Virus record (IMG/VR): IMGVR_UViG_3300044717_000016
Coordinates: 1 to 45,934 of that record
Length of the DNA stretch: 45,934 bases
DNA from: a virus
Reading direction: 5' to 3' (one strand)
Below are positions 1-45,934 of the stretch, in pieces. The notes below the pieces were generated by a model. The model was given only the letters and a program-made list of their open reading frames with translations, searched no databases and was not told where the DNA came from. The position numbers were made by a program, and so were the translations under genes. How positions within the stretch are numbered: the stretch's first letter is position 1; every line of letters starts with the position of its first letter.

Positions 1-541
1 GCGCGATGCCGCGCTTGAGACTTTGCGAGGGGTGTGCGTGGACATAGCAGCGGTCGAAGACGAGATGGTGCGGCACCTCTTCGAGCGTGTCCTGCGTGCG
101 GTCGTCGCCGCCGAGCTTCAACAGGTCATAGACGAGTCCGTCCTCGTCCTTGGTCGTGAACTCGACGCCGACGAAGCGGTAATGGTGTGCGGCCGCAGCC
201 GTACGCAGCGCCGGCTCGCCGCGCCCCGGCGAGACGATCCTCGGCATCAGAGACGAATCGGCGGGCGAAACACGCCGCCCTTCGGCGAGACCGTCGAGCG
301 CGGACGACTGGACGGTGATCCACCCTTCGCCCTGCTTGTTCGGGAGCGTGAAGGGGCCGACGAAGGTGGCACCCGCATCAAGCACAAGGGTGTCGCCGGG
401 CTGCGCCGCGTCGAGCGCCTGTTGCAGGTCTGCACCCGCGCCGATGGTGCGCGTGGCAGCCCGTGCCGTTTGGGCCGCGCCCGCAATGATAAACAAGGTG
501 AGCAGCAGCGTCGCCGCGCGCTGTTTGTATATTGACTTCAT
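1..541 (-). CDS. Secreted beta-helix-like protein (3' end missing)
   Basis: Reading frame opens with ATG at 541 and runs off the left edge after 180 codons. The N-terminus (MKSIYKQRAATLLLTLFIIA...) is a classic Sec signal peptide with an Ala-x-Ala cleavage site near residue 28. The visible mature part (LQQALDAAQPGDTLVLDAGA, then an HHYRFVGVEF stretch) has the look of the first coils of a right-handed parallel beta-helix, as in polysaccharide lyases and phage tailspikes. It follows the tailspike-like gene at 566-3052 with a short gap. Inferred role: surface polysaccharide binding or cleavage, as an appendage or exported enzyme. Because the 3' part is missing, no catalytic residues can be judged. 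Confidence 0.75.
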   Translation of the reverse strand, partial: MKSIYKQRAATLLLTLFIIAGAAQTARAATRTIGAGADLQQALDAAQPGDTLVLDAGATFVGPFTLPNKQGEGWITVQSSALDGLAEGRRVSPADSSLMPRIVSPGRGEPALRTAAAAHHYRFVGVEFTTKDEDGLVYDLLKLGGDDRTQDTLEEVPHHLVFDRCYVHAHPSQSLKRGIA

Positions 542-565
542 CTTTTTACCTCTGTGCAACCCGGC

Positions 566-3052
566 TCACTGATTGAGAACCCAAAAGGCAACCCGTGTCT
601 CGGCGGTTGCCGCCGCATTGCCGAACATCGTGAACGACCCCCCTGCGGGCACACACTGGACGCTCTTGAGCGTCGAGTCATTCGTTTGTATCGTGCACAG
701 CACGATGCTGTTTGTGGTGACGAGCGAGTTCGTCACGACGAGCGCCGCCGCCGAGGCCGCAAAGTTCACGCGACCCGACATCGTGTTGATGGTCGCCGCG
801 CCCGTGACCCCCGGCGCGATCACCGTCGTGTTGACGGACAACCCACCTGGGAAGTTGAGCAGTCCCTTATTGCCGCCAATCTGCATATCGCGAAGCGCCG
901 CCGCATCGCGGTCATAAGCGAGGAGCGAGGCAAACCCGGCCCCGCCAGCCGGATCGTAAATGCCACCGCTGATCCGCCCGTCGGCGTCATACCACATCTC
1001 AAGTCCTGCGCCGCCGACAGGCGTCAACGGCGTCGTCCCGTTCCGCAGCGCGAAGCTCTTGGTGTAGGCGCGCTCAACGCCCATAAAGTTCGGGGTGAAC
1101 GTATCCGGGTTCGTGATGTTCGGCTCGCCGTTTATCGTCGCCACCTCGTAGAGCGGACTCGCGCTGCCGCCCGTCGTATTAGTGAGCGCCGCCGTGCCGC
1201 TCTGGTTCAGGTTGAGGCGGCTGAAGAACGGGTTGATGGTGTTCGGCGTCGTCCTCACGCGGTAGTGCGTGCCCGACGCTGCGGAGTTGAAGTCGTTCGG
1301 CAAGAAGCGCGGGGCTATCGCATGATCGACGCTCACGCCGTCTAAAGTGGAACCGGACCCGATTGAATTGAAGATATTATCCCCGACTGTGAACCCCTGA
1401 ATCGGGTCGAGGTCGCCGCGGAAGTCCACGAGCGCGCCGTTCACGCCCACGGAACCCGCGAAGCCTAGCTCCACGATGTTTCTGAGATAGTTGATCGTGT
1501 AGCCGTTATGGAACGTGCCACATCCACCCCTGGATGTGCAGTTGTTGTCCAAGAAATTCAACGTGGTCGCACCCGTCACCTGTTTAGAGTCCACAGCCGC
1601 GCCCTCGCCGATGAATCGGTTATTGGTTATACGCAAGCTATCGCCCCACCAATTGCCGACGATGCCATTGCGAATAACGTTATTCGCAATGACCATCTGA
1701 TACTGACCGTCGAGGTTGGCGTAGGTGCTGCCATTTGAGTTATCGAAGTACATGGCTTTGCCCGAGAAAGACCCAAACCAGTTGCGCTCGATGGTGACAC
1801 CCTCGATGAACTGCCCCGCCGCCCTTGTGTCGAAGTACAGCGCGTGGCGTCCGGGCTGCGCGGGGTAGGGCTGCGTATACATCGAGGGCTCTGACTGGGC
1901 GAAGAATCCCACGTCGTGGATGTAGACGTTGCGGTTGTCGCGCCCGTTGGCCTGGTGAGCCCAAGCGCCCGTCGGCTGCCCGCCGGTCGCGGGCGGGGAG
2001 ATGTGAATGAAGTCAACCGTGTTCGGCGTCGTCGAGGTCATGACGAGGCCGGAGACCCAGTAGCCGTCGCCGTAGATGTGGAACTTCGCTTTGTTGAGCG
2101 TGAAGACCTGCCCCGACGTTCCAGAGACGAGACAGAGGCCGGGCAGATAGAGCGGCTTGCCCGTGAGCAGCATGGCGTTGAGTGCCAGGCTGATGGCCGA
2201 GGTGTCGTTCGTGCCGGTGCCCGTCGCCCAGTCAAAGTCACACTTCGCGTTGTAGGGCGCGTCCCGCGGGTTGATGACCTGCGCGCCGCCAGTCGCAATT
2301 GTGCCCGGCTCCCAGGCCCCACTGGACGAGTTATAGACGAGCCCCTGCCCTGTGGTGGGAGCGGTGGCAGACACGGTGCGGCCCTGTAACTGCGTGGCGT
2401 TGCCGCCCGACACAGTCGCGCCCGCCGACTGCGGCTCCCACTGGCCGGTCGTCGCGTTATAGCCGAGCACCTGCCCGTTTGCGGGCGCTGTATTCGTGAC
2501 GTTTCGCCCGCGCAGTTTATTGGCGTCAACCCCGGTGCAGTTTGAGCAGTCGATCGCGGGCTGCGTCTGCCAGCTCGACGCACCCTCGGTCCCGCCAACC
2601 AGCACGGCGTTCGGCTCTGGTGCTGAGATACCAGAGCCAAGTTTTTCTTCGACCTCGATAATCGCCTGCACCAGAGTGTTGTGGTGTGCGGCGGCGATGA
2701 TCCCGCGCACGCTCGCTCCCGAAGAGTGCGTGACGGCGGTGGAAGAGTCCGCGGCGCGTACCACGCCTGTGAAGGCCGAGCCCGTCTTACCAGAGTAGAA
2801 GAAAATCTCGTTATCGACGACGGCGGTCCCTGACGAGGGGAAAGAAGCCGTCGAGACGACCGCGATGGTCGTAGCACCGGCGGAGAGGCTGGCGGAGAGC
2901 GTCGTTTTCGCTGTGTTGGTCGCCCGGATCAGGCTGTCCTGCGAGTCTTGGGCCGAGGGGAACTTCACCGTGCCGGGCGTATCCTGCGCGAATATTGGTG
3001 CCGGGAGCGCGAGGAGCAGCGCGAGCGCGAAGGTCTGTCGAAGGTAATTCAC
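566..3052 (-). CDS. Tailspike/pectate-lyase-like beta-helix protein with Sec signal peptide
   Basis: 828 aa. I chose the GTG at 3052 because it has GGAGAA upstream and begins directly with a signal peptide (VNYLRQTFALALLLALPAPIFAQ region, cleavage near residue 23); the longer frame to 3151 overlaps the upstream gene. Residues about 40-130 are a fibre-like beta-rich segment, 165-250 hold two diverged LRGR/LQGR...GQ repeats, and from about 260 (NAKCDFDWATGTGTNDTSAI) the pattern is that of the pectate-lyase-3 type beta-helix used by many tailspikes. The last 70 residues (VTNSLVTTNSIVLCTIQTND...) resemble a C-terminal trimerisation cap of phage fibres. Likely recognises or depolymerises host surface glycan. 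The Sec signal is odd for a virion protein. Confidence 0.75.
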   Translation of the reverse strand: MNYLRQTFALALLLALPAPIFAQDTPGTVKFPSAQDSQDSLIRATNTAKTTLSASLSAGATTIAVVSTASFPSSGTAVVDNEIFFYSGKTGSAFTGVVRAADSSTAVTHSSGASVRGIIAAAHHNTLVQAIIEVEEKLGSGISAPEPNAVLVGGTEGASSWQTQPAIDCSNCTGVDANKLRGRNVTNTAPANGQVLGYNATTGQWEPQSAGATVSGGNATQLQGRTVSATAPTTGQGLVYNSSSGAWEPGTIATGGAQVINPRDAPYNAKCDFDWATGTGTNDTSAISLALNAMLLTGKPLYLPGLCLVSGTSGQVFTLNKAKFHIYGDGYWVSGLVMTSTTPNTVDFIHISPPATGGQPTGAWAHQANGRDNRNVYIHDVGFFAQSEPSMYTQPYPAQPGRHALYFDTRAAGQFIEGVTIERNWFGSFSGKAMYFDNSNGSTYANLDGQYQMVIANNVIRNGIVGNWWGDSLRITNNRFIGEGAAVDSKQVTGATTLNFLDNNCTSRGGCGTFHNGYTINYLRNIVELGFAGSVGVNGALVDFRGDLDPIQGFTVGDNIFNSIGSGSTLDGVSVDHAIAPRFLPNDFNSAASGTHYRVRTTPNTINPFFSRLNLNQSGTAALTNTTGGSASPLYEVATINGEPNITNPDTFTPNFMGVERAYTKSFALRNGTTPLTPVGGAGLEMWYDADGRISGGIYDPAGGAGFASLLAYDRDAAALRDMQIGGNKGLLNFPGGLSVNTTVIAPGVTGAATINTMSGRVNFAASAAALVVTNSLVTTNSIVLCTIQTNDSTLKSVQCVPAGGSFTMFGNAAATAETRVAFWVLNQ

Positions 3053-3068
3053 TTTCGTTTTCTCCGTT

Positions 3069-4469
3069 TCACTGAGGAATAAAGTGCGCGCAGTCCAGGG
3101 AGAAGGAGCCGCTCGACCCAGCAGCGGGAACGACATTCCCGCTCGAATCAATGGTTAAAATCCCCGCCGTGCCGATACTGTTGCAGACGAAGACAATGGT
3201 GCCCGACGGGCGCGAGCCTGACGGGAGGGTGAAGGCGGTTGTGCCTATCGTTCCGCCAGCAATCGTGCCTCTCAGCCAGATAGCTCCGCCCTGCGTCAGA
3301 TAGCCGGCGTTTGAGAATGGCGAACCGTAATTTGCCCACGAGTTGAGCAGGCTGGGCGCGGTGAAGGCCGGGGCCACCGACGTGAGTGAGCCCGTCAAGG
3401 AAAGGCTCGTGCCCGTGGCCACACCGATATTCGGCGTTGTCAGGTTTGGGGAGGCTTGGCCGACGACCGCGCCGCTGCCGGTCGTCGAGGAGAAGGCGGA
3501 GAGGGTCAACTGCCCGCCGCCGGCAGCGTTCGTATGGTTGTGCGTCGCGTTGCTGAAGTCGGCAATCGTCGGCGTCAGTATCGCCGGCGACTTGTTGAAG
3601 ACGAGCACTCCGCCCGCCGCAGAGCCGGTCTCGTCCGTGATGGCTGCGGCCAGATTCGCGCTCGTGTCGGAGACAGCGTAGCCCGAAAACGTCGTCGGGT
3701 TTGTGCCGCCGGTGACTCTGCCGGCTGTGTTGACGGTGATGCTGCGGTAGGTGTTCGCCGCGACGCCCGTCGCGTAGTCCTGTCCCGACGCCAGAGAGCC
3801 GGAGAGGTCCGGAAACGCGGGTTGAGCCGCGCCAAAGACGCCCTGCGCGCTCATAGAGATAAGAAATTGGTTAGCAGCCGCGCTCCTGGCCTGCGCTGTC
3901 GTCGAGTTCGCGTCCGGCACGTTGACCGTGCGTGTCGTCGAGGGCGAGATGCCAGACGCGTCGAATTTAAATTTCTTTGACGTGTCGGTGGGGTCAGAGA
4001 GGACGAAATTTGCCCCCGCCTGAAACGTCTGCGCAAACGCGCCGAAGGTGTTGGCCTGGTCGGTATAGACGGTGGCGGCGTGCTGCCTTGCCTTAGAAAG
4101 TGAGCCGGTGAAACCGAGGGTGAATTGGTGATTGTTTGACGAGCTTATGATCGTCAGTGTGACGTTCGTGTCGTCAACTTTGGAGAAGGTCTGCGTCGCG
4201 CCGATCTGCCCACCCAAACTCGTGACGCCCCCACCCCCGCCCCCGCCGCCCGTACTCAGCTTCGTCCAGGTATTGGTCGCCGAGCAGTAGTAATACTCCG
4301 TCGGCGAGACGCTCGTCTTGATGTAGACCTCGCCGGAAGAGGAGTCGCAGTTCGCGGGCAGGCTCGCGCCGTAGTTGATCCGTTTCGCCGCCGACGGGTT
4401 CTGCGCCGTTGCGCCGGCGCACGTGACGAGCGTGATGACGAGCGAAAGTAAAAATAATTTTAGTTTCAT
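3069..4469 (-). CDS. Tail-fibre-like protein with Sec signal peptide
   Basis: 466 aa, ATG at 4469 inside an ATGA overlap with the upstream gene. A signal peptide (MKLKLFLLSLVITLVTCAGA, cleavage near residue 23) is followed by a small domain with two cysteines and the motif CSATNTWT (residues about 40-75), a poly-Gly linker of eight glycines, then Thr/Ser/Asn/Ala-rich fibre repeats up to a compact C-terminal part ending in DCAHFIPQ. The CSATNTWT domain recurs in the protein at 17309-18154. Low complexity and composition fit a trimeric fibre shaft. Function inferred as host-surface binding; whether it is in the virion or exported is unclear. Confidence 0.65.
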   Translation of the reverse strand: MKLKLFLLSLVITLVTCAGATAQNPSAAKRINYGASLPANCDSSSGEVYIKTSVSPTEYYYCSATNTWTKLSTGGGGGGGGVTSLGGQIGATQTFSKVDDTNVTLTIISSSNNHQFTLGFTGSLSKARQHAATVYTDQANTFGAFAQTFQAGANFVLSDPTDTSKKFKFDASGISPSTTRTVNVPDANSTTAQARSAAANQFLISMSAQGVFGAAQPAFPDLSGSLASGQDYATGVAANTYRSITVNTAGRVTGGTNPTTFSGYAVSDTSANLAAAITDETGSAAGGVLVFNKSPAILTPTIADFSNATHNHTNAAGGGQLTLSAFSSTTGSGAVVGQASPNLTTPNIGVATGTSLSLTGSLTSVAPAFTAPSLLNSWANYGSPFSNAGYLTQGGAIWLRGTIAGGTIGTTAFTLPSGSRPSGTIVFVCNSIGTAGILTIDSSGNVVPAAGSSGSFSLDCAHFIPQ

Positions 4470-4945
4470 ACGCTTTGCCAGTTGGTGTTTGCGGTATCCG
4501 CCGCAATCGTCGCCTTATCGCCGTTGAGGAGCTCGACCGTGAGCGAGCCGTCAATAGTTTGTGAGCCGTTGCCGTCGAGGATGACCTTGTGGCTGCCACC
4601 CGTGTTCTTGGCCGTGATCTCCGCCGCGGCGGCCGCACTGGGCAGCGTGAGCGTCACATCACCCGAGGTCGTATCGACGAGGACGATCTGAGCTGAGGAC
4701 AGCAGCGAAGCGCTCGCGCTGACGTGCGCGACCGAGCGCACAGCTGTGGTGGCCGCCGCGCCGACGATGGTCGTGCCGCTGCGCTTCAGAAACTCGCCGT
4801 CGGCGATACTGCCGAACGTGAGCGTCGTGCCGCCGCCCTCCTCGATGCTGCCGCCGGTCGGGAGTGCCGGGTCATAGGAGCCCGTCGTCTCGACCGACTC
4901 GCCGAGTTCGTTGACGGCGGTGATCTTGTAGTACAGGGTCGCCAC
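4466..4945 (-). CDS. Small tail appendage protein, FN3-like start
   Basis: 159 aa with a GTG start at 4945; the Shine-Dalgarno GGAGG lies inside the last codons of the tail-tip gene, so translation is probably coupled. The first 30 residues (YYKITAVNELGES) match the end of a fibronectin type III fold; the rest (DTTSGDVTLTLPSAAAAAEI...GSHKVILDGNG) is a beta-rich, Ala/Thr-rich module common in phage fibres and tip attachment proteins. Its place between tail tip and fibres suggests an adaptor joining fibres to the tip. Not recognised as a specific named family. Confidence 0.6.
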   Translation of the reverse strand: MATLYYKITAVNELGESVETTGSYDPALPTGGSIEEGGGTTLTFGSIADGEFLKRSGTTIVGAAATTAVRSVAHVSASASLLSSAQIVLVDTTSGDVTLTLPSAAAAAEITAKNTGGSHKVILDGNGSQTIDGSLTVELLNGDKATIAADTANTNWQSV

Positions 4946-4947
4946 TA

Positions 4948-7131
4948 CTACAGAACCTCCTGGCCAGGCAGCACGAACTGATTGCCGCTCACCTCGACGT
5001 TCTCAAAATCAGAGACCGGCATGGTCATGCCCGCGTCCGTGTAGATCGTGATCCGGTAGCCCCTCAGCGTGTTGATGTTCGCGAGCGGCGGCTGCCACTG
5101 GAGCACCTGCTGGCCATTGAGGGCCGCGACCGCGGCATCCTGTACCGCGCTCGGAGCTTCGCCGCCGGGCTCGACCCCGCGGGCCCCATACTCGAAAGAG
5201 GTCGGCGTCGTGTTCTCAAGCGTGTCGCCCAGTGTCACGGGATAAAAATCGAAGGACTTGCCGACCTCATCTTTGTTGTGCTCGATGCGCTTGACCTGCG
5301 GGTCGAGCAACACGACCCGCTTGCCCGCGGCATGGCCGGCCGACGAGGTCTCAAACATCTCGCGCCGGATATGAGAGAAGCGGTAAGCGCCGCCGCCGAG
5401 GTCTGTGATATCGCGCACCTGGCAGGTTTCGCCGCCAATCGCCCAGAGGCTTAATGTCGTGTCATTCGTGAAGGCTGCGTCCGTAATTGAAGCTGCTACT
5501 CCGGAGCTGAGCAGGACATCGACCGTATGCGTCGTGTCGAGGCCAGAGCCGGCGGCGAGGACCGTCGTCGCGTGCCCCATGGTCGCGGCGTCCACGAGGA
5601 TCGCGTGCTGACGCATATCGCCCGCGCCGTCCACGTCGCGCATGACCACCGTGCCGGGCCAGTCACCGGCGTCGGGATCACAGCCCGTCGGCGACACTGC
5701 AATGTAGTGGCCGAAGGTGTTGCGCTCCTGCCACCTGAAAGGCGGGCGATCATCGATCCAGAAGTCGGACTGGCAGGGGATGGGGACCGGCGGCACAACC
5801 GGGGGCACCTCGCCCGGGGTGGCCTCATCGCCGCTCTGGTCATAGGCTTCTGCATACTGGCGTCGGCCCGAGCAGCGCACGACCCCGGGCGCCGAGAAGG
5901 TGATCTTCTCGATCCGAAAGTCTAAGAACTCTTCTTCGGTTTCGTCCGTGGGCAGGCTCAACACGTCGCCCGCGACGTAGACGAAGAACTCGGGCGGGAG
6001 CGCGATGTCGCCCGGCAGCCGCTCGGCCCAGCCCACAACAGCGATGATCTTTGCGAGCCGCAGCGCCGCTGCGGGGGGCATAATGAGGTTATAGGAGCGG
6101 GTAGCCGTGCCGCCGCTCACGAGGTTCTGGCGGCGGAAGGGCTGCGAGCCCTCCTCGTAATCGCGGGCCTTGTCGAAGTAGCCGACGCTCACCTCGGACG
6201 CGATCTCGGCCCCCTGCAGGCGCTTGAGATCGAGGCGCGGGGCCGGTTCGTCCGTGTCCGCCTGCTCGTCCTCCTCAACGCAGCCCAACTCATCCCACGC
6301 GACCGTGGTGACGGCCGCGCGCGGCCGCGTGCGGAAGTGAATCTTCCCGTCGTACTCGGGGCCGTCGAAGAGAAAGGCCGAGGAGAGCTGTTCGAGCGAA
6401 GCCCGAACGGGTGCCTGCTGGTTGACGAAGTAGCCATCGGTGGTCAGCGCGGCCAGTTCCGTGGTGTCGATGTCGCCCGGACCCAGCTCGGCCACGAGGC
6501 ACTCGCCATCGACGACGTGCGCGAGCGTTGGGTTGACGGACTCGACGACTTCGACCCGCACGTTCGGGATGCGGTCGCCGTAGGGGCCGAGGTCTACGTC
6601 GAAGAACCAGACCGTGACGTAACCGCGGTGGGCGCTCACTCTCCCGACGCCCTTGTCGGCCTCGTACCAGGTGTTCGGTGCCTGATCCTCCGCGCCCAGC
6701 TTGATCTCCAGCCGGGCGTTTAGGATCGGCCCCAGCGTCGCTGACTGGTAGAAAGTCTTATCGTCGAACTTGATTCGCGATACGCCGGCGATCGAGCCGT
6801 TTTTGGGCACGGCGCTGACCTGAATCCCGAACGAGCGTCGGTAAGTGTGGTTGACCTGGTCGGCCGTCGGGTGGTGCTTCGAGTGGCTGCCCGCCACCGT
6901 CGTCACGTCATCGCGGAAGTTAGTTGCCCAGATGACCTGGCCGGCCAACTCGACCGTGCCGTAGAGGCGCGGGATCACCGCGCCGTAGCGGCTTCCCTGC
7001 ACGCGGTTATCGACCGCGCGCGCGTTGTCCTGCGGGGCGAGTTTCTGGCCCCCGGACAAAAAGTATCCGGCGGTGTACTCCACGGCCGAGACGGCTACCG
7101 AGATGGCGACTGCTGCTAATACCGGGGGCAT
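4948..7131 (-). CDS. Tail tip / host-specificity protein (gpJ or GTA tip type)
   Basis: 727 aa. A hydrophobic N-terminus (VLAAVAISVAVSAVEYTAGYF) is followed by the signature of tail-tip proteins (AVIPRLYGTVELAGQVIWATNF, in two halves), then a long hub region and a C-terminal FN3-like domain (residues about 640-727). It lies directly after the NlpC/P60 gene, in the order DUF2460 - DUF2163 - NlpC/P60 - tip seen in gene transfer agents and related siphoviruses. Such proteins close the tail tube and carry receptor-binding parts. The 727 aa length is short for this family, which often exceeds 1,000 aa, so receptor binding is probably handed to the fibre genes downstream. Confidence 0.85.
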   Translation of the reverse strand: MPPVLAAVAISVAVSAVEYTAGYFLSGGQKLAPQDNARAVDNRVQGSRYGAVIPRLYGTVELAGQVIWATNFRDDVTTVAGSHSKHHPTADQVNHTYRRSFGIQVSAVPKNGSIAGVSRIKFDDKTFYQSATLGPILNARLEIKLGAEDQAPNTWYEADKGVGRVSAHRGYVTVWFFDVDLGPYGDRIPNVRVEVVESVNPTLAHVVDGECLVAELGPGDIDTTELAALTTDGYFVNQQAPVRASLEQLSSAFLFDGPEYDGKIHFRTRPRAAVTTVAWDELGCVEEDEQADTDEPAPRLDLKRLQGAEIASEVSVGYFDKARDYEEGSQPFRRQNLVSGGTATRSYNLIMPPAAALRLAKIIAVVGWAERLPGDIALPPEFFVYVAGDVLSLPTDETEEEFLDFRIEKITFSAPGVVRCSGRRQYAEAYDQSGDEATPGEVPPVVPPVPIPCQSDFWIDDRPPFRWQERNTFGHYIAVSPTGCDPDAGDWPGTVVMRDVDGAGDMRQHAILVDAATMGHATTVLAAGSGLDTTHTVDVLLSSGVAASITDAAFTNDTTLSLWAIGGETCQVRDITDLGGGAYRFSHIRREMFETSSAGHAAGKRVVLLDPQVKRIEHNKDEVGKSFDFYPVTLGDTLENTTPTSFEYGARGVEPGGEAPSAVQDAAVAALNGQQVLQWQPPLANINTLRGYRITIYTDAGMTMPVSDFENVEVSGNQFVLPGQEVL

Positions 7132-7132
7132 C

Positions 7133-7588
7133 CTAGGCGATCACCCCCTTGTAGCGATGCGCGGAGAGCATCCTGGCAGCCCAGAGCGTGTCCACGTGAT
7201 GCTCGGAGACGCGGCAGATGCTGCGAGCCGGGAAGAGCTGTATCAATCCGACATTGCTCAAGATCGCAAGATGCTGTCCCAGTGGTCTCTCGCCGATGCT
7301 CATCACGATCACGTCGCCAGGCTGGGCGTCGGCCAGCGGCACGGGGCAGGAGTACTCACCGACAGCCTGCAGCACCACGCGCGGGCTGGGCGTCAGCGGG
7401 TTGTGGGCCGGGAGCCGCGCGTCAGCCGGGATCTGCGCGAGCGCCTGCCCCACGCCGAAGGGCAGGCCCGCGCAGCACACGCCCTCGCGCGTCGCGCCCG
7501 CCTGCTTGTAAGGCGTGCCGAGCCAGCGCCGCGCTTCCGCGACTACCTCCTCGCCCGTGATCGGCCTGGGGATGAACACGTCACTCAT
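7133..7588 (-). CDS. NlpC/P60-family tail peptidase
   Basis: 151 aa from ATG at 7588. The N-terminal helix VVAEARRWLGTPYKQAGATREG leads to the catalytic cysteine in GVCCAGL, and GQHLAIL supplies the catalytic histidine about 85 residues later, the usual order for NlpC/P60 cysteine peptidases of phage tails. In gene transfer agents and lambda-like phages this enzyme sits in the tail tip and opens peptidoglycan at infection. It is the only clear muralytic domain in the window. The aspartate usual before the catalytic Cys is replaced by Cys (VCC rather than xDC), which could matter for activity or simply be family variation. Confidence 0.8.
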   Translation of the reverse strand: MSDVFIPRPITGEEVVAEARRWLGTPYKQAGATREGVCCAGLPFGVGQALAQIPADARLPAHNPLTPSPRVVLQAVGEYSCPVPLADAQPGDVIVMSIGERPLGQHLAILSNVGLIQLFPARSICRVSEHHVDTLWAARMLSAHRYKGVIA

Positions 7589-7622
7589 CACTCGTCACTG
7601 ATTGCCCCTCACTGCTCACTCG

Positions 7623-8522
7623 TCACTCGCCAGCCCGCCGGAGCGTATCGATGAGGCCCGGCAGGTAATCCTCCGACCGCTTGTTGGCCACGTTCTCGAC
7701 CTCGAGGCAGGCCGGCATCGTCTTCCGGCAGCCTTTCCGCACGGTCAACGTGTCGCCATCGGCGAAAGCTTGATAGGTCGGCTCCTGGAGCGTGATCGTG
7801 TGCACATCGCCCGTAACGACGTGGGTCTTGACCTCGGAGCGCTGCCCCGCGTTGACACCGCCCGTCCAGACCAACAACCCGGCCTCAAAGTAGTCCGCGG
7901 GGATCGTCACGGCGGGGATCGTCACCTTGAAGGCGAAGCGGCTGAGGACTTCCGTCACGGCCACACCCTCGTACCTGTAGGGGATGTGCAGCGTCGGGTG
8001 GTTGGCCGACGGGTCAAGGTGGCACCGGTCGTCGAAGATGTCGGCGCGGCATAGTGGTTGTGTCAGCTCGCCGCGGTTCTGCTGGAGCTTCTGCGAGAGC
8101 GAGCGCAGCTCGAAGGAGAATTTGTCGTCGGGCGCGCCGACGTTGCCGATCGTGCCGCGCTGCACCGTCATCGAGCCGTAAGACGGGTTCTCGAAATCGA
8201 GGACGAAGATGGAATACGCCGCGTCGTCGAAGACGCCGCCGAGCGCGTCCGCCTTCTTCACCAGCCCCTCGTCGAAGGCACCTTTGATCTCCAGGTTATC
8301 GACCGAGTAGCCGATGGCCGCGGCCATCTCCGTCGGCGACAGCCCCGGATCGGCGTAATAGGTGTGGCCGCCGAACGTGATGTCCTCGTCGTGCGCCGTG
8401 AAGCCGACCGGGTCGGTCGTCTCCGGAGAGATCAGGATGCAGGCCGTCAGCGTCGCGGCCTCGGAGATGATCGCGGCCAGGAGCTCGGGGCTCACGTTCC
8501 TCGTCGGGTTAGTGACCGGCAT
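7623..8522 (-). CDS. Baseplate hub protein, DUF2163 / BR0599 family
   Basis: 299 aa, ATG at 8522 sharing one base with the stop of the upstream gene (TGATG). The conserved features of the BR0599-type family are present: an early DITFGGHTYYADPGLSPT, and a C-terminal GCRKTMPACLEVENVANKRSEDYLPGL, matching the family's cysteine pair and final PG motif. In the Rhodobacter gene transfer agent the homologue forms the tail hub between distal tail protein and the tip. Neighbour order here is identical, supporting that role. Cysteines at PLCRADIF and in the C-terminal motif may coordinate an iron-sulfur cluster as described for GTA hub proteins (inference). Confidence 0.85.
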   Translation of the reverse strand: MPVTNPTRNVSPELLAAIISEAATLTACILISPETTDPVGFTAHDEDITFGGHTYYADPGLSPTEMAAAIGYSVDNLEIKGAFDEGLVKKADALGGVFDDAAYSIFVLDFENPSYGSMTVQRGTIGNVGAPDDKFSFELRSLSQKLQQNRGELTQPLCRADIFDDRCHLDPSANHPTLHIPYRYEGVAVTEVLSRFAFKVTIPAVTIPADYFEAGLLVWTGGVNAGQRSEVKTHVVTGDVHTITLQEPTYQAFADGDTLTVRKGCRKTMPACLEVENVANKRSEDYLPGLIDTLRRAGE

Positions 8523-9214
8523 CAGCGTCTCAACTCCTTCACGGGGAGGTTCGAGTACTCCCAGTTACGCCCGCGCGAGTGCGCGCGCACCTCGAAGTCG
8601 TCAGAGCCGAAACGCGCGGGCACGTCGAACTCGAAGGACGCGCGGAGAGAGTCCGCGCCCGAGAGCATCGCCGGCAGAATCGAAGTGAGCGCTCCCGTCG
8701 TCGTGTCGAGGGTGAAGCGGTAGGTCGTCTCGATATTTACGCCGAACAACTGCTCGCCGAAGAGCGGCAGGTAATCGTCAATCGACTGCCCGTCCTCAAG
8801 CACGATGGCCGGATCGCCGTTCAGGAAAAGGCGCGTTGTCCCCTTCACCGGCTTCGTGATCTTGCGCCACTGCGTCACGTCTCCCGCGACGTAGCCCCGG
8901 CGCAGTTGAAAGGTCGAGCCCACGACGCTCGTGTCAATCATTTCGTCGGTCGCCCTGTAATCAGAGAAGTCCTTGAATCTGAAGCCGGCGTGGCGGCCTC
9001 CCATCACAATGTGGAAGGCGCGCACCACTTCAAGGTCCGAGGTGTTACGGATGCCGCGCGCCGCGTCCCAGTTTCGCAGCGGGCCGGCCCACCGCTTCAT
9101 GCGCCGCTCCTGCCCGCCGCCGGTCGTAAAGACGCTCGTGCGCGAGCGCACGACGGCGGAGGCACCTCTGCTAATGACCGAGGGGAAACAGATTTCAAAA
9201 AAGACTCCGCTCAC
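8522..9214 (-). CDS. Distal tail protein, DUF2460 family
   Basis: 230 aa, GTG start at 9214 three bases after the tape measure stop, with AGGA upstream. N-terminus FFEICFPSVISRGASAVVRS followed by GGGQERRMKRWAGPLRNWDA and HAGFRFKDFSDYRAT are the hallmark motifs of DUF2460, the distal tail protein of gene transfer agents and many siphoviruses. It should form the hexameric ring linking the tail tube to the tip. It is translationally coupled to the DUF2163 hub gene. Confidence 0.88.
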   Translation of the reverse strand: MSGVFFEICFPSVISRGASAVVRSRTSVFTTGGGQERRMKRWAGPLRNWDAARGIRNTSDLEVVRAFHIVMGGRHAGFRFKDFSDYRATDEMIDTSVVGSTFQLRRGYVAGDVTQWRKITKPVKGTTRLFLNGDPAIVLEDGQSIDDYLPLFGEQLFGVNIETTYRFTLDTTTGALTSILPAMLSGADSLRASFEFDVPARFGSDDFEVRAHSRGRNWEYSNLPVKELRR

Positions 9215-9216
9215 GG

Positions 9217-12200
9217 CTACGAATTCCTCCGCCCCTCGTTAAAGATTTCAACCACTTCCACGCCCACTTGTCCGCGCGAGCGAATGCGCCCTTGACCGTC
9301 AGGCTTCAACGTTACGTTTACCGTCACCGGAGAGCGCCCGCCGCGAGAGGACGCGGCGGTGGAACTGGCATAGATGGGGGGCGGCACATACGCCGGGCCT
9401 TCCGAGACGAAGCCGCCGGTGGCGAAGTGTTGAGGCAACTTGCCCGCCGCATTCATGTATTGCAGAGCACTGACGCCGATGGCACGCACCGCCGCCGCGC
9501 GCAGGACAAACTCGCCGTTAGACAGATCTGCGCCGATGCTGTCAGAGGTCGAAGTGCCCGGCCCCGTAATGAGGCCGCCGAGCATGTGGCCCACCGTGCG
9601 GGGGCGCGTGTGGAACTGCGAGCCGTCGGGGTTGCGCAGAATTGGCGCTGATGTTGGCCCTTCGTTGGACGAGCCGCCGCTGCTGCTTCCCCCTGCCACT
9701 CTGCTTGTCAGAGCGCCTCCCAGTGCCCCCACCGCGCCGTTCACCGCCGCTCCTAAGAGCCCGCTCCAGAATCCCTGCTGCTGTGGTCTCAGAGACTCCA
9801 TCGTGTCGCGCAGGCTCTGCAGCGCGTTGATGATGCGATCGGTGTTGTAATCGGCATCGAACGTGATGTCCTGACCGGTGTTGCTGACCTGCGAGACGAC
9901 GCCGGCGCGCGTCTCCTGCGCGCTTTTCTCGACCGCGGCGGTGATCTGCGCGGTCGCTTCGTCTTTCTTCGTCGAGCCGATACCGAGCAGCTTCGCGATG
10001 GCACCCGTGATGCCGCCCTGCGGCCCCGTCCCGGCTTTGCCGTTTGAGGAGTCGTCGGCGGTCTCCAGGTTGAAGAGCTTCTTGAGCGCCTTGAAGGCGG
10101 CGGCACGGAGCAGCTTGGAGGCGATGTCATCGAGGAATGAGAAGAAGTCTTTTTCCGCCTCCTGCAGCGCGCCGCGCCAGCCGTTCTGGAAGCCCGCCTT
10201 GATGGTGCCGGAGATGCCATCGGCGAGGCGGTCTGAGACCTCGCGCAGCTTCTCACGCTGGCGGTTGAGAAAATCTTCGACGAGCAACCCGCGCTTCTCG
10301 TAATGCGCTTGGTCGGAGGCGACGATCTGGTTATTGAGCGCCTCGATGACTTTCGCCCGCTGCGCCTCGTTCTGCTCGCGCACCTGCTCAAGCGTGATGT
10401 CTCTCTCCAGCGCCGAGCGATTGCGCTGCGCGCGCAGGTCCTCGGCCTTGAGCTCGAAGTCGAGGCGCAATCGCTCGGCGCGCACCACGCTCGAGGTAGA
10501 CGCTTCCACGGCGCGCAGGCGATTGTCCGCCGACTCCATCTCCATGTCGGTGATGGAGTCGGTGATCGTGCGTAGCTGGGACGCGTAGTCGAGTTGGCGC
10601 TGGATGTCGCGCCGCTTCGCCTCGTCGTCGTCCGCTGCCATCGCGGCGCGGAAGTTAGCTACCTTCTGCCGCTGCACGGCGAGCTGTCCTTCGAGTTCCG
10701 CCGCGGCGTTCGTCCCCCCTGCCGTGTGTGAGAGCTGCTTCTCGATTGCCTTCTGCTGCGCGAGGAGAATCTCGTACTGCGCGGAGCCGATCCTCTGCTC
10801 CGCTTCGATGAAGCTCATCGTGCCCTGCTCGGCCATGCGCTGGTAGACGGCCGCAAAGCCGGAGGCGGTCTCCTCGAGGAGCGCGATCTTCGCCTGCCAG
10901 TCCTGCTTCTCACGCGCGTTGCGGGCGAGCCACGCGTCGCGGTCGATCTTCGTCAGGGCCTGCTGGTGCCCTTCATAGAGAGCTTCGATTTTCTCGTTCA
11001 CCTTGCTGACGAGATTTTCTTTGACTTTCCCCGTGGCCGCTGTGTTCTGCGCGATCTCCAGTTCCTTCAAATCCACTTTTAGGGCTGATTGGAACTGCTC
11101 TTCGTCGAGCGTCTGGCGCATCGAGACGTATGAGTCGAGAGTCTTCAGCCCGTTCGAGTAATAAAACTCCTCGTCGGCGGTGCGGCGATCGTAGATGCGC
11201 TTGGCCGCCTGCGCGGTGATCTCCAGCGCCTCCATCTCCAGCTTCGCTGCGCGCAACGCTTTCGACTCTCCCGAGCCTCCCTTGCCCTTGTGGCCACCGC
11301 CGCCGGCAATGTCGCCCGGATTGATCGTGAGAGAAGGCTTGTAATCCTTCGGATCGACGGGCCGCATGGTCTTCGGATCGATCCGCACTCCGTTGCCGGC
11401 GTCATAATTTTTAGGGACAGTCCGCAGGCCCTGATCGATGGCGTAGCCCATCCCTAACTTGAAGCCCAGCATCGGGTTGGCGAGGCCGCCGGTGAAGTTG
11501 GCAGACGGAGCCGCCGCCGCGAGCCGCTCCAGCGCCGTGAGGAGAATCTCGACTTGCATGATCTCCTGGTTGATGTATAAACCGATGGAACCGACGATGA
11601 GCGAGACCGTATCCTTGTGCCTCACAAAGGCGTCGCTCGCCTGACTCATCACGCCTGTCACGGTCGGAAGGAATTGTTCGCCCAGCTCCCTCTCCACCGC
11701 CTCGAGCTGTAACTTCGTGTTGTGCAACGTGTCGTTAAACTGATCGGCCTTTTTCGCCACGTCCGTGCTGATGATGAGCCCCATATCGCGGAGCTTCTGC
11801 ATGTAGGCGTCGAAGTCACCGCCGGACTCCTTGATCACGCCGAGCACGTCCTTGGCACTCCCACGGAACAGGCGCTGCGCCAGCGCGGTTTGCTGCGTCT
11901 CGTCCTTCACGCGCGAGAGCGAAGTGAAGGCGGACCGCAGCGCCGTCTCGTTCGAGGAGACATCAATGCTGAGAGCTTTGTAGGACTGCGCGAGCGCGTT
12001 GTTCCGGTCCCTGTGCGTGGCGACCAGTTCATTCACCTTCTCGGTGTTCTTCTGGAAGAAGACGAGGCCGCTCTGGAAGGTGTCGAGTGAGCCGCCGGAG
12101 TTCTCCAGCGCCACCTTGAGGCCCGAAAGGGTCTCTACTTCCACGTTGGTGCGTTGCGAGAGGTCGTAGAGATGCCCGGCGCCGTCCGCCGCATACTGGG

Positions 12201-12987
12201 CCAGCTTAAAGATACCGATGCCGGCCCCGACGGCCACTACGCCGAGCCCGATCGCGCCGGCGGCGGCGATCCCCAGTGGGCCGGCGAGGCCCGTGAGGGC
12301 ACCACCCGATGAAACCACCTGAGACTCGAAGCCGGACAGCGTCTTCTCCGCCTCGCCGACCTTGCCCTCGACGGCTGTCAGAGCCTTCGTCCCATCGCGC
12401 TCCAGTTTAGAAAACTGAAACACCGCCCTCTCGACCGGCTGAAACGCACTCGTCGCCCCCGACCCGAACTTTCCGACGAGAAGATTTAACTTCGCCGCCT
12501 CATTTTCCGCGTCACGAAATTGAGTGAGAAACGCGGTATCGATCTTGCCGCCGAAGTTGATCCGCAGGCCCTCGGCGAAGTCCCCCTTCTTCGTCGAGAA
12601 CAGCTCTTTGACCTTGGCCGCCTCGCCCTGGAGAACTGAGAGTTTCTTCGCCGCGCCCTCGGCGTCCTTGATTACGGCACCGAGATTTTTTTGCGAGACG
12701 CCGCCGAGGTTGAACATCTCGCGCGTCACCTGCGCGAGCGGTTGCCCGATGAGAGGGACGCGGCTCGCCACTCCACTCAGTTGCTGCTCGAGGATTTTGC
12801 CGGTGATCGTCCCTTGCCCGGCGACGCCCTTTAAGTCACCGGACAGCTTCTTGGCCGAGCCGCCGGCCAGATCCATGCTCTTAGCCGTGCCCTTCGTTTT
12901 GTCGTCAAGGCGCACCATTCCCTTCTCAGCCGCGTCAAGGCCGTCGATCTTCACGGTCCCGAGTAAAGTGAAAAGGTCTAATGGCAT
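9217..12987 (-). CDS. Tail tape measure protein
   Basis: 1,256 aa, the longest gene of the tail module and directly after the G/GT chaperone genes, the standard tape measure position. Residues about 200-290 hold a Gly/Ala-rich hydrophobic segment (GPLGIAAAGAIGLGVVAVGA) likely to cross the host membrane during DNA ejection; 560-900 are long charged helices with coiled-coil character; the last 120 residues contain Gly/Ser-rich and RSRGQVGVEVVEIFNEGRR motifs typical of tape measure C-termini. At about 1.5 angstrom of tail per residue (known relation) the tail would be near 190 nm. No lysozyme or peptidase domain is obvious. Confidence 0.9.
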   Translation of the reverse strand: MPLDLFTLLGTVKIDGLDAAEKGMVRLDDKTKGTAKSMDLAGGSAKKLSGDLKGVAGQGTITGKILEQQLSGVASRVPLIGQPLAQVTREMFNLGGVSQKNLGAVIKDAEGAAKKLSVLQGEAAKVKELFSTKKGDFAEGLRINFGGKIDTAFLTQFRDAENEAAKLNLLVGKFGSGATSAFQPVERAVFQFSKLERDGTKALTAVEGKVGEAEKTLSGFESQVVSSGGALTGLAGPLGIAAAGAIGLGVVAVGAGIGIFKLAQYAADGAGHLYDLSQRTNVEVETLSGLKVALENSGGSLDTFQSGLVFFQKNTEKVNELVATHRDRNNALAQSYKALSIDVSSNETALRSAFTSLSRVKDETQQTALAQRLFRGSAKDVLGVIKESGGDFDAYMQKLRDMGLIISTDVAKKADQFNDTLHNTKLQLEAVERELGEQFLPTVTGVMSQASDAFVRHKDTVSLIVGSIGLYINQEIMQVEILLTALERLAAAAPSANFTGGLANPMLGFKLGMGYAIDQGLRTVPKNYDAGNGVRIDPKTMRPVDPKDYKPSLTINPGDIAGGGGHKGKGGSGESKALRAAKLEMEALEITAQAAKRIYDRRTADEEFYYSNGLKTLDSYVSMRQTLDEEQFQSALKVDLKELEIAQNTAATGKVKENLVSKVNEKIEALYEGHQQALTKIDRDAWLARNAREKQDWQAKIALLEETASGFAAVYQRMAEQGTMSFIEAEQRIGSAQYEILLAQQKAIEKQLSHTAGGTNAAAELEGQLAVQRQKVANFRAAMAADDDEAKRRDIQRQLDYASQLRTITDSITDMEMESADNRLRAVEASTSSVVRAERLRLDFELKAEDLRAQRNRSALERDITLEQVREQNEAQRAKVIEALNNQIVASDQAHYEKRGLLVEDFLNRQREKLREVSDRLADGISGTIKAGFQNGWRGALQEAEKDFFSFLDDIASKLLRAAAFKALKKLFNLETADDSSNGKAGTGPQGGITGAIAKLLGIGSTKKDEATAQITAAVEKSAQETRAGVVSQVSNTGQDITFDADYNTDRIINALQSLRDTMESLRPQQQGFWSGLLGAAVNGAVGALGGALTSRVAGGSSSGGSSNEGPTSAPILRNPDGSQFHTRPRTVGHMLGGLITGPGTSTSDSIGADLSNGEFVLRAAAVRAIGVSALQYMNAAGKLPQHFATGGFVSEGPAYVPPPIYASSTAASSRGGRSPVTVNVTLKPDGQGRIRSRGQVGVEVVEIFNEGRRNS

Positions 12988-13068
12988 GCGATTGACTGAT
13001 TGGCGTTGTAGCGTTGAAAACGAAACGCGGAACGATGAATTACCTATAATCTCAGCGTTCCGCCTTGG

Positions 13069-13703
13069 TCATTTGCGTCCCGGGCCGGACGACTCATCCT
13101 CGTCGTCCTCGACATCCTCGTCGTCGCCTTGCTTGCGTCGAGCCTCGGCGATTTTTTTGGCGATCTCCTGCGAGCGCACGTCAGCTGTCTCGAAGCTGAG
13201 GGCGAGGCTCTTCCAGTAATCACCCTGCGCATAGAGCACCCACGGGGGTACGTGCAGGTAACGCGCTGCCCTGACGAGCGGATAGAGCGGGTGACACTCA
13301 CCTTCCTCGCCACCGGTGGCGAGGAAGATCGCTAGCTCTTCGACCCGCTCGTCGTCGAGAGCTTTCCCACGAGTTCAAGAATGGCGAGCGCAGTGGCCGC
13401 GAGAAACGAGATCGGCGCACCCAGCAGGTTCTCCATACTCGGCGGGAAGGGCTCTCCGCCGGCGACGACATCCCACTCCGGGATGAGCTCGGAGATCATC
13501 TGTGCGTCGGAGTTCTGCACCCGCTTTTCAGGCGGTGCCTCTTCCCCCTCGGGGGGCGGGTCGGCCTTTTTAGAAAGCTTCTGGAGACCTGATAGGTAAT
13601 CAGGTGTGACCTTATAGGGGTAGACCTTCCCCTTGACCACTTCGCCCGCGAACTCAAAGTGGAGTTCCTCCGGCTTCTCCTTGATGATGGCAATGTCCAA
13701 CAT
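13069..13703 (-). CDS. Tail assembly chaperone GT (made by -1 ribosomal frameshift)
   Basis: Composite product: residues 1-114 are read in the G frame from ATG at 13703; ribosomes slip back one base on GGGAAAG (13368-13362, minus strand) and continue in an open frame to the TGA at 13071-13069, giving about 211 aa. The added part (ALDDERVEELAIFLATGGEE..., then a TADVRSQEIAKKIAEARRKQ helix) ends in a very acidic tail (DDEDVEDDEDESS). Known biology: lambda-type phages make G and GT at a fixed ratio; both coat the tape measure and GT recruits tail tube subunits. Location just before the tape measure gene fits exactly. No independent start with a ribosome binding site was found for the second frame. 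Confidence 0.85.
13332..13703 (-). CDS. Tail assembly chaperone G
   Basis: 123 aa from ATG at 13703, preceded by CAGGAG at a 10-base spacing; a longer frame from 13781 has no such site and a basic, unconserved extension, so it is rejected. The protein (MLDIAIIKEKPEELHFEFAG) is a small alpha/beta tail chaperone with a Pro/Glu-rich linker (PPPEGEEAPPEKR). It ends in TAG at 13334-13332, 28 nt past the slippery site. It sits between tail tube and tape measure genes as in lambda. Confidence 0.8.
   Translation of the reverse strand: MLDIAIIKEKPEELHFEFAGEVVKGKVYPYKVTPDYLSGLQKLSKKADPPPEGEEAPPEKRVQNSDAQMISELIPEWDVVAGGEPFPPSMENLLGAPISFLAATALAILELVGKLSTTSGSKS
13362..13368 (-). promoter_or_regulatory. 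-1 programmed frameshift site GGGAAAG
   Basis: Minus-strand heptamer G GGA AAG, in the correct phase with the G frame (codons GTG GGA AAG). It satisfies the X XXY YYZ rule and is the same heptamer that lambda uses for G/GT. Slippage allows the ribosome to bypass the G stop 28 nt later and enter a 97-codon downstream frame. Confidence 0.85.
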
Positions 13704-13801
13704 GTGAATCGTGCTCCTGGTTGAATAAAAACTACTTGTGAAAGGGCGGGCCGAGCTGCCATAGCCCCGCCCCGCCTTCAATCCGGCTCGGGGCGCTATT
13801 G

Positions 13802-14236
13802 TTAGGCGAACGTGCCGACGGTGAGGTCAGTCACCCATTGCAGCTCGCCCGTGTAGGAGTTGGCCGCATTCGTCTTCATGCTCTCGGTGTACTTCGTGAG
13901 CTTGACCTTGCCCGTATACTTGCGCTTGCCGACGGCCGTGCCCTCGGGGCCGATCTCGATATCAAAGCCCTCGCCATCGACGCCGCCGGTCGAATTTTCC
14001 TCGCCGAGGATGGCGAGCAACAGCAAGGCGATGGTGTCGTCGGCGAATCCTGCGATGGGTGTCTTCGTGTCTTTATAGCCGAGCGTATATTCCTTGCTCG
14101 TCGCCTGAAACTGGGTCGTGTCCAGGTTCTCCACGTCCATCTGCACATCGCAGCTATTCGTCTTACGCGAGATGTCCGTCAGCACACCCGCCAGGTTCTT
14201 GATCTTCACACTCGCTTTGCGCCCGTGCTTGGCCAT
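13802..14236 (-). CDS. Major tail tube protein, copy 1 (short)
   Basis: 144 aa, ATG at 14236 after GGAGTG. Sequence begins MAKHGRKASVKIKNLAG and contains VQMDVENLDTTQFQATSKEY and KYTGKVKLTKY, the beta-sandwich pattern of siphovirus tail tube subunits. It lies directly upstream of the G/GT chaperones. The neighbouring gene (14282-15022) starts with the same MAKHGR and shares the VENLDTTQF/DATNF layout, so the two appear to be paralogues; this one or its partner forms the tube. Confidence 0.7.
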   Translation of the reverse strand: MAKHGRKASVKIKNLAGVLTDISRKTNSCDVQMDVENLDTTQFQATSKEYTLGYKDTKTPIAGFADDTIALLLLAILGEENSTGGVDGEGFDIEIGPEGTAVGKRKYTGKVKLTKYTESMKTNAANSYTGELQWVTDLTVGTFA

Positions 14237-14281
14237 GACGTTTTCACTCCTTCAAATGGTTGGTTCCCGCTACCGGGCGGA

Positions 14282-15022
14282 CTAAATTTGCGACGGCTTG
14301 AGCCGCGCGACGCCCACCGCGTAGGTGAATGACGGCGCGCTGCCGGCCACGGTATGGCGCTCGCGCGTATAACGGTTGACGGTCCCCGCGACGCTCTTGC
14401 GCTGCGCGCCGACGACCGTCGCCGCGTCGAACGTGATGAAATCGACCCAGACGACGTGATCGACCGAATGTTGCACGACCGAGACCAGCGACTCGTCGCC
14501 GACGATGCTCGCGTCGGTGATCTCGAGCTGTGCGACCGCGCCCAGGCTCGTCGCCGCGCCGTTGTCGTGGTAGCTGGCTTCGGAGCCGGTCGCTGTCTCA
14601 GCCTCCAGCGCGTGCACGAGCGCACCTGCGTTGATGCCGCTCTCCGACTGAAACTCGGCGGTGACCATCACGAGGCCCGTGGCGACGAGCTTCGTGCTCT
14701 TCTTGACCACATCGACGATCATCATGTAGGCGCGCTTGCCTACCGCGGCCCAGCCCTCGGGCGCGACTAAGAGGAGGTCGGTTTGCGTGCCGGCGTTGAG
14801 GGCCGCCGCGAGGTACTGGTCGGCGTCGCCCACGGTTCCGCGGTAGAAGCCCTCCGCGGTCAACCTGCCGTCGGTCACGTCGAGAACGACTTCCTTGTGC
14901 ACGGACTCGAAATTTGTTGCATCGAGCGCGGCGGCGTCGGCAGACAGGTCGAGCGACTTCAGGAACTTCGAGAGGCTGAACTCGTTGAAAAGGATTCTGA
15001 CTAAACGACCATGCTTCGCCAT
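14282..15022 (-). CDS. Tail tube protein, copy 2 (long)
   Basis: 246 aa, ATG at 15022 overlapping the stop of the upstream small gene (TAATG). Begins MAKHGRLVRILFNEFSLSKF and includes SADAAALDATNFESVHKEVV, which parallels the DTTQFQATSKEY region of the 144-aa neighbour. Longer by a C-terminal domain (about residues 110-246). Possible reading: this is the main tube protein and the short one a minor or terminator subunit, or the reverse; sequence alone does not decide. Virion structural role is well supported by position. Confidence 0.65.
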   Translation of the reverse strand: MAKHGRLVRILFNEFSLSKFLKSLDLSADAAALDATNFESVHKEVVLDVTDGRLTAEGFYRGTVGDADQYLAAALNAGTQTDLLLVAPEGWAAVGKRAYMMIVDVVKKSTKLVATGLVMVTAEFQSESGINAGALVHALEAETATGSEASYHDNGAATSLGAVAQLEITDASIVGDESLVSVVQHSVDHVVWVDFITFDAATVVGAQRKSVAGTVNRYTRERHTVAGSAPSFTYAVGVARLKPSQI

Positions 15023-15207
15023 TACTCACCGCCCTTCGGCTTGATGTACCCCTGCTCCAGAAGCCATGTGATCGACTCCGCAGGAATGTCTCGGACCTCC
15101 GTGCCCGTCTCGTGACGCACTTCCGGCTCGCCGTATGAGATGGGATTGACGACGATATAAATTTCGCCCTGCGCCGTGTTCGGCTTCTCGGTTGTTTTCT
15201 TCGCCAT
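15022..15207 (-). CDS. Small virion-module protein
   Basis: 61 aa, MAKKTTEKPNTAQGEIYIVV start, no cysteines, a central acidic GTEVRDIPAESITWLLEQGY helix. It lies between the tail terminator-like gene and the tail tube gene, separated from each by almost nothing. It shares its MAKKT opening and general layout (low-complexity N-terminus, small C-terminal domain) with the repeat protein at 18205-18582. Function not recognised; small proteins at this place are often tail completion or decoration factors. Confidence 0.6.
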   Translation of the reverse strand: MAKKTTEKPNTAQGEIYIVVNPISYGEPEVRHETGTEVRDIPAESITWLLEQGYIKPKGGE

Positions 15208-15211
15208 AGCT

Positions 15212-15643
15212 TTACTCCGGCTCCGTCCAAACTTCGTAAATGCCGCCCTCGTGGCGGTAGACGCTGCCGTCTCCCTGCGGATCGTCGTACTCGACCGCTT
15301 GCACCCAGCTCAGCAGAAGCGTGTCAGAGCCCTCGACTGAGATCTCCGCGTCTCCTGTACCGTCAGGGTCGAGCCGCGCGCGTATCCGCTTGGCCATCTC
15401 CGCGGCGGTCGCCGGACTCGCGTTCTTGTCAACCGCCTTCACGAGATACAGCGAGTCTTCATGGCTTAAGCCCTGGAACGCGTAATTACCTCGCGGCGCG
15501 CGCATCGCCGTGACATCCACCAGCGGGTGCTCGGCTCCTTCAGGCGGCTGACCCGGGTAGACCTGCGTCGCGATCTCCATCAGCTTGCCCGCACCTGTGT
15601 CGGCTTGAAGGAATTTGCACAGCGCTTCGCGTACGTTGCTCAC
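15212..15643 (-). CDS. Tail terminator / completion protein
   Basis: 143 aa, GTG start at 15643 within a GTGA overlap with the upstream gene. N-terminal helix REALCKFLQADTGAGKLMEIA followed by VYPGQPPEGAEHPLVDVTAM is the pattern of lambda gpU / DUF3168-like terminators, which cap the tail tube at the head-proximal end. The gene order (connector, stopper, HK97 gp10-like, terminator, tube) is the standard siphovirus neck arrangement. Confidence 0.65.
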   Translation of the reverse strand: MSNVREALCKFLQADTGAGKLMEIATQVYPGQPPEGAEHPLVDVTAMRAPRGNYAFQGLSHEDSLYLVKAVDKNASPATAAEMAKRIRARLDPDGTGDAEISVEGSDTLLLSWVQAVEYDDPQGDGSVYRHEGGIYEVWTEPE

Positions 15644-16035
15644 CCTTCAAAGATCTCCTTCAGGTTCTCGCCGAAGCCTTCCTTAGCGCGCTCGAACGCT
15701 GGCCCCATGTGCGGCCTCGCCGCTACGTGCGCGCCGCCCAGTTCGAGAGCCGGGCCGCGCGGGTCGGTGGTGCCGACCGCGAAGGTCGTATCGTCAACTT
15801 TCTCGCTGTGGAAGGTCTGCACGTATTCGCCTTTGTCGATTGCCGGGGCCTCGCCGGGCGCTGAAGCCACGTGCCGCTTCCCCGCGCTCGTATACTCCTT
15901 GCCGTGCTTTGAGCCTCCCATCGAGACGCGGATGTCGGCGTTGATTGAGGAGGCCGTCGAGCGCGCGGCTAGCGCTGCGCGCCGCTTCATGCCGGCGACG
16001 AGATGCGGGATGTTGCTCTTGAGCTCAGTGGCCAT
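15640..16035 (-). CDS. HK97 gp10-like neck protein
   Basis: 131 aa. I chose ATG at 16035 because AGGGA, overlapping the stop of the preceding gene, lies just upstream; the longer frame to 16113 lies inside that gene. The C-terminal ALELGGAHVAARPHMGPAFERAKEGF motif (G..H..ARP...PAF) is diagnostic of the HK97 gp10 family that joins head completion to tail. N-terminal basic helix (VAGMKRRAALAARSTAS) is also typical. Confidence 0.8.
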   Translation of the reverse strand: MATELKSNIPHLVAGMKRRAALAARSTASSINADIRVSMGGSKHGKEYTSAGKRHVASAPGEAPAIDKGEYVQTFHSEKVDDTTFAVGTTDPRGPALELGGAHVAARPHMGPAFERAKEGFGENLKEIFEG

Positions 16036-16040
16036 CAGAT

Positions 16041-16262
16041 TTATCCCTGTGCCGGCGGCTCGCCGCTCATCTGCGTGTCCGGCTTTCTGAAAGTCAGCAC
16101 GCACACCTGCCAACCCGATAGGGCGAACTTCCAGGACTTATCCGTCGAAGTGGTGATGTCTTGTATGAGCGCCTCGACATACAATCCCGCGTCTCGCAAC
16201 TCTCCCGACTCGATCTTGTCGGCGATATTTCGCAAAGTCGCAGCTGTCGTTTCTTTGGCCAT
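16041..16262 (-). CDS. Small neck-module protein
   Basis: 73 aa; ATG at 16262 shares one base with the upstream stop (TGATG). Contains the helix TTAATLRNIADKIESGELRD followed by two short beta strands and no recognisable domain. Its stop overlaps the ribosome binding site of the gp10-like gene, so the three genes are probably translated as a coupled chain. Function unknown. Confidence 0.6.
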   Translation of the reverse strand: MAKETTAATLRNIADKIESGELRDAGLYVEALIQDITTSTDKSWKFALSGWQVCVLTFRKPDTQMSGEPPAQG

Positions 16263-16642
16263 CAAATACTCACCAGCCCGACAACTTCAGTCAGCACGCC
16301 CGTCAGAGGGAGCACGTGCTTTACTTCAACAAGGCGCTCCGGGTCTGTATCGGTGGCGTAGACGCGCACGCGATCTTTGCCGCCCACCTCGATGCCGCCC
16401 TTGATCGTGACGACGAATACCGTCTTCGACTTAGGCACGTCGCCCTCGACGTGTGTGCGCCCCGACGCCGGCGCAGCGGCGCACCTGAAAGGCCCGCCGG
16501 CGAGCGGCGTCCAAACTTCATTCTTGCCGCCGTGGCCGTCATCGACTAACGACTTGACCTCGACGTCGCAAAGGAACGGCATCGCAAAAAGCGTGTCCGC
16601 CGTGATCCTCCCCAACCCACCGAATAGCCCGTCGAAACTCAT
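16262..16642 (-). CDS. Head closure / head-tail stopper-like protein
   Basis: 126 aa. LVDDGHGGKNEVWTPLAGGPFRCAA and the final VEVKHVLPLTGVLTEVVGLV follow the small beta-barrel pattern of head closure proteins (SPP1 gp16 / head-tail adaptor type). Position immediately after the connector gene and before the gp10-like gene supports the call. No other domain is visible. Confidence 0.6.
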   Translation of the reverse strand: MSFDGLFGGLGRITADTLFAMPFLCDVEVKSLVDDGHGGKNEVWTPLAGGPFRCAAAPASGRTHVEGDVPKSKTVFVVTIKGGIEVGGKDRVRVYATDTDPERLVEVKHVLPLTGVLTEVVGLVSI

Positions 16643-16654
16643 ACCTTGCGTTCC

Positions 16655-17305
16655 CTATCCGACGGCGATGCGCCGGAGCGGTGCGAGCAGCTGCCTTGAA
16701 ATTGCCGGCAGTTCCATCTCGCCGCCCTGTCGCGTCATATCGAAACTGTTGCCGATCTTCACTCGCGAGATCCCGTCCGGCATGTTCCCGCTCGAGTAAG
16801 CGAGGTTGGCGAACTTCGCCGCCGCGTAACCACAAGCCACGGCCACCGATTGCGGCACCGACGCGAAGCTTTTGTACTTGACCTCGACCTGCGCCTCGCT
16901 CATTCCCAAGCTGGTGCGATCACCCGTCAGCACAATCGATTGCTGTAGGCTTACCAACTCCAGGTAGTTCTCCTGGTTGTTGACATAGACCGCCGCAAGC
17001 TCTACCTCGGATTCCATCCCCGGCCCGGCGATGATCTTGTAACCGGTGAGCTCCTGCACCGGCGGCTGGTTGACCGCGATGCGGCGCGTCCTCAAATCGA
17101 TGCGATGCGTCTCCGTGATCACGTCGGGCGTGAAGGCTCTACCGCAGAAGGCATCGATGGCGCGCGAGGCCGCGGCGAGGAGCGCCTTAACATCGTCGTC
17201 CGACTCGGGCAGCGCCGCCTGCACGCCGAAGACCTTGGCGCGGGCTTTGAAGTCGTTGACGCTCAGATAGAGCGCGCCGAGTACGATGTCGAGATCGAGC
17301 GGCAT
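16655..17305 (-). CDS. Head-tail connector (gp6-like adaptor)
   Basis: 216 aa. N-terminal helices (SVNDFKARAKVFGVQAALPE, then LLAAASRAIDAFCGRAFTPD) match the helical bundle of gp6/gp15-type adaptor proteins that bind under the portal ring; the middle section (PPVQELTGYKI...) and the late helix VAVACGYAAAKFANLAYSS complete that fold. It begins three bases after the upstream gene, indicating tight coupling with the head module. Confidence 0.7.
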   Translation of the reverse strand: MPLDLDIVLGALYLSVNDFKARAKVFGVQAALPESDDDVKALLAAASRAIDAFCGRAFTPDVITETHRIDLRTRRIAVNQPPVQELTGYKIIAGPGMESEVELAAVYVNNQENYLELVSLQQSIVLTGDRTSLGMSEAQVEVKYKSFASVPQSVAVACGYAAAKFANLAYSSGNMPDGISRVKIGNSFDMTRQGGEMELPAISRQLLAPLRRIAVG

Positions 17306-17308
17306 CAG

Positions 17309-18154
17309 TCACATCGCAACCGTGCGCGCCACCTCGTTGTAGTTGACCCCGTCGCTCACGAACCTGACGACGAAGACCTTTCCTGAAACGGTTCCCGTCG
17401 CGAGCGTCCCAACGCTCTTGAAGTGCGTGCCGAAAGTGATCGTGAATGAGCTCGTCCCGCCCGTCGTGACGACAAATGTCAAATCCTGCCCCGCCGTACC
17501 CGTCACTGACGCCGCGTTTACGGTCGCGCTCTGTGACGGCGTGTACGGGATGACGTTGCCGGTCGCGTTAACGGTCGAGACGTCTACTGGATCGGTCGTG
17601 GCGAGCGACGCCGTGACGCCGGACCTGAGCACGGTGAACGCGCCCGCGCCCGGGGTTGTGCCGCCTATCGAGTGGCCGTCCAGGGCGGAAGGTACGTCGG
17701 CGTTAACCAGCGCGCGGAAAGTCGGCGCCGCGGCGCTGCCCGTAGTAGGCCCCGCCCACACGCGATTCGCCGACTGCGTGGCGAGCGTGACGGCGAGCGT
17801 CCCCGATGTAGTCACGGGCGAACCCGCGAGCGAGAAGATGTTCGGGAGTGTGGCGGCCACCGACGTGACCGTGCCTCCGCTTGCGGCGAGCGTCCAGGTG
17901 TTCGTCGCGGAACAGCGGTAGATGCCGGGGCCGTGCAAGCCGTCCGTCACCGTCAGGTGATAGATGTTGAAGCGCCCACCGCTCGGGCGGCAGCTACCGG
18001 GAAGCTTCGGCCCCACGCCCACGCTCGTCACCTGAATGGGGTCGGCGACGGACTGCGCGCCGGCGCGCGGCTGGAGGCCGATGACGACCGCCAGCGCCAC
18101 GAAGGCGAAAGCCGCCACGACCAATAACTTTGTTTTCAAACTCGGATTTCTCAT
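17309..18154 (-). CDS. Secreted fibre-like protein within the head module
   Basis: 281 aa. The second of two adjacent ATG codons (18154) has AAGGA at proper spacing. A Sec signal peptide (KLLVVAAFAFVALAVVIGLQ, then an Ala-Gly-Ala site) precedes a domain with paired cysteines and CSATNTWT, shared with the fibre-like protein at 3069-4469. Then comes GTVTSVAATLPNIFSLAGSP, a motif frequent in phage fibres, and Thr/Ser/Val-rich repeats to the end. Its location between connector and decoration genes is unusual for a fibre. It may be a head fibre, an adhesion decoration, or an exported protein. Confidence 0.65.
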   Translation of the reverse strand: MRNPSLKTKLLVVAAFAFVALAVVIGLQPRAGAQSVADPIQVTSVGVGPKLPGSCRPSGGRFNIYHLTVTDGLHGPGIYRCSATNTWTLAASGGTVTSVAATLPNIFSLAGSPVTTSGTLAVTLATQSANRVWAGPTTGSAAAPTFRALVNADVPSALDGHSIGGTTPGAGAFTVLRSGVTASLATTDPVDVSTVNATGNVIPYTPSQSATVNAASVTGTAGQDLTFVVTTGGTSSFTITFGTHFKSVGTLATGTVSGKVFVVRFVSDGVNYNEVARTVAM

Positions 18155-18204
18155 CATCGTTCCTTTCAAGATCCGCCGCGGCGCGCGGCATCGATGCCGC
18201 TCAT

Positions 18205-18582
18205 TTACTCGCCGGCCGGTGCCGACTCTTCGATCACGTCTATCTCGGCGTCGGGGAACTGGGCGCGCAGTGCCTGCTCGGTTGCGCTCGACACGACGCC
18301 GATGCTGCGACCGTCGTTGTCGAAACCGGAGTCCCTGAACATGCCGCGGAAGTTCCCCACCCGGAGGGCACGAGCATCGACGACGGCCTGCTTGACCACA
18401 GGCTCCTGTCCACCCTCGTCCACAGGCTCCTGTCCACCCTCGTCCACAGGCTCCTGTCCACCCTCGTCCACAGGCTCCTGTCCACCCTCGTCCACAGGCT
18501 CCTGTCCACCCTCGTCCACAGGCTCCTGTCCACCCTCGTCCACAGGCTCCTGTCCACCCTCGTCGTTGGTTTTCTTAGCCAT
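18205..18582 (-). CDS. Repeat-bearing small virion-module protein
   Basis: 125 aa: MAKKTN, then seven exact copies of the octapeptide DEGGQEPV (residues 7-62), then a 63-residue globular part (ALRVGNFRGMFRDSGFDNDG...). The ribosome binding site GGAGA lies ahead of ATG 18582. It occupies the place of decoration or stabilising proteins next to the capsid gene. The acidic repeat should be an unstructured spacer; the C-terminal part has no recognised family. Confidence 0.7.
   Translation of the reverse strand: MAKKTNDEGGQEPVDEGGQEPVDEGGQEPVDEGGQEPVDEGGQEPVDEGGQEPVDEGGQEPVVKQAVVDARALRVGNFRGMFRDSGFDNDGRSIGVVSSATEQALRAQFPDAEIDVIEESAPAGE
18397..18564 (-). repeat. Seven perfect 24-bp tandem repeats
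   Basis: Seven adjacent identical copies of a 24-bp unit (plus strand CACAGGCTCCTGTCCACCCT + CGTC) in phase with the reading frame, encoding DEGGQEPV each time. Identity is complete, including third codon positions, which points to recent expansion by slippage or recombination. Confidence 0.95.
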
Positions 18583-18620
18583 AACTGATCTCCGACTCTC
18601 TTCGCTGTTGGCGGGCCTCG

Positions 18621-18654
18621 CCGGCGCGCGCTCCCGTTCGAGAGCGCGCGCCGG
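18621..18654 (-). other. Strong 13-bp hairpin after the capsid gene
   Basis: Perfect inverted repeat, arms CCGGCGCGCGCTC and GAGCGCGCGCCGG with an 8-nt loop, just after the major capsid stop and before the repeat protein gene. No T-run follows on either strand, so it is not a clean intrinsic terminator; it could protect the capsid mRNA or attenuate read-through. Confidence 0.6.
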
Positions 18655-18691
18655 TCAGGCACTGGTTGAAATGTCAACGGCCGGGCGGCGC

Positions 18692-20155
18692 TTAGACCGT
18701 CTGCTTCGGCACGCGAATCTTGCGGTGGAACTTCGCGATCTGGAGCATGAGCCCCGACATCTCGAAGGGGACGAACGTGCGCGCGAGCTTCAGGTCGAAG
18801 CCCATCGGCAGTTCGAGGATGGTCGGCGTCGGGCTCCCCAGATAGGGAATCTTGACGCCGGTCGTGTCGAGCACGTCGATGTCTTCGACGACGTTGCCGC
18901 CGAAGGTGTAGTAGCCCATGCCCGAACCCTGCGAGCCGGCCGGGACGGTGACGATCTCGGACAGTTCCTTGCTGCCGAGGCGGATGCCGTTGGCGGAAAG
19001 GTTCGTGTCCACGCCGCCGTCGGGACGCGAGTTGGTGATGCGGTAAAACTCCTCCAACTCCTCGTCGATGACGATCTGGACGCCCTCGCTACAGAAAGCG
19101 ACGATGTTGCGAGCGGAGCCGCCCGCGTTGCGGATCTGCGCCGCGATGCGCCGGAGCGTCCGGCGGTAGGAATCGCCCGCGTCCTTCGTGAGCGACGTGG
19201 AGGCGTCCATCAGGAGCTTGCGCAGGCCGTCGTGGTCGAGGGCGTTATAGAGCCCGTCCTCGTCGTCGAGGGTGCGCGCGGCGGTCGAGCTGTTGCCCTG
19301 AAGGATGAGCGTCTGCTTCTTGCGCGCGATGCCCTTCATGGCCCCCATGACTTCGAGGTTGTCGTTGCCCTGAAGGTTGAAGTTGACCATCCCCGACTGC
19401 TGCACCGCGAGGGCGAGCTTCAGGCCGATGGCGACGGGCGAGACGATGATTGAGATGCGCGTCGACGCGTCGCGCTCGTAGGTCGAGTTGGTGAAGGCAC
19501 CGGAGAAGTCGCCGATGTCGTTGGTAGTGGTGCCGTCGGGGATGGCGGTGCGCACCTCATACGTGTGCACGAGGCCGTTGGCGGGGACGCGCGCGAAGCG
19601 CTCCGCGACGGGGAACTCTCTCAAGTATGCCTCGTAGAGAAACGGCTCGATGTCGGTGCGGATGAGGGGCGCGCCGGAGGTCGTGTCGAGCGCCCGGCGC
19701 ACGACATCGCTGTGGCCGCCGAGATTGCCCTTCGCCGCCGCGCCGAGGAGGCCCGTGCGCACGGCGTCCGAGACGCCTTCAACGTCGTCGCCCGCCTTCT
19801 GCGCGAGCAGCGCCTGAATCATCAATTCCAACTCGACATCGCCCACGACGAAGGTGTCCGTACCGGCGTGCTTCTGTCGTAGGAACCCCTTCGGGTCATC
19901 GAGCGCCTTGTTGGTGTCGAGGTGGCGGAAGGACTTGGAGAGCTTCGCCAGCGACTGGAAGCCCTTCGCGAGTCTGTCACCACCGATGCGCTCCTGCTGC
20001 ACGGCGTCCGTCGCCCCACCGGCGTCCTTGTTGACCGGGGCCGGCTGCCCGTCCGGGTTGGTGGCCGCGGCAGCGGTCTCGCCGCCCGTCAGCCTCTTCG
20101 CGATTGCTTCGAGCCGGTCCAGCGTGGTCGGCTTTTCGATTACTGCGTCTGCCAT
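18692..20155 (-). CDS. Major capsid protein (HK97 fold)
   Basis: 487 aa. The N-terminal 140 residues are charged, Ala/Gly-rich helices resembling a delta domain that the prohead protease would remove; from about residue 165 (GAPLIRTDIEPFLYEAYLRE) the sequence has capsid character: a long spine helix, SPVAIGLKLALAVQQSGMVN, and a C-terminal jelly-like section ending in RTFVPFEMSGLMLQIAKFHR. Located directly downstream of the protease/scaffold gene as in HK97-type phages. The exact cleavage site cannot be told from sequence alone. Confidence 0.8.
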   Translation of the reverse strand: MADAVIEKPTTLDRLEAIAKRLTGGETAAAATNPDGQPAPVNKDAGGATDAVQQERIGGDRLAKGFQSLAKLSKSFRHLDTNKALDDPKGFLRQKHAGTDTFVVGDVELELMIQALLAQKAGDDVEGVSDAVRTGLLGAAAKGNLGGHSDVVRRALDTTSGAPLIRTDIEPFLYEAYLREFPVAERFARVPANGLVHTYEVRTAIPDGTTTNDIGDFSGAFTNSTYERDASTRISIIVSPVAIGLKLALAVQQSGMVNFNLQGNDNLEVMGAMKGIARKKQTLILQGNSSTAARTLDDEDGLYNALDHDGLRKLLMDASTSLTKDAGDSYRRTLRRIAAQIRNAGGSARNIVAFCSEGVQIVIDEELEEFYRITNSRPDGGVDTNLSANGIRLGSKELSEIVTVPAGSQGSGMGYYTFGGNVVEDIDVLDTTGVKIPYLGSPTPTILELPMGFDLKLARTFVPFEMSGLMLQIAKFHRKIRVPKQTV

Positions 20156-20203
20156 GATGTGCGTCAGTCTCCTTCTAAAGAATTGTTCGTCACTCCTTGA
20201 GGG

Positions 20204-20935
20204 CTAGCTGACGCTCACGCCCGCGCGCGGAAGAGGCTCTTTGCCGAAGCGTTCGAGCGCCGTCACGGCGGCCAGGCTAATGGCTTTTTCTACCTCAAGA
20301 TTTTCGACCGCCTGCTCACCTACCTTCAGCGCCAGTTCGAGCTGCCCTGCGAGGGCGCTCTTCTCCTCACGGAGTCGGCTGAGGTCGGTTTCGAGAGCGG
20401 CCACCTTCTTCGTGAGGGCGCCGCGGGAGACGACCGACGCCGATTTCTCGACTTCATCGTCCTCACCGTCTTCGCCCTCACCGTCGTCTTCACCGTCGTC
20501 AAACCTTTTGCACTCGACGCCGAGCTCGATGAGGGTGTCGTGCATCTTGTGCAGCAACTGTTGGTCGGCCTCACTGTTGCGCGCGCCGGCCTTCATCAAC
20601 TGCTCGAAGGGCACGCGGTTCAGTGCGTAATAGACCAGGTAAGCCTCGGCCTCCGGATCGCGCAGCATGGCGGCCTTGAGCGCGGCATGGAACTCGCCGA
20701 GCAGCTCGTCGAGCGCCGTCTCGTCCTTCTCCTGATTGCGCCAGTCGTAGAGCGCGGAGATGAGACACGCGAGCAGGAAGCTGACGGTGTTGTTGCGTTC
20801 GTCGACCTCCTCCTGAAAGAGACCCTTGAAGAGGCCCCGCTCGATCCGCTTCTTCTCCACCGCAACCGGGGCCGCGCCCGCTTCCGTCGCGCCGGCTGCC
20901 GTCGGCTCTTCAACGTTCGTCGTCTTTTCGCTCAT
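20204..20935 (-). CDS. Nested scaffold protein (internal start)
   Basis: In-frame ATG at 20935 (Met272 of the protease) is preceded by GGAAGAGAAAGTC, a better ribosome binding site than that of the full-length gene. It would give a 243-aa protein starting MSEKTTNVEEPTAAGATEAG, containing only the helical scaffold region. The layout copies lambda C/Nu3 and similar protease-scaffold pairs. Seen: site and frame; inferred: actual use. Confidence 0.55.
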   Translation of the reverse strand: MSEKTTNVEEPTAAGATEAGAAPVAVEKKRIERGLFKGLFQEEVDERNNTVSFLLACLISALYDWRNQEKDETALDELLGEFHAALKAAMLRDPEAEAYLVYYALNRVPFEQLMKAGARNSEADQQLLHKMHDTLIELGVECKRFDDGEDDGEGEDGEDDEVEKSASVVSRGALTKKVAALETDLSRLREEKSALAGQLELALKVGEQAVENLEVEKAISLAAVTALERFGKEPLPRAGVSVS

Positions 20936-21748
20936 GACTTTCTCTTCCTTTTTCTCTGTGCCGAGCCAAGCCGCCAACTCGTTGCGGAATCGCTCCACCG
21001 ATTGCGGGTCTTTCATATTCAGCGGGCTGAAGGTCGTGTAGAGAGCTTCGACTCCCCCGTCCTTCGTCGCGGCGGACTTACCGGCCGCGGCGTGCGCCCA
21101 CGCGGTCTGGTTGCAGGGGATGCCGACCATCGAGGTCTCGATATAGAAGACGTGGATGATCGTCCGACCGCCGCCCTTGCGCGCGACACTCTTCAAGACG
21201 AGCACGGTCACCGACACGCCCAGCTTTAGCCTGGAGCGCTGGAGCATGTTCGAGACGCGGACGGCGCGCGGGTTCTCTTCCTCGCCGACGGGCGCGATGC
21301 GGAGGTCCCAGCAGGTCAGCCTCTCGTTGTCTCCCGTGACGGGATTGAACAACTCACGGGCGACGATTTCGCAGTCTTCGACCTTGCCGTAGACATCCTC
21401 GGGCAACTCATATTTGTGATTGAGAAAGACCGTGGTGCCCTTGGCCGCCGCCTGCATCTCCTCGATGGCGCTCTCGGCGAAGTCGTCGCCGGAGAGGTCG
21501 ATGGCCGTCGAGGAGGCCGTGACCGGGATTAACTCATCGCCTGATTTTTCGGCGACGGAAAAGGCGGGCACCTCGTGCGAGATGAACTTTTTAACGGGAT
21601 AGCCGAGTGCTTTGAGGACCTTGAAGGCGCTCTTCTTCTGCGACATCGCCTCGCGGAACACGGCCTGCACGTCGAACTGCGACGCGTCGAAATCCTGCGT
21701 CCAACGCGGGATCGGCTGCTGGTCGTCTTGCTGGTCGTGCTCGCTCAT
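20204..21748 (-). CDS. Prohead protease with C-terminal scaffold domain
   Basis: 514 aa. Residues about 40-240 form a serine protease resembling the S78/XkdF-type prohead proteases: TTVFLNHKYELPEDVYGKVE gives a candidate catalytic His111 and LKLGVSVTVLVLKS a candidate Ser179. The rest is charged helix with an acidic patch (DDGEDDGEGEDGEDDEVEK) and a final coiled coil (LTKKVAALETDLSRLREEKS), as expected of a scaffold. It precedes the capsid gene. A second start inside the gene (20935) probably makes the scaffold on its own. Confidence 0.75.
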   Translation of the reverse strand: MSEHDQQDDQQPIPRWTQDFDASQFDVQAVFREAMSQKKSAFKVLKALGYPVKKFISHEVPAFSVAEKSGDELIPVTASSTAIDLSGDDFAESAIEEMQAAAKGTTVFLNHKYELPEDVYGKVEDCEIVARELFNPVTGDNERLTCWDLRIAPVGEEENPRAVRVSNMLQRSRLKLGVSVTVLVLKSVARKGGGRTIIHVFYIETSMVGIPCNQTAWAHAAAGKSAATKDGGVEALYTTFSPLNMKDPQSVERFRNELAAWLGTEKKEEKVMSEKTTNVEEPTAAGATEAGAAPVAVEKKRIERGLFKGLFQEEVDERNNTVSFLLACLISALYDWRNQEKDETALDELLGEFHAALKAAMLRDPEAEAYLVYYALNRVPFEQLMKAGARNSEADQQLLHKMHDTLIELGVECKRFDDGEDDGEGEDGEDDEVEKSASVVSRGALTKKVAALETDLSRLREEKSALAGQLELALKVGEQAVENLEVEKAISLAAVTALERFGKEPLPRAGVSVS

Positions 21749-21835
21749 CAGTCTCAGGTGCGCAGGCGGGAGGCGCTTCTCCGTGATTAAGGCGGTGCGG
21801 AGGGTAGGGTCGCCTCCCCCTGCGCGTGCGGGAGT

Positions 21836-21882
21836 GAGACTAAGGCAAGACTGATTTTTATTTTTCGGAGGGTGTCCGAGTG
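21836..21882 (-). promoter_or_regulatory. Upstream element A (dyad + 23 nt + -10-like box)
   Basis: Plus-strand dyad TCGGA-GGGTG-TCCGA at 21865-21879, and, 23 bases past the end of the CGGAGGGTGTCCG core, TAGTCTC on the minus strand (21842-21836). The same pieces at the same spacing occur at 28982-29028 and 30201-30247. It lies about 90-130 bases before the protease/capsid operon. If TAGTCT is the -10 box, the dyad centre is near -42, a class II activator position. Confidence 0.6.
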
Positions 21883-21921
21883 CGGAAGGGAGCGGGTGGA
21901 AAAGGCTGAGACGGGCGTGTT

Positions 21922-22161
21922 CTAACCGGGACGGCGTTGCTCAGTGTCGGAAATCTTCTGCCGCCAGAAGAGATGCACGAGCAGGCTGCCCACGACGAAG
22001 CCAAGCGCCGCGGCGTGGGTTGCGCCGGCCTGCGCCCACCTCAATGTGACGCGGCTGATGGTTGCGTCGACGCCCCATCGCCAGAAAGCAAAAATGTCAT
22101 AGGCGATGACGAGCGCCGTGTCGGCGGCGATAAATAGTTTGGTGATGAACTGGCCGTTCAT
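21922..22161 (-). CDS. Small two-span membrane protein
   Basis: 79 aa with hydrophobic segments at about residues 8-28 (LFIAADTALVIAYDIFAFW) and 48-66 (AAALGFVVGSLLVHLFW), joined by WGVDATISRVTLRWAQAG. The GVDATISRV...HLFW layout recalls a phage membrane protein family that I have seen near packaging genes but whose role is not known to me. A holin function is possible but not shown. The ribosome binding site is weak. Confidence 0.6.
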   Translation of the reverse strand: MNGQFITKLFIAADTALVIAYDIFAFWRWGVDATISRVTLRWAQAGATHAAALGFVVGSLLVHLFWRQKISDTEQRRPG

Positions 22162-22261
22162 GCTTCTTCAGTCTCTATCGTGACGTAATTGCGCTGGTAA
22201 GCCCTGTAAAGAAGTGGGTCATCTTGAATGCCCGATGTGCCACCTGCCGCAACCATCACTA

Positions 22262-22744
22262 CTATATTGCAGTGATTAGCCGGCAATCGCACTGGCACAC
22301 ACACGGCCGTTCGCACCCTCCATAGGGGCTACACGTGACGCCCTTCCCGGCGCAAACTTTACAGATTGACTTCTTCTTTAAATCCTCGATATGCCATGTC
22401 ACGTGCTTCTGAAATTCCTCATGCGTTGAACTGAAGGTGAGACTGCAAAATCGGCAGGTGCGAGATATGGTTCTTTCCATTGATTGAGGAATACCGACAT
22501 TCTCGCGGGCTCGCAGCGAGAGCACATAGGAGAGCGCCGGATCGTCCCAACCGTCCGACGGCGCTGACGACGTGGCCCACGCATCATGTGCGGCTTGCAC
22601 ATCCGGTGGTAACTTCAGTGGCCAGAGCATCATGCCCATAACGAAATTTATCAGCGCGAGATTGTAAAGTGGGCGTGAGTAAGGAGGTTCAACCTTGGCT
22701 GACCTCATAGCGCCGCTTATCAAGCTGCACGCCATCGATCTCAC
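22262..22744 (-). CDS. C2H2 zinc-finger, Cys-rich protein
   Basis: Up to 160 aa; the start is uncertain (GTG 22744, ATG 22735, or ATG near 22638) because none has a good ribosome binding site. Residues about 95-116, CRFCSLTFSSTHEEFQKHVT then WH, form a near-perfect C2H2 finger (C-x2-C-x13-H-x3-H with the usual aromatic). A second cluster CKVCAGKGVTC...CERPCVCQCDCR follows. Base composition is visibly lower in GC than the neighbours. Probably a nucleic-acid-binding accessory gene inserted between portal and head genes. Confidence 0.5.
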   Translation of the reverse strand: MRSMACSLISGAMRSAKVEPPYSRPLYNLALINFVMGMMLWPLKLPPDVQAAHDAWATSSAPSDGWDDPALSYVLSLRARENVGIPQSMERTISRTCRFCSLTFSSTHEEFQKHVTWHIEDLKKKSICKVCAGKGVTCSPYGGCERPCVCQCDCRLITAI

Positions 22745-22802
22745 CCACGCCCGGGGCGAGTATAACTACTACTCCCGCGTCAATGATAGAGAAGTTGTCC
22801 CT

Positions 22803-24785
22803 TCACTCCTCACTATCGAGCGGGATGACCGTCCTCTTCCCCGACTTGTTGCAGAATGTCACGGCATCAACCTTGACCTTCGTCCCCGACAGGAAATCGT
22901 CGCCCGAATATCCTTCGCCCTTCCCGGACTGCACGTATGCGATGGTCGCGTGCGGCACGTACTCCGGGTGTGTGTCCGTGTGCTCCAGCGCGTCGGCGAT
23001 CTTCTGATTCAATCGCTTCAGCGCCGCGCCCTTCACCTCGACGATGACCACGTCGAACTCCTCGCCCTCGAAGACCGCGGTCTTACCGAGCGTGAGCGTG
23101 AAAGGCTTAACGCCCTTCAGCGCCTCGCGCACGTCGTCGGCGCTGTTCGTCTCCAGCCCGTACTTGATCGTCACGTGCGGCCGAGCCTCGCGCCCGTCAC
23201 CGGCCACCTCGCCGTCGGGGATGCCCTCACCGAAGGCGATGATCTCGTCGGCCACGTCGCCCGGCAGGTCAACCTGTGTCGTCGAGTACTGGTGCGCCGA
23301 CTTCCTGACGACATGCTCGAACGGTAGGCCGGAGCGCAGCATCAGACGGGCTCCGGCTGTGAGCCGCTTACCCGAAGCGGCATCGCCCGCGGTACCACCG
23401 GCGGTATCACCTTCACCCTCAAGCGGAGCCTCCGGTGCGGGTTCCGGCTCCGGCTCTTTCAACTTGCCGCTCTCGTCGAAATATTGCGCGTTCAGTGCCG
23501 AGAGCGGGATGTAGCTGCCCTGTGTCTTCAGCAGTGGCTCGTCGGCGATGGGCAAGTCGAAGGTCGGCTTGCCTGCGTCTCTCGCCGCTTGATTGATTGT
23601 CACCCACGGCACCTGACCGGTCTGCTTCTCACTCACCTCCGACTGTAATTTTTCATCTCTGCGTGACATGATCGGATAGTCGATCATGCAGTTGTGCTCA
23701 CTGACGGGGCCCCACTTGCGCGTCAGGTGCAGATTCTCCATCTCCTTGATGCGCCACAGGAGTGCGCCCGGCCCCTTGTCCGCGTTCTCCAAGAGCGATT
23801 CGGTGTTGGCGCGCGAGGCATCGACCAGCTCGCCCAGCATGGCCAGCGGAAGCTGAAAGATAGCCGCGACCATGCGCTTGAAAAAAAGAAGCTTGTCGAG
23901 CGCCTTTAGGTCGCGCTCGGAGGCGTTGAAGGGGATGAACTTTGAATTCTTCCCGCCCGAAATGACGGCGAAGAAATTCCTGATCTGCTGAATTTCCTGG
24001 CGGAAGGCATCCACCTGTTCTTTGGTGTAGCCCTCGCCGAGGTCGAAGGCGCCGCCCGGCGTGCGGTCGATGAGCTGCTGGAGAAACTGGTCGCTCCCCT
24101 GAAGGAGAGCCCGGATCGAGGTGTCGAGAAGCTCGACGTGCGAGAGGCCGAGCAGGTCGTAAGAGCGCGGGCGGTTGACGAGCGTCATGCACATCTGGTC
24201 CGGCAGCCAGCGCTTGACCTGCCGGTCGAAGGTCAACTCACAGTAGCGCGGCAGACTTGCGTCGGTGCCGTCCCATCCGGGGACAAAGGCGACGCGCTCG
24301 GCGTCCAGCGGGAAGATGCCCCAGGGCGTGGTGTCGCGGTTGATGCCGAGTTCCATCGAGCCGTGGCCGACGACGAGGAAGTCTTCGGTGAACTTGCCCT
24401 TGACGGTGCTGTAGGGCTCGAAGCCGTTCGGGGTCGCGAGGACCGCCTTGATCTCGGCGCGGACGCTCTCATTCATGGGGCGCGTCTGGTCGTAAGGAAC
24501 CACCTGCCACTCGGCCTGCTCGATGCAGTTGCGATAGATGTCGAGCGCGGCGCGCACCGGCTCCGAATGCTCGGCGTACTGGCGCAGCAGCAGCACCCGG
24601 CGCTTGACGAAGAGGCGGGACATGTCGCCCACAGTGCCCCGGAGGACGACGAGCGCGCGGTTGGCCGAGCCGCCGTCGAGACCGCCGCCGAGCATCTGAT
24701 CGTCGAGAGATTTATCGGTCTGCTCCCACTCCCCGAAGCCCGTGAGCGCTTTCGCGCCGCTGATCACCTTGCCAAGTAAGCTCAT
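22803..24785 (-). CDS. Portal protein fused to a 2H phosphoesterase (LigT-like) domain
   Basis: 660 aa, ATGA overlap with the upstream small gene. Residues about 50-420 are a portal: HSEPVRAALDIYRNCIEQAE, FLVVGHGSMELGINRDTTPW, and the helix KEMENLHLTRKWGPVSEHNC. An acidic Pro/Glu/Gly-rich linker (about 445-470) is followed at 496-660 by a separate domain starting HQYSTTQVDLPGDVADEIIA with two H-x-T motifs, HVT at 537-539 and HAT at 612-614, the catalytic signature of 2H phosphoesterases. Such enzymes open cyclic or 2',3'-linked nucleotides; some phage members (Acb1) destroy CBASS signals. Terminase lies just upstream, confirming portal identity. Confidence 0.85.
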   Translation of the reverse strand: MSLLGKVISGAKALTGFGEWEQTDKSLDDQMLGGGLDGGSANRALVVLRGTVGDMSRLFVKRRVLLLRQYAEHSEPVRAALDIYRNCIEQAEWQVVPYDQTRPMNESVRAEIKAVLATPNGFEPYSTVKGKFTEDFLVVGHGSMELGINRDTTPWGIFPLDAERVAFVPGWDGTDASLPRYCELTFDRQVKRWLPDQMCMTLVNRPRSYDLLGLSHVELLDTSIRALLQGSDQFLQQLIDRTPGGAFDLGEGYTKEQVDAFRQEIQQIRNFFAVISGGKNSKFIPFNASERDLKALDKLLFFKRMVAAIFQLPLAMLGELVDASRANTESLLENADKGPGALLWRIKEMENLHLTRKWGPVSEHNCMIDYPIMSRRDEKLQSEVSEKQTGQVPWVTINQAARDAGKPTFDLPIADEPLLKTQGSYIPLSALNAQYFDESGKLKEPEPEPAPEAPLEGEGDTAGGTAGDAASGKRLTAGARLMLRSGLPFEHVVRKSAHQYSTTQVDLPGDVADEIIAFGEGIPDGEVAGDGREARPHVTIKYGLETNSADDVREALKGVKPFTLTLGKTAVFEGEEFDVVIVEVKGAALKRLNQKIADALEHTDTHPEYVPHATIAYVQSGKGEGYSGDDFLSGTKVKVDAVTFCNKSGKRTVIPLDSEE

Positions 24786-25054
24786 AGCCTGAACATCCTT
24801 AAATGCTGCCCCACGATCTGAGAGACGGCACCCGACACCAGCCGCCCGGAACGCTCCGCGCTGAAGCCCCCCATGAAAACCTCGAAGGTCACGCGCTTGA
24901 GCGCCGGAGCCAGTTTACGCAGCTCGTCGCCGCCGCCCAGTTCCGCGACGAACGCGGCGGGCACTTGGCGAACGCCGTCGGCGAATTCAATGGCGACCGG
25001 CGGCTCGACGAGGCCGCCGAGGCTGAAGACGGGAGGACTGTTTTGCTCGCTCAT
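24782..25054 (-). CDS. Small protein between terminase and portal
   Basis: 90 aa, ATGA overlaps on both sides. Starts MSEQNSPPVFSLGGLVEPPV; the central ELGGGDELRKLAPALKRVTF and a C-terminal SGAVSQIVGQHLRMF helix are the only notable parts. No domain recognised. Coupled translation suggests a role in packaging or portal assembly. Confidence 0.65.
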   Translation of the reverse strand: MSEQNSPPVFSLGGLVEPPVAIEFADGVRQVPAAFVAELGGGDELRKLAPALKRVTFEVFMGGFSAERSGRLVSGAVSQIVGQHLRMFRL

Positions 25055-26301
25055 GCCGCGGCTCCCACTAATCGGCCGAGAATTGACGCGGCCGCCGATT
25101 GCTGTGTACCTACCGTCCCGCCGGCGGTCGAGCCGACTGAGATCGCGCCCCCGGTTTCGCCCAGGTGGATCGCATAACTCCCGTACCGCCCGCCGTCCAT
25201 CAGGTGGTCATCGAACTTGATCACCTCGTCCAAGACTTTGCCGTTGCGGTCCGTCTTCCACGAGTATCGTTTGATCTCGCGCAAGAGGTTCGGACTGTTG
25301 GCGTCTACCCGGAGCGGGCACGACTTAATAAAATCAATCGTGTCCTTCACGTCCTTGTACGCCGCCCTGATCTGGAAGCCCGCGCGCGCTATTTCTTCAA
25401 TCGTCTTCGGCTCGGCGCTGTCGGCGATGATCTCCGCGCCGCGTGCCCGCCCTTTCTCCGCGTCATACAGCTCGGGGAGAGTCTTCAATTTCCCGATCAG
25501 GTCGGAGGTCGTGAGCTTCGACTCGTAGAGCATCTCGCGCCAGTAGAGGACGCGGTCGGCGTAGGTCGCTTCGAGGAGCGCCGTCGGATTGTTGTAGCCG
25601 AAATCCAGCCCGTAGACCTTGATGCCGACCTCAGGGATCGTCGTCGTCTCGCGCCAGTGGGTGAAGACGCGTGACGAGCCGCTGCCGGGCTCGCCGAGAC
25701 CGTAAACTTTCCAGTAATCGGCGTCCGCCTCGCGCAACCGCTCAATCTCGGCGACGAGCGACGCCTCAAGGAAGGGGTTGTCGAGGTAGGTCGTGACGAG
25801 CATGTCGCAGTCTTCACGCGTCTCCACGTCGTCGTAGATCCACGAGAAAGCCTCCGACGGGTTGTAGTCGAGGACGATCTTGTCGGTGGTTCTGAAGGCC
25901 AGTTGCCGGAAGGCTTCGAGCTCGCTCTCGTTGGCCTCGTTGAGGAAGAGATAATTACGCTTGCGACCGCGCACGCGCATCGACTCGGAGAGGCCGACGA
26001 ACTCGACCAGGTTGCCGTGCAGGTGATACTCGTTCGAGGTTTTGTTGTGGCACGACTCGTCATAGAGGGTGAGGCGATTGAGGATCTCGAAGAAGTCGCG
26101 CATCGCGGAGGCGCGCAAGGCCGGCATGGTCTGCCGTGCGATGGTGAGGACTTTGCCGTGCTCCTGGAGGAGCCTCGTGACCCAGTAGATGAGGGTGTTG
26201 GTGGTTTTACCCGAGCGGGTGCCGCCGCGCAACGAGGTGATGCGCTTCGTCGAGTCCGTAAGAAACTCGAAGACGACATTACTGCTGATCTCCGCTTCCA
26301 T
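25051..26301 (-). CDS. terL: Terminase large subunit
   Basis: 416 aa, Terminase_3-like. Walker A GGTRSGKT (residues 26-33), Walker B YLFLNE (about 117-122), and a nuclease with candidate metal ligands Asp233 (GLDFGYNNPT), Asp294 (IIADSAEP) and Asp369 (FDDHLMDGGRYG). It cuts concatemers and pumps DNA into the prohead through the portal encoded downstream. Start ATG 26301 overlaps the small subunit gene by 23 bases. Confidence 0.93.
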   Translation of the reverse strand: MEAEISSNVVFEFLTDSTKRITSLRGGTRSGKTTNTLIYWVTRLLQEHGKVLTIARQTMPALRASAMRDFFEILNRLTLYDESCHNKTSNEYHLHGNLVEFVGLSESMRVRGRKRNYLFLNEANESELEAFRQLAFRTTDKIVLDYNPSEAFSWIYDDVETREDCDMLVTTYLDNPFLEASLVAEIERLREADADYWKVYGLGEPGSGSSRVFTHWRETTTIPEVGIKVYGLDFGYNNPTALLEATYADRVLYWREMLYESKLTTSDLIGKLKTLPELYDAEKGRARGAEIIADSAEPKTIEEIARAGFQIRAAYKDVKDTIDFIKSCPLRVDANSPNLLREIKRYSWKTDRNGKVLDEVIKFDDHLMDGGRYGSYAIHLGETGGAISVGSTAGGTVGTQQSAAASILGRLVGAAA

Positions 26302-26620
26302 CTTTCGGTTCGCGCGCCTTCACGATAGTGACCGTGACGGCGGTCGGCACCAGATCCTTCCCGTCTTCACCCGTCACCTCGTGCCGCTCCACGGGCCTCC
26401 CGTAGAGATAGGCCAGCAGGAGCTTGCGCGCCTCCTGGCGCGTCTTGGTCGAGGTCGAGACGGCGTCACTGACGAGTTTTCTGAAGACCTCGTCGAGGTA
26501 ATCTATCTTGCCGTCCTTGCACGCCTTCTTCAGGCGCTTGCGCAGATCGTCCTCGGCCGGCTTAGACTTCCGCCCCGCGCCGTTGCGCGCGCCGCCGTTT
26601 TTTGCTCTCCCGTCTCCCAT
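26279..26620 (-). CDS. terS: Terminase small subunit (probable)
   Basis: 113 aa from ATG 26620. A basic, Gly-rich N-terminus (GRAKNGGARNGAGRKSKPAE) is a common terminase small-subunit start; the middle is helical (LRKRLKKACKDGKIDYLDEV) and the C-terminus forms short beta strands. Directly upstream of terL with overlap. It would bind the pac or cos region and recruit the large subunit. Confidence 0.7.
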   Translation of the reverse strand: MGDGRAKNGGARNGAGRKSKPAEDDLRKRLKKACKDGKIDYLDEVFRKLVSDAVSTSTKTRQEARKLLLAYLYGRPVERHEVTGEDGKDLVPTAVTVTIVKAREPKDGSGDQQ

Positions 26621-26656
26621 CAAACACGCTCTCTCGAAACCCTTATCCGACCAGTC

Positions 26657-26791
26657 CTATTCATCGTCGTCAACCGGATCAACCGGCGCGGCGGATTTGC
26701 ACTGAAGGCACACCATGCGGAGCCCGTCTGTGCCGTCAACCATTCGCACGTCGCGCTTGACGCGCCCGCACTTGTCACACGCTGTCGTCAT
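26657..26791 (-). CDS. Mini zinc-ribbon protein
   Basis: 44 aa: MTTACDKCGRVKRDVRMVDG... ending in an acidic VDPVDDDE. Two CxxC knuckles (CDKC and CLQC) 22 residues apart form a zinc ribbon. A GAGAGG sequence lies 10 bases before ATG 26791. Probably a small nucleic-acid- or protein-binding factor of the packaging operon. Confidence 0.6.
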   Translation of the reverse strand: MTTACDKCGRVKRDVRMVDGTDGLRMVCLQCKSAAPVDPVDDDE

Positions 26792-26809
26792 AACTTCGTT
26801 GCCTCTCCT

Positions 26810-26944
26810 CTAAGCCTTGAGCACTCGCTGCAACACCGGCTCGACGGTGAAGACCCCGATGAGCGGTTGCCCGCACCGGGTACAATCCTGCCGGTACTCG
26901 ACCGTCTCCTCGCCGCAGTGCGGGCATTTATCCGAATAGATCAC
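26810..26944 (-). CDS. Mini zinc-ribbon protein
   Basis: 44 aa from GTG 26944 (GAGG ahead; a GTG three codons earlier is possible). CPHC and CTRC knuckles 13 residues apart (KCPHCGEETVEYRQDCTRCG) make a rubredoxin-like zinc ribbon, followed by a short helix FTVEPVLQRVLKA. It follows the SWIM-type gene by a few bases, and its stop carries the ribosome binding site of the next mini-protein. Confidence 0.6.
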   Translation of the reverse strand: MIYSDKCPHCGEETVEYRQDCTRCGQPLIGVFTVEPVLQRVLKA

Positions 26945-26954
26945 TTCATTCACC

Positions 26955-27251
26955 TCAGCCCGGCGGCGCGACCTCCGCCTCCGCATACCGCTGCATCAGT
27001 CTTGCAGCCGCTCGGTGCCAGCATGGCCATCGGTTTCGATAAGAAGCGCACTGGCAGATCTGGTCGGCGGTGTAGAGGCCGCCCGCCGGGCTGAGGACGA
27101 GGAGCGTTCGCCCATCCCAGTGCATGTAGGGGTTCTCCTCGATCTGCCGGAGAGCTTTGGCGATAGCCACCTCCCAGCGCCTGTCGCCGGAGACTTTGTC
27201 GAACGCCGTCCGCGCCACGTCGCGTATCCTGTCGTGATCAACGCCGTCCAT
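26955..27251 (-). CDS. SWIM-type zinc-finger protein
   Basis: 98 aa from ATG 27251, just after the stop of the preceding gene; an in-frame GTG at 27284 is possible. ADQICQCASYRNRWPCWHRA carries the C-x-C-x(n)-C-x-H arrangement of SWIM fingers, which bind DNA or proteins. The N-terminal half is helical (DRIRDVARTAFDKVSGDRRW). Role in this operon unknown. Confidence 0.7.
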   Translation of the reverse strand: MDGVDHDRIRDVARTAFDKVSGDRRWEVAIAKALRQIEENPYMHWDGRTLLVLSPAGGLYTADQICQCASYRNRWPCWHRAAARLMQRYAEAEVAPPG

Positions 27252-27256
27252 CGCCG

Positions 27257-27877
27257 TCAGGGTATCCTCGCGCCGCACGCGCACGCGGCCGCCGCTTCCA
27301 AAGTCGGGGGTGCGAAGAGGGGTTTCTGCAAAGCCGCCTCAACGAATGCCCTGCTGCGGCCCGCGCAGTTGTCCACGCCGTAACGCACCATCACGCCGAC
27401 GAACTCCTCGACATCGTGTGCCCTCTTCGTGAGCACGGGCCGGTCGAGGTCGTCGAACATCGGATCGCCCTCTCCGTCATGCTTGTGGGCATAGTGGTAG
27501 AGCTCATGCTCGCCGACGGCGCAAGCCCTCCAGTGACTGCACGTCGCCCACGCCGGGGCGTAGAGCCAGATGCGGGCTTGCGGAATGTTGCCGTGCAGCA
27601 TGCAGAGATGATCGGTCTTCTCGGCGCGCGGCCACGGCTTGCCGTTGACGTTGACGATCTCGGCCATCCCGACGATGGGCATGCCGCCGTCCTCGAACTC
27701 CACGTTCGTCCACAGGCAGACGAGGTCGACCTTGCGCATGTGCTCGTGGTCGGGGTTCATGAGCGGCGCGCCGTCGAGCACGAACATCTGCTTCAGCCAC
27801 TCGGCGGCCTCGGGCGCCGGCTCGACGTTGAAGCCGGGCTCGTGCAGGTGCTCAGGTGGAATCGGCTTGTCGTACAT
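27257..27877 (-). CDS. Putative phage zinc metallopeptidase
   Basis: 206 aa from ATG 27877 (MYDKPIPPEH); the longer frame upstream lies over a separate small membrane gene. HELYH at residues 124-128 (CAVGEHELYHYAHK) is an HExxH zinc-binding motif, and conserved pieces FEDGGMPIVGMAEIVN and LCMLHGNIPQARIWLYAPAW match the phage metallopeptidase family that I associate with Pfam PF18894. Possible roles are virion maturation or lysis support; not established for the family. Confidence 0.7.
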   Translation of the reverse strand: MYDKPIPPEHLHEPGFNVEPAPEAAEWLKQMFVLDGAPLMNPDHEHMRKVDLVCLWTNVEFEDGGMPIVGMAEIVNVNGKPWPRAEKTDHLCMLHGNIPQARIWLYAPAWATCSHWRACAVGEHELYHYAHKHDGEGDPMFDDLDRPVLTKRAHDVEEFVGVMVRYGVDNCAGRSRAFVEAALQKPLFAPPTLEAAAACACGARIP

Positions 27878-27891
27878 AGAGTGGCCGGCAG

Positions 27892-28038
27892 TTACGACAC
27901 CCGGCAGATGAACGCGAGCAAGGCGCACAGCGCCGTTAAGGCGATGGCGGTGACGACGGCGGCGGAGAGGAAATATTCCGTATCGTCGGTCGGGGGCTGC
28001 GCCGGGCCGGTCATGTCCGGGAGAGAAGTGATAGACAC
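27892..28038 (-). CDS. Small single-span membrane protein
   Basis: 48 aa, GTG start at 28038 with AAGG at proper distance. After a Pro-rich N-terminus (MTGPAQPPTDDTE) there is one strong membrane segment (YFLSAAVVTAIALTALCALL). With the neighbouring two-span protein and lipoprotein it may be part of a lysis cassette. No family recognised. Confidence 0.55.
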   Translation of the reverse strand: MSITSLPDMTGPAQPPTDDTEYFLSAAVVTAIALTALCALLAFICRVS

Positions 28039-28043
28039 TACAG

Positions 28044-28412
28044 TCACCTTCCGTGCACGTCGCCGAGCCGTGACTGGTATGGGGTGCGGCGGGACGACTT
28101 CCGCTGCCGGAGCAATTTCGACTGGGTTTCGAGTTGGCGGGACTGCTCACGCAGACGGAGCTTCATCGAGTTGTTCACCCACCACATCAGGAGCCTCGAC
28201 CCACTGGTGATGACGGCGACGGCGACCAGACACAGCCCCGAGAAGACGTATGGTCTCGTCACGAACTCGGCCACGTCGGCGGGGGCGATGAACCCGACGA
28301 TTGACCGCACGAACGCGAGGAAGCCGACTATCTGTGCGGCCGTCCACGCCGCGACGTAAGTGCTGACGTAGGCAACGACGGTCAATGTGGTATCACCTTG
28401 AGTATTGTTCAT
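28044..28412 (-). CDS. Membrane protein, holin candidate
   Basis: 122 aa from ATG 28412 (GAGG 8 bases upstream). Two membrane segments, about residues 14-40 (AYVSTYVAAWTAAQIVGFLA) and 54-75 (RPYVFSGLCLVAVAVITSGS), then a basic, Gln-rich helical C-terminus (LREQSRQLETQSKLLRQRKS). Size, topology and charged tail fit a class II holin, and it lies next to a lipoprotein gene. No sequence signature proves it. Confidence 0.55.
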   Translation of the reverse strand: MNNTQGDTTLTVVAYVSTYVAAWTAAQIVGFLAFVRSIVGFIAPADVAEFVTRPYVFSGLCLVAVAVITSGSRLLMWWVNNSMKLRLREQSRQLETQSKLLRQRKSSRRTPYQSRLGDVHGR

Positions 28413-28423
28413 GGCCGACACCT

Positions 28424-28870
28424 CTACGACACGGCAGGCGGCAACGACGCTTCGACGATGCCGAGCAGCTCGCGCGCAAGGCGCAGGTACTTCTCAACTG
28501 CGGCAAACCGCGCGCGCACTTTTTCGGATTTGAAAACGGGGGCACCGCCGGCGTCGAGTCGGTTTTGAGCCTCGGTGACTTCGGAGATGAAGCGGAGGAC
28601 GGCGGCGCGCTTCTGCGCGGGACTCATCGCGCCCCAACCATCGGCAGTGAGCTGTAGCACCCGCGCCGACAAGCCCACTTCGTGTGCCCATTGAGCGACG
28701 CGCGCGCCGTCCGTCTCATTGATCTCGCCGCTCTTGATCGAGGCCGCGACCTCCTGCTCGAAGGCGTCCGCGCCCGCGGAGACCGAACCGGCAACGGCGC
28801 GTACCTTGTTAGGGCCGCACGCGGTCAGCGTGACGAGCATGACGAATACGATTAAGGGTGTCTTTCTCAT
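28424..28870 (-). CDS. Lipoprotein, possible outer spanin-like lysis protein
   Basis: 148 aa from ATG 28870 with a strong AGAGGAGA site. MRKTPLIVFVMLVTLTAC ends in a lipobox (LTAC|G), so the mature protein is anchored by a lipid. The rest is helical (DAFEQEVAASIKSGEINETD, AAVEKYLRLARELLGIVEAS). First gene after upstream element B. In a lysis setting this could be an outer-membrane component; it is longer than Rz1-type spanins, so lysogenic conversion is an alternative. Confidence 0.7.
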   Translation of the reverse strand: MRKTPLIVFVMLVTLTACGPNKVRAVAGSVSAGADAFEQEVAASIKSGEINETDGARVAQWAHEVGLSARVLQLTADGWGAMSPAQKRAAVLRFISEVTEAQNRLDAGGAPVFKSEKVRARFAAVEKYLRLARELLGIVEASLPPAVS

Positions 28871-28981
28871 AATGATTCTCCTCTGGTATGGACGGGGCGC
28901 GGCGCACAGGGCGACCGGGGCGCAATTCGCGTTAGTTCGTCGCCGCGCGTTGAGTGCGGAGCGCGCGCCCGTCACAAGCGG

Positions 28982-29028
28982 GAGACTAGAACAAAGGGGT
29001 GATTTATTTGTCGGAGGGTGTCCGAGCG
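28982..29028 (-). promoter_or_regulatory. Upstream element B (dyad + 23 nt + -10-like box)
   Basis: Dyad TCGGA-GGGTG-TCCGA at 29011-29025 (plus strand) and TAGTCTC on the minus strand at 28988-28982, with the same 23-nt distance as elements A and C. It follows the terminator at 29047-29091 and precedes the lipoprotein gene by about 110-160 bases, so it is well placed to start the lysis/packaging operon. Confidence 0.6.
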
Positions 29029-29046
29029 TGGGGTGAGGATAGGGCG

Positions 29047-29091
29047 GAAAAGAAACGGCAGGGGCAGGCACCTCTAATGCCTGCCCCTGCC
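29047..29091 (-). terminator. Intrinsic terminator of the regulator/nuclease unit
   Basis: Perfect 14-bp stem GGCAGGGGCAGGCA / TGCCTGCCCCTGCC with a 7-nt loop (29057-29091). On the minus strand the stem is followed by GTTTCTTTTCC, a T-rich tract, so it terminates leftward transcription coming from the 29163-29651 gene. Confidence 0.8.
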
Positions 29092-29162
29092 AAGGCCGCG
29101 ACAATAACTTTAAGAACTCGATTGCCGGCGGTAAAACTTCACGAACGGGCGCGCTCTGCGAG

Positions 29163-29651
29163 TTACGGCATATGCCGACGGGTCAGCCCGTAGTAAATAA
29201 TCGTGCCGCCGCGCCCGCACTTTTGCTTTCCGTGCCCCGTGGTGAGTTCGACGAGTTCGGTTTCGGGGCTTGAAAAATCGTCGAGAATCTCCTTCACCAA
29301 TTCTTCCGACAGTCTCGTCATCTCGACGATCTCGGCGAGCGTGAGGCGGGCGCTCTGCTCCAGCGCCTTCAGCACCGCCAGCCTTTGCCTGTGCTCGTCG
29401 CGGGTGTAGCGAAGGCGGATCGAGTTGATGACCTGACGGAGTTCAAGCCGCGTCTGCTCGTCCGGCGCTTTGTCGCACAGTATCTGAAGTTGTTGGGCGT
29501 AATTGATCGCCTGGAGTTGCTCCTCATCGGTGGCGCGCTGTTGCCTGCGGCGGATGGAGCGTGTGCGGTCTGAAGGATATTTCGGGCGTGATGCGCGCGG
29601 AGCGGGCGGCGGGGCGAGTTGAGCGTCGGGTAAGCGGGGGGAAGTATTCAT
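29163..29651 (-). CDS. Winged-helix DNA-binding regulator candidate
   Basis: 162 aa. Basic, Pro-rich N-terminus (APPPAPRASRPKYPSDRTRS), a helical region, then a winged-helix-like domain (about residues 88-160): RLAVLKALEQSARLTLAEIV, EMTRLSEELVKEILDDF, and a wing with LVELTTGHGKQKCGRGGTII. Last gene before the terminator, and its unit starts behind element C. It is the best candidate in the window for the regulator acting at elements A-C, but nothing in the sequence proves this. Confidence 0.65.
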   Translation of the reverse strand: MNTSPRLPDAQLAPPPAPRASRPKYPSDRTRSIRRRQQRATDEEQLQAINYAQQLQILCDKAPDEQTRLELRQVINSIRLRYTRDEHRQRLAVLKALEQSARLTLAEIVEMTRLSEELVKEILDDFSSPETELVELTTGHGKQKCGRGGTIIYYGLTRRHMP

Positions 29652-29693
29652 AAAGATAATTCCGGTCCGTTATTCAATAATGAAAGGTTGCGG

Positions 29694-30194
29694 CTAAAGA
29701 ACAGTGCCGGCCGCGGCGGAAGTTCTGACCCTCAGGGTATGGAGCCTGATCAGGTACGCCTCGAAAGCCCGGCGCTCAATCAGCGCCAACTGGTGCCTGA
29801 TCTCCAACTCCACGTCGACGACTCCCTGCTCTCCCTCCGCCCTCGTCACGAGCCAACCCGCCAGCTCCAACTCCGCCAGCTTCTTCTCCTGCGCCTCGCG
29901 ATACTCGCCGCCGGCCTTCTTGACCTCGATGGCCCACGCGCGCCCGGTGACGGGGATGCTCGCCGTGATGTCGGGCCAGCCTGCGGGGTAGACGAGTTGG
30001 CGCTTGCCCTTGGGCGTATCCACCGTCATCGCGTCGGTGACGGCGGCCTGAAAGTTGGAGTTGAGCAGAAGGGAGAGGATGCGCGAGCGAAGTTTGGACT
30101 CAGCGGTGGTGTCCTTCCCGAGCGTCGTGGGGACGGGCTTCGTCCTCCGCCCGTCTTCGGGAAATAATCCGCCCTCTAAAGCGCGCCTCCTCAT
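29694..30194 (-). CDS. VRR-NUC-type nuclease
   Basis: 166 aa from ATG 30194. The core GWPDITASIPVTGRAWAIEV then KKAGGEYREAQEKKLAELEL carries the G-x-PD ... (I/V)E-x-K ... Q motifs of VRR-NUC (PD-D/EXK) nucleases, often used by phages as Holliday junction or branch-cutting enzymes. If the -10-like box of element C is real, transcription starts at or next to the ATG, making the mRNA leaderless. Likely in recombination, replication or packaging preparation. Confidence 0.8.
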   Translation of the reverse strand: MRRRALEGGLFPEDGRRTKPVPTTLGKDTTAESKLRSRILSLLLNSNFQAAVTDAMTVDTPKGKRQLVYPAGWPDITASIPVTGRAWAIEVKKAGGEYREAQEKKLAELELAGWLVTRAEGEQGVVDVELEIRHQLALIERRAFEAYLIRLHTLRVRTSAAAGTVL

Positions 30195-30200
30195 CGTCCA

Positions 30201-30247
30201 GTGTATACACCGGGGCGGCGCGTTATTTTGCGGAGGGTGTCCGAGTG
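30201..30247 (-). promoter_or_regulatory. Upstream element C (dyad + 23 nt + -10-like box)
   Basis: CGGAGGGTGTCCGAGTG at 30231-30247 (plus strand; outer dyad pair broken, G instead of T) and TATACAC on the minus strand at 30207-30201, again 23 nt apart. It lies between the 84-aa gene and the nuclease gene it would control. Confidence 0.55.
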
Positions 30248-30256
30248 AGGGCCGGA

Positions 30257-30511
30257 TCAGAGGGCTGCCGGGGCGTTTGCCTCTGCGTCCCGGTCGTCAT
30301 CGTGCCAGTCGTATTCGAGCAGCTCCCTGAGGCTGAAGGCGAGCTGCGCCCGGTTGAGTGCGCGGTGCGTCCGCGCTTCGCTTCTCGCGGCGCGGTGCAT
30401 CTCCGCTCGCTCCCTCAGCAGCCTGGCCGCTTCGTCGAGGTGAAAGATTATTCGCAGGCGTTCAGGCGTCCTCGCGTATGGCGTTGGCTTTTCCCCTGTG
30501 AGTGGTGGCAT
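30257..30511 (-). CDS. Small helical protein
   Basis: 84 aa with AGGAG before ATG 30511. Entirely helical and charged (RLRIIFHLDEAARLLRERAE, then RALNRAQLAFSLRELLEYDW), no cysteines, acidic C-terminus. It has its own promoter and a dyad in the leader (30531-30580), which suggests regulated expression. Family not recognised. Confidence 0.65.
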   Translation of the reverse strand: MPPLTGEKPTPYARTPERLRIIFHLDEAARLLRERAEMHRAARSEARTHRALNRAQLAFSLRELLEYDWHDDDRDAEANAPAAL

Positions 30512-30530
30512 GCTGCAAATCTCCTATCCA

Positions 30531-30580
30531 GGTCACAATGACCCGCTAGGATAATACCTAACTGTGTGGGAAAGTGACAG
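30531..30580 (-). promoter_or_regulatory. Sigma70-type promoter with dyad in the leader
   Basis: Minus strand: -35 CTGTCA (30580-30575), 18-bp spacer, -10 TATTAT (30556-30551). Downstream of the expected start lies the perfect dyad GGTCA-CAA-TGACC (30531-30543), before the AGGAG of the 84-aa gene. The dyad is well placed as an operator. Confidence 0.6.
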
Positions 30581-30655
30581 TATTGGTGAGGAGATCCGCT
30601 AAGAAATTATTGCATCGACGGCGTCATCGCCAAGCTTTGATTAAATTTTGATTAA

Positions 30656-31888
30656 TCAATTCGCCTTCAGCTTTTCGTGTCGGCACCGCGCCGCTCCTTT
30701 ATCGTATCCCTCCGGGTACCACATCCCAGTGCCGAAGCAGTCCGGGCATTGCGTCGCGCTGGCGATGCGTGCCGCCGGCGTCTGCTGCCCCTGTGACGCG
30801 GTTTCGGCGTCGAGCTGGCGCTTCTCCTTCTTCCACAACCGGCGACGCAGATGCTCGGCGAGAAACGCAGGCGCGCTGGAGACTGTCGTGCGACCGGCGG
30901 CAATTTTCAGCTCCGTGACGAGCAGTTCCGCTACTTCCGCCCAGCGCTCGCCCTCAGCCGCGGTGGTTCTCTTCCCCGTCACCTCGATTGTTGCCCGGTG
31001 CAGCCGAGAAACTAGTTCGGCGAAAGCCTCATCATCAGTTTTTTGCTCAATAGTCTTAAAAGAAGTCTTAGGCTCGCCGGAAGTGTTTACGTCGCTTGAA
31101 GATAAGGTACTACCGGTACTACCACTTTCCGGTATTACCGGTAGTACCGAATTTCGGGTAATCTCGGTACTACCGATTCGATTGGTAGTACTGGTTAAAT
31201 CGGATAGACCGAAAACGCCCGCTGCTACCTCCTCGGGGGTGAACACCTCATATTCGTTTCCGCTATTTTCCCCAACGATTGTCTTGACGGAAACCAGCCC
31301 GACGGTTTGGAGATGCGCCAGCGCGGCGTCCACTGTGCCCATCGATCCGAACCCTGCCGCGGCCTTGATCTGAGGGCGGGAGCGACGCACGGTGCGAGAG
31401 GGAACGACGGCACCGCGCGACTGGCTCCAGAGATAGTCCCACACGTGCTTGCTCTTGCCCTTGAAGAGTCGCTCCGCCATCGCGGCGCGCGTGATTGAAT
31501 TCGGCACCTTTTGAAAATCACGTTCGGGGGATACTGCGGACACTTCCCTGACGACCCCGGCCTGCTTGGTACTATCATCTTTGCCGGTACTACCAGTTCG
31601 CTTAGTAGTACCTACTTTCCGGCTACTACCGGCTTTACCGGTAATACCTAAAACATCGGTACTACCAGTCTCGGCGGTAGTACCGGCATGTTCGGTACTA
31701 CCACTTTTATCGGTAGTACCGCTGGCTTCGATATGTGCTCCGTCATCGGGAAGGGAGCCGCCGTAGATGATCTCCTCAATCGGGTGACGCTCGGTCGGGA
31801 GTTTGACGCGGTCGAACATCCCCGCGCCTGAGAGCCTTCCCGGTGTCCGCGTCTTGATGGGTTCCTTTTTCTCTTTAGGATCAGTCAC
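30656..31888 (-). CDS. Winged-helix replication initiator candidate with internal iterons
   Basis: 410 aa, GTG start at 31888 in a GTGA overlap with parA. Residues about 57-107 are a 6-residue repeat G(S/T)Txxx, the translation of 18-bp iterons. Residues about 120-225 are a winged-helix domain (KVPNSITRAAMAERLFKGKS, SRPQIKAAAGFGSMGTVDAA, LAHLQTVGLVSVKTI). Residues about 232-261 come from a second iteron cluster. The C-terminal part has a helical region and a C-x2-C...C-x-H-like end (CPDCFGTG...CRHEK). The overall plan, DNA-binding protein with origin repeats inside its own gene, copies lambda O. A centromere-binding partner of ParA is the main alternative. Confidence 0.65.
   Translation of the reverse strand: MTDPKEKKEPIKTRTPGRLSGAGMFDRVKLPTERHPIEEIIYGGSLPDDGAHIEASGTTDKSGSTEHAGTTAETGSTDVLGITGKAGSSRKVGTTKRTGSTGKDDSTKQAGVVREVSAVSPERDFQKVPNSITRAAMAERLFKGKSKHVWDYLWSQSRGAVVPSRTVRRSRPQIKAAAGFGSMGTVDAALAHLQTVGLVSVKTIVGENSGNEYEVFTPEEVAAGVFGLSDLTSTTNRIGSTEITRNSVLPVIPESGSTGSTLSSSDVNTSGEPKTSFKTIEQKTDDEAFAELVSRLHRATIEVTGKRTTAAEGERWAEVAELLVTELKIAAGRTTVSSAPAFLAEHLRRRLWKKEKRQLDAETASQGQQTPAARIASATQCPDCFGTGMWYPEGYDKGAARCRHEKLKAN
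31106..31192. repeat. Iteron cluster 2 (GGTASTACC motifs)
   Basis: Copies or near-copies of the 9-bp dyad GGTA(C/G)TACC at 31106, 31115, 31131, 31140, 31157 (degenerate), 31166 and 31184. Spacings are 9, 16, 9, 17, 9 and 18 bp. Directly to the left (31031-31070) is an A/T-rich stretch, 29 of 40 bases by my count, in an otherwise GC-rich gene: a candidate unwinding element. Confidence 0.8.
31568..31720. repeat. Iteron cluster 1: nine motifs at an 18-bp period
   Basis: Nine copies of GGTASTACC or close variants start at 31568, 31586, 31604, 31622, 31640, 31658, 31676, 31694 and 31712, that is, exactly every 18 bp. C- and G-centre versions alternate in part, so sites face alternately. The half between cores is variable, so selection is on the 9-bp core. 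Not noticed elsewhere in the window. Confidence 0.9.
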
Positions 31889-32685
31889 CCGACTTCCTCC
31901 TTAGCGACCAGTTTCAGGTGAGAACTCATCGAGAGCCTGCTGAGAATCTCGTCCGTCAGATTCTCGTAGTCCTCGCTGCCGGCAGACTTGGGCGAGTGCT
32001 CGTAAATGCTCTTACGGTAGGCCGGCGCAACCTGTAGGCTCACGTTGTCGCGGATGATCGTCTCGAAGACATCATCCCCGAACATCTCTTTAACCTTCGT
32101 CAGCGCCTCGGCGCAGATGTTCTTGCGCTGATGAAACCGCGTCACCAGGTAGCCGAGCATCGAGAGGCGGGGGTTGGGCTGACGTGCGAAGCGGATAGTC
32201 TCCTGAAGGTCGGCGACGCCCTCCAGCGGGTAATACTCGGCGGCGATCGGGACGATGATGTGTGTTGAAGCCAGGAGCGCCTGCGTCAGCGTGAGGCCGA
32301 GCGTATGCGGGCAGTCGAGGATGACGAAATCGTAGGGGTCGGGAAGAGAACTGAGCGCCTCCTTGAGTCGGTACTGCTCCTGGAGCGTGACCATCTGGTC
32401 GAGCATGGCGACCCGGATGTGGCTGGGGACGAGATCGAGTTTGTCGATGTGCGTGGCGTAGCGCGCCTCTTCGAGCAGGATGCGATTGTCATGCCCGACG
32501 AGCACGTCAGCGAGCGTGACCGTGATCTGCTCGGGCTCAAAGTAGGTCTGCGTCGAGTTGCGCTGGCTGTCGAGGTCCATCAGCAGCGTCTTATAGCCCC
32601 GGATGGCGAGGCCGGCGGCCAGGTTAACGGCCGTTGTGGTCTTGCCCACCCCGCCTTTCTGATTGGCGATAGAGATCGTCTTCAA
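31885..32685 (-). CDS. parA: ParA/Soj-type partition ATPase
   Basis: 266 aa, TTG start at 32685 in a TTGA overlap with the HTH gene. Deviant Walker A KGGVGKTTT at residues 10-18, MDLDSQRNST (Walker A'), and FVILDCPHTLG (Walker B) define a ParA/MinD-family ATPase without an N-terminal HTH domain. It would move replicated DNA along the nucleoid together with a centromere-binding protein. No ParB of the usual type is present; the HTH protein upstream or the iteron-bearing protein downstream could fill that place. Confidence 0.9.
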   Translation of the reverse strand: MKTISIANQKGGVGKTTTAVNLAAGLAIRGYKTLLMDLDSQRNSTQTYFEPEQITVTLADVLVGHDNRILLEEARYATHIDKLDLVPSHIRVAMLDQMVTLQEQYRLKEALSSLPDPYDFVILDCPHTLGLTLTQALLASTHIIVPIAAEYYPLEGVADLQETIRFARQPNPRLSMLGYLVTRFHQRKNICAEALTKVKEMFGDDVFETIIRDNVSLQVAPAYRKSIYEHSPKSAGSEDYENLTDEILSRLSMSSHLKLVAKEEVG

Positions 32686-32891
32686 GCTGCCTCCTTCCTC
32701 TGCTTCTTAGGCCGTCCCATCTTTGGCGACTCGAAGCCCTCCAGATCCCGCTCGGGAATTAACCACACGGCTCCGCGAGGGGTGTCCTCCAGGTAGGCGT
32801 TTGGGAAGCGCCCCTGCTGGCACCACATGCGGACGAGACGCGCCTCTTTGCCGAGGCGCTCAGCGACTTGTGTTGAAGTCAGATCTGCCAT
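32682..32891 (-). CDS. Small HTH (excisionase/MerR-like) DNA-binding protein
   Basis: 69 aa from ATG 32891. LTSTQVAERLGKEARLVRMW and the following CQQGRFPNAYLEDTPRGAVW are an HTH_17/excisionase-type domain, and the C-terminus is basic (GRPKKQRKEAA). A start at 32927 is unlikely because it would include the promoter. The predicted transcription start falls at the ATG, implying a leaderless message. First gene of the parA-initiator operon; likely autoregulator, or ParB substitute. Confidence 0.75.
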   Translation of the reverse strand: MADLTSTQVAERLGKEARLVRMWCQQGRFPNAYLEDTPRGAVWLIPERDLEGFESPKMGRPKKQRKEAA

Positions 32892-32898
32892 GACACGC

Positions 32899-32927
32899 CT
32901 TATACAGCATCCGCAAAAAATAATCAA
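32899..32927 (-). promoter_or_regulatory. Leftward promoter of the HTH-parA-initiator operon
   Basis: Minus strand TTGATT (32927-32922), 17-bp spacer, TATAAG (32904-32899): 4/6 and 5/6 matches to sigma70 boxes. Expected start about 32892, next to ATG 32891. GCATCCG (plus 32908-32914) in its spacer recurs in the facing promoter. Confidence 0.7.
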
Positions 32928-32935
32928 GAAAAGTT

Positions 32936-32949
32936 TTCCTCGTTAGGAA
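32936..32949. promoter_or_regulatory. Operator-like dyad between divergent promoters
   Basis: Perfect inverted repeat TTCCT-CGTT-AGGAA between the two facing -35 boxes, with a second palindrome GAAAAGTTTTC just before it. Placement suits a repressor or HTH protein controlling both operons. Confidence 0.5.
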
Positions 32950-32957
32950 GAATTCTC

Positions 32958-32986
32958 TTGACAAAGTATTCCGCATCCGGTAAACT
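32958..32986 (+). promoter_or_regulatory. Rightward promoter of the plus-strand operon
   Basis: TTGACA (32958-32963), 17-bp spacer, TAAACT (32981-32986): perfect -35, 4/6 -10. GCATCCG (32973-32979) lies in the spacer. The start near 32993 gives a 36-nt leader with GAGGAG before ATG 33029. Confidence 0.7.
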
Positions 32987-33028
32987 TCTTTTTCAGTGAG
33001 ACGGACAACACGAAACGAGGAGACGCAC

Positions 33029-33226
33029 ATGACCAACCCCACCTTCCAAGACGGCGACATCATCATCACGGAAGAGTTTGCGGCCAAGGTGACGAAGACC
33101 GGTCGCGGCTGGTTCGCGGAAGTGGCGGACCAACAGCACCCCTTGAACGGGCTGGCGGTCTTCGGCGACAAGTGGGCGGTGGTCGGGGTGCTGGTGGACA
33201 AGGCGCGGGCGGCGGCGGTCAAGTAA
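33029..33226 (+). CDS. Small protein, first gene of the divergent operon
   Basis: 65 aa, ATG 33029 preceded by GAGGAG. MTNPTFQDGDIIITEEFAAK, then GRGWFAEVADQQHPLNGLAV suggests a small beta-barrel or SH3-like fold. Family not recognised. One of only three plus-strand genes of the window; its position opposite the HTH gene is that of an early or antirepressor gene in a genetic switch. Confidence 0.7.
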   Translation: MTNPTFQDGDIIITEEFAAKVTKTGRGWFAEVADQQHPLNGLAVFGDKWAVVGVLVDKARAAAVK

Positions 33227-33240
33227 GGGGAAGGGAAGTC

Positions 33241-33549
33241 ATGAAGTCAGCCGGTCAGGAACACGTCGGGCGGTGCGAGGGGGCGACGACCCCCGCCTCA
33301 CAGTGCCGCTGCCGGTGCGCGGGGAAGTGTCACGGCCGCCGCCTGGTGGCGCAGGGCGCGGGCAGGGAAGCGTACGAGGCTCTTCCCCAGGGCGATCCTC
33401 ACCGGCTCCAGCCTGCTTCAGAGCAGAAGGCTCAGAAGCGAGTTGAGAAGCTCACGCTGAAGCGACGCGCCTTCATCGAGGACGTGCGCCGTCGGAGCCC
33501 GGAGCGGGCGGCGGAGTATGAGGCGAGGTGGTTCGCCGCGGCGGGATGA
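33241..33549 (+). CDS. Cys-rich N-terminal small protein
   Basis: 102 aa from ATG 33241 with GGGAAGGGAAG ahead. Cysteines in CEGATTPASQCRCRCAGKCH form a likely zinc site; the rest is a basic helix (KRVEKLTLKRRAFIEDVRRR). The pattern of a small metal-binding DNA- or RNA-associated protein; function unknown. Confidence 0.65.
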   Translation: MKSAGQEHVGRCEGATTPASQCRCRCAGKCHGRRLVAQGAGREAYEALPQGDPHRLQPASEQKAQKRVEKLTLKRRAFIEDVRRRSPERAAEYEARWFAAAG

Positions 33550-33619
33550 TATGCTACGTCCGATAAAGTAATTGACGTAACAAAGTTACTCCATGCCACA
33601 AAGTGAAAGGCACAAAACC

Positions 33620-33811
33620 ATGCTGAGTTTGTCGTTTGATGACGCGCTGTTCTGGTTCACACTTGGATTTGTGTCCGCCTGTGCAGTCGGCGTAATCATA
33701 ATCGCCATCCTCCACGTATTCATGAAGCCGCCCAGCGCGAGCGACATCATTAACGAAATGAAAAGAGAAAGAGGTAAGGCCGTAGAGAAGAAAGGTGAAA
33801 AGACGGAGTAA
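33620..33811 (+). CDS. Small single-span membrane protein
   Basis: 63 aa from ATG 33620, with AAAGG 8 bases before; an earlier ATG at 33593 lacks a ribosome binding site. One membrane segment (FWFTLGFVSACAVGVIIIAI), then a charged tail (IINEMKRERGKAVEKKGEKT). A perfect dyad GTAAC-AAA-GTTAC lies at 33577-33589, just upstream. Could act in superinfection exclusion or membrane anchoring, unproven. Confidence 0.6.
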   Translation: MLSLSFDDALFWFTLGFVSACAVGVIIIAILHVFMKPPSASDIINEMKRERGKAVEKKGEKTE

Positions 33812-33908
33812 TGGCGTTCGCCGACATGAAGTAGAGAAATAAACCGAATGCGATAACAAAAAGAAAGAAGGCAGCGATTTGATAGCCAAGCCCAAAAATA
33901 AAGTGCAT
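33750..33908 (-). CDS. Small membrane protein, convergent with the plus operon
   Basis: 52 aa from ATG 33908 with a near-perfect GGAGG 7 bases upstream. One hydrophobic segment (YQIAAFFLFVIAFGLFLYFM). Its 3' part overlaps the end of the plus-strand membrane protein gene, so either it is a real leftward gene with antisense overlap or a chance frame. The strong ribosome binding site favours a gene. Confidence 0.4.
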   Translation of the reverse strand: MHFIFGLGYQIAAFFLFVIAFGLFLYFMSANAITPSFHLSSLRPYLFLFSFR

Positions 33909-33971
33909 ATGTCTACCTCCAAAGCGTGGGTTGGAGCGTTCCTTTTCTTTTGCTTGGGGCTCAGTGTCGGG

Positions 33972-34319
33972 TTATTGCTCAGCCTGCTCCTGTACCTTAG
34001 CTAGTGGCGCGTCCTCGCCCATGTAGACCCACAGGCCGAAGACAACCAGCGCGACCAGTTCAGCTCCCGCCATCCTGCGACCCCACAACGGCATCTCGAA
34101 TGTCATGTCCCCAGACTGGTGGAGTGGGTATTGAGCCAGGTACTTATCCGCGGACTGTATCAGCGCGTGCAGGTCAGGGTACGCAAGGCCGCGCAGACGG
34201 GGGAGCATCAGTCTCCCGTGGCCGAGTATCGCCGCGCGCCACGCCTCAATTTGCGCCTGCCGCTCCGGTGTGCGCAGCGATTGATTTCTCGATTCAGTTG
34301 CCGGCCGGGCTCGGCTCAT
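33972..34319 (-). CDS. Hypothetical protein with C-terminal membrane segment
   Basis: 115 aa from ATG 34319 (GGAGG 8 bases before, inside the upstream gene). Helical N-terminal half (RQAQIEAWRAAILGHGRLML) and a C-terminal hydrophobic span (GAELVALVVFGLWVYM). Function not recognised. Confidence 0.65.
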   Translation of the reverse strand: MSRARPATESRNQSLRTPERQAQIEAWRAAILGHGRLMLPRLRGLAYPDLHALIQSADKYLAQYPLHQSGDMTFEMPLWGRRMAGAELVALVVFGLWVYMGEDAPLAKVQEQAEQ

Positions 34320-34768
34320 ATCGCCGGCCTCCAGTCCCTTCCGATCACCTCGACCGTCTCGACGTTCACAAAGCGGCACAATCTGAAGTCGGACATGATG
34401 CCCTGACGCATCTGCGCGCGCGCTATCTCACGCAATTCGGCGACGCGCTGCTCATCACCGGCGATCATCGGCATCATCGCGCCGCGGTCGCCATGCTCCG
34501 GGCGGACGCCGAGCAGCTCGACGCCGCCGCCACGGCAGAGGAATATCTTCAGCTCGTCAATCGAATCGTCGGCCGTCGGCTGTTGCTCACGCAGGTAGCG
34601 CTCGGCGATGGCCACGGCCTCGAACTCTGAGAGCCATGATGCCGAGGAGGCTGAGGCGTCCCGACGCACATGTGGCTTGCGCAGGCCGGGGACACGATGC
34701 CACTGATCACTGTCGCGATGACGGTGGCGGTTGAGTAGCTCCAGCGCCTGTTCAATATCTATGTTCAT
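34316..34768 (-). CDS. Hypothetical protein
   Basis: 150 aa from ATG 34768 with AGAGG upstream (MNIDIEQALELLNRHRHRDS). Mixed alpha/beta, later part VAELREIARAQMRQGIMSDF RLCRF. ATGA overlap with the next gene. No domain recognised. Confidence 0.65.
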   Translation of the reverse strand: MNIDIEQALELLNRHRHRDSDQWHRVPGLRKPHVRRDASASSASWLSEFEAVAIAERYLREQQPTADDSIDELKIFLCRGGGVELLGVRPEHGDRGAMMPMIAGDEQRVAELREIARAQMRQGIMSDFRLCRFVNVETVEVIGRDWRPAI

Positions 34769-34794
34769 CCTGTACCTCTCGCTATAAGGCGGGG

Positions 34795-34822
34795 AGACCT
34801 CGGCTTTTAAGCCGAGGAGGAA
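34795..34822. repeat. Palindrome P1 (9-TT-9 hairpin)
   Basis: AGA then CCTCGGCTT-TT-AAGCCGAGG then AGGAA. Same geometry and flanks as P3 at 35115-35145 but a different stem, changed on both arms together. Resembles subterminal hairpins of IS200/IS605-type or REP-like elements. Confidence 0.7.
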
Positions 34823-35103
34823 CCGCCGTTGCGAAAACCATTCAAGTAAGGGCAATCGCTGCACGCAATCAGCGTCTCACCCTGCGGGCAAACTTTGTCG
34901 AGCAACGATTCGGCTTTTCGCCAAGCCTGCTCCTGACTCTTAGACACAGCGACAAGACGACCGTCAGACGCCAGTACACAGAAACCGTCATACGGACTCC
35001 ACTCGACGGTAAAGCGGGCCGCCGGAACTACACGCGGGCAATTGCCGCACTTGGGTTCGTCACTCAAAAGAAGCCTCCGCTTTTCAAAGCGCGGGAGATT
35101 CAC
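34807..35103 (-). CDS. Cys-rich protein bounded by palindromes
   Basis: 98 aa: PKCGNCPR and CSDCPYLN knuckles suggest a zinc ribbon (Cys pairs about 60 residues apart). The first 13 codons are read from palindrome P2 and the last from P1, so the gene spans a palindrome-bounded segment. It may be a real mobile mini-gene or a frame across a miniature element; the internal segment (FTVEWSPYDGFCVLASDGRL VAV) looks like true protein. Confidence 0.5.
   Translation of the reverse strand: MNLPRFEKRRLLLSDEPKCGNCPRVVPAARFTVEWSPYDGFCVLASDGRLVAVSKSQEQAWRKAESLLDKVCPQGETLIACSDCPYLNGFRNGGSSSA
35063..35102. repeat. Palindrome P2, second type
   Basis: CTCAAAAGAA, imperfect stem around CTTTT, GGGAG, ATTCA. 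The same order of blocks occurs at 39988-40027 (P4). Both resemble IS605-type right-end structures. Confidence 0.6.
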
Positions 35104-35114
35104 CAGAACCTCGT

Positions 35115-35145
35115 TGGAGACCCTACCTTTTAAGGTAGGGAGGAA
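35115..35145. repeat. Palindrome P3 (9-TT-9 hairpin)
   Basis: TGGAGA, then CCCTACCTT-TT-AAGGTAGGG (35121-35140), then AGGAA. Compensated stem changes relative to P1, same flanks (GGAGA/AGGAA). The remaining gap to 35269 shows no gene. Confidence 0.7.
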
Positions 35146-35269
35146 AACGCAGCATCAGCAGCGGCGCTTGTAAGGCACGGACTCTCAGACGTACTCAAGC
35201 AAGCAGCGGTATGAGCATCCTCAAGCTGCCCAAATTAGTCGCCCCATAGTCTGCAAGTAACCGCCCACT

Positions 35270-35518
35270 TCATTGCCAATCGAGCCTCATCCAGTCGCCC
35301 TCGATGGGAGCGGCGGGGTCGCGGGAGTCGATAATCAGGACGATAAATTCGAGCGCGCCGGTGGAGGCCGGGCCGCCGAGGAGGATGTCATCATCCGACG
35401 CCGGGCGAGTCTGGCGCGCCGCCTCGCGCTCGACGGCGTACAGTTGGCCGCCGTCGTTGAAGAGGGCGAAGCCGCGGTAGAAGCCGATGCATTTGAGTGC
35501 AGTGCTCATCAATGTCAT
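35270..35518 (-). CDS. Hypothetical protein
   Basis: 82 aa, ATG 35518 in an ATGA overlap with the upstream gene (or ATG 35509). CIGFYRGFALFNDGGQLYAV and LEFIVLIIDSRDPAAPIEGD indicate a small beta-rich fold. No family recognised. Confidence 0.6.
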   Translation of the reverse strand: MTLMSTALKCIGFYRGFALFNDGGQLYAVEREAARQTRPASDDDILLGGPASTGALEFIVLIIDSRDPAAPIEGDWMRLDWQ

Positions 35519-35976
35519 GCGGCCTTAGCGAATCGCCCCTTCCACCGCGGCGCTTCAGCCGCCGCCCGCTTCCTCACTTCACTCGCTCGCTCCCGCTGGA
35601 GGCAGCCGCAGGACTTAGTCGCCCCGCTCTTGAGCGAGTGGCCGTCGATGAACATCTCGCTCCCGCATGTGCAGAAGCATCTCCAGAACAGGCGCCCCTT
35701 GCGCTTGAAGACCATCTCCCCGACCTTGAGGCGTCCGAAGCGTCGGCCTTCGAGGTCTTTAAACTTCTTCGCATTGCTCACGCGCCAGCCCACCGTCCAT
35801 GCGCAGCCGCACGAGCGCGTCAGCCCGCGGTTCAATTTGGTGGCCATGACGACCGCCGGCTGACCGCACCGGCAGACACAGAGCCAGCGAGCGTTGCCCG
35901 ACGGCGCATTCTCCACGCGCCGCAGCACGGTCAAACGGCCGACAACGAGACCTGTCAGTTCAAGCGGTGCCGGCAC
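35515..35976 (-). CDS. Tandem zinc-knuckle DNA-binding-like protein
   Basis: 153 aa with two copies of a unit GRLxVLxx...WxCxCxCG...SCGC: VGRLTVLRRVENAPSGNARW LCVCRCG ... TRSCGC and FGRLKVGEMVFKRKGRLFWR CFCTCG ... TKSCGC. This unit occurs in phage proteins linked to AP2/HNH homing enzymes, as a DNA-binding knuckle; no nuclease domain is present here. Shares a short form with 39533-39838. Confidence 0.7.
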   Translation of the reverse strand: MPAPLELTGLVVGRLTVLRRVENAPSGNARWLCVCRCGQPAVVMATKLNRGLTRSCGCAWTVGWRVSNAKKFKDLEGRRFGRLKVGEMVFKRKGRLFWRCFCTCGSEMFIDGHSLKSGATKSCGCLQRERASEVRKRAAAEAPRWKGRFAKAA

Positions 35977-35989
35977 GGCTCACCCCCTG

Positions 35990-36059
35990 CCTTAATGGAA
36001 TCCCCATTATCCGACACCGCATACCCCTCCTTAATGGAATCACCATTAGCCAACACCGC
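35990..36059. repeat. Two 31-bp direct repeats with internal dyad
   Basis: Copies at 35990-36020 and 36029-36059 share CCTTAATGGAATC-CCATTA--C-ACACCGC, offset 39 bp (13 codons). Each contains the dyad TAATGG-AATC(C/A)-CCATTA (arms 6 bp). They lie just before the zinc-knuckle gene on the minus strand, where an operator would be. Confidence 0.8.
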
Positions 36060-36282
36060 CCGGGCAGACGCTCCGAACATGCCCGCCATTACGTCGCAAA
36101 CGCTTCCACCAGCCCCACAGCGCCCGCTCCGTCATCTTGTAATCGAAGCGTAAGACTTCATGCACGGCGTTCTTCACGGCATAGCGCAGGAAACGCAAGG
36201 TCAATGAGTCGGGCGGCTTCGACAGGTCAATCCATAGCTCCGCGTCGAGCCGGATCAGTTGAGCGAGTGAGAGGCGGCGCAC
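36046..36282 (-). CDS. Small basic hypothetical protein
   Basis: 78 aa, probable GTG start at 36282. LRFLRYAVKNAVHEVLRFDY KMTERALWGWWKRLR is an amphipathic, basic helical section. The stop overlaps the second direct repeat. Start choice is weak. Function unknown. Confidence 0.5.
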   Translation of the reverse strand: MRRLSLAQLIRLDAELWIDLSKPPDSLTLRFLRYAVKNAVHEVLRFDYKMTERALWGWWKRLRRNGGHVRSVCPGGVG

Positions 36283-36318
36283 CTGTACATTTAACTTCGT
36301 GCGGCACGTGAGCCTCCT

Positions 36319-36564
36319 TCAGTGAACGACCTCCGCGAACACACACTTAATGCCTAAACGCCGGTCGAGAATGTAGCGCGCGCTGCCGCCGAAATCTCCC
36401 ACGGCGACCGAGGTATATTCGACGGTCAAATACATTTCGGTCTTCTCGTCGTTTAATCTCGCCGTCACGGCCTCAATGCCCTGGTACTGTTCCAACTCGC
36501 GCTTGATCGTGATGCAGGCGTCAGTCCCGGCAAACTCACCTTTGAGTGTGTATTGTTTAATCAT
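36319..36564 (-). CDS. Hypothetical protein
   Basis: 81 aa: YTLKGEFAGTDACITIKREL EQYQGIEAVTARLNDE resembles a ferredoxin-like alpha/beta fold. ATGA overlap with the upstream gene. No family recognised. Confidence 0.65.
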   Translation of the reverse strand: MIKQYTLKGEFAGTDACITIKRELEQYQGIEAVTARLNDEKTEMYLTVEYTSVAVGDFGGSARYILDRRLGIKCVFAEVVH

Positions 36565-36752
36565 TGTTCACGCCGTAACGCCTCCGCATGGCCCTCGATG
36601 TGAACGGCCATGCTGGCTATCGAGTCGAGCAGGTCCCGAATGTCGAGCAATACCTCGAGAACAATCAGCCGGGCCTTTGTCTCCGCCTCAGACTCATACG
36701 CCGGCATCTCCAGCCCGGCCATTTCCGTTTTAATCTCTTCAGCCTTTCTCAT
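36561..36752 (-). CDS. Small helical protein
   Basis: 63 aa, strong AGGAGGGGAG before ATG 36752. Helical and acidic (AETKARLIVLEVLLDIRDLL DSIASMAVHI). Function unknown. Confidence 0.65.
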   Translation of the reverse strand: MRKAEEIKTEMAGLEMPAYESEAETKARLIVLEVLLDIRDLLDSIASMAVHIEGHAEALRREQ

Positions 36753-36768
36753 GTGCTCCCCTCCTGAA

Positions 36769-36794
36769 CATAACCGCCATTATCAGACGTTATG
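36769..36794. other. Inverted repeat CATAAC...GTTATG (possible recombination site)
   Basis: Arms CATAAC/GTTATG with a 14-bp centre, 26 bp in all, in the short gap downstream of the first tyrosine recombinase and the gene after it. Similar in size to a dif/att core. Could also be an operator. Speculative. Confidence 0.25.
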
Positions 36795-36836
36795 GATATC
36801 CGGCAATTAAAAAGGCTTCCTTATACCTGGTCGTAA

Positions 36837-37238
36837 TTAAGACTCCCCCATCGCCCGCTTGAGCGCGGCGTATTTCTCCGCGGTCACGGCCTCCCGGCGA
36901 TGCATCTCGGCGATAATCACGTCCTTCGGGAAAACCTGCGCGGACCTCTCGGCGGCGCGCGCGGCCTCCAGCGCCCGGACGAACTGGCGCGCGGCCTGCA
37001 CCACGTCAGCCGCGGCCCCCGCCGCCTCGGCGAGCGCGCGCCCGTCGGCAACCCCCTTGTCGTAGGCGGAGACTAGCCAGTTGAAGATGTCCTGTCTCAG
37101 ACACTCCGGGTTCAAGTGGAACGCCGCCCCGTCGAGGATCGCGTCCCGACCGCGCGCCGCGTACTTCAGCCCAGCCGCCGTGCTCGGCAGCGACCCTTCC
37201 GCCTCCTCATGGCCGCGCCGGTCGCGTTGGTCTGTCAC
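36837..37238 (-). CDS. Hypothetical protein next to the recombinase
   Basis: 133 aa; ATGA overlap with the recombinase gene upstream, so they are co-translated. Helical, Ala/Glu/Arg-rich second half (VVQAARQFVRALEAARAAER). Possibly a recombination directionality or accessory factor, by position only. Confidence 0.6.
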   Translation of the reverse strand: MTDQRDRRGHEEAEGSLPSTAAGLKYAARGRDAILDGAAFHLNPECLRQDIFNWLVSAYDKGVADGRALAEAAGAAADVVQAARQFVRALEAARAAERSAQVFPKDVIIAEMHRREAVTAEKYAALKRAMGES

Positions 37239-38209
37239 AGGCCGCCTCTCGCGGGCCGCAGGTGCAGGGACGGGTGTCGCTTCCGCAGCACGCGGACCAT
37301 GTGCTCCTTACTAACGTGCGTGTAGCGCTGGGTGGTCGCGATAGAGGCGTGTCCCAGGAACTCCTGCACGACCCGGATGTCGGCGCCGTTCTTGAGCAGC
37401 AATGTCGCCACCGTGTGGCGAAGCATGTGCGGGGTGATGTGACGCCTGATCCGCGCCTCCCGGCGCAGGCGCGCGATCACGTAAGTTATCCCCTGAGTCG
37501 AGAGCCGCTCGCCTGAGGGGTTGAGGAACAGCGCCGGGCAGTCCGTCCTGACGCGCGACCGCGCCTCCAAGTGTGTGCGCTGTATCCGCAGCGTCTGCTC
37601 GTCGACGACGAATGCCAGTCGGTCCCTGCCCCCCTTTCCCTGCACCCTGAAGACCGCCTCTCTGGAGGAGTAATCCCGCACGTCCAGCGCAGAGACTTCA
37701 CCCACGCGCATGCCCGTGGCGAAAAGGAGGTCAACCAGCGCGAGGTCTCGCAGCGCGCGGTAGACGCCGACGGGCTGTCCATCCGCCTCCTCGCCTTGCC
37801 CGGCCGAGACGGCGAGATAGTTTCGCTGCGCGCGCCTCAACAGCGAGCGCATCTCCCACTCGGTTAAAGCCCGGGGGAGCTGCTCGACGCGGCCGAAGCT
37901 TAGCTTCACTCTCCAGAAGGGCGACTCCGTCAGCACTCCCTTACGCACCCAGTAAGAGCAGAACACCTTGAGCGCGACGACCTTCCGCCGTATCGAGGCG
38001 GGCGCGTACTGTTCCTCACGCAGGTGTGCCGCCCAGCTCTCTATCAGAGAGCTGTCGAGAGACGAGAGAGTGACCTCGTCGCCGGCGAAAGCGTTGAACT
38101 GAGCGAGGTCGCAGCGGTAGGCCGACTCAGTCTTCTCCCCACGCCCGTACGTCGAGAAGTAACCGCGCAGAAACTCAACGGCGGCATTACTTAATCGCAT
38201 ATCACTCAT
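37235..38209 (-). CDS. Tyrosine recombinase, XerC/D-like
   Basis: 324 aa. N-terminal SAM-like core-binding domain (residues 1-110), then the catalytic domain with Arg168 (TGMRVGEV), Lys192 (GKGGRDR), His261/Arg264 (HMLRHTVATLLL), His287 (LGHASIATT) and Tyr296 (RYTHV): a full set. Xer-like enzymes integrate phage DNA or resolve multimers of circular replicons. One of two recombinases encoded almost back to back. Confidence 0.9.
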   Translation of the reverse strand: MSDMRLSNAAVEFLRGYFSTYGRGEKTESAYRCDLAQFNAFAGDEVTLSSLDSSLIESWAAHLREEQYAPASIRRKVVALKVFCSYWVRKGVLTESPFWRVKLSFGRVEQLPRALTEWEMRSLLRRAQRNYLAVSAGQGEEADGQPVGVYRALRDLALVDLLFATGMRVGEVSALDVRDYSSREAVFRVQGKGGRDRLAFVVDEQTLRIQRTHLEARSRVRTDCPALFLNPSGERLSTQGITYVIARLRREARIRRHITPHMLRHTVATLLLKNGADIRVVQEFLGHASIATTQRYTHVSKEHMVRVLRKRHPSLHLRPARGGL

Positions 38210-38218
38210 CGATGACCT

Positions 38219-38455
38219 CTATCTTGTCTCGCCTCTTGTGCTGCCAGGGCTCGCCTGGCCCCTGGAATACCTGCTGACTAGAATACCGCCGGCAAAGGCC
38301 GCGACGATCAACAGCACCCAAAGCCAGCAGAGGCCGACGGCGAATGAACACGGCGGGCACGGCTCGATGCTCACCTGGCACCGCTGGCCTTCGCCGACGG
38401 CGATGAAGGTGCGCCCGTTTTCGACGCGACAAAATGGCTCTTCGTTCTCTTTCAT
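38219..38455 (-). CDS. Small single-span membrane protein
   Basis: 78 aa from ATG 38455 with a strong GGAGG upstream (MKENEEPFCRVENGRTFIAV). CQVSIEPCPPC region then a membrane span (FAVGLCWLWVLLIVAAFAGG). Lies between the two recombinase genes. Function unknown. Confidence 0.65.
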   Translation of the reverse strand: MKENEEPFCRVENGRTFIAVGEGQRCQVSIEPCPPCSFAVGLCWLWVLLIVAAFAGGILVSRYSRGQASPGSTRGETR

Positions 38456-38469
38456 TGCGCCACCTCCAA

Positions 38470-39510
38470 TCAATCGCCCGGCGGGCTGTAAGGAACCGGC
38501 AGCAGCCGCACGGCGGAGGCCATCTGCCGCTCGTCGCGCCGGTCGTAACGCCGGGTCGTGGTAAAGCTCGCGTGCCGCCCAAGCTTCTGCGCGGTCGAGC
38601 CGTCGGTCAGCGAGAGCATTTCCGAGATGTAGGTGCGCCGCAGGTCGTGCGGCGTGAACGGCATCACGCGCGCCGCACGCGCCATGCGTTTGACGACGAG
38701 ATAGACGGCCTGACCTGAAAGGCCACGCCCGCGCTCGATCTTCCCGGTCTGCGTCACGGGCGCGAGCAGAGGCCCGGCAGAGCGGCCGCGCACGGCGATC
38801 CAGTCGCGCAGGGCGCGCGCCGCCCCCAGGGGCAGCGGGAGCGCCGCCGTCCGGCCGCCCTTGCCCCGCAGGCGCAGCGCGCCCGCCTGCGGGTCGAACG
38901 CTTCCGAGGGCAGCGCGCCCGCCTCGTCGCGCCGCAGGCCCGCGCCGTAGAGCAGGGCGAGCAGTGCCGCGTCGCGCCGGCCCCGCGCCCCCGAGTCGCG
39001 CGCGCACATCTTGAAGAGCCGGGCAATCTCGCGGCGCGAGAGCATACGACCGGGCGGGAGCGCCTCGTGGCGCACGCCGGGCACGCGGAGGATGGCGTGC
39101 AGGTCGGCGGGCGAGATGAGCCCCGCGTCGCAGGCGATGCGCGCCGTCTGCCTGAGCGCCGCCAGCGTGAGGTTGACCGTCGAGGCAGAAGCCTTGTCCG
39201 CCAGGAGCCGCGCCTTGATGTATTTGACGTGCTCGAAGCGCAGCGTCTCCCACGCAAAGGTGGCAACGGTCGCGCCCGGGCGCAGGTAGCGCACCGCCCG
39301 CTCCAGGCGCGCGCGCATACTCCGGCGGCCTGATTCCGACAAGTCCCAGAGATAAGAGGCGGCCGGATTAACCTGCCCCATGCCGGGGAGCAGATCGGAG
39401 AGCGAATCGCCCGGCCGCAGCACCCCCTGGGGCCGGGCGGCGGTGGCCACGACCCGGAGGTGTCCCGCCGCTCGCGAAGCGCTTTCGTGATTCAGCCTTC
39501 TCATAAGCAC
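38470..39510 (-). CDS. Second tyrosine recombinase
   Basis: 346 aa, start GTG 39510 (or ATG 39504), GGGGG before. Catalytic set Arg193 (GAGLRRDEA), Lys217 (GKGGRTA), His288/Arg291 (HDLRRTYI), His313 (LGRHASFTTT), Tyr322. Higher GC than the first recombinase and only distantly similar to it. Two complete recombinases may divide integration and resolution, or one may be a later arrival. Confidence 0.88.
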   Translation of the reverse strand: MLMRRLNHESASRAAGHLRVVATAARPQGVLRPGDSLSDLLPGMGQVNPAASYLWDLSESGRRSMRARLERAVRYLRPGATVATFAWETLRFEHVKYIKARLLADKASASTVNLTLAALRQTARIACDAGLISPADLHAILRVPGVRHEALPPGRMLSRREIARLFKMCARDSGARGRRDAALLALLYGAGLRRDEAGALPSEAFDPQAGALRLRGKGGRTAALPLPLGAARALRDWIAVRGRSAGPLLAPVTQTGKIERGRGLSGQAVYLVVKRMARAARVMPFTPHDLRRTYISEMLSLTDGSTAQKLGRHASFTTTRRYDRRDERQMASAVRLLPVPYSPPGD

Positions 39511-39532
39511 TTTGACCCCCTTCCCTCGTGAT

Positions 39533-39838
39533 CTAGCTCCGGCCGCCGGGGGGCAGGTTAATCCGGCCGAAATGACGCCTCGCCTGGCGCACGTGGCGGT
39601 CTGAACAGCCCTTGCACGCGCGGTACCTGTGCCCGAGGAGGTCGTGCGACTTTTTCACCGTCTCGGCCGCGCACATCACGCCGCCCTCGACGACGAGGCA
39701 TTTGCACTTGAAGCGTCGGCTCCCGTCGCGGCCGCGCGTCGGCAGTTCTTCAAGCACTTCCAGGTGGCCGTAGCTGTGGCCTATCACGACCGTTCGCCGC
39801 TCGGTGCGCGCATCAATCTCTGTAAGTGTGTTAGGCAT
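39533..39838 (-). CDS. Single zinc-knuckle protein
   Basis: 101 aa from ATG 39838 with GGAGGAAG. YGHLEVLEELPTRGRDGSRR FKCKC ... ACKGC is a short version of the GxLxVL...CxC...C unit found twice in the 35515-35976 protein. Likely nucleic-acid binding. Confidence 0.6.
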   Translation of the reverse strand: MPNTLTEIDARTERRTVVIGHSYGHLEVLEELPTRGRDGSRRFKCKCLVVEGGVMCAAETVKKSHDLLGHRYRACKGCSDRHVRQARRHFGRINLPPGGRS

Positions 39839-39968
39839 TTTCTTCCTCCAGACCCATGCAGGACTTACAAATCCACGGGTTAAGATTTGCCACGACGTTT
39901 GCCTTTGTGAGCGCACATCGGCAAATCAGACACCGTTGCCGCTTTTTCTTTTTCGTCTTCGCTTTCAC
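39831..39968 (-). CDS. Mini zinc-ribbon protein
   Basis: 45 aa, GTG 39968, GGAGG upstream. Lys-rich start (KAKTKKKKRQ) then RCLICRCALTKANVV...ICKSC: two CxxC-type pairs. Overlaps the start of the next gene. Likely binds RNA or DNA. Confidence 0.6.
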   Translation of the reverse strand: MKAKTKKKKRQRCLICRCALTKANVVANLNPWICKSCMGLEEENA

Positions 39969-39987
39969 CTCTCAACCTCCGTGTCTA

Positions 39988-40027
39988 CTCAAAAGAATCC
40001 CCTTCTTTTGAAGTGGGGGAGCATTCA
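39988..40027. repeat. Palindrome P4 (like P2)
   Basis: CTCAAAAGAA, CCCC-TTC-TTTT-GAA-GT-GGGG, GAGC, ATTCA. Same block order as P2 about 4.9 kb away; suggests a mobile hairpin family. Confidence 0.6.
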
Positions 40028-40156
40028 ACGACCTTTCTCCTTCCACTTCGCAACGGCCAGCAAGTGCAGTCCGCCCGGCCCCTGCGACATGGCGCGAGCG
40101 ACGACGGCCCGGTCGGCGAAGTGGACGGCGAGATCGATTGTCCAGTCGAGTTTCAT
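40025..40156 (-). CDS. Tiny hypothetical protein
   Basis: 43 aa starting in a TGATG overlap with the HerA-like gene: MKLDWTIDLAVHFADRAVVA. Translationally coupled, so likely real, function unknown. Confidence 0.5.
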   Translation of the reverse strand: MKLDWTIDLAVHFADRAVVARAMSQGPGGLHLLAVAKWKEKGR

Positions 40157-41949
40157 CAACTGAGCCCCTCCGGAAATAGGAGACCGGTTGCCCGGACGGA
40201 GCCCGGCTGCGGATAGTCGATCAGTCCGAGGCTCCGGAGCGAACCCAGATTGTTGGCGTAGCCCGAGCTGGTGGCGCTCTGTTCCGACAGCTCGGCCAGC
40301 GTCGCTTTGCTGATCGCAGACGGATGGCGGTCGATGAGCGCGCGGAGGATCTTCACTTTCGGTGAGGAGAGCTTCGCGAACCAGGCGCGGTGCAACTCGT
40401 CGAGCGACGCGATGGGGGCGGAGTCGCCGGCGCACGCAAGCCCCGCCCCTGTCAGCGCGACCTGCCCGCCCGCGAGATACTCGATGAGCCCGAGCATGCG
40501 CAGCCGCCCCAGGTTATTCGCGTAGCCCGAGCTGGTGGGCGACTGGTCGCTGAAGACAGCCACGTTACTCTTCGAGACCGGCTCCAGGCCGAGGAGGCGG
40601 AAGGATTGCAGCGTGTCGAGGATGCGCTGCATCGGGCGCGTCACATCGCCGTCAGCAACAGGGGCTGGTTGAGCCGCGCGGCCCGACGGTGCCGGCTGAG
40701 GGACGGCGCGGGGAGCTTTGGGGGCGAAATTGCTAATCGGTGGGTGAGCCGCGGTGTCCTTCGCCATTCCCAACCGCCTCACGCCTTCGAGCATGAATTC
40801 CCGAATCTCGTCCGTCGCTTGCAGCGCCGCGCGCATCTCCTCGGCGTACACTCTCAGGGCTTCGAGGTTTGCAACGCAGCGCTCGACGCGCGCGATCTGC
40901 GCGTCGGTGATGACGGGCACTTCGATTCGTTCGACTCTGGTTGCGGCCTCGGCCACCACGCGAGGCAAATCCTTTTTGAGCTTTTCCGCCTCACGCTTCA
41001 ATTCCGCCACCTGGCGCTTCAATTCCTCCGGGTCGTTAGCTTTCGCTTTCTCGATACTGTCGGCGATCTTTTCCTTCAGCTCCTCTAGGTCAACTGGGGC
41101 CAGCTTCGCGGGCGTGACACGCCGCTCGCCCACTCTGGGCGTCGCTGACGAGTTAAACGTCTCGCGCGCGCGGACTTGGATGAGGCGGAATTCCTCCAGC
41201 CAGCTCGGGCTGTAGAACCACGCCTCGCCCGTCTTCAGCGACGCGAGCGTCGCCGACACCTCTTCGAGCTGCGACTTGTCGCCGTTGCGTTTGACCCAGT
41301 CCTTCACGGCGTCCTGGTCCTGCGGCGAAGTGGTCTGCAGCGCGATGATCACTTCGACCTGGGTGAGGACGTTTTTGTTGAGCACGGCGGGGCGCTGCGT
41401 GATCAGCGTCATGCCGAGGCCCCGGATGCCGCCGCGCCGCACCAGATCCTCGAACGCGCCGAGCATCGTGCGCTGTCCGGGCGTCGGCTGCTGCGGCGCG
41501 AACGCGTCCGCCTCGTCGATGAAGAGATGCAGCGGATCGCGGTGCTTGTCCTTCAGCCGGTAGAGGCGTCTGGCGAAGTCGGTGGCGAAGCGGTCCTGCG
41601 CGTCGTTCGACTCCGTGTCAGAGAGGTCGATGACGTAGAAGCCCGGGTGCTCGACGACGAGCTCGGCAATAACCTTCCCCGACGCGGCGTCGAGCGGCAG
41701 GTCGCCGTGCAGTCCGCCGACGATGACGACGGGCAGCCCCTCGGACTTGCCATCGGCGGAGGAGCGCAGGCCCCACCAGGCCCCCGTCGGGTCGAGGACG
41801 ACGAACGGGAGGCCGGCCCTGGCCATCTCCTCCGCGATCACTGAAGCGGTGTAGGTCTTCCCCACCCGGCGCTTGGCCAGGATCGCGAAAGTCTGCGTCA
41901 CGGCGTCGAGCGGGAGCGTGAGGTCGTCTGAAATTTTAAGTGTTTTCAT
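40156..41949 (-). CDS. HerA/FtsK-like ATPase with two winged-helix units
   Basis: 597 aa. AAA-like ATPase (residues 1-250): AILAKRRVGKT (GKT at 30-32; the first Gly of the usual loop is Ala), Walker B HLFIDEAD (141-148), sensor ITQRPAVLNK. Then a coiled coil (about 295-345: LKRQVAELKREAEKLKKDLP), and two repeats at 458-507 and 546-597 sharing S-x2-S-x-TSSGYANNLG-x-LR-x-LGLI. HerA-like motors move DNA in repair, conjugation and anti-phage systems. In this phage it could act in DNA processing or segregation. No nuclease partner (NurA) or Sir2/DUF4297 is adjacent. Confidence 0.8.
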   Translation of the reverse strand: MKTLKISDDLTLPLDAVTQTFAILAKRRVGKTYTASVIAEEMARAGLPFVVLDPTGAWWGLRSSADGKSEGLPVVIVGGLHGDLPLDAASGKVIAELVVEHPGFYVIDLSDTESNDAQDRFATDFARRLYRLKDKHRDPLHLFIDEADAFAPQQPTPGQRTMLGAFEDLVRRGGIRGLGMTLITQRPAVLNKNVLTQVEVIIALQTTSPQDQDAVKDWVKRNGDKSQLEEVSATLASLKTGEAWFYSPSWLEEFRLIQVRARETFNSSATPRVGERRVTPAKLAPVDLEELKEKIADSIEKAKANDPEELKRQVAELKREAEKLKKDLPRVVAEAATRVERIEVPVITDAQIARVERCVANLEALRVYAEEMRAALQATDEIREFMLEGVRRLGMAKDTAAHPPISNFAPKAPRAVPQPAPSGRAAQPAPVADGDVTRPMQRILDTLQSFRLLGLEPVSKSNVAVFSDQSPTSSGYANNLGRLRMLGLIEYLAGGQVALTGAGLACAGDSAPIASLDELHRAWFAKLSSPKVKILRALIDRHPSAISKATLAELSEQSATSSGYANNLGSLRSLGLIDYPQPGSVRATGLLFPEGLS

Positions 41950-42265
41950 CCGTTACTTTCTCCGCCAGCAACTCAGCCATCCGGAGGCCGTATGTGCCCG
42001 CCATGATGCGGTAATAGCAGACCGGGCAGTCGCCCTCGACGTTGAGGAAGACGACGCCGCACCGATAGCAGGCGTGCCGCTGCTCGAAGGCGATGAGCCG
42101 TGACGGAATATGAGGCACGAGTTGCGAGAGGTCTGCGCGCTCTTTCTCAGAGAGACCTTTGAGCGCCAGGAACTGCGTGTTGCCGCCGAGTGGGCCGGAC
42201 ATGACTTCGTAGCCCAGCGCTCGGAGTTGCGCGACGAGGGTATCGATGGATAGTGACTCCGTCAT
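41936..42265 (-). CDS. Zinc-ribbon hypothetical protein
   Basis: 109 aa; C-terminal CYRCGVVFLNVEGDCPVCYY is a CxxC-x(n)-CxxC ribbon. N-terminal IDTLVAQLRALGYEVMSGPL may be a small alpha/beta domain. Overlaps the ATPase gene start by 14 bases, suggesting a linked job. Confidence 0.7.
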   Translation of the reverse strand: MTESLSIDTLVAQLRALGYEVMSGPLGGNTQFLALKGLSEKERADLSQLVPHIPSRLIAFEQRHACYRCGVVFLNVEGDCPVCYYRIMAGTYGLRMAELLAEKVTDENT

Positions 42266-42272
42266 ACGCCTC

Positions 42273-42470
42273 TCATGCCTCCTTCACCCTCCTCACGTAG
42301 TAGCGACAGGTAATGACCCTATGACCGTCCTTGAATTCGACGAGACAGGTATTCATTCTTCCGTAGACCAGCACTCGACATCTCTCGCCGCAACGCTCCG
42401 GCAGCCGCACGCGCACGCGCCAGTAGTGGTCGAAGCATGGCCGTCTCATCGCGTCCGGCTCATTGCTCAC
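42273..42470 (-). CDS. Small Cys-rich basic protein
   Basis: 65 aa, GTG in GTGA overlap at 42470. MSNEPDAMRRPCFDHYWRVR...CGERCRVLVYGR...LVEFKDGHRVITCR looks like a small beta-barrel with four cysteines. Function unknown. Confidence 0.6.
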   Translation of the reverse strand: MSNEPDAMRRPCFDHYWRVRVRLPERCGERCRVLVYGRMNTCLVEFKDGHRVITCRYYVRRVKEA

Positions 42471-42760
42471 ACAATGCCGGCCGCGGCGAGCTCTTCCCGG
42501 CTGTAAGCGTCGAGCAGGGGCCCCAGCAGCGCTCCAGCGTGCTCCTCGTAGGTCGCCACTATCTTCCGCCCATCGAGCGCCACGGCCTTCACGGCCGCCA
42601 GGGCCGGTGCCCCGCGGCGGAACAGAGTCGGGTCGGTCACCGGCCCTGCGGCCTCGGCCTCCGCGATCCGCGCCAGGAAGCCGTCCAGGTCGAGCCCCTG
42701 CAGCTCGACGGCCAGTCGCATCAGCGTGCGTTGAGTCTGTGTGTACTGCTCGTCGGTCAT
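42467..42760 (-). CDS. Hypothetical protein
   Basis: 97 aa from ATG 42760 (MTDEQYTQTQRTLMRLAVEL). Helical; no domain recognised. Coupled to the next gene by GTGA. Confidence 0.6.
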   Translation of the reverse strand: MTDEQYTQTQRTLMRLAVELQGLDLDGFLARIAEAEAAGPVTDPTLFRRGAPALAAVKAVALDGRKIVATYEEHAGALLGPLLDAYSREELAAAGIV

Positions 42761-42808
42761 CACGTCTCGAAGTCCTCCCTTCAATCCCGCGGGTTGAATT
42801 AACTCTGC

Positions 42809-43183
42809 TCATGAGCGTTCTGCGTCGAAAGCATCCCGGAACAGCATGCCCTCGCCTTGAGAGTCGCATGCGCCGAGCTTCGTGAAGTTGTTCGGATGGC
42901 TCAGCCGATAATCGCGCCGGCGATTGTCGTAGTAGCCCTTCACGTAAGGGCGCACGCGCGCCGCAAACTCGATCTGGTCGCCCGGTTTGAGGTCGAGCGC
43001 CGCGACGCGGAGCGTGAGGTTCAGCCAGATGTGGTCGCACATCTCTTCGCCCCGCGCGTCCGTGACGTTTTTCAGCAGCGCCATGCGCTTGACGTATCCA
43101 CCGCTGGTGCGCTCACCGAAGCGCTCGAACGTGCCGCGGAAGCGGGCGCGGGCGCCCTCAATTTGTTGCAGCCTCTCTCTCAC
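42809..43183 (-). CDS. OB-fold-like nucleic-acid-binding candidate
   Basis: 124 aa, GTG 43183, GGAGAG upstream. TLRVAALDLKPGDQIEFAAR then VRPYVKGYYDNRRRDYRLSH fits an OB-type fold with a basic/aromatic face; similar proteins occur in phage early regions. The gap 43184-43345 holds a 12-bp palindrome CCCCGCGCGGGG and no gene. Confidence 0.6.
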   Translation of the reverse strand: MRERLQQIEGARARFRGTFERFGERTSGGYVKRMALLKNVTDARGEEMCDHIWLNLTLRVAALDLKPGDQIEFAARVRPYVKGYYDNRRRDYRLSHPNNFTKLGACDSQGEGMLFRDAFDAERS

Positions 43184-43345
43184 CGGGTTATCTCTCCACC
43201 ACTTCTGCCTGCCCCGCGCGGGGTTTGAATAAAAATTGATTAAGCAATCCGCCCCCGACGATTCAGCGCTCTCTCAGGTCGCGGCTCGCCTCATCTGGCC
43301 CAGGTCGAATGTGGTCGTGATCGTCAACGTTCTTCCTCAGTCACT

Positions 43346-43732
43346 TCAAGAAGCTAAAAGTGCGTCTAGTGTGGAGATGAATTGAGGGGGGACTCGGACG
43401 CCGCAGCCCGGCATCTTCGGCCAGCCCCAACCCGGAAGTTCGCGCATCAGAATGTCGCGCGTGACGGGCCGCTCTAGCATCCTCAGCCCGTGTATTTCGA
43501 CGAAGTGATGGCCATACCATTCGCTGTGAGGGTCCTGATCGAGCCAGGCGTCTTCTGACGCCTCGCCCACCGCGACAATCGCCGTGACGGGCTGCCCGAC
43601 GTAAAGCGGTATGCGGTCGCCGCGACGGACGTGCTTCCCGACAGTCCATGTGGTCGCGCCAACTGCTTCGGCATCTTCCTTCAAGGTGTCATAGAACTCG
43701 GCGTTAGTAACTGTGATGTATGTTTGTTTCAT
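43346..43732 (-). CDS. PUA/EVE-like domain protein
   Basis: 128 aa, ATG 43732 in an ATGA overlap. TWTVGKHVRRGDRIPLYVGQ PVTAIVAVGEASEDAW and FVEIHGLRMLERPVTRDILM follow the EVE/PUA-like pattern (GD-x4-Y, then xIxxLxxPV). EVE domains bind modified DNA bases and often occur in restriction or anti-restriction contexts. Call by pattern only. Confidence 0.55.
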   Translation of the reverse strand: MKQTYITVTNAEFYDTLKEDAEAVGATTWTVGKHVRRGDRIPLYVGQPVTAIVAVGEASEDAWLDQDPHSEWYGHHFVEIHGLRMLERPVTRDILMRELPGWGWPKMPGCGVRVPPQFISTLDALLAS

Positions 43733-44025
43733 TCCGAGTAAGTCACCCACGGGGCCGCGTTGGTCGTGACACGCCGGAGTTGCTCCAGCAAGTCACCGAG
43801 CTTCCGCGCCGACAGTTCACCGACGACCAGGCTGCCCTGCGTCAGAGAAAAACCTTCAGCGCCTTTCTTGAAGCTCCAGGGGCCCGGCATGTGCGCGCTC
43901 AGGTACTCGTCTACCGCGGCCACCGTGCTCTCGACGAGACGCCGCTCGCCCCGTCCCCAGTCACCGACAAATTGAATCCCGCCGTGGCTCATGTGTGTGA
44001 CCTTCCTCTCGATCAGCAGATTCAT
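43729..44025 (-). CDS. Hypothetical protein
   Basis: 98 aa between the Pol X-like and PUA-like genes, ATGA overlaps on both sides. LSARKLGDLLEQLRRVTTNA is a clear helix; GPWSFKKGAEGFSLTQGSLV a beta part. Family not recognised. Confidence 0.6.
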   Translation of the reverse strand: MNLLIERKVTHMSHGGIQFVGDWGRGERRLVESTVAAVDEYLSAHMPGPWSFKKGAEGFSLTQGSLVVGELSARKLGDLLEQLRRVTTNAAPWVTYSE

Positions 44026-44681
44026 GACATGGCACTCACGCGCGACATGAGACCGGCGCGGTCGCCTTCAGGGAACGCCGGCTGCCCGCCCTTGCGCACG
44101 GCGGCGAACCCCGTGCGCTCGCGCGGCTCGACGAAGTCGAGGCCCAGGCTGTCGAACACGTCCTGTTCGGTCGGCGTCGTGAGCTGCAGGCCGTTGCGGT
44201 AGCAGAGCGTGCCCCGCTCGACATGAAACCTCGTGTAGTACTTGGCGTAGGCCATCACGGCCTGCGAGAACTCCGCGCTTCCCGTCCGGATGAGGAAGAT
44301 GAGACCCCACTGCTCCGGCGTCGTCAGAAAGAGGTCGAGCTTGATCTCTTCGCCGACGAGTGCCCGCCAGTACTTCCCTTCCGCCTTCGGAACCCAATCC
44401 ACGACCTCGCTCGTCCCCGTCTTGATCCACCGGCAGTTGTGAACTCCCGCTGACCTCGCCCACACGTGGAGCAGGTTGACGCGCGGCGTCGCTTCTCCCA
44501 GGTCGAACAGCGCTGAAGCCGGGCGCTCCCCTTCGGCCCATTCGGGCACGACGACGAGCTCGATGTCCTTCACGACCTGGCAGCCGCGGCGGATGCTGCC
44601 GGCAATCTCGACGCGGCGACAGAAGGGAGATATCTGCGCGACGAGTCGGTTAGCGATGGCCTGAGCTTCACGGATGAACAT
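44022..44681 (-). CDS. DNA polymerase X-like nucleotidyltransferase
   Basis: 219 aa. GSIRRG (Gly28-Ser29) with metal ligands in KDIELVV (Asp39, Glu41) and IKLDLFLT (Asp116), then PEQWGLIFLIRTGSAEF, the Pol X palm signature including the TGS steroid gate. The N-terminal 8-kDa/HhH part is absent, so only palm and thumb are present. Asp-x-Glu replaces the usual Asp-x-Asp. Possible gap filling, end processing or nucleotide transfer to a tRNA or protein target. Confidence 0.8.
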   Translation of the reverse strand: MFIREAQAIANRLVAQISPFCRRVEIAGSIRRGCQVVKDIELVVVPEWAEGERPASALFDLGEATPRVNLLHVWARSAGVHNCRWIKTGTSEVVDWVPKAEGKYWRALVGEEIKLDLFLTTPEQWGLIFLIRTGSAEFSQAVMAYAKYYTRFHVERGTLCYRNGLQLTTPTEQDVFDSLGLDFVEPRERTGFAAVRKGGQPAFPEGDRAGLMSRVSAMS

Positions 44682-44802
44682 GACTTGCCCCCAGCAGTTG
44701 TGCGATGAAATCCAACACGGCGCTCGCCAGCCTGACGAGCAGCAGCGCGGCGGTGGCTGCCACCAGCCAGAAGATTGGTTCGCGCGTCCATCTTTTTTTC
44801 AT
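44668..44802 (-). CDS. Tiny membrane protein
   Basis: 44 aa from ATG 44802 with AGGAGC 5 bases upstream: MKKRWTREPIFWLVAATAAL, then LLLVRLASAVLDFIAQLLG. One membrane segment. Overlaps the Pol X-like gene start. Confidence 0.55.
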   Translation of the reverse strand: MKKRWTREPIFWLVAATAALLLVRLASAVLDFIAQLLGASHVHP

Positions 44803-44817
44803 CAAAAGCTCCTGCCG

Positions 44818-45063
44818 TTAATTGTGGCCGCGCTTTTTCGGCGGCGGCGGGGACTGCGACGGACGCGGCGTCGGCTCGACGCGCTGAAAGATGCCGTGCA
44901 GTAAAAGTCGTGCCGCCTTCTGCCTGACATCGATCACGTCCACGCGATGCGCCTCCAGCTCGACGTTGAGGCCGCGCCCTGCAGCTTCGCGCAGCAGCAC
45001 GTTGAGCGCGTCCACCGCGTCGCGAACTGCGGTCGCAATCTCTTCGGGGCTGCGCTCATCCAT
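44818..45063 (-). CDS. Hypothetical protein
   Basis: 81 aa, ATG 45063 in TGATG overlap with the upstream stop. Helical (EEIATAVRDAVDALNVLLRE) with a Pro-rich basic tail (PTPRPSQSPPPPKKRG). Function unknown. Confidence 0.6.
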   Translation of the reverse strand: MDERSPEEIATAVRDAVDALNVLLREAAGRGLNVELEAHRVDVIDVRQKAARLLLHGIFQRVEPTPRPSQSPPPPKKRGHN

Positions 45064-45371
45064 CACAGCCTCCGCACATGTGCCCGGTAGTAAGCGCACA
45101 GTGCCTTCTTGCCGAGGCCCGTCAGCGCCAGCTTCTTGATAAGGCGGCCCTGCCCGCAGTACACCTCAAGGACGAATTGCTTGCCGGTCGCGCGCCAGTC
45201 TGGTTCCTCCGCGAGGTACCCGCGACGCTCGAAGTCACTCACGCGCTCGGCGCTGCACACCATGGCGCCGATCTCGTCTCGCTCGCACGGCAGGACGCCC
45301 TTGAGCCGTTGGAGATCACGCGCCTCGTCGTCTTCCAGGTGCAGCGGGTTTCTTCTGCGGTCGCGCTCCAT
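45063..45371 (-). CDS. Hypothetical protein
   Basis: 102 aa: CERDEIGAMVCSAERVSDFE, then RLIKKLALTGLGKKALCAYY resembles a winged-helix C-terminal end (L-T-x2-G). Perhaps DNA binding. Coupled to the next gene. Confidence 0.6.
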   Translation of the reverse strand: MERDRRRNPLHLEDDEARDLQRLKGVLPCERDEIGAMVCSAERVSDFERRGYLAEEPDWRATGKQFVLEVYCGQGRLIKKLALTGLGKKALCAYYRAHVRRL

Positions 45372-45389
45372 CTGCTTGGTCAGTTCGGC

Positions 45390-45578
45390 CTACCGCATGT
45401 CGCGGCGGGTCGGCTCGACCCGCGCCTGTTCGGCACCCACGATCTCCTGCCGCCGGTTCAACTGGTGCGCGAGGCGCTGCGCCTCGGAGTGCGACGAGCG
45501 CTCGGCCCGGGTGACGCCGGAAAATTTATTGCGCACCAGATATGTTTTCCTGCCGACCTTTTGCACGACGAAGACCAT
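45390..45578 (-). CDS. Small hypothetical protein
   Basis: 62 aa: FVVQKVGRKTYLVRNKFSGV then a helix (SHSEAQRLAHQLNRRQEIVG). GGAGG-type site before ATG 45578 (GAGGAGGTCACTC). Function unknown. Confidence 0.6.
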   Translation of the reverse strand: MVFVVQKVGRKTYLVRNKFSGVTRAERSSHSEAQRLAHQLNRRQEIVGAEQARVEPTRRDMR

Positions 45579-45590
45579 GAGTGACCTCCT

Positions 45591-45851
45591 CTACTCCGGC
45601 GGTTTTTGATTGGTGGAGACGCGTGTGACATCTTCCGGCGGGATGAAGACGACACGCACTTTCCGGTATTGGTTATGCTTCGCGGCGTGGAGGAAAGCCT
45701 CATCTCCCACAATCACGACCGGTGGCGTGTCATCGGGGTCAAACAGTGGGACGATGACCTCCATCTCCACCCGGCCCGTTTCGTCGTGCAACGTTTTGGC
45801 CTCGAATGGGTCGTCTACGTTCTTGCGTTTCATATGTTTCGTGCTGTCCAT
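45591..45851 (-). CDS. Small hypothetical protein
   Basis: 86 aa from ATG 45851 with GGAG upstream. VEMEVIVPLFDPDDTPPVVI then AFLHAAKHNQYRKVRVVFIP: alpha/beta. Function unknown. Confidence 0.6.
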   Translation of the reverse strand: MDSTKHMKRKNVDDPFEAKTLHDETGRVEMEVIVPLFDPDDTPPVVIVGDEAFLHAAKHNQYRKVRVVFIPPEDVTRVSTNQKPPE

Positions 45852-45857
45852 TTGCGT

Positions 45858-45934
45858 TCACTCCGGATCGGATTCGAGAGGCGGGCGCGGGCGCCACCCG
45901 GGGCACGCGGGCGCCCCCGATATAAAATAGGCCC
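45858..45934 (-). CDS. 3' end of a gene cut by the right edge
   Basis: Open frame entering from the right edge and ending in TGA at 45860-45858, just before the next start; last residues GAPACPGWRPRPPLESDPE. Its close fit to the next ribosome binding site suggests a real gene end, but too little is visible to name it. Confidence 0.35.
   Translation of the reverse strand, partial: AYFISGAPACPGWRPRPPLESDPE

Follow-up and report, generated by a model that had tools for sequence, protein, structure and literature searches.

In phage Mu, the Mor protein acts at the middle promoter Pm, where its 16-bp site, centred at -43.5, replaces the -35 element (PMC4390567). The late promoters of P2 Ogr and P4 delta share the consensus TGT-N12-ACA (PMC3931495). 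The staphylococcal proteins Ltr and RinA are small, mostly basic and coded directly upstream of the packaging or late promoter that they control (PMC13123087), while the T4 middle promoters of MotA combine a -10 with a phage activator box in place of the -35 (PMC6755090).

The locus described here lies in the virus record IMGVR_UViG_3300044717_000016, whose 45,934 bases were analysed in full and are called the window. Its control logic appears to work like that of these four systems, by analogy and with no membership of their protein families implied. As for Mor, the candidate activator is a small phage-coded protein, and a recognisable -10 occurs with no -35. However, Mor serves a single middle promoter by binding a dyad, whereas here three to eight promoters share an element made of a C-rich and an A-rich block, and the dyad is not conserved. 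As for Ogr, an element is common to several late operons of the same phage and the candidate activator is phage-coded, but Ogr is a CX2CX22CX4C zinc protein, while the winged-helix protein of the window has no such cysteine pattern, and the Ogr sites are TGT-N12-ACA, while the window element is CTCGGACACCCTCCG. The position of the window protein upstream of a late promoter resembles that of Ltr and RinA; these serve one late promoter with direct repeats, whereas here three units have separate promoters and the winged helix is without a family match. For MotA, the box has its centre near -30 and AsiA is required; nothing AsiA-like was seen here.

The exact 15-mer CTCGGACACCCTCCG occurs three times in the window, on the minus strand only, and each copy lies within a gap ahead of a leftward unit, in agreement with the preliminary description. 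Other details of that description are also reproduced. The distance from CTCGGACACCCTCCG to the box TAGTCTC, TAGTCTC or TATACAC is exactly 23 nt in all three copies, the A-rich AAATAA follows directly in 3/3, and copy 2 comes right after a strong terminator, a 17-bp hairpin with a T-run. A sigma-70 consensus scan at the three sites returned no promoter and no -35-like hexamer, as expected from the claim that a consensus -35 is lacking. The elements are as follows.

21866-21880, minus strand: C-rich block of copy 1 (putative capsid operon promoter), CTCGGACACCCTCCG; exact copy, also supported by its matrix rank
21858-21865, minus strand: A-rich block of copy 1, AAAAATAA, at the would-be -35; an A-rich block recurs in four phages
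21836-21842, minus strand: putative -10 box TAGTCTC of copy 1; identical at the same gene in the relatives G011 and G013
29012-29026, minus strand: C-rich block of copy 2 (putative lysis/packaging promoter); exact copy
29004-29011, minus strand: A-rich block of copy 2, ACAAATAA; from sequence
28982-28988, minus strand: putative -10 box TAGTCTC of copy 2; unchanged in G011 and G013, TAGTCTT in the relative G014
30231-30245, minus strand: C-rich block of copy 3 (putative nuclease/regulator promoter); exact copy
30223-30230, minus strand: A-rich block of copy 3, CAAAATAA; from sequence
30201-30207, minus strand: putative -10 box TATACAC of copy 3; 13 nt to the nuclease start codon, as in G011
29056-29092, minus strand: intrinsic terminator between the winged-helix gene and copy 2; hairpin and T-run

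The triple repeat by itself is insufficient as evidence. The nearest other sites in the window differ from CTCGGACACCCTCCG by three mismatches, and matches with up to three mismatches are not commoner than in shuffled sequences, so the signal is confined to the exact copies. A triple 13-mer was present in 9 of 100 first-order Markov genomes of the window's composition, i.e., it is alone not very rare, and recurrence in relatives was therefore sought. It is the location in gaps, the fixed spacing and this recurrence that rule out a chance origin.

Two relatives, G011 (IMGVR_UViG_3300034026_000014) and G013 (IMGVR_UViG_3300034137_000038), were found via the portal protein; their head proteins are 40-73% identical to those of the window, with partial synteny. 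A third, G014 (IMGVR_UViG_3300034402_000016), was found via an alignment of the nuclease. All four phages share three gaps: before the VRR-NUC nuclease, from the winged-helix gene to the lysis/packaging block, and before the scaffold/capsid genes. In G011 the gaps contain CRCCCCCTCACGGAATCAA followed by TAGTCTC, TAGTCTC and TATACAA, at three sites only, and the block was not found elsewhere in the 59 kb with up to four mismatches. In G013 they contain ACTCACACCCCCCAAAAATTAA or variants of it, followed by TAGTCTC, TAGTCTC and TATAAGC. The TA box is thus gene-specific in the window, G011 and G013, with TAGTCTC before the lysis and capsid units and a TATA-type box before the nuclease, unlike the upstream block, which is phage-specific.

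An exact-pattern scan of viral contigs for TCGGACACCCTCCGNNAAATAA found none because the element differs in each phage. The search of the genome and its relatives that had been proposed is answered in two ways: the exact motif is present three times in the window, but the relatives hold their own versions and the exact pattern was not found in them. The motif is not placed at random inside their genes, as the same three gaps are occupied in G011, G013 and G014. The central proposal of the preliminary description, that the nuclease/regulator, lysis/packaging and head units have a common family of promoters, is supported by sites at the same three places in four phages, and on comparative grounds we regard this three-site family as close to certain. 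In G012, a shorter relative, TAGTTTC is found ahead of the capsid gene but no matching upstream block, so either some members of the group lack this promoter system or it has changed past recognition in G012. Terminase relatives were discarded as a further test, since only the terminase is common and the absence of the motif there is uninformative.

The number of element copies is three in the window, three in G011, eight in G013 and three in G014. The five extra copies of G013 form a tandem array with a period of about 60 bp, flanked by an antisense reading frame and the tape-measure gene, and their boxes read TACCCT, TATGCT, a TATAAT-like sequence, TATGCT and TAGTCT. It is possible that this array repaired an operon broken by cargo. 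In reverse-complement coordinates the array lies at 48520-48840 (L058-L060), after an antisense small gene.

The conservation of the element was assessed with a leave-one-phage-out matrix. Orthologous sites share ancestry, so the ranks measure conservation against background and not independent origins. With a matrix trained without the window, the three window sites take ranks 1, 2 and 3 of the 91,776 positions ranked. Trained without G011, the matrix places the two late G011 sites at ranks 1 and 2, and trained without G013 it places three G013 sites at ranks 1-3; rank 1 goes to an array site, for which the training set contains no orthologue. Lower ranks, 19-170, are taken by the G011 and G013 nuclease copies and by four of the five array copies, since in a rigid matrix their spacing is off by 1 nt or their box is different, and these sites are recognised by the upstream block instead.

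The strongest evidence is the result for G014, where the head module has been exchanged while the promoters have stayed in place. This phage has a portal (PHROG 3e-102), a scaffold (1e-38) and a major head protein (6e-106) of families other than those of the window. Nevertheless, GCGGAGCCACCCCTCC(A/G)AAAATTAA occurs exactly three times in this phage, each 24 nt from a box: before the nuclease (TATAAA), from the winged-helix gene to the lipoprotein (TAGTCT) and before the scaffold (TAATCT). In a blind test of the matrix from the other phages, these sites rank 1, 2 and 3 with scores of 37.7, 27.2 and 25.4; the next position scores 11.7, and column-permuted matrices reach 16.0 at most.

The window genes belonging to the three units are listed here with the leader hairpin of the copy-1 unit.

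29694-30194, minus strand: VRR-NUC-like nuclease, first gene of the copy-3 operon; PF08774 E 1.2e-4, PHROG Holliday-junction resolvase/endonuclease E 1.5e-6, 48-52% identical to the G011, G013 and G014 counterparts
29163-29651, minus strand: winged-helix protein, candidate activator; syntenic homologues in G011, G013 and G014, winged helix at residues 84-162
28424-28870, minus strand: putative lipoprotein, first gene after copy 2; G014 homologue, E 1e-8
25051-26301, minus strand: terminase large subunit, copy-2 unit; family match
22803-24785, minus strand: portal protein with fused 2'-5' RNA ligase-like C-terminus, copy-2 unit; family match
20204-21748, minus strand: 514-aa protein, first gene of the copy-1 unit, in the protease/scaffold position; 41-53% identical in G011, G012 and G013, no family match in Pfam/PHROG profile searches
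18692-20155, minus strand: probable major capsid protein, from position and conservation; no Pfam/PHROG family match
21760-21825, minus strand: strong hairpin within the 5' leader of the copy-1 transcript; z -3.2 in the window and -4.1 in G011

Over 17 sites the shared architecture is CACCCYC, then a sequence like AAAAATTAA, then TANNNT in most. If the box is taken as the -10, the blocks span about -50 to -26, with the C-rich CACCCYC block at about -50 to -36 and the A-rich block at about -35 to -26, where a -35 is expected. Judged by sequence only, a -10 is present, the -35 is absent and the element is at the class II position. The dyad does not survive as the recognised feature proposed earlier, as CGGA-N5-TCCG is peculiar to the window and was not found in G011 or G013. 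The reading of the TA box as the -10, in contrast, fits well with the nuclease gene. Its start codon follows the first T of the box by 13 nt in the window and G011 and by 14-15 nt in G014 and G013, i.e., it coincides with the predicted +1 in two phages and is within 1-2 nt of it in the others, which argues that the box is a -10 and that the nuclease mRNA is probably leaderless. A purine stands 8 nt after the box in 10 of the 12 sites outside the array.

TAGTCTC was also considered as the arm of an RNA stem. It can pair with GAGAC before the ATG in the capsid leaders of the window and G011. In the lysis leaders, however, it finds no such partner, and the nuclease gene has TATA boxes in its place; for the last two reasons the -10 is the better reading. 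The leaders have some structure of their own. The hairpin at 21760-21825 (minus) immediately precedes the start codon of the capsid unit, which is without a clear Shine-Dalgarno; its sequence is kept in G011, and hairpins of different sequence are found in G013 and G012. The lysis leaders (28871-28975, minus, in the window, and those of G011, G013 and G014) have long closing stems and a short TCGCCCTGTGYGCC-like stretch in common. Folded jointly, these four leaders give a weak consensus, and an Rfam search gave nothing convincing.

The winged-helix gene is the second in the copy-3 operon, after the nuclease, and homologues are found at the same place in all four phages. By BLASTP, the window protein matches that of G013 at E 2e-7, the G011-G013 pair has 6e-6 and the G013-G014 pair 2e-14. 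The window-G014 pair is not seen by BLASTP, but is aligned and syntenic nonetheless. No significant Pfam or PHROG family (PHROG E <= 0.001) was found for the window protein, and these profile searches showed no sequence link to Mor. The predicted structure has a mean pLDDT of 69, with the N-terminal half at low confidence, and residues 84-162 match winged helices (archaeal TFE, MarR) with Z 8-9.5 over 61-76 residues.

Among the phages, the similarity of this protein ranks exactly as the similarity of the element (rho 1.0, from six non-independent pairs of four phages), while rho is 0.6 for the nuclease. For example, G011 has the capsid closest to that of the window (73%), yet it is the most diverged phage in both the winged-helix protein and the element. 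This is suggestive of a protein that diverges in step with its element. From the sequence comparison and the structure model, the protein at 29163-29651 is the best candidate for the activator; the earlier proposal of this role gains indirect support from the synteny in four phages, the winged-helix fold and the divergence matching that of the element. A conserved position in all four phages is likewise seen for the small protein at 30257-30511.

We suggest, with a probability of about 0.64, that the three sites form one late regulon in which the host polymerase is recruited without a -35 by the winged-helix activator via the upstream element. Host RNA polymerase with the main sigma factor would read TANNNT as the -10, and a protein bound to the C-rich/A-rich element would recruit it by contact, like class II phage activators; the best candidate for that protein is the phage's own winged-helix protein. 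The -10 of copy 3 (TATAca) is the nearest to consensus of the three boxes, so basal transcription of the leaderless nuclease mRNA from copy 3 could start a positive loop. The activator would then raise copy 3 and turn on copies 2 (lysis/packaging) and 1 (head/tail), where the TAGTCT boxes are poor by themselves. We infer the transcription starts, the binding, the activation and the loop from a comparison that covers four phages.

The span of the element, -50 to -26, is one where a repressor could act too. The element could thus be an operator, through which the winged-helix or another protein represses the late promoters in a plasmid-prophage state, with firing once it is gone. The phage-plasmid look of the window (ParA, integrases) calls for silencing of the late genes, the -35 region is overlapped by the element, and neighbours of the winged-helix fold are often repressors (MarR). 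However, the promoters would still be without a -35 when no repressor is bound, the poor -10 TAGTCT, unchanged in three phages, suits activator dependence, and the candidate gene is inside the regulon and not in an immunity region. We consider repression unlikely. That the regulon is activated by something else, either a host regulator or the small protein coded just upstream (30257-30511), is rather improbable. Relatives of the small protein occupy the matching position in each of the four phages, and those of G011 and G014 carry a CxxC...CxxC stretch like that of zinc-binding activators, but the proteins of the window and G013 are without this stretch and show no sign of a DNA-binding domain. 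With a host regulator, the differences of the element among the phages would be left unexplained, unless the hosts differ.

The nearly fixed spacing of blocks and box would also suit an alternative sigma factor, of host or phage, for which the C-rich/A-rich block would serve as the -35 and the TA box as the -10. The 23-24 nt from the end of the C-rich block to the box are too many for a sigma -35, and no sigma or polymerase domain was found in the window proteins scanned. Further, the upstream block varies between phages while the -10 does not, and at the key positions for the main sigma the box has retained T, A and mostly T. This is the least probable of the alternatives.

Returning to activation by the winged-helix protein, a wider evolutionary scenario can be speculated, to which we give somewhat less than even odds. 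A self-contained late-control cassette, consisting of the leaderless nuclease, a fast-diverging winged-helix activator and matching promoters, would have kept its three positions through the exchange of the head module for an unrelated one, with the element re-tuned in each phage and a five-fold array added where cargo broke the tail operon. The activator/element pairs could form a natural series in which to follow shifts in the DNA specificity of activators that act in place of a -35. The promoters would also provide a readable code of late-gene control, with a likely master regulator named, for uncultivated phage-plasmid-like viruses without isolated relatives, and late operons and cargo genes could be delimited in such contigs from the DNA alone.

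The early side of the window codes for ParA, integrases and a HerA-like ATPase, which suggests that the virus is a phage-plasmid. No related portal or capsid was found in genome contigs and no capsid match in the phages collection; a plasmid search gave one weak portal match, and ParA is too widespread to point to a host. The terminase (25051-26301) is 74% identical to that of G001, an otherwise unrelated contig of 45% GC, and the closest relative, G011, has a different one, which indicates a terminase exchange. The C-terminus of the portal (22803-24785) is a 2'-5' RNA ligase/LigT-like domain, weakly similar to the anti-CBASS protein Acb1; G011 and G012 have retained this C-terminus. At 18396-18564, seven perfect 24-bp tandem repeats encode in-frame DEGGQEPV repeats of the minus-strand ORF 18205-18582. 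Finally, 31106-31721 contains repeats with GGTAGTACCGG-type inverted repeats inside the gene 30656-31888, which is possibly a replication initiator with iterons.

Follow-up and report, generated by a model that had tools for sequence, protein, structure and literature searches.

A 2H phosphoesterase domain on an HK97-type phage portal protein, with a likely role in counter-defence

Fusions of 2H domains to MuF or portal domains were described in 2017, together with 2H domains in polyvalent proteins; according to that paper the fused forms had never been observed alongside RNA ligases, and they may act as RNases or break down nucleotides used in defence (PMC5512222). The 2H-portal/MuF account is repeated in a 2022 paper, which, in the part available, adds head packaging and injection (PMC9503650). 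Among open-licence PMC papers we found no experiment on the portal-2H idea and no account of the BCSR5 phosphodiesterase (9q2g); in the accessible text, PMC7824862 held no 2H-portal statement, PMC12287305 deals with a metallophosphoesterase and PMC12657218 merely mentions Acb1. A second point of comparison is Acb1 (T4 gene 57B), a free protein in T4.

The protein reported here, likened to the systems of PMC5512222 and PMC9503650 by the text description in their available parts, has the same architecture as those for which head delivery and counter-signalling were proposed. Carrying 2H on a portal, it falls among head-delivered 2H effectors, defined by fusion of 2H to portal or MuF. Since both the fusion and the counter-defence idea appear in these sources, the fusion, which is real and conserved, is of an already described kind. 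New here are the finding of one 2H subfamily behind portals of four Pfam families, a relative of the portal that lacks the domain and the position of solo 2H genes between terminase and portal.

The portal fusion and its neighbouring genes

The window, meaning the whole stretch of 45,934 nt analysed, carries a minus-strand ORF (22803-24785) encoding 660 amino acids. The features of this ORF and of its surroundings are as follows.

25051..26301, minus strand: terminase large subunit, upstream of the portal (PF04466, E 3.9e-17; phrog_2, E 9.9e-38)
24782..25054, minus strand: 90-aa ORF between terminase and portal, overlapping the portal start (ORF only)
23466..24785, minus strand: portal half, residues 1-440, HK97/PF04860-type (PF04860, E 7e-13; phrog_2662, E 1.3e-17)
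23301..23465, minus strand: linker rich in acidic residues, proline and glycine, residues 441-495 (sequence)
22803..23300, minus strand: 2H phosphoesterase domain, residues 496-660 and stop (PF13563, E 2.2e-16; AlphaFold2 pLDDT 93.5; PDB matches)
23169..23177, minus strand: first catalytic motif, HVT 537-539, with H537 and T539 (72-domain alignment)
22944..22952, minus strand: second catalytic motif, HAT 612-614, with H612 and T614 (72-domain alignment)
20204..21748, minus strand: probable capsid maturation protease and scaffold (position; our reading)
18692..20155, minus strand: probable major capsid protein (position and conservation)

In the full protein, residues 77-333 match the Pfam family PF04860 (Phage_portal), and residues 534-620 match PF13563 (2_5_RNA_ligase2). 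Together with the predicted fold of the C-terminal half, these matches bear out the preliminary description of a portal that ends in a 2H domain. Both HxT motifs were found after the acidic linker where it had placed them. The portal half scored 48.9 bits against the PF04860 cut-off of 39.1. No match to PF06381 (DUF1073/Phage_portal_3) was obtained at E <= 1 in the window, in its sister phage or in the Acidobacteriota genome G341, in a search whose two named controls matched below cut-off and with a library that detects PF06381 in two other loci (L090 and L100). Hence the earlier impression that the portal half is not of the DUF1073 type was correct. The further suggestion, a separate fusion outside DUF1073, holds for the portal of the window but is not new: 2H-portal fusions are present in the available text of PMC5512222 and PMC9503650, and the same 2H subfamily also lies behind DUF1073, Mu-type, lambda-type and PF04860 portals.

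The sole solved portals found by the portal profile were those of gene transfer agents, weakly (E 0.025). The Rhodobacter capsulatus portal (6te8, 6tba) belongs to the HK97 family like that of the window, but its chain of 393-396 residues is too short for a 2H extension. A prediction of the full-length fusion from two sequences only gave a pLDDT of 30 (AlphaFold2) and was set aside.

Neither the 90-aa ORF nor the probable protease and capsid genes had a Pfam or PHROG match. Counterparts of the protease/scaffold gene occupy the corresponding position in L001 (8704-10140) and L043 (8024-9556), with a tblastn match in L076, and the probable capsid is 58% identical to an L076 product. Elsewhere in the window we noted tyrosine integrases at 37235-38209 and 38470-39510 and a ParA-like ATPase at 31885-32685, which suggest a temperate phage, perhaps with plasmid-like persistence. 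The gene at 40156-41949 encodes a HerA-like ATPase, which also matched a terminase PHROG.

Family, fold and candidate substrates of the 2H domain

Detection of the 2H domain lies far beyond chance as judged by profile scores: PF13563 was matched at E 1.5e-13 with the whole chain and at E 2.2e-16 with the domain on its own, the score being 60.7 bits against a cut-off of 27, and PHROG 755 (RNA ligase) matched the domain alone at E 3.7e-10. The structure prediction that had been proposed as a check returned a confident 2H fold (AlphaFold2 of the domain alone from a 10-sequence alignment, mean pLDDT 93.5, pTM 0.86), with 2H enzymes as the best solved matches. In order of falling VIA-align Z score they were TT0787 (16.2), drCPDase (16.1), YjcG, E. 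coli LigT (14.9), human Usb1 (14.4), AKAP18 and Acb1 (7t26, 12.8). In an alignment of 72 domains the catalytic residues are conserved as H 72, T 72, H 72 and T 71, while the commonest residue of the median column reaches 49% only; these counts are favoured by the IMG/VR scan itself, in which two of three selection patterns cover the HxT motifs. Given this conservation, the portal-fused domain very likely has 2H-type chemistry. In one portal-2H fusion (L126) the second catalytic threonine is replaced by alanine.

The substrate is less readily predicted from these data. The leading alternative to a counter-signalling enzyme is an RNA enzyme, either trimming or healing RNA ends (2',3'-cyclic phosphates) or acting as a Usb1-like RNase once infection has begun, for instance against tRNA-cutting defences. 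LigT, CPDase and Usb1 are among the best structural matches, an RNase role is one reading for this class in the available part of PMC5512222, and TIGR02258 (LigT/ThpR, RNA 2',3'-cyclic phosphodiesterase) was matched, at 34.3 bits against a cut-off of 65.7. The window domain differs from LigT/ThpR in its portal fusion, and a common fold does not give the substrate. Neither RtcB nor PF09414 RNA ligases gave a match in the window or in its sister, both of which may be incomplete records, and this argues mildly against RNA repair; in a search with PF09511 the control did not match. Repair of RNA or tRNA ends thus appears the less supported role, and we regard the RNA enzyme as possible though rather unlikely.

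Considerably more doubtful is the reading of the domain as a true Acb1, orthologous to the anti-CBASS nuclease and cleaving the di- and trinucleotides of CBASS. The domain shares the 2H fold and the HxT/HxT tetrad with Acb1, 7t26 aligns with it, and the Acb1 profile (PF23474) gave a weak match (E 2.3e-5). Nevertheless, the scores of 24.6 bits for the domain and 19.5 for the whole protein lie below the cut-off of 27, LigT-like structures score higher, and identity to T4 Acb1 is 19% (alignment A6) with most pocket residues different. Of the pocket positions Y12, W74, F107, E141 and W147, given in the part available of PMC9117128, A6 places F at W74 and H at F107 and keeps none of Y12, E141 and W147, leaving one aromatic among the five, positions near the two poorly aligned ends being less sure. 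Tryptophan is absent from 51 of the 72 domains, that of the window included. Three relatives (L079, L137, L150) pass the Acb1 cut-off, so by sequence the subfamily as a whole sits between LigT and Acb1. A PADLOC search for defence systems gave one chance-level match only.

Relatives with and without the domain

A sister phage, on IMG/VR contig 3300034026_000014 (L001, L006), shares the fusion at about 70% identity, and a third example occurs on contig 3300034172_000006 (L076), whose products are 60% (portal), 41% (protease) and 58% (capsid) identical to those of the window. The window portal half is 73% identical to the L001 portal and 45% to that of L043, an Acidobacteriota contig on which we read QueE- and FolE-like genes (2010-3276) near a phage terminase; these possibly serve 7-deazaguanine DNA modification. 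Between window and L001 the 2H domain shows 73% identity and a dN/dS (NG86) of 0.24, the portal core 82% and 0.17, and the linker (residues 441-492) 40% with 13 gap columns. By these sequence comparisons the 2H domain is maintained under purifying selection, and the linker can vary freely. No conserved cleavage site was found in the linker. An internal start at a linker methionine was considered, with GGAG 8 bases before the ATG in the window (by eye), and was not relied on, because at the equivalent point the sister phage reads TTG TTG and lacks a site of this kind.

In one of 396 Acidobacteriota genomes (G341) we found a portal of 46% identity in the same gene order that ends after an acidic tail and has no 2H domain; the single PF13563 gene of that genome is on another contig. 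Because this related portal lacks the domain, the domain is dispensable for portal function and, on sequence comparison, accessory; it was either gained in the window lineage or lost in the G341 lineage. In the same 396 genomes the A4 search matched 11, one strongly (a polyvalent protein of G001) and ten weakly. A tblastn search of 50,697 phage records gave 2H matches only and no portal relative at E <= 1e-5.

The IMG/VR scan with the 10-sequence alignment returned at least 470 relatives of the 2H subfamily, of which the best 80 loci were kept; 13 proved redundant over the first 100 matched residues and were dropped, leaving 67 (L082 stands for L080, L081 and L083). In 15 of these 67, all drawn from the scan seeded with this same subfamily, 2H lies behind a portal, and four Pfam portal families are represented, as listed here.

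PF04860 portal-2H: L076, L088, L119, L126, L138, L146 and L152 by Pfam; L006 by alignment to the window portal
PF06074 Mu-type portal-2H: L104 and L139 above cut-off; L089 and L096 below
PF06381/DUF1073 portal-2H: L090 and L100
PF05136 lambda-type portal-2H: L082, just below cut-off

Three of the 15 rest on portal matches below cut-off (E 2.6e-4, 3.5e-4 and 6.2e-8). In L086 2H is joined to MuF, and portal, 2H and MuF form one chain in L089, L138 and L152, likewise in L088 and L119 with MuF below cut-off. In the remaining loci 2H is part of a polyvalent protein, the longest reaching about 3,500 aa inside the stretch retrieved, or is encoded by a gene of roughly 190 aa; Pfam was run on 24 of the 67 loci, the solo and polyvalent labels rest on ORF length, and the tree label Prot (L108, L113) is our reading, the other halves having no Pfam match. 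Two portal-2H chains run on further, into a zeta-toxin-like kinase domain (L090, 528-4337) and into a topoisomerase I core (L139, 3654-7001).

On a quick 72-domain tree the window groups with L006 (SH-aLRT 99) and then with L076 (90), the portal families fail to cluster together, and portal versus other labels takes eight changes. In that tree 32 of 69 forks are open and the starred branches force only two changes for the PF04860 group. Fusion of 2H to portals is therefore likely, from the tree, to have occurred repeatedly, and the number of events is not fixed because many forks are weakly supported.

Huge phages also carry 2H as a solo gene, placed between terminase and portal (LR756511.1, L008). 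With LR756511.1 proteins as tblastn queries, terminase and portal were found around L112, L114, L134, L136 and L140 and a portal near L123, and the L001 terminase found a terminase near L135. Together with L003 and L008, these seven loci place a packaging gene near at least nine of 20 solo loci, a lower bound since few queries were used. The portals of L003 (5137-7710) and L008 (6168-8735) apparently contain an intein-like insertion by our reading. In the 635-kb phage LR745206.1 (L004, L063-L074) we observed an N-terminal leader resembling MK[HY]LKxFxES that is also on the 2H gene; within 240 kb sampled, 31 of 321 genes carry it. Among ORFs that start with MK or MN the figure is 31 of 131, compared with 3 of 184 for internal MK/MN positions. 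This leader is similar to the beginning of T4 ipI and, by analogy, may be a head-targeting signal marking head-packaged proteins (for T4 capsid targeting see the available part of PMC5694885).

That the domain at the portal crown is a structural module, binding nucleotide or RNA during assembly without turnover, would suit its covalent place within the portal and the terminase-portal slot of the solo gene, but we hold this to be improbable, as carriers of widely differing kinds, polyvalent ones included, preserve the four catalytic residues, and a related portal manages without the domain.

Proposed role of the portal-borne enzyme

We lean, by a modest degree, towards a working 2H enzyme on an HK97/PF04860-type portal that likely acts in counter-defence by removing a host nucleotide alarm signal, a proposal in which we infer catalysis, substrate, virion location and delivery. 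The two HxT motifs would hydrolyse, without metal, a phosphodiester beside a 2'- or 3'-OH, candidate bonds being those of a cyclic nucleotide or a 2'-5' or 2',3'-cyclic linkage. Portal C-termini normally point into the head interior, so each portal ring would hold 2H domains next to the packaged DNA. The alarm signal could be removed by the portal pool of late infection; alternatively, domains freed at the linker might be ejected with the DNA. We know of no ejection of portals themselves.

Beyond this counter-defence role we tentatively offer a broader idea, which we consider rather improbable as a whole. A single 2H subfamily may have been repeatedly grafted onto the inner face of unrelated portals, onto MuF and into a solo slot between terminase and portal, since the portal vertex would best store an enzyme that acts first on entry; its substrate would be a nucleotide signal beyond the range known for Acb1.

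Should the domain prove active, a portal-borne enzyme of fixed copy number could counter nucleotide-signalled immunity ahead of all phage gene expression. The broad distribution of this arrangement, together with the natural control provided by a related portal without the domain, makes the portal-2H idea directly testable.

Follow-up and report, generated by a model that had tools for sequence, protein, structure and literature searches.

A phage initiator-like gene with repeat clusters on both sides of its winged-helix segment, a probable self-encoded origin

An initiator-like gene in a metagenomic virus genome carries two clusters of the DNA word GGTANTACC, one on each side of the part that encodes its winged helix, and its homologues keep this double-cluster layout with words of their own. 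We interpret the gene as a self-encoded phage origin of the lambda-O/RepA_N kind, in which the initiator gene would carry its own origin; from sequence comparison, we estimate the probability of this reading at roughly 0.77.

The operon and the repeats in the initiator-like gene

The window is the whole stretch of DNA analysed, a metagenomic virus record of 45,934 bases (IMG/VR IMGVR_UViG_3300044717_000016), which, to judge from its large terminase and other minus-strand genes that look structural, is a tailed phage. GC skew is uninformative here because nearly all genes run in one direction. The initiator-like gene lies directly after parA on the minus strand, with a 4-bp overlap at its start. 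The features of this operon, in window coordinates, are as follows.

32682-32891, minus strand: small HTH_17-type gene, first in the operon (6.4e-6, just below the Pfam cut-off)
31885-32685, minus strand: parA, 266 aa, the upstream gene of the initiator operon (Pfam AAA_31, 6.5e-46; phrog_164, 8.9e-62)
30656-31888, minus strand: initiator-like gene, an open reading frame of 410 aa with a GTG start (four homologues; AF2 model)
31763-31888, minus strand: N-terminal 42 residues, including the RHPIEEII helix, common to the ParA-linked relative L026 (AF2 model)
31568-31720, minus strand: cluster A, within disordered linker 1, with nine GGTANTACC sites at 18-bp intervals
31223-31504, minus strand: winged helix, residues 129-222, the presumed reader of the repeats (AF2 model, winged-helix matches and alignment)
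31106-31192, minus strand: cluster B, within disordered linker 2, with six GGTANTACC sites distributed over two reading frames
31031-31075, no strand: A/T-rich stretch after cluster B, a possible unwinding element (33% GC, the minimum of the gene)
30791-31039, minus strand: conserved helical C-terminal domain, residues 284-366 (alignment of relatives; AF2 model)
30668-30754, minus strand: C-terminal module CPDCFGTGMWYPEGYDKGAARCRH, also present in the lambda-O-like initiator of another phage

The open reading frame of the HTH_17-type gene runs to 32927, and its likely ATG at 32891 is placed by comparison with L026. Elsewhere in the window, two adjacent tyrosine recombinases (37235-38209 and 38470-39510, minus strand), one of them XerC/D-like, would together with parA suit a plasmid-maintained phage or dimer resolution. 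A HerA-like ATPase (40156-41949, minus strand) has two similar winged-helix-like copies at its C-terminus (LSEQSATSSGYANNLG motif), and a gene among the structural genes (18205-18582, minus strand) contains a perfect 24-bp unit seven times at 18396-18564, which encodes a GGQEPVDE-like octapeptide repeat.

The initiator-like gene contains 11 perfect GGTANTACC sites and 15 with at most one mismatch. Synonymous-codon shuffles (n = 5,000) gave means of 0.55 perfect and 4.06 near-perfect sites, with maxima of 4 and 10. Dinucleotide shuffling of the whole window gave an expectation of 2.95 sites and a maximum of 9, compared with 16 found, 15 of which fall in this gene; the remaining one is a single-mismatch match at 23391. 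As originally predicted, both clusters lie inside one coding sequence, on each side of its winged-helix part, and the nine sites at 31568-31720 are spaced exactly 18 bp. The predicted nine copies of GGTASTACC comprise five perfect sites and four with one mismatch, and the second cluster, present at 31106-31192, holds six sites within one mismatch rather than about seven. The sites had also been described as facing alternately, which holds only partially: read along the gene, the centre bases run C,G,C,G,T,G,C,G,G.

Glycine is encoded by GGT at 11/11 site positions and at 4/28 positions elsewhere in the gene. In cluster A, the wobble bases are T in 9/9, T in 9/9 and C in 8/9 sites, while the centre base, which changes the amino acid, varies; the cores share 85% identity and the 9-bp spacers, which are unrelated, 35%. 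The G-S/T-T peptide that had been predicted every six residues is found in cluster A and does not extend to cluster B, where the peptide is GST or STT at four sites and VLP or VIP at the other two. Fixed wobble bases in the codons and the use of two reading frames by cluster B show that selection in the window gene acts on the DNA word, not the peptide.

Homologues with the same layout and different words

Four homologues (L004, L025, L026 and L029), all metagenomic, were obtained from protein and alignment scans of IMG/VR, L026 being reached via its ParA. In a nine-protein comparison, they match the window protein with BLAST E-values of 3e-29 to 3e-86. tblastn gave no match in the phage collection with the window protein or the L025 and L029 homologues, and none in the plasmid collection with the window protein or L029; two bacterial-genome scans revealed no homologue. 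All five proteins have a common plan of a short N-terminus, linker 1, winged helix, linker 2 and helical C-terminus, which in the window protein is followed by a Cys/His module. The AF2 model of the window protein has pLDDT values of about 75-90 over residues 141-220, which cover most of the winged helix, and confidence near 30 in both linkers (residues 43-136 and 225-282). Foldseek with this model returned generic winged-helix regulators only, none at E<=0.001. A sequence search of the PDB with the window protein gave no match, Pfam gave none for its C-terminal domain, and by itself the protein has marginal profile matches only (0.02-0.26).

The five genomes use five words: GGTANTACC, CTAGTCAGA, ACCACCCA, CCCTCTAG and GGGACAGAG. 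In 5/5 genes, repeats occupy the disordered linkers on each side of the winged helix. The number of 8-mers common to linkers 1 and 2 is 106 in the window gene (shuffle mean 4.4), 37 in L026 (5.1), 58 in L029 (6.3), 75 in L025 (6.3) and 27 in L004 (2.9), and the observed value was reached by 0 of 1,000 shuffles in each gene. Comparison of linker 1 with linker 2 gave 54-155 common 7-mers within a genome and 1-24 between genomes, a diagonal matrix. The same k-mer test revealed no excess of a repeated word in the winged-helix segment of the five genes, and the C-terminal segment is near expectation (p 0.04-0.8). The words occupy two or three reading frames, and those of the relatives often occur in both orientations. 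Within the linker-1 cluster of L004, a perfect 19-bp inverted repeat with a 33-nt loop is present (L004:5936-6006).

None of the homologues found keeps the protein and loses the repeats; 4/4 retain both clusters together with the A/T tract. The letters of the core are not conserved between homologues, since the word differs in each while the double-cluster layout is kept. The dyad core and the G-S/T-T peptide of the original prediction are peculiar to the window phage and do not form a general rule. The dyad as a general form of the word was rejected: L026 has one (CTAGTCAGACTAG), and the words of L025, L004 and L029 look direct.

The predicted A/T-rich stretch has the stated 29 A/T in 40 positions, but it does not touch cluster B and ends 30 bp from it. 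In 5/5 homologous genes, the 45 bp of minimum GC fall after cluster B and before the DDE motif. The A/T excess over codon shuffles has p values of 0.066, 0.050, 0.0002, 0.0057 and 0.0015 in the five genes, with a combined value of 1.5e-7 that overstates independence because the genes are homologous. In the window gene alone, the bias is weak (p 0.02-0.07).

Replication context, ParA and rival readings

The relatives link the gene to replication. In L026, a DnaC-like helicase loader lies directly downstream and overlaps the end of the initiator gene (phrog_50, 3e-48), and L004 and L029 have O-like or DnaD-like profile matches (3.9e-5 to 1.1e-4). No helicase loader was found in the window, G002, G003 or G004, and no DnaB-, DnaC- or phrog_678-type gene in the window. 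In the record of L026, the DnaC-like gene is followed by about 1.1 kb without clear genes (L033:18128-19259), which contains the palindrome AACAATTTGGTCGCGACCAAATTGTT twice and the repeat ACCATATT several times. The records of three relatives contain a second, lambda-O-like initiator gene with its own intragenic iterons.

L036:8784-9764: O-like gene of G002, word GGTACAAACTTTAGACC
L039:2991-4070: O-like gene of G003, word GGTAAGTCCCACTTACC
L034:14696-15661, minus strand: O-like gene of G001, word GATACGGCCAAACC, with a weaker profile (0.0014)

The two initiators of one genome have a C-terminal module in common in G002 (6e-12) and G001 (1e-7), and the C-terminal module of the window protein matches the one in the O-like gene of G002 (6e-11). 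Because this end is common to two initiators with different words, it suggests that the C-terminal end recruits the same replication machinery in both, and the pairs suggest that some relatives are two-origin phages in which each initiator has its own word. The resemblance of the module to the N-terminus of the L026 loader is not significant (E 0.05-0.09), nor is that of the window winged helix to the three O-like proteins by hhalign (probability 1%).

The gene upstream of the initiator encodes ParA in three genomes, and in the other two its product is an AAA_22 ATPase (MuB/TniB/Cdc6-like). At the ATPase-initiator junctions, the two genes either share 4-11 bp or are separated by 4 bp. The ParA proteins of the window and L026 are 85% identical, and their initiators have in common a basic N-terminal stretch ending in RHPIEEII, which could be a ParA contact. 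Of the ParABS features, the window encodes the ParA ATPase. No ParB gene lies between parA and the initiator gene, the latter is the sole candidate ParA partner, and no other iterons, repeat array or parS were found around parA and the 3' flank.

These features would also suit a protein that acts only in partition, as a ParB-like partner of ParA whose repeats form an intragenic centromere rather than an origin. The gene follows parA with an overlapping start, the usual position of a ParA partner; its N-terminal 42 residues recur in the ParA-linked L026; there is no second repeat array near parA; and in every operon the ATPase is of the P-loop NTPase type. However, 2/5 genes have the AAA_22 ATPase in place of ParA, the long C-terminal domain is unrelated to ParB families (no Pfam match), and the A/T tract, the DnaC-type loader of L026 and the C-terminal modules of the O-like initiators fit replication, so we consider partition alone unlikely. 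The loader and O-like profiles of the relatives, together with the C-terminal modules common with iteron-bearing O-like genes, favour an initiator over a pure centromere protein, although the neighbour here is ParA, not a helicase loader, and only five members are known. A centromere read with ParA had been named as the main alternative to the origin; the role of ParA appears complementary to it, more than just an alternative. One protein could be both initiator and ParA partner, with the same sites serving as a joint origin and centromere. This reading extends the preferred self-encoded origin, so that the confidences in the two overlap, and it draws on the partition-related points plus all the replication evidence; the two separate clusters could also split the tasks. 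Against it, the AAA_22-linked relatives keep both clusters, which indicates that two clusters need no ParA, and the N-terminal comparison rests on few sequences, with a similar short helix possibly present in L025 (SRHLRNIL). We hold the joint function as a tentative possibility, and equally tentative is its fuller form, in which the word is replaced wholesale between lineages within a fixed layout and an AAA protein (MuB/TniB-like) takes the ParA role in sister lineages.

An autorepressor, whose winged helix binds sites in its own gene to block transcription, is quite unlikely: intragenic sites could serve as a roadblock and the nearest folds are the winged-helix regulators below significance, but there are no sites at the operon promoter, only the lone match at 23391 lies elsewhere in the window, and two arrays totalling fifteen sites, beside an A/T tract, are more than a repressor needs. 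Low complexity at the protein level is the remaining reading, in which the DNA repeat is a by-product, either of selection on the G-S/T-T peptide or of the expansion of a minisatellite. When IMG/VR was scanned for pairs of cores 18 bp apart, 20 other contigs were obtained, none recognised as homologous, and most of the genes inspected in them encode collagen-like (GXT) proteins or others of similarly low complexity. The window gene does not conform to this explanation, given its fixed wobble bases, variable centre base, unrelated spacers, two frames in cluster B and excess over codon shuffles. In the relatives, whose own words are translated in up to three frames, the resulting peptides are quite different. 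The shuffle and reading-frame results contradict it, and we regard it as highly improbable.

For the self-encoded origin, the winged helix would bind the GGTANTACC sites in its own gene, one cluster on each side of its coding part. Binding would wrap the origin and strain the adjoining stretch at 31031-31075 until it opens, and the C-terminal domain and Cys/His module would then recruit the helicase machinery. Coating of the sites, opening and recruitment are proposed by analogy with lambda O (PMC7466680). As the words sit in segments that encode disordered linkers, the sequence there would be free to obey the DNA. The 4-bp overlap makes translational coupling of parA and the initiator probable, and replication and partition (or copy control) would therefore probably proceed from one operon. 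The homologues and the replication context support the predicted origin within the initiator gene; binding of the repeats and replication from them are inferred.

Relation to known systems

Intragenic origins are already known from lambda, RepA_N plasmids and repC, and one is postulated in P1 repL. In the lambda O gene with ori-lambda, and in Stx phage relatives, iterons followed by an A/T-rich tract lie inside the initiator gene (PMC7466680); intragenic iterons selected as DNA and a nearby A/T-rich tract are both present in the window gene. The DNA-binding domain before the iterons, the partner-binding domain after them and an adjoining helicase loader (here in L026) are further likenesses. 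However, lambda has a single cluster after the DNA-binding domain, whereas a second precedes it in the window gene; the operon here includes a ParA or AAA gene; and the window protein has no significant match to O families, so that membership of the O family by sequence is not established. RepA_N plasmids such as pSK41 have central Rep boxes in the part of rep that encodes the linker between the DNA-binding and C-terminal domains (PMC5703833), a placement similar to ours, but they have one array rather than two, and here an ATPase gene precedes and overlaps the initiator; Pfam gave no RepA_N match to the window protein at E<=1. RepABC plasmids have an origin inside repC with an essential A/T-rich part (PMC3155836) and likewise combine a ParA-type gene and an initiator in one operon, with the origin within the initiator gene. 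In contrast to the window gene, which has repeats and no RepC domain (Pfam), RepC lacks iterons and the operon has a separate ParB (RepB).

Phage-borne replication and partition modules also occur in P1, where an origin that needs an A/T tract is postulated inside repL (PMC9948254), and in mycobacteriophage RepA/parABS prophages, where an origin inside repA is suggested as one possibility (PMC7157519). The mycobacteriophages have no repeated motifs by repA except parS, and their ParB/parS is separate (PMC9948254, PMC7157519), whereas the repeats here lie inside the gene, and neither a separate ParB nor a parS was seen. In the literature searched, we found no double cluster around a DNA-binding domain, no conservation of such a layout despite a change of word, and no coupling of it to ParA or AAA genes.

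The notable part of the finding is the complete change of word within a fixed double-cluster layout. Five distant phages with an identical layout and a fully changed word offer a natural series for studying joint change in an initiator and its sites while function is kept. Two codes share one gene, with the words confined to the segments that encode disordered linkers. A further suggestion from the family is that one protein may serve both replication and partition in a compact operon, and that some phages carry two initiators, each with its own word and, in two cases, a common C-terminal module.
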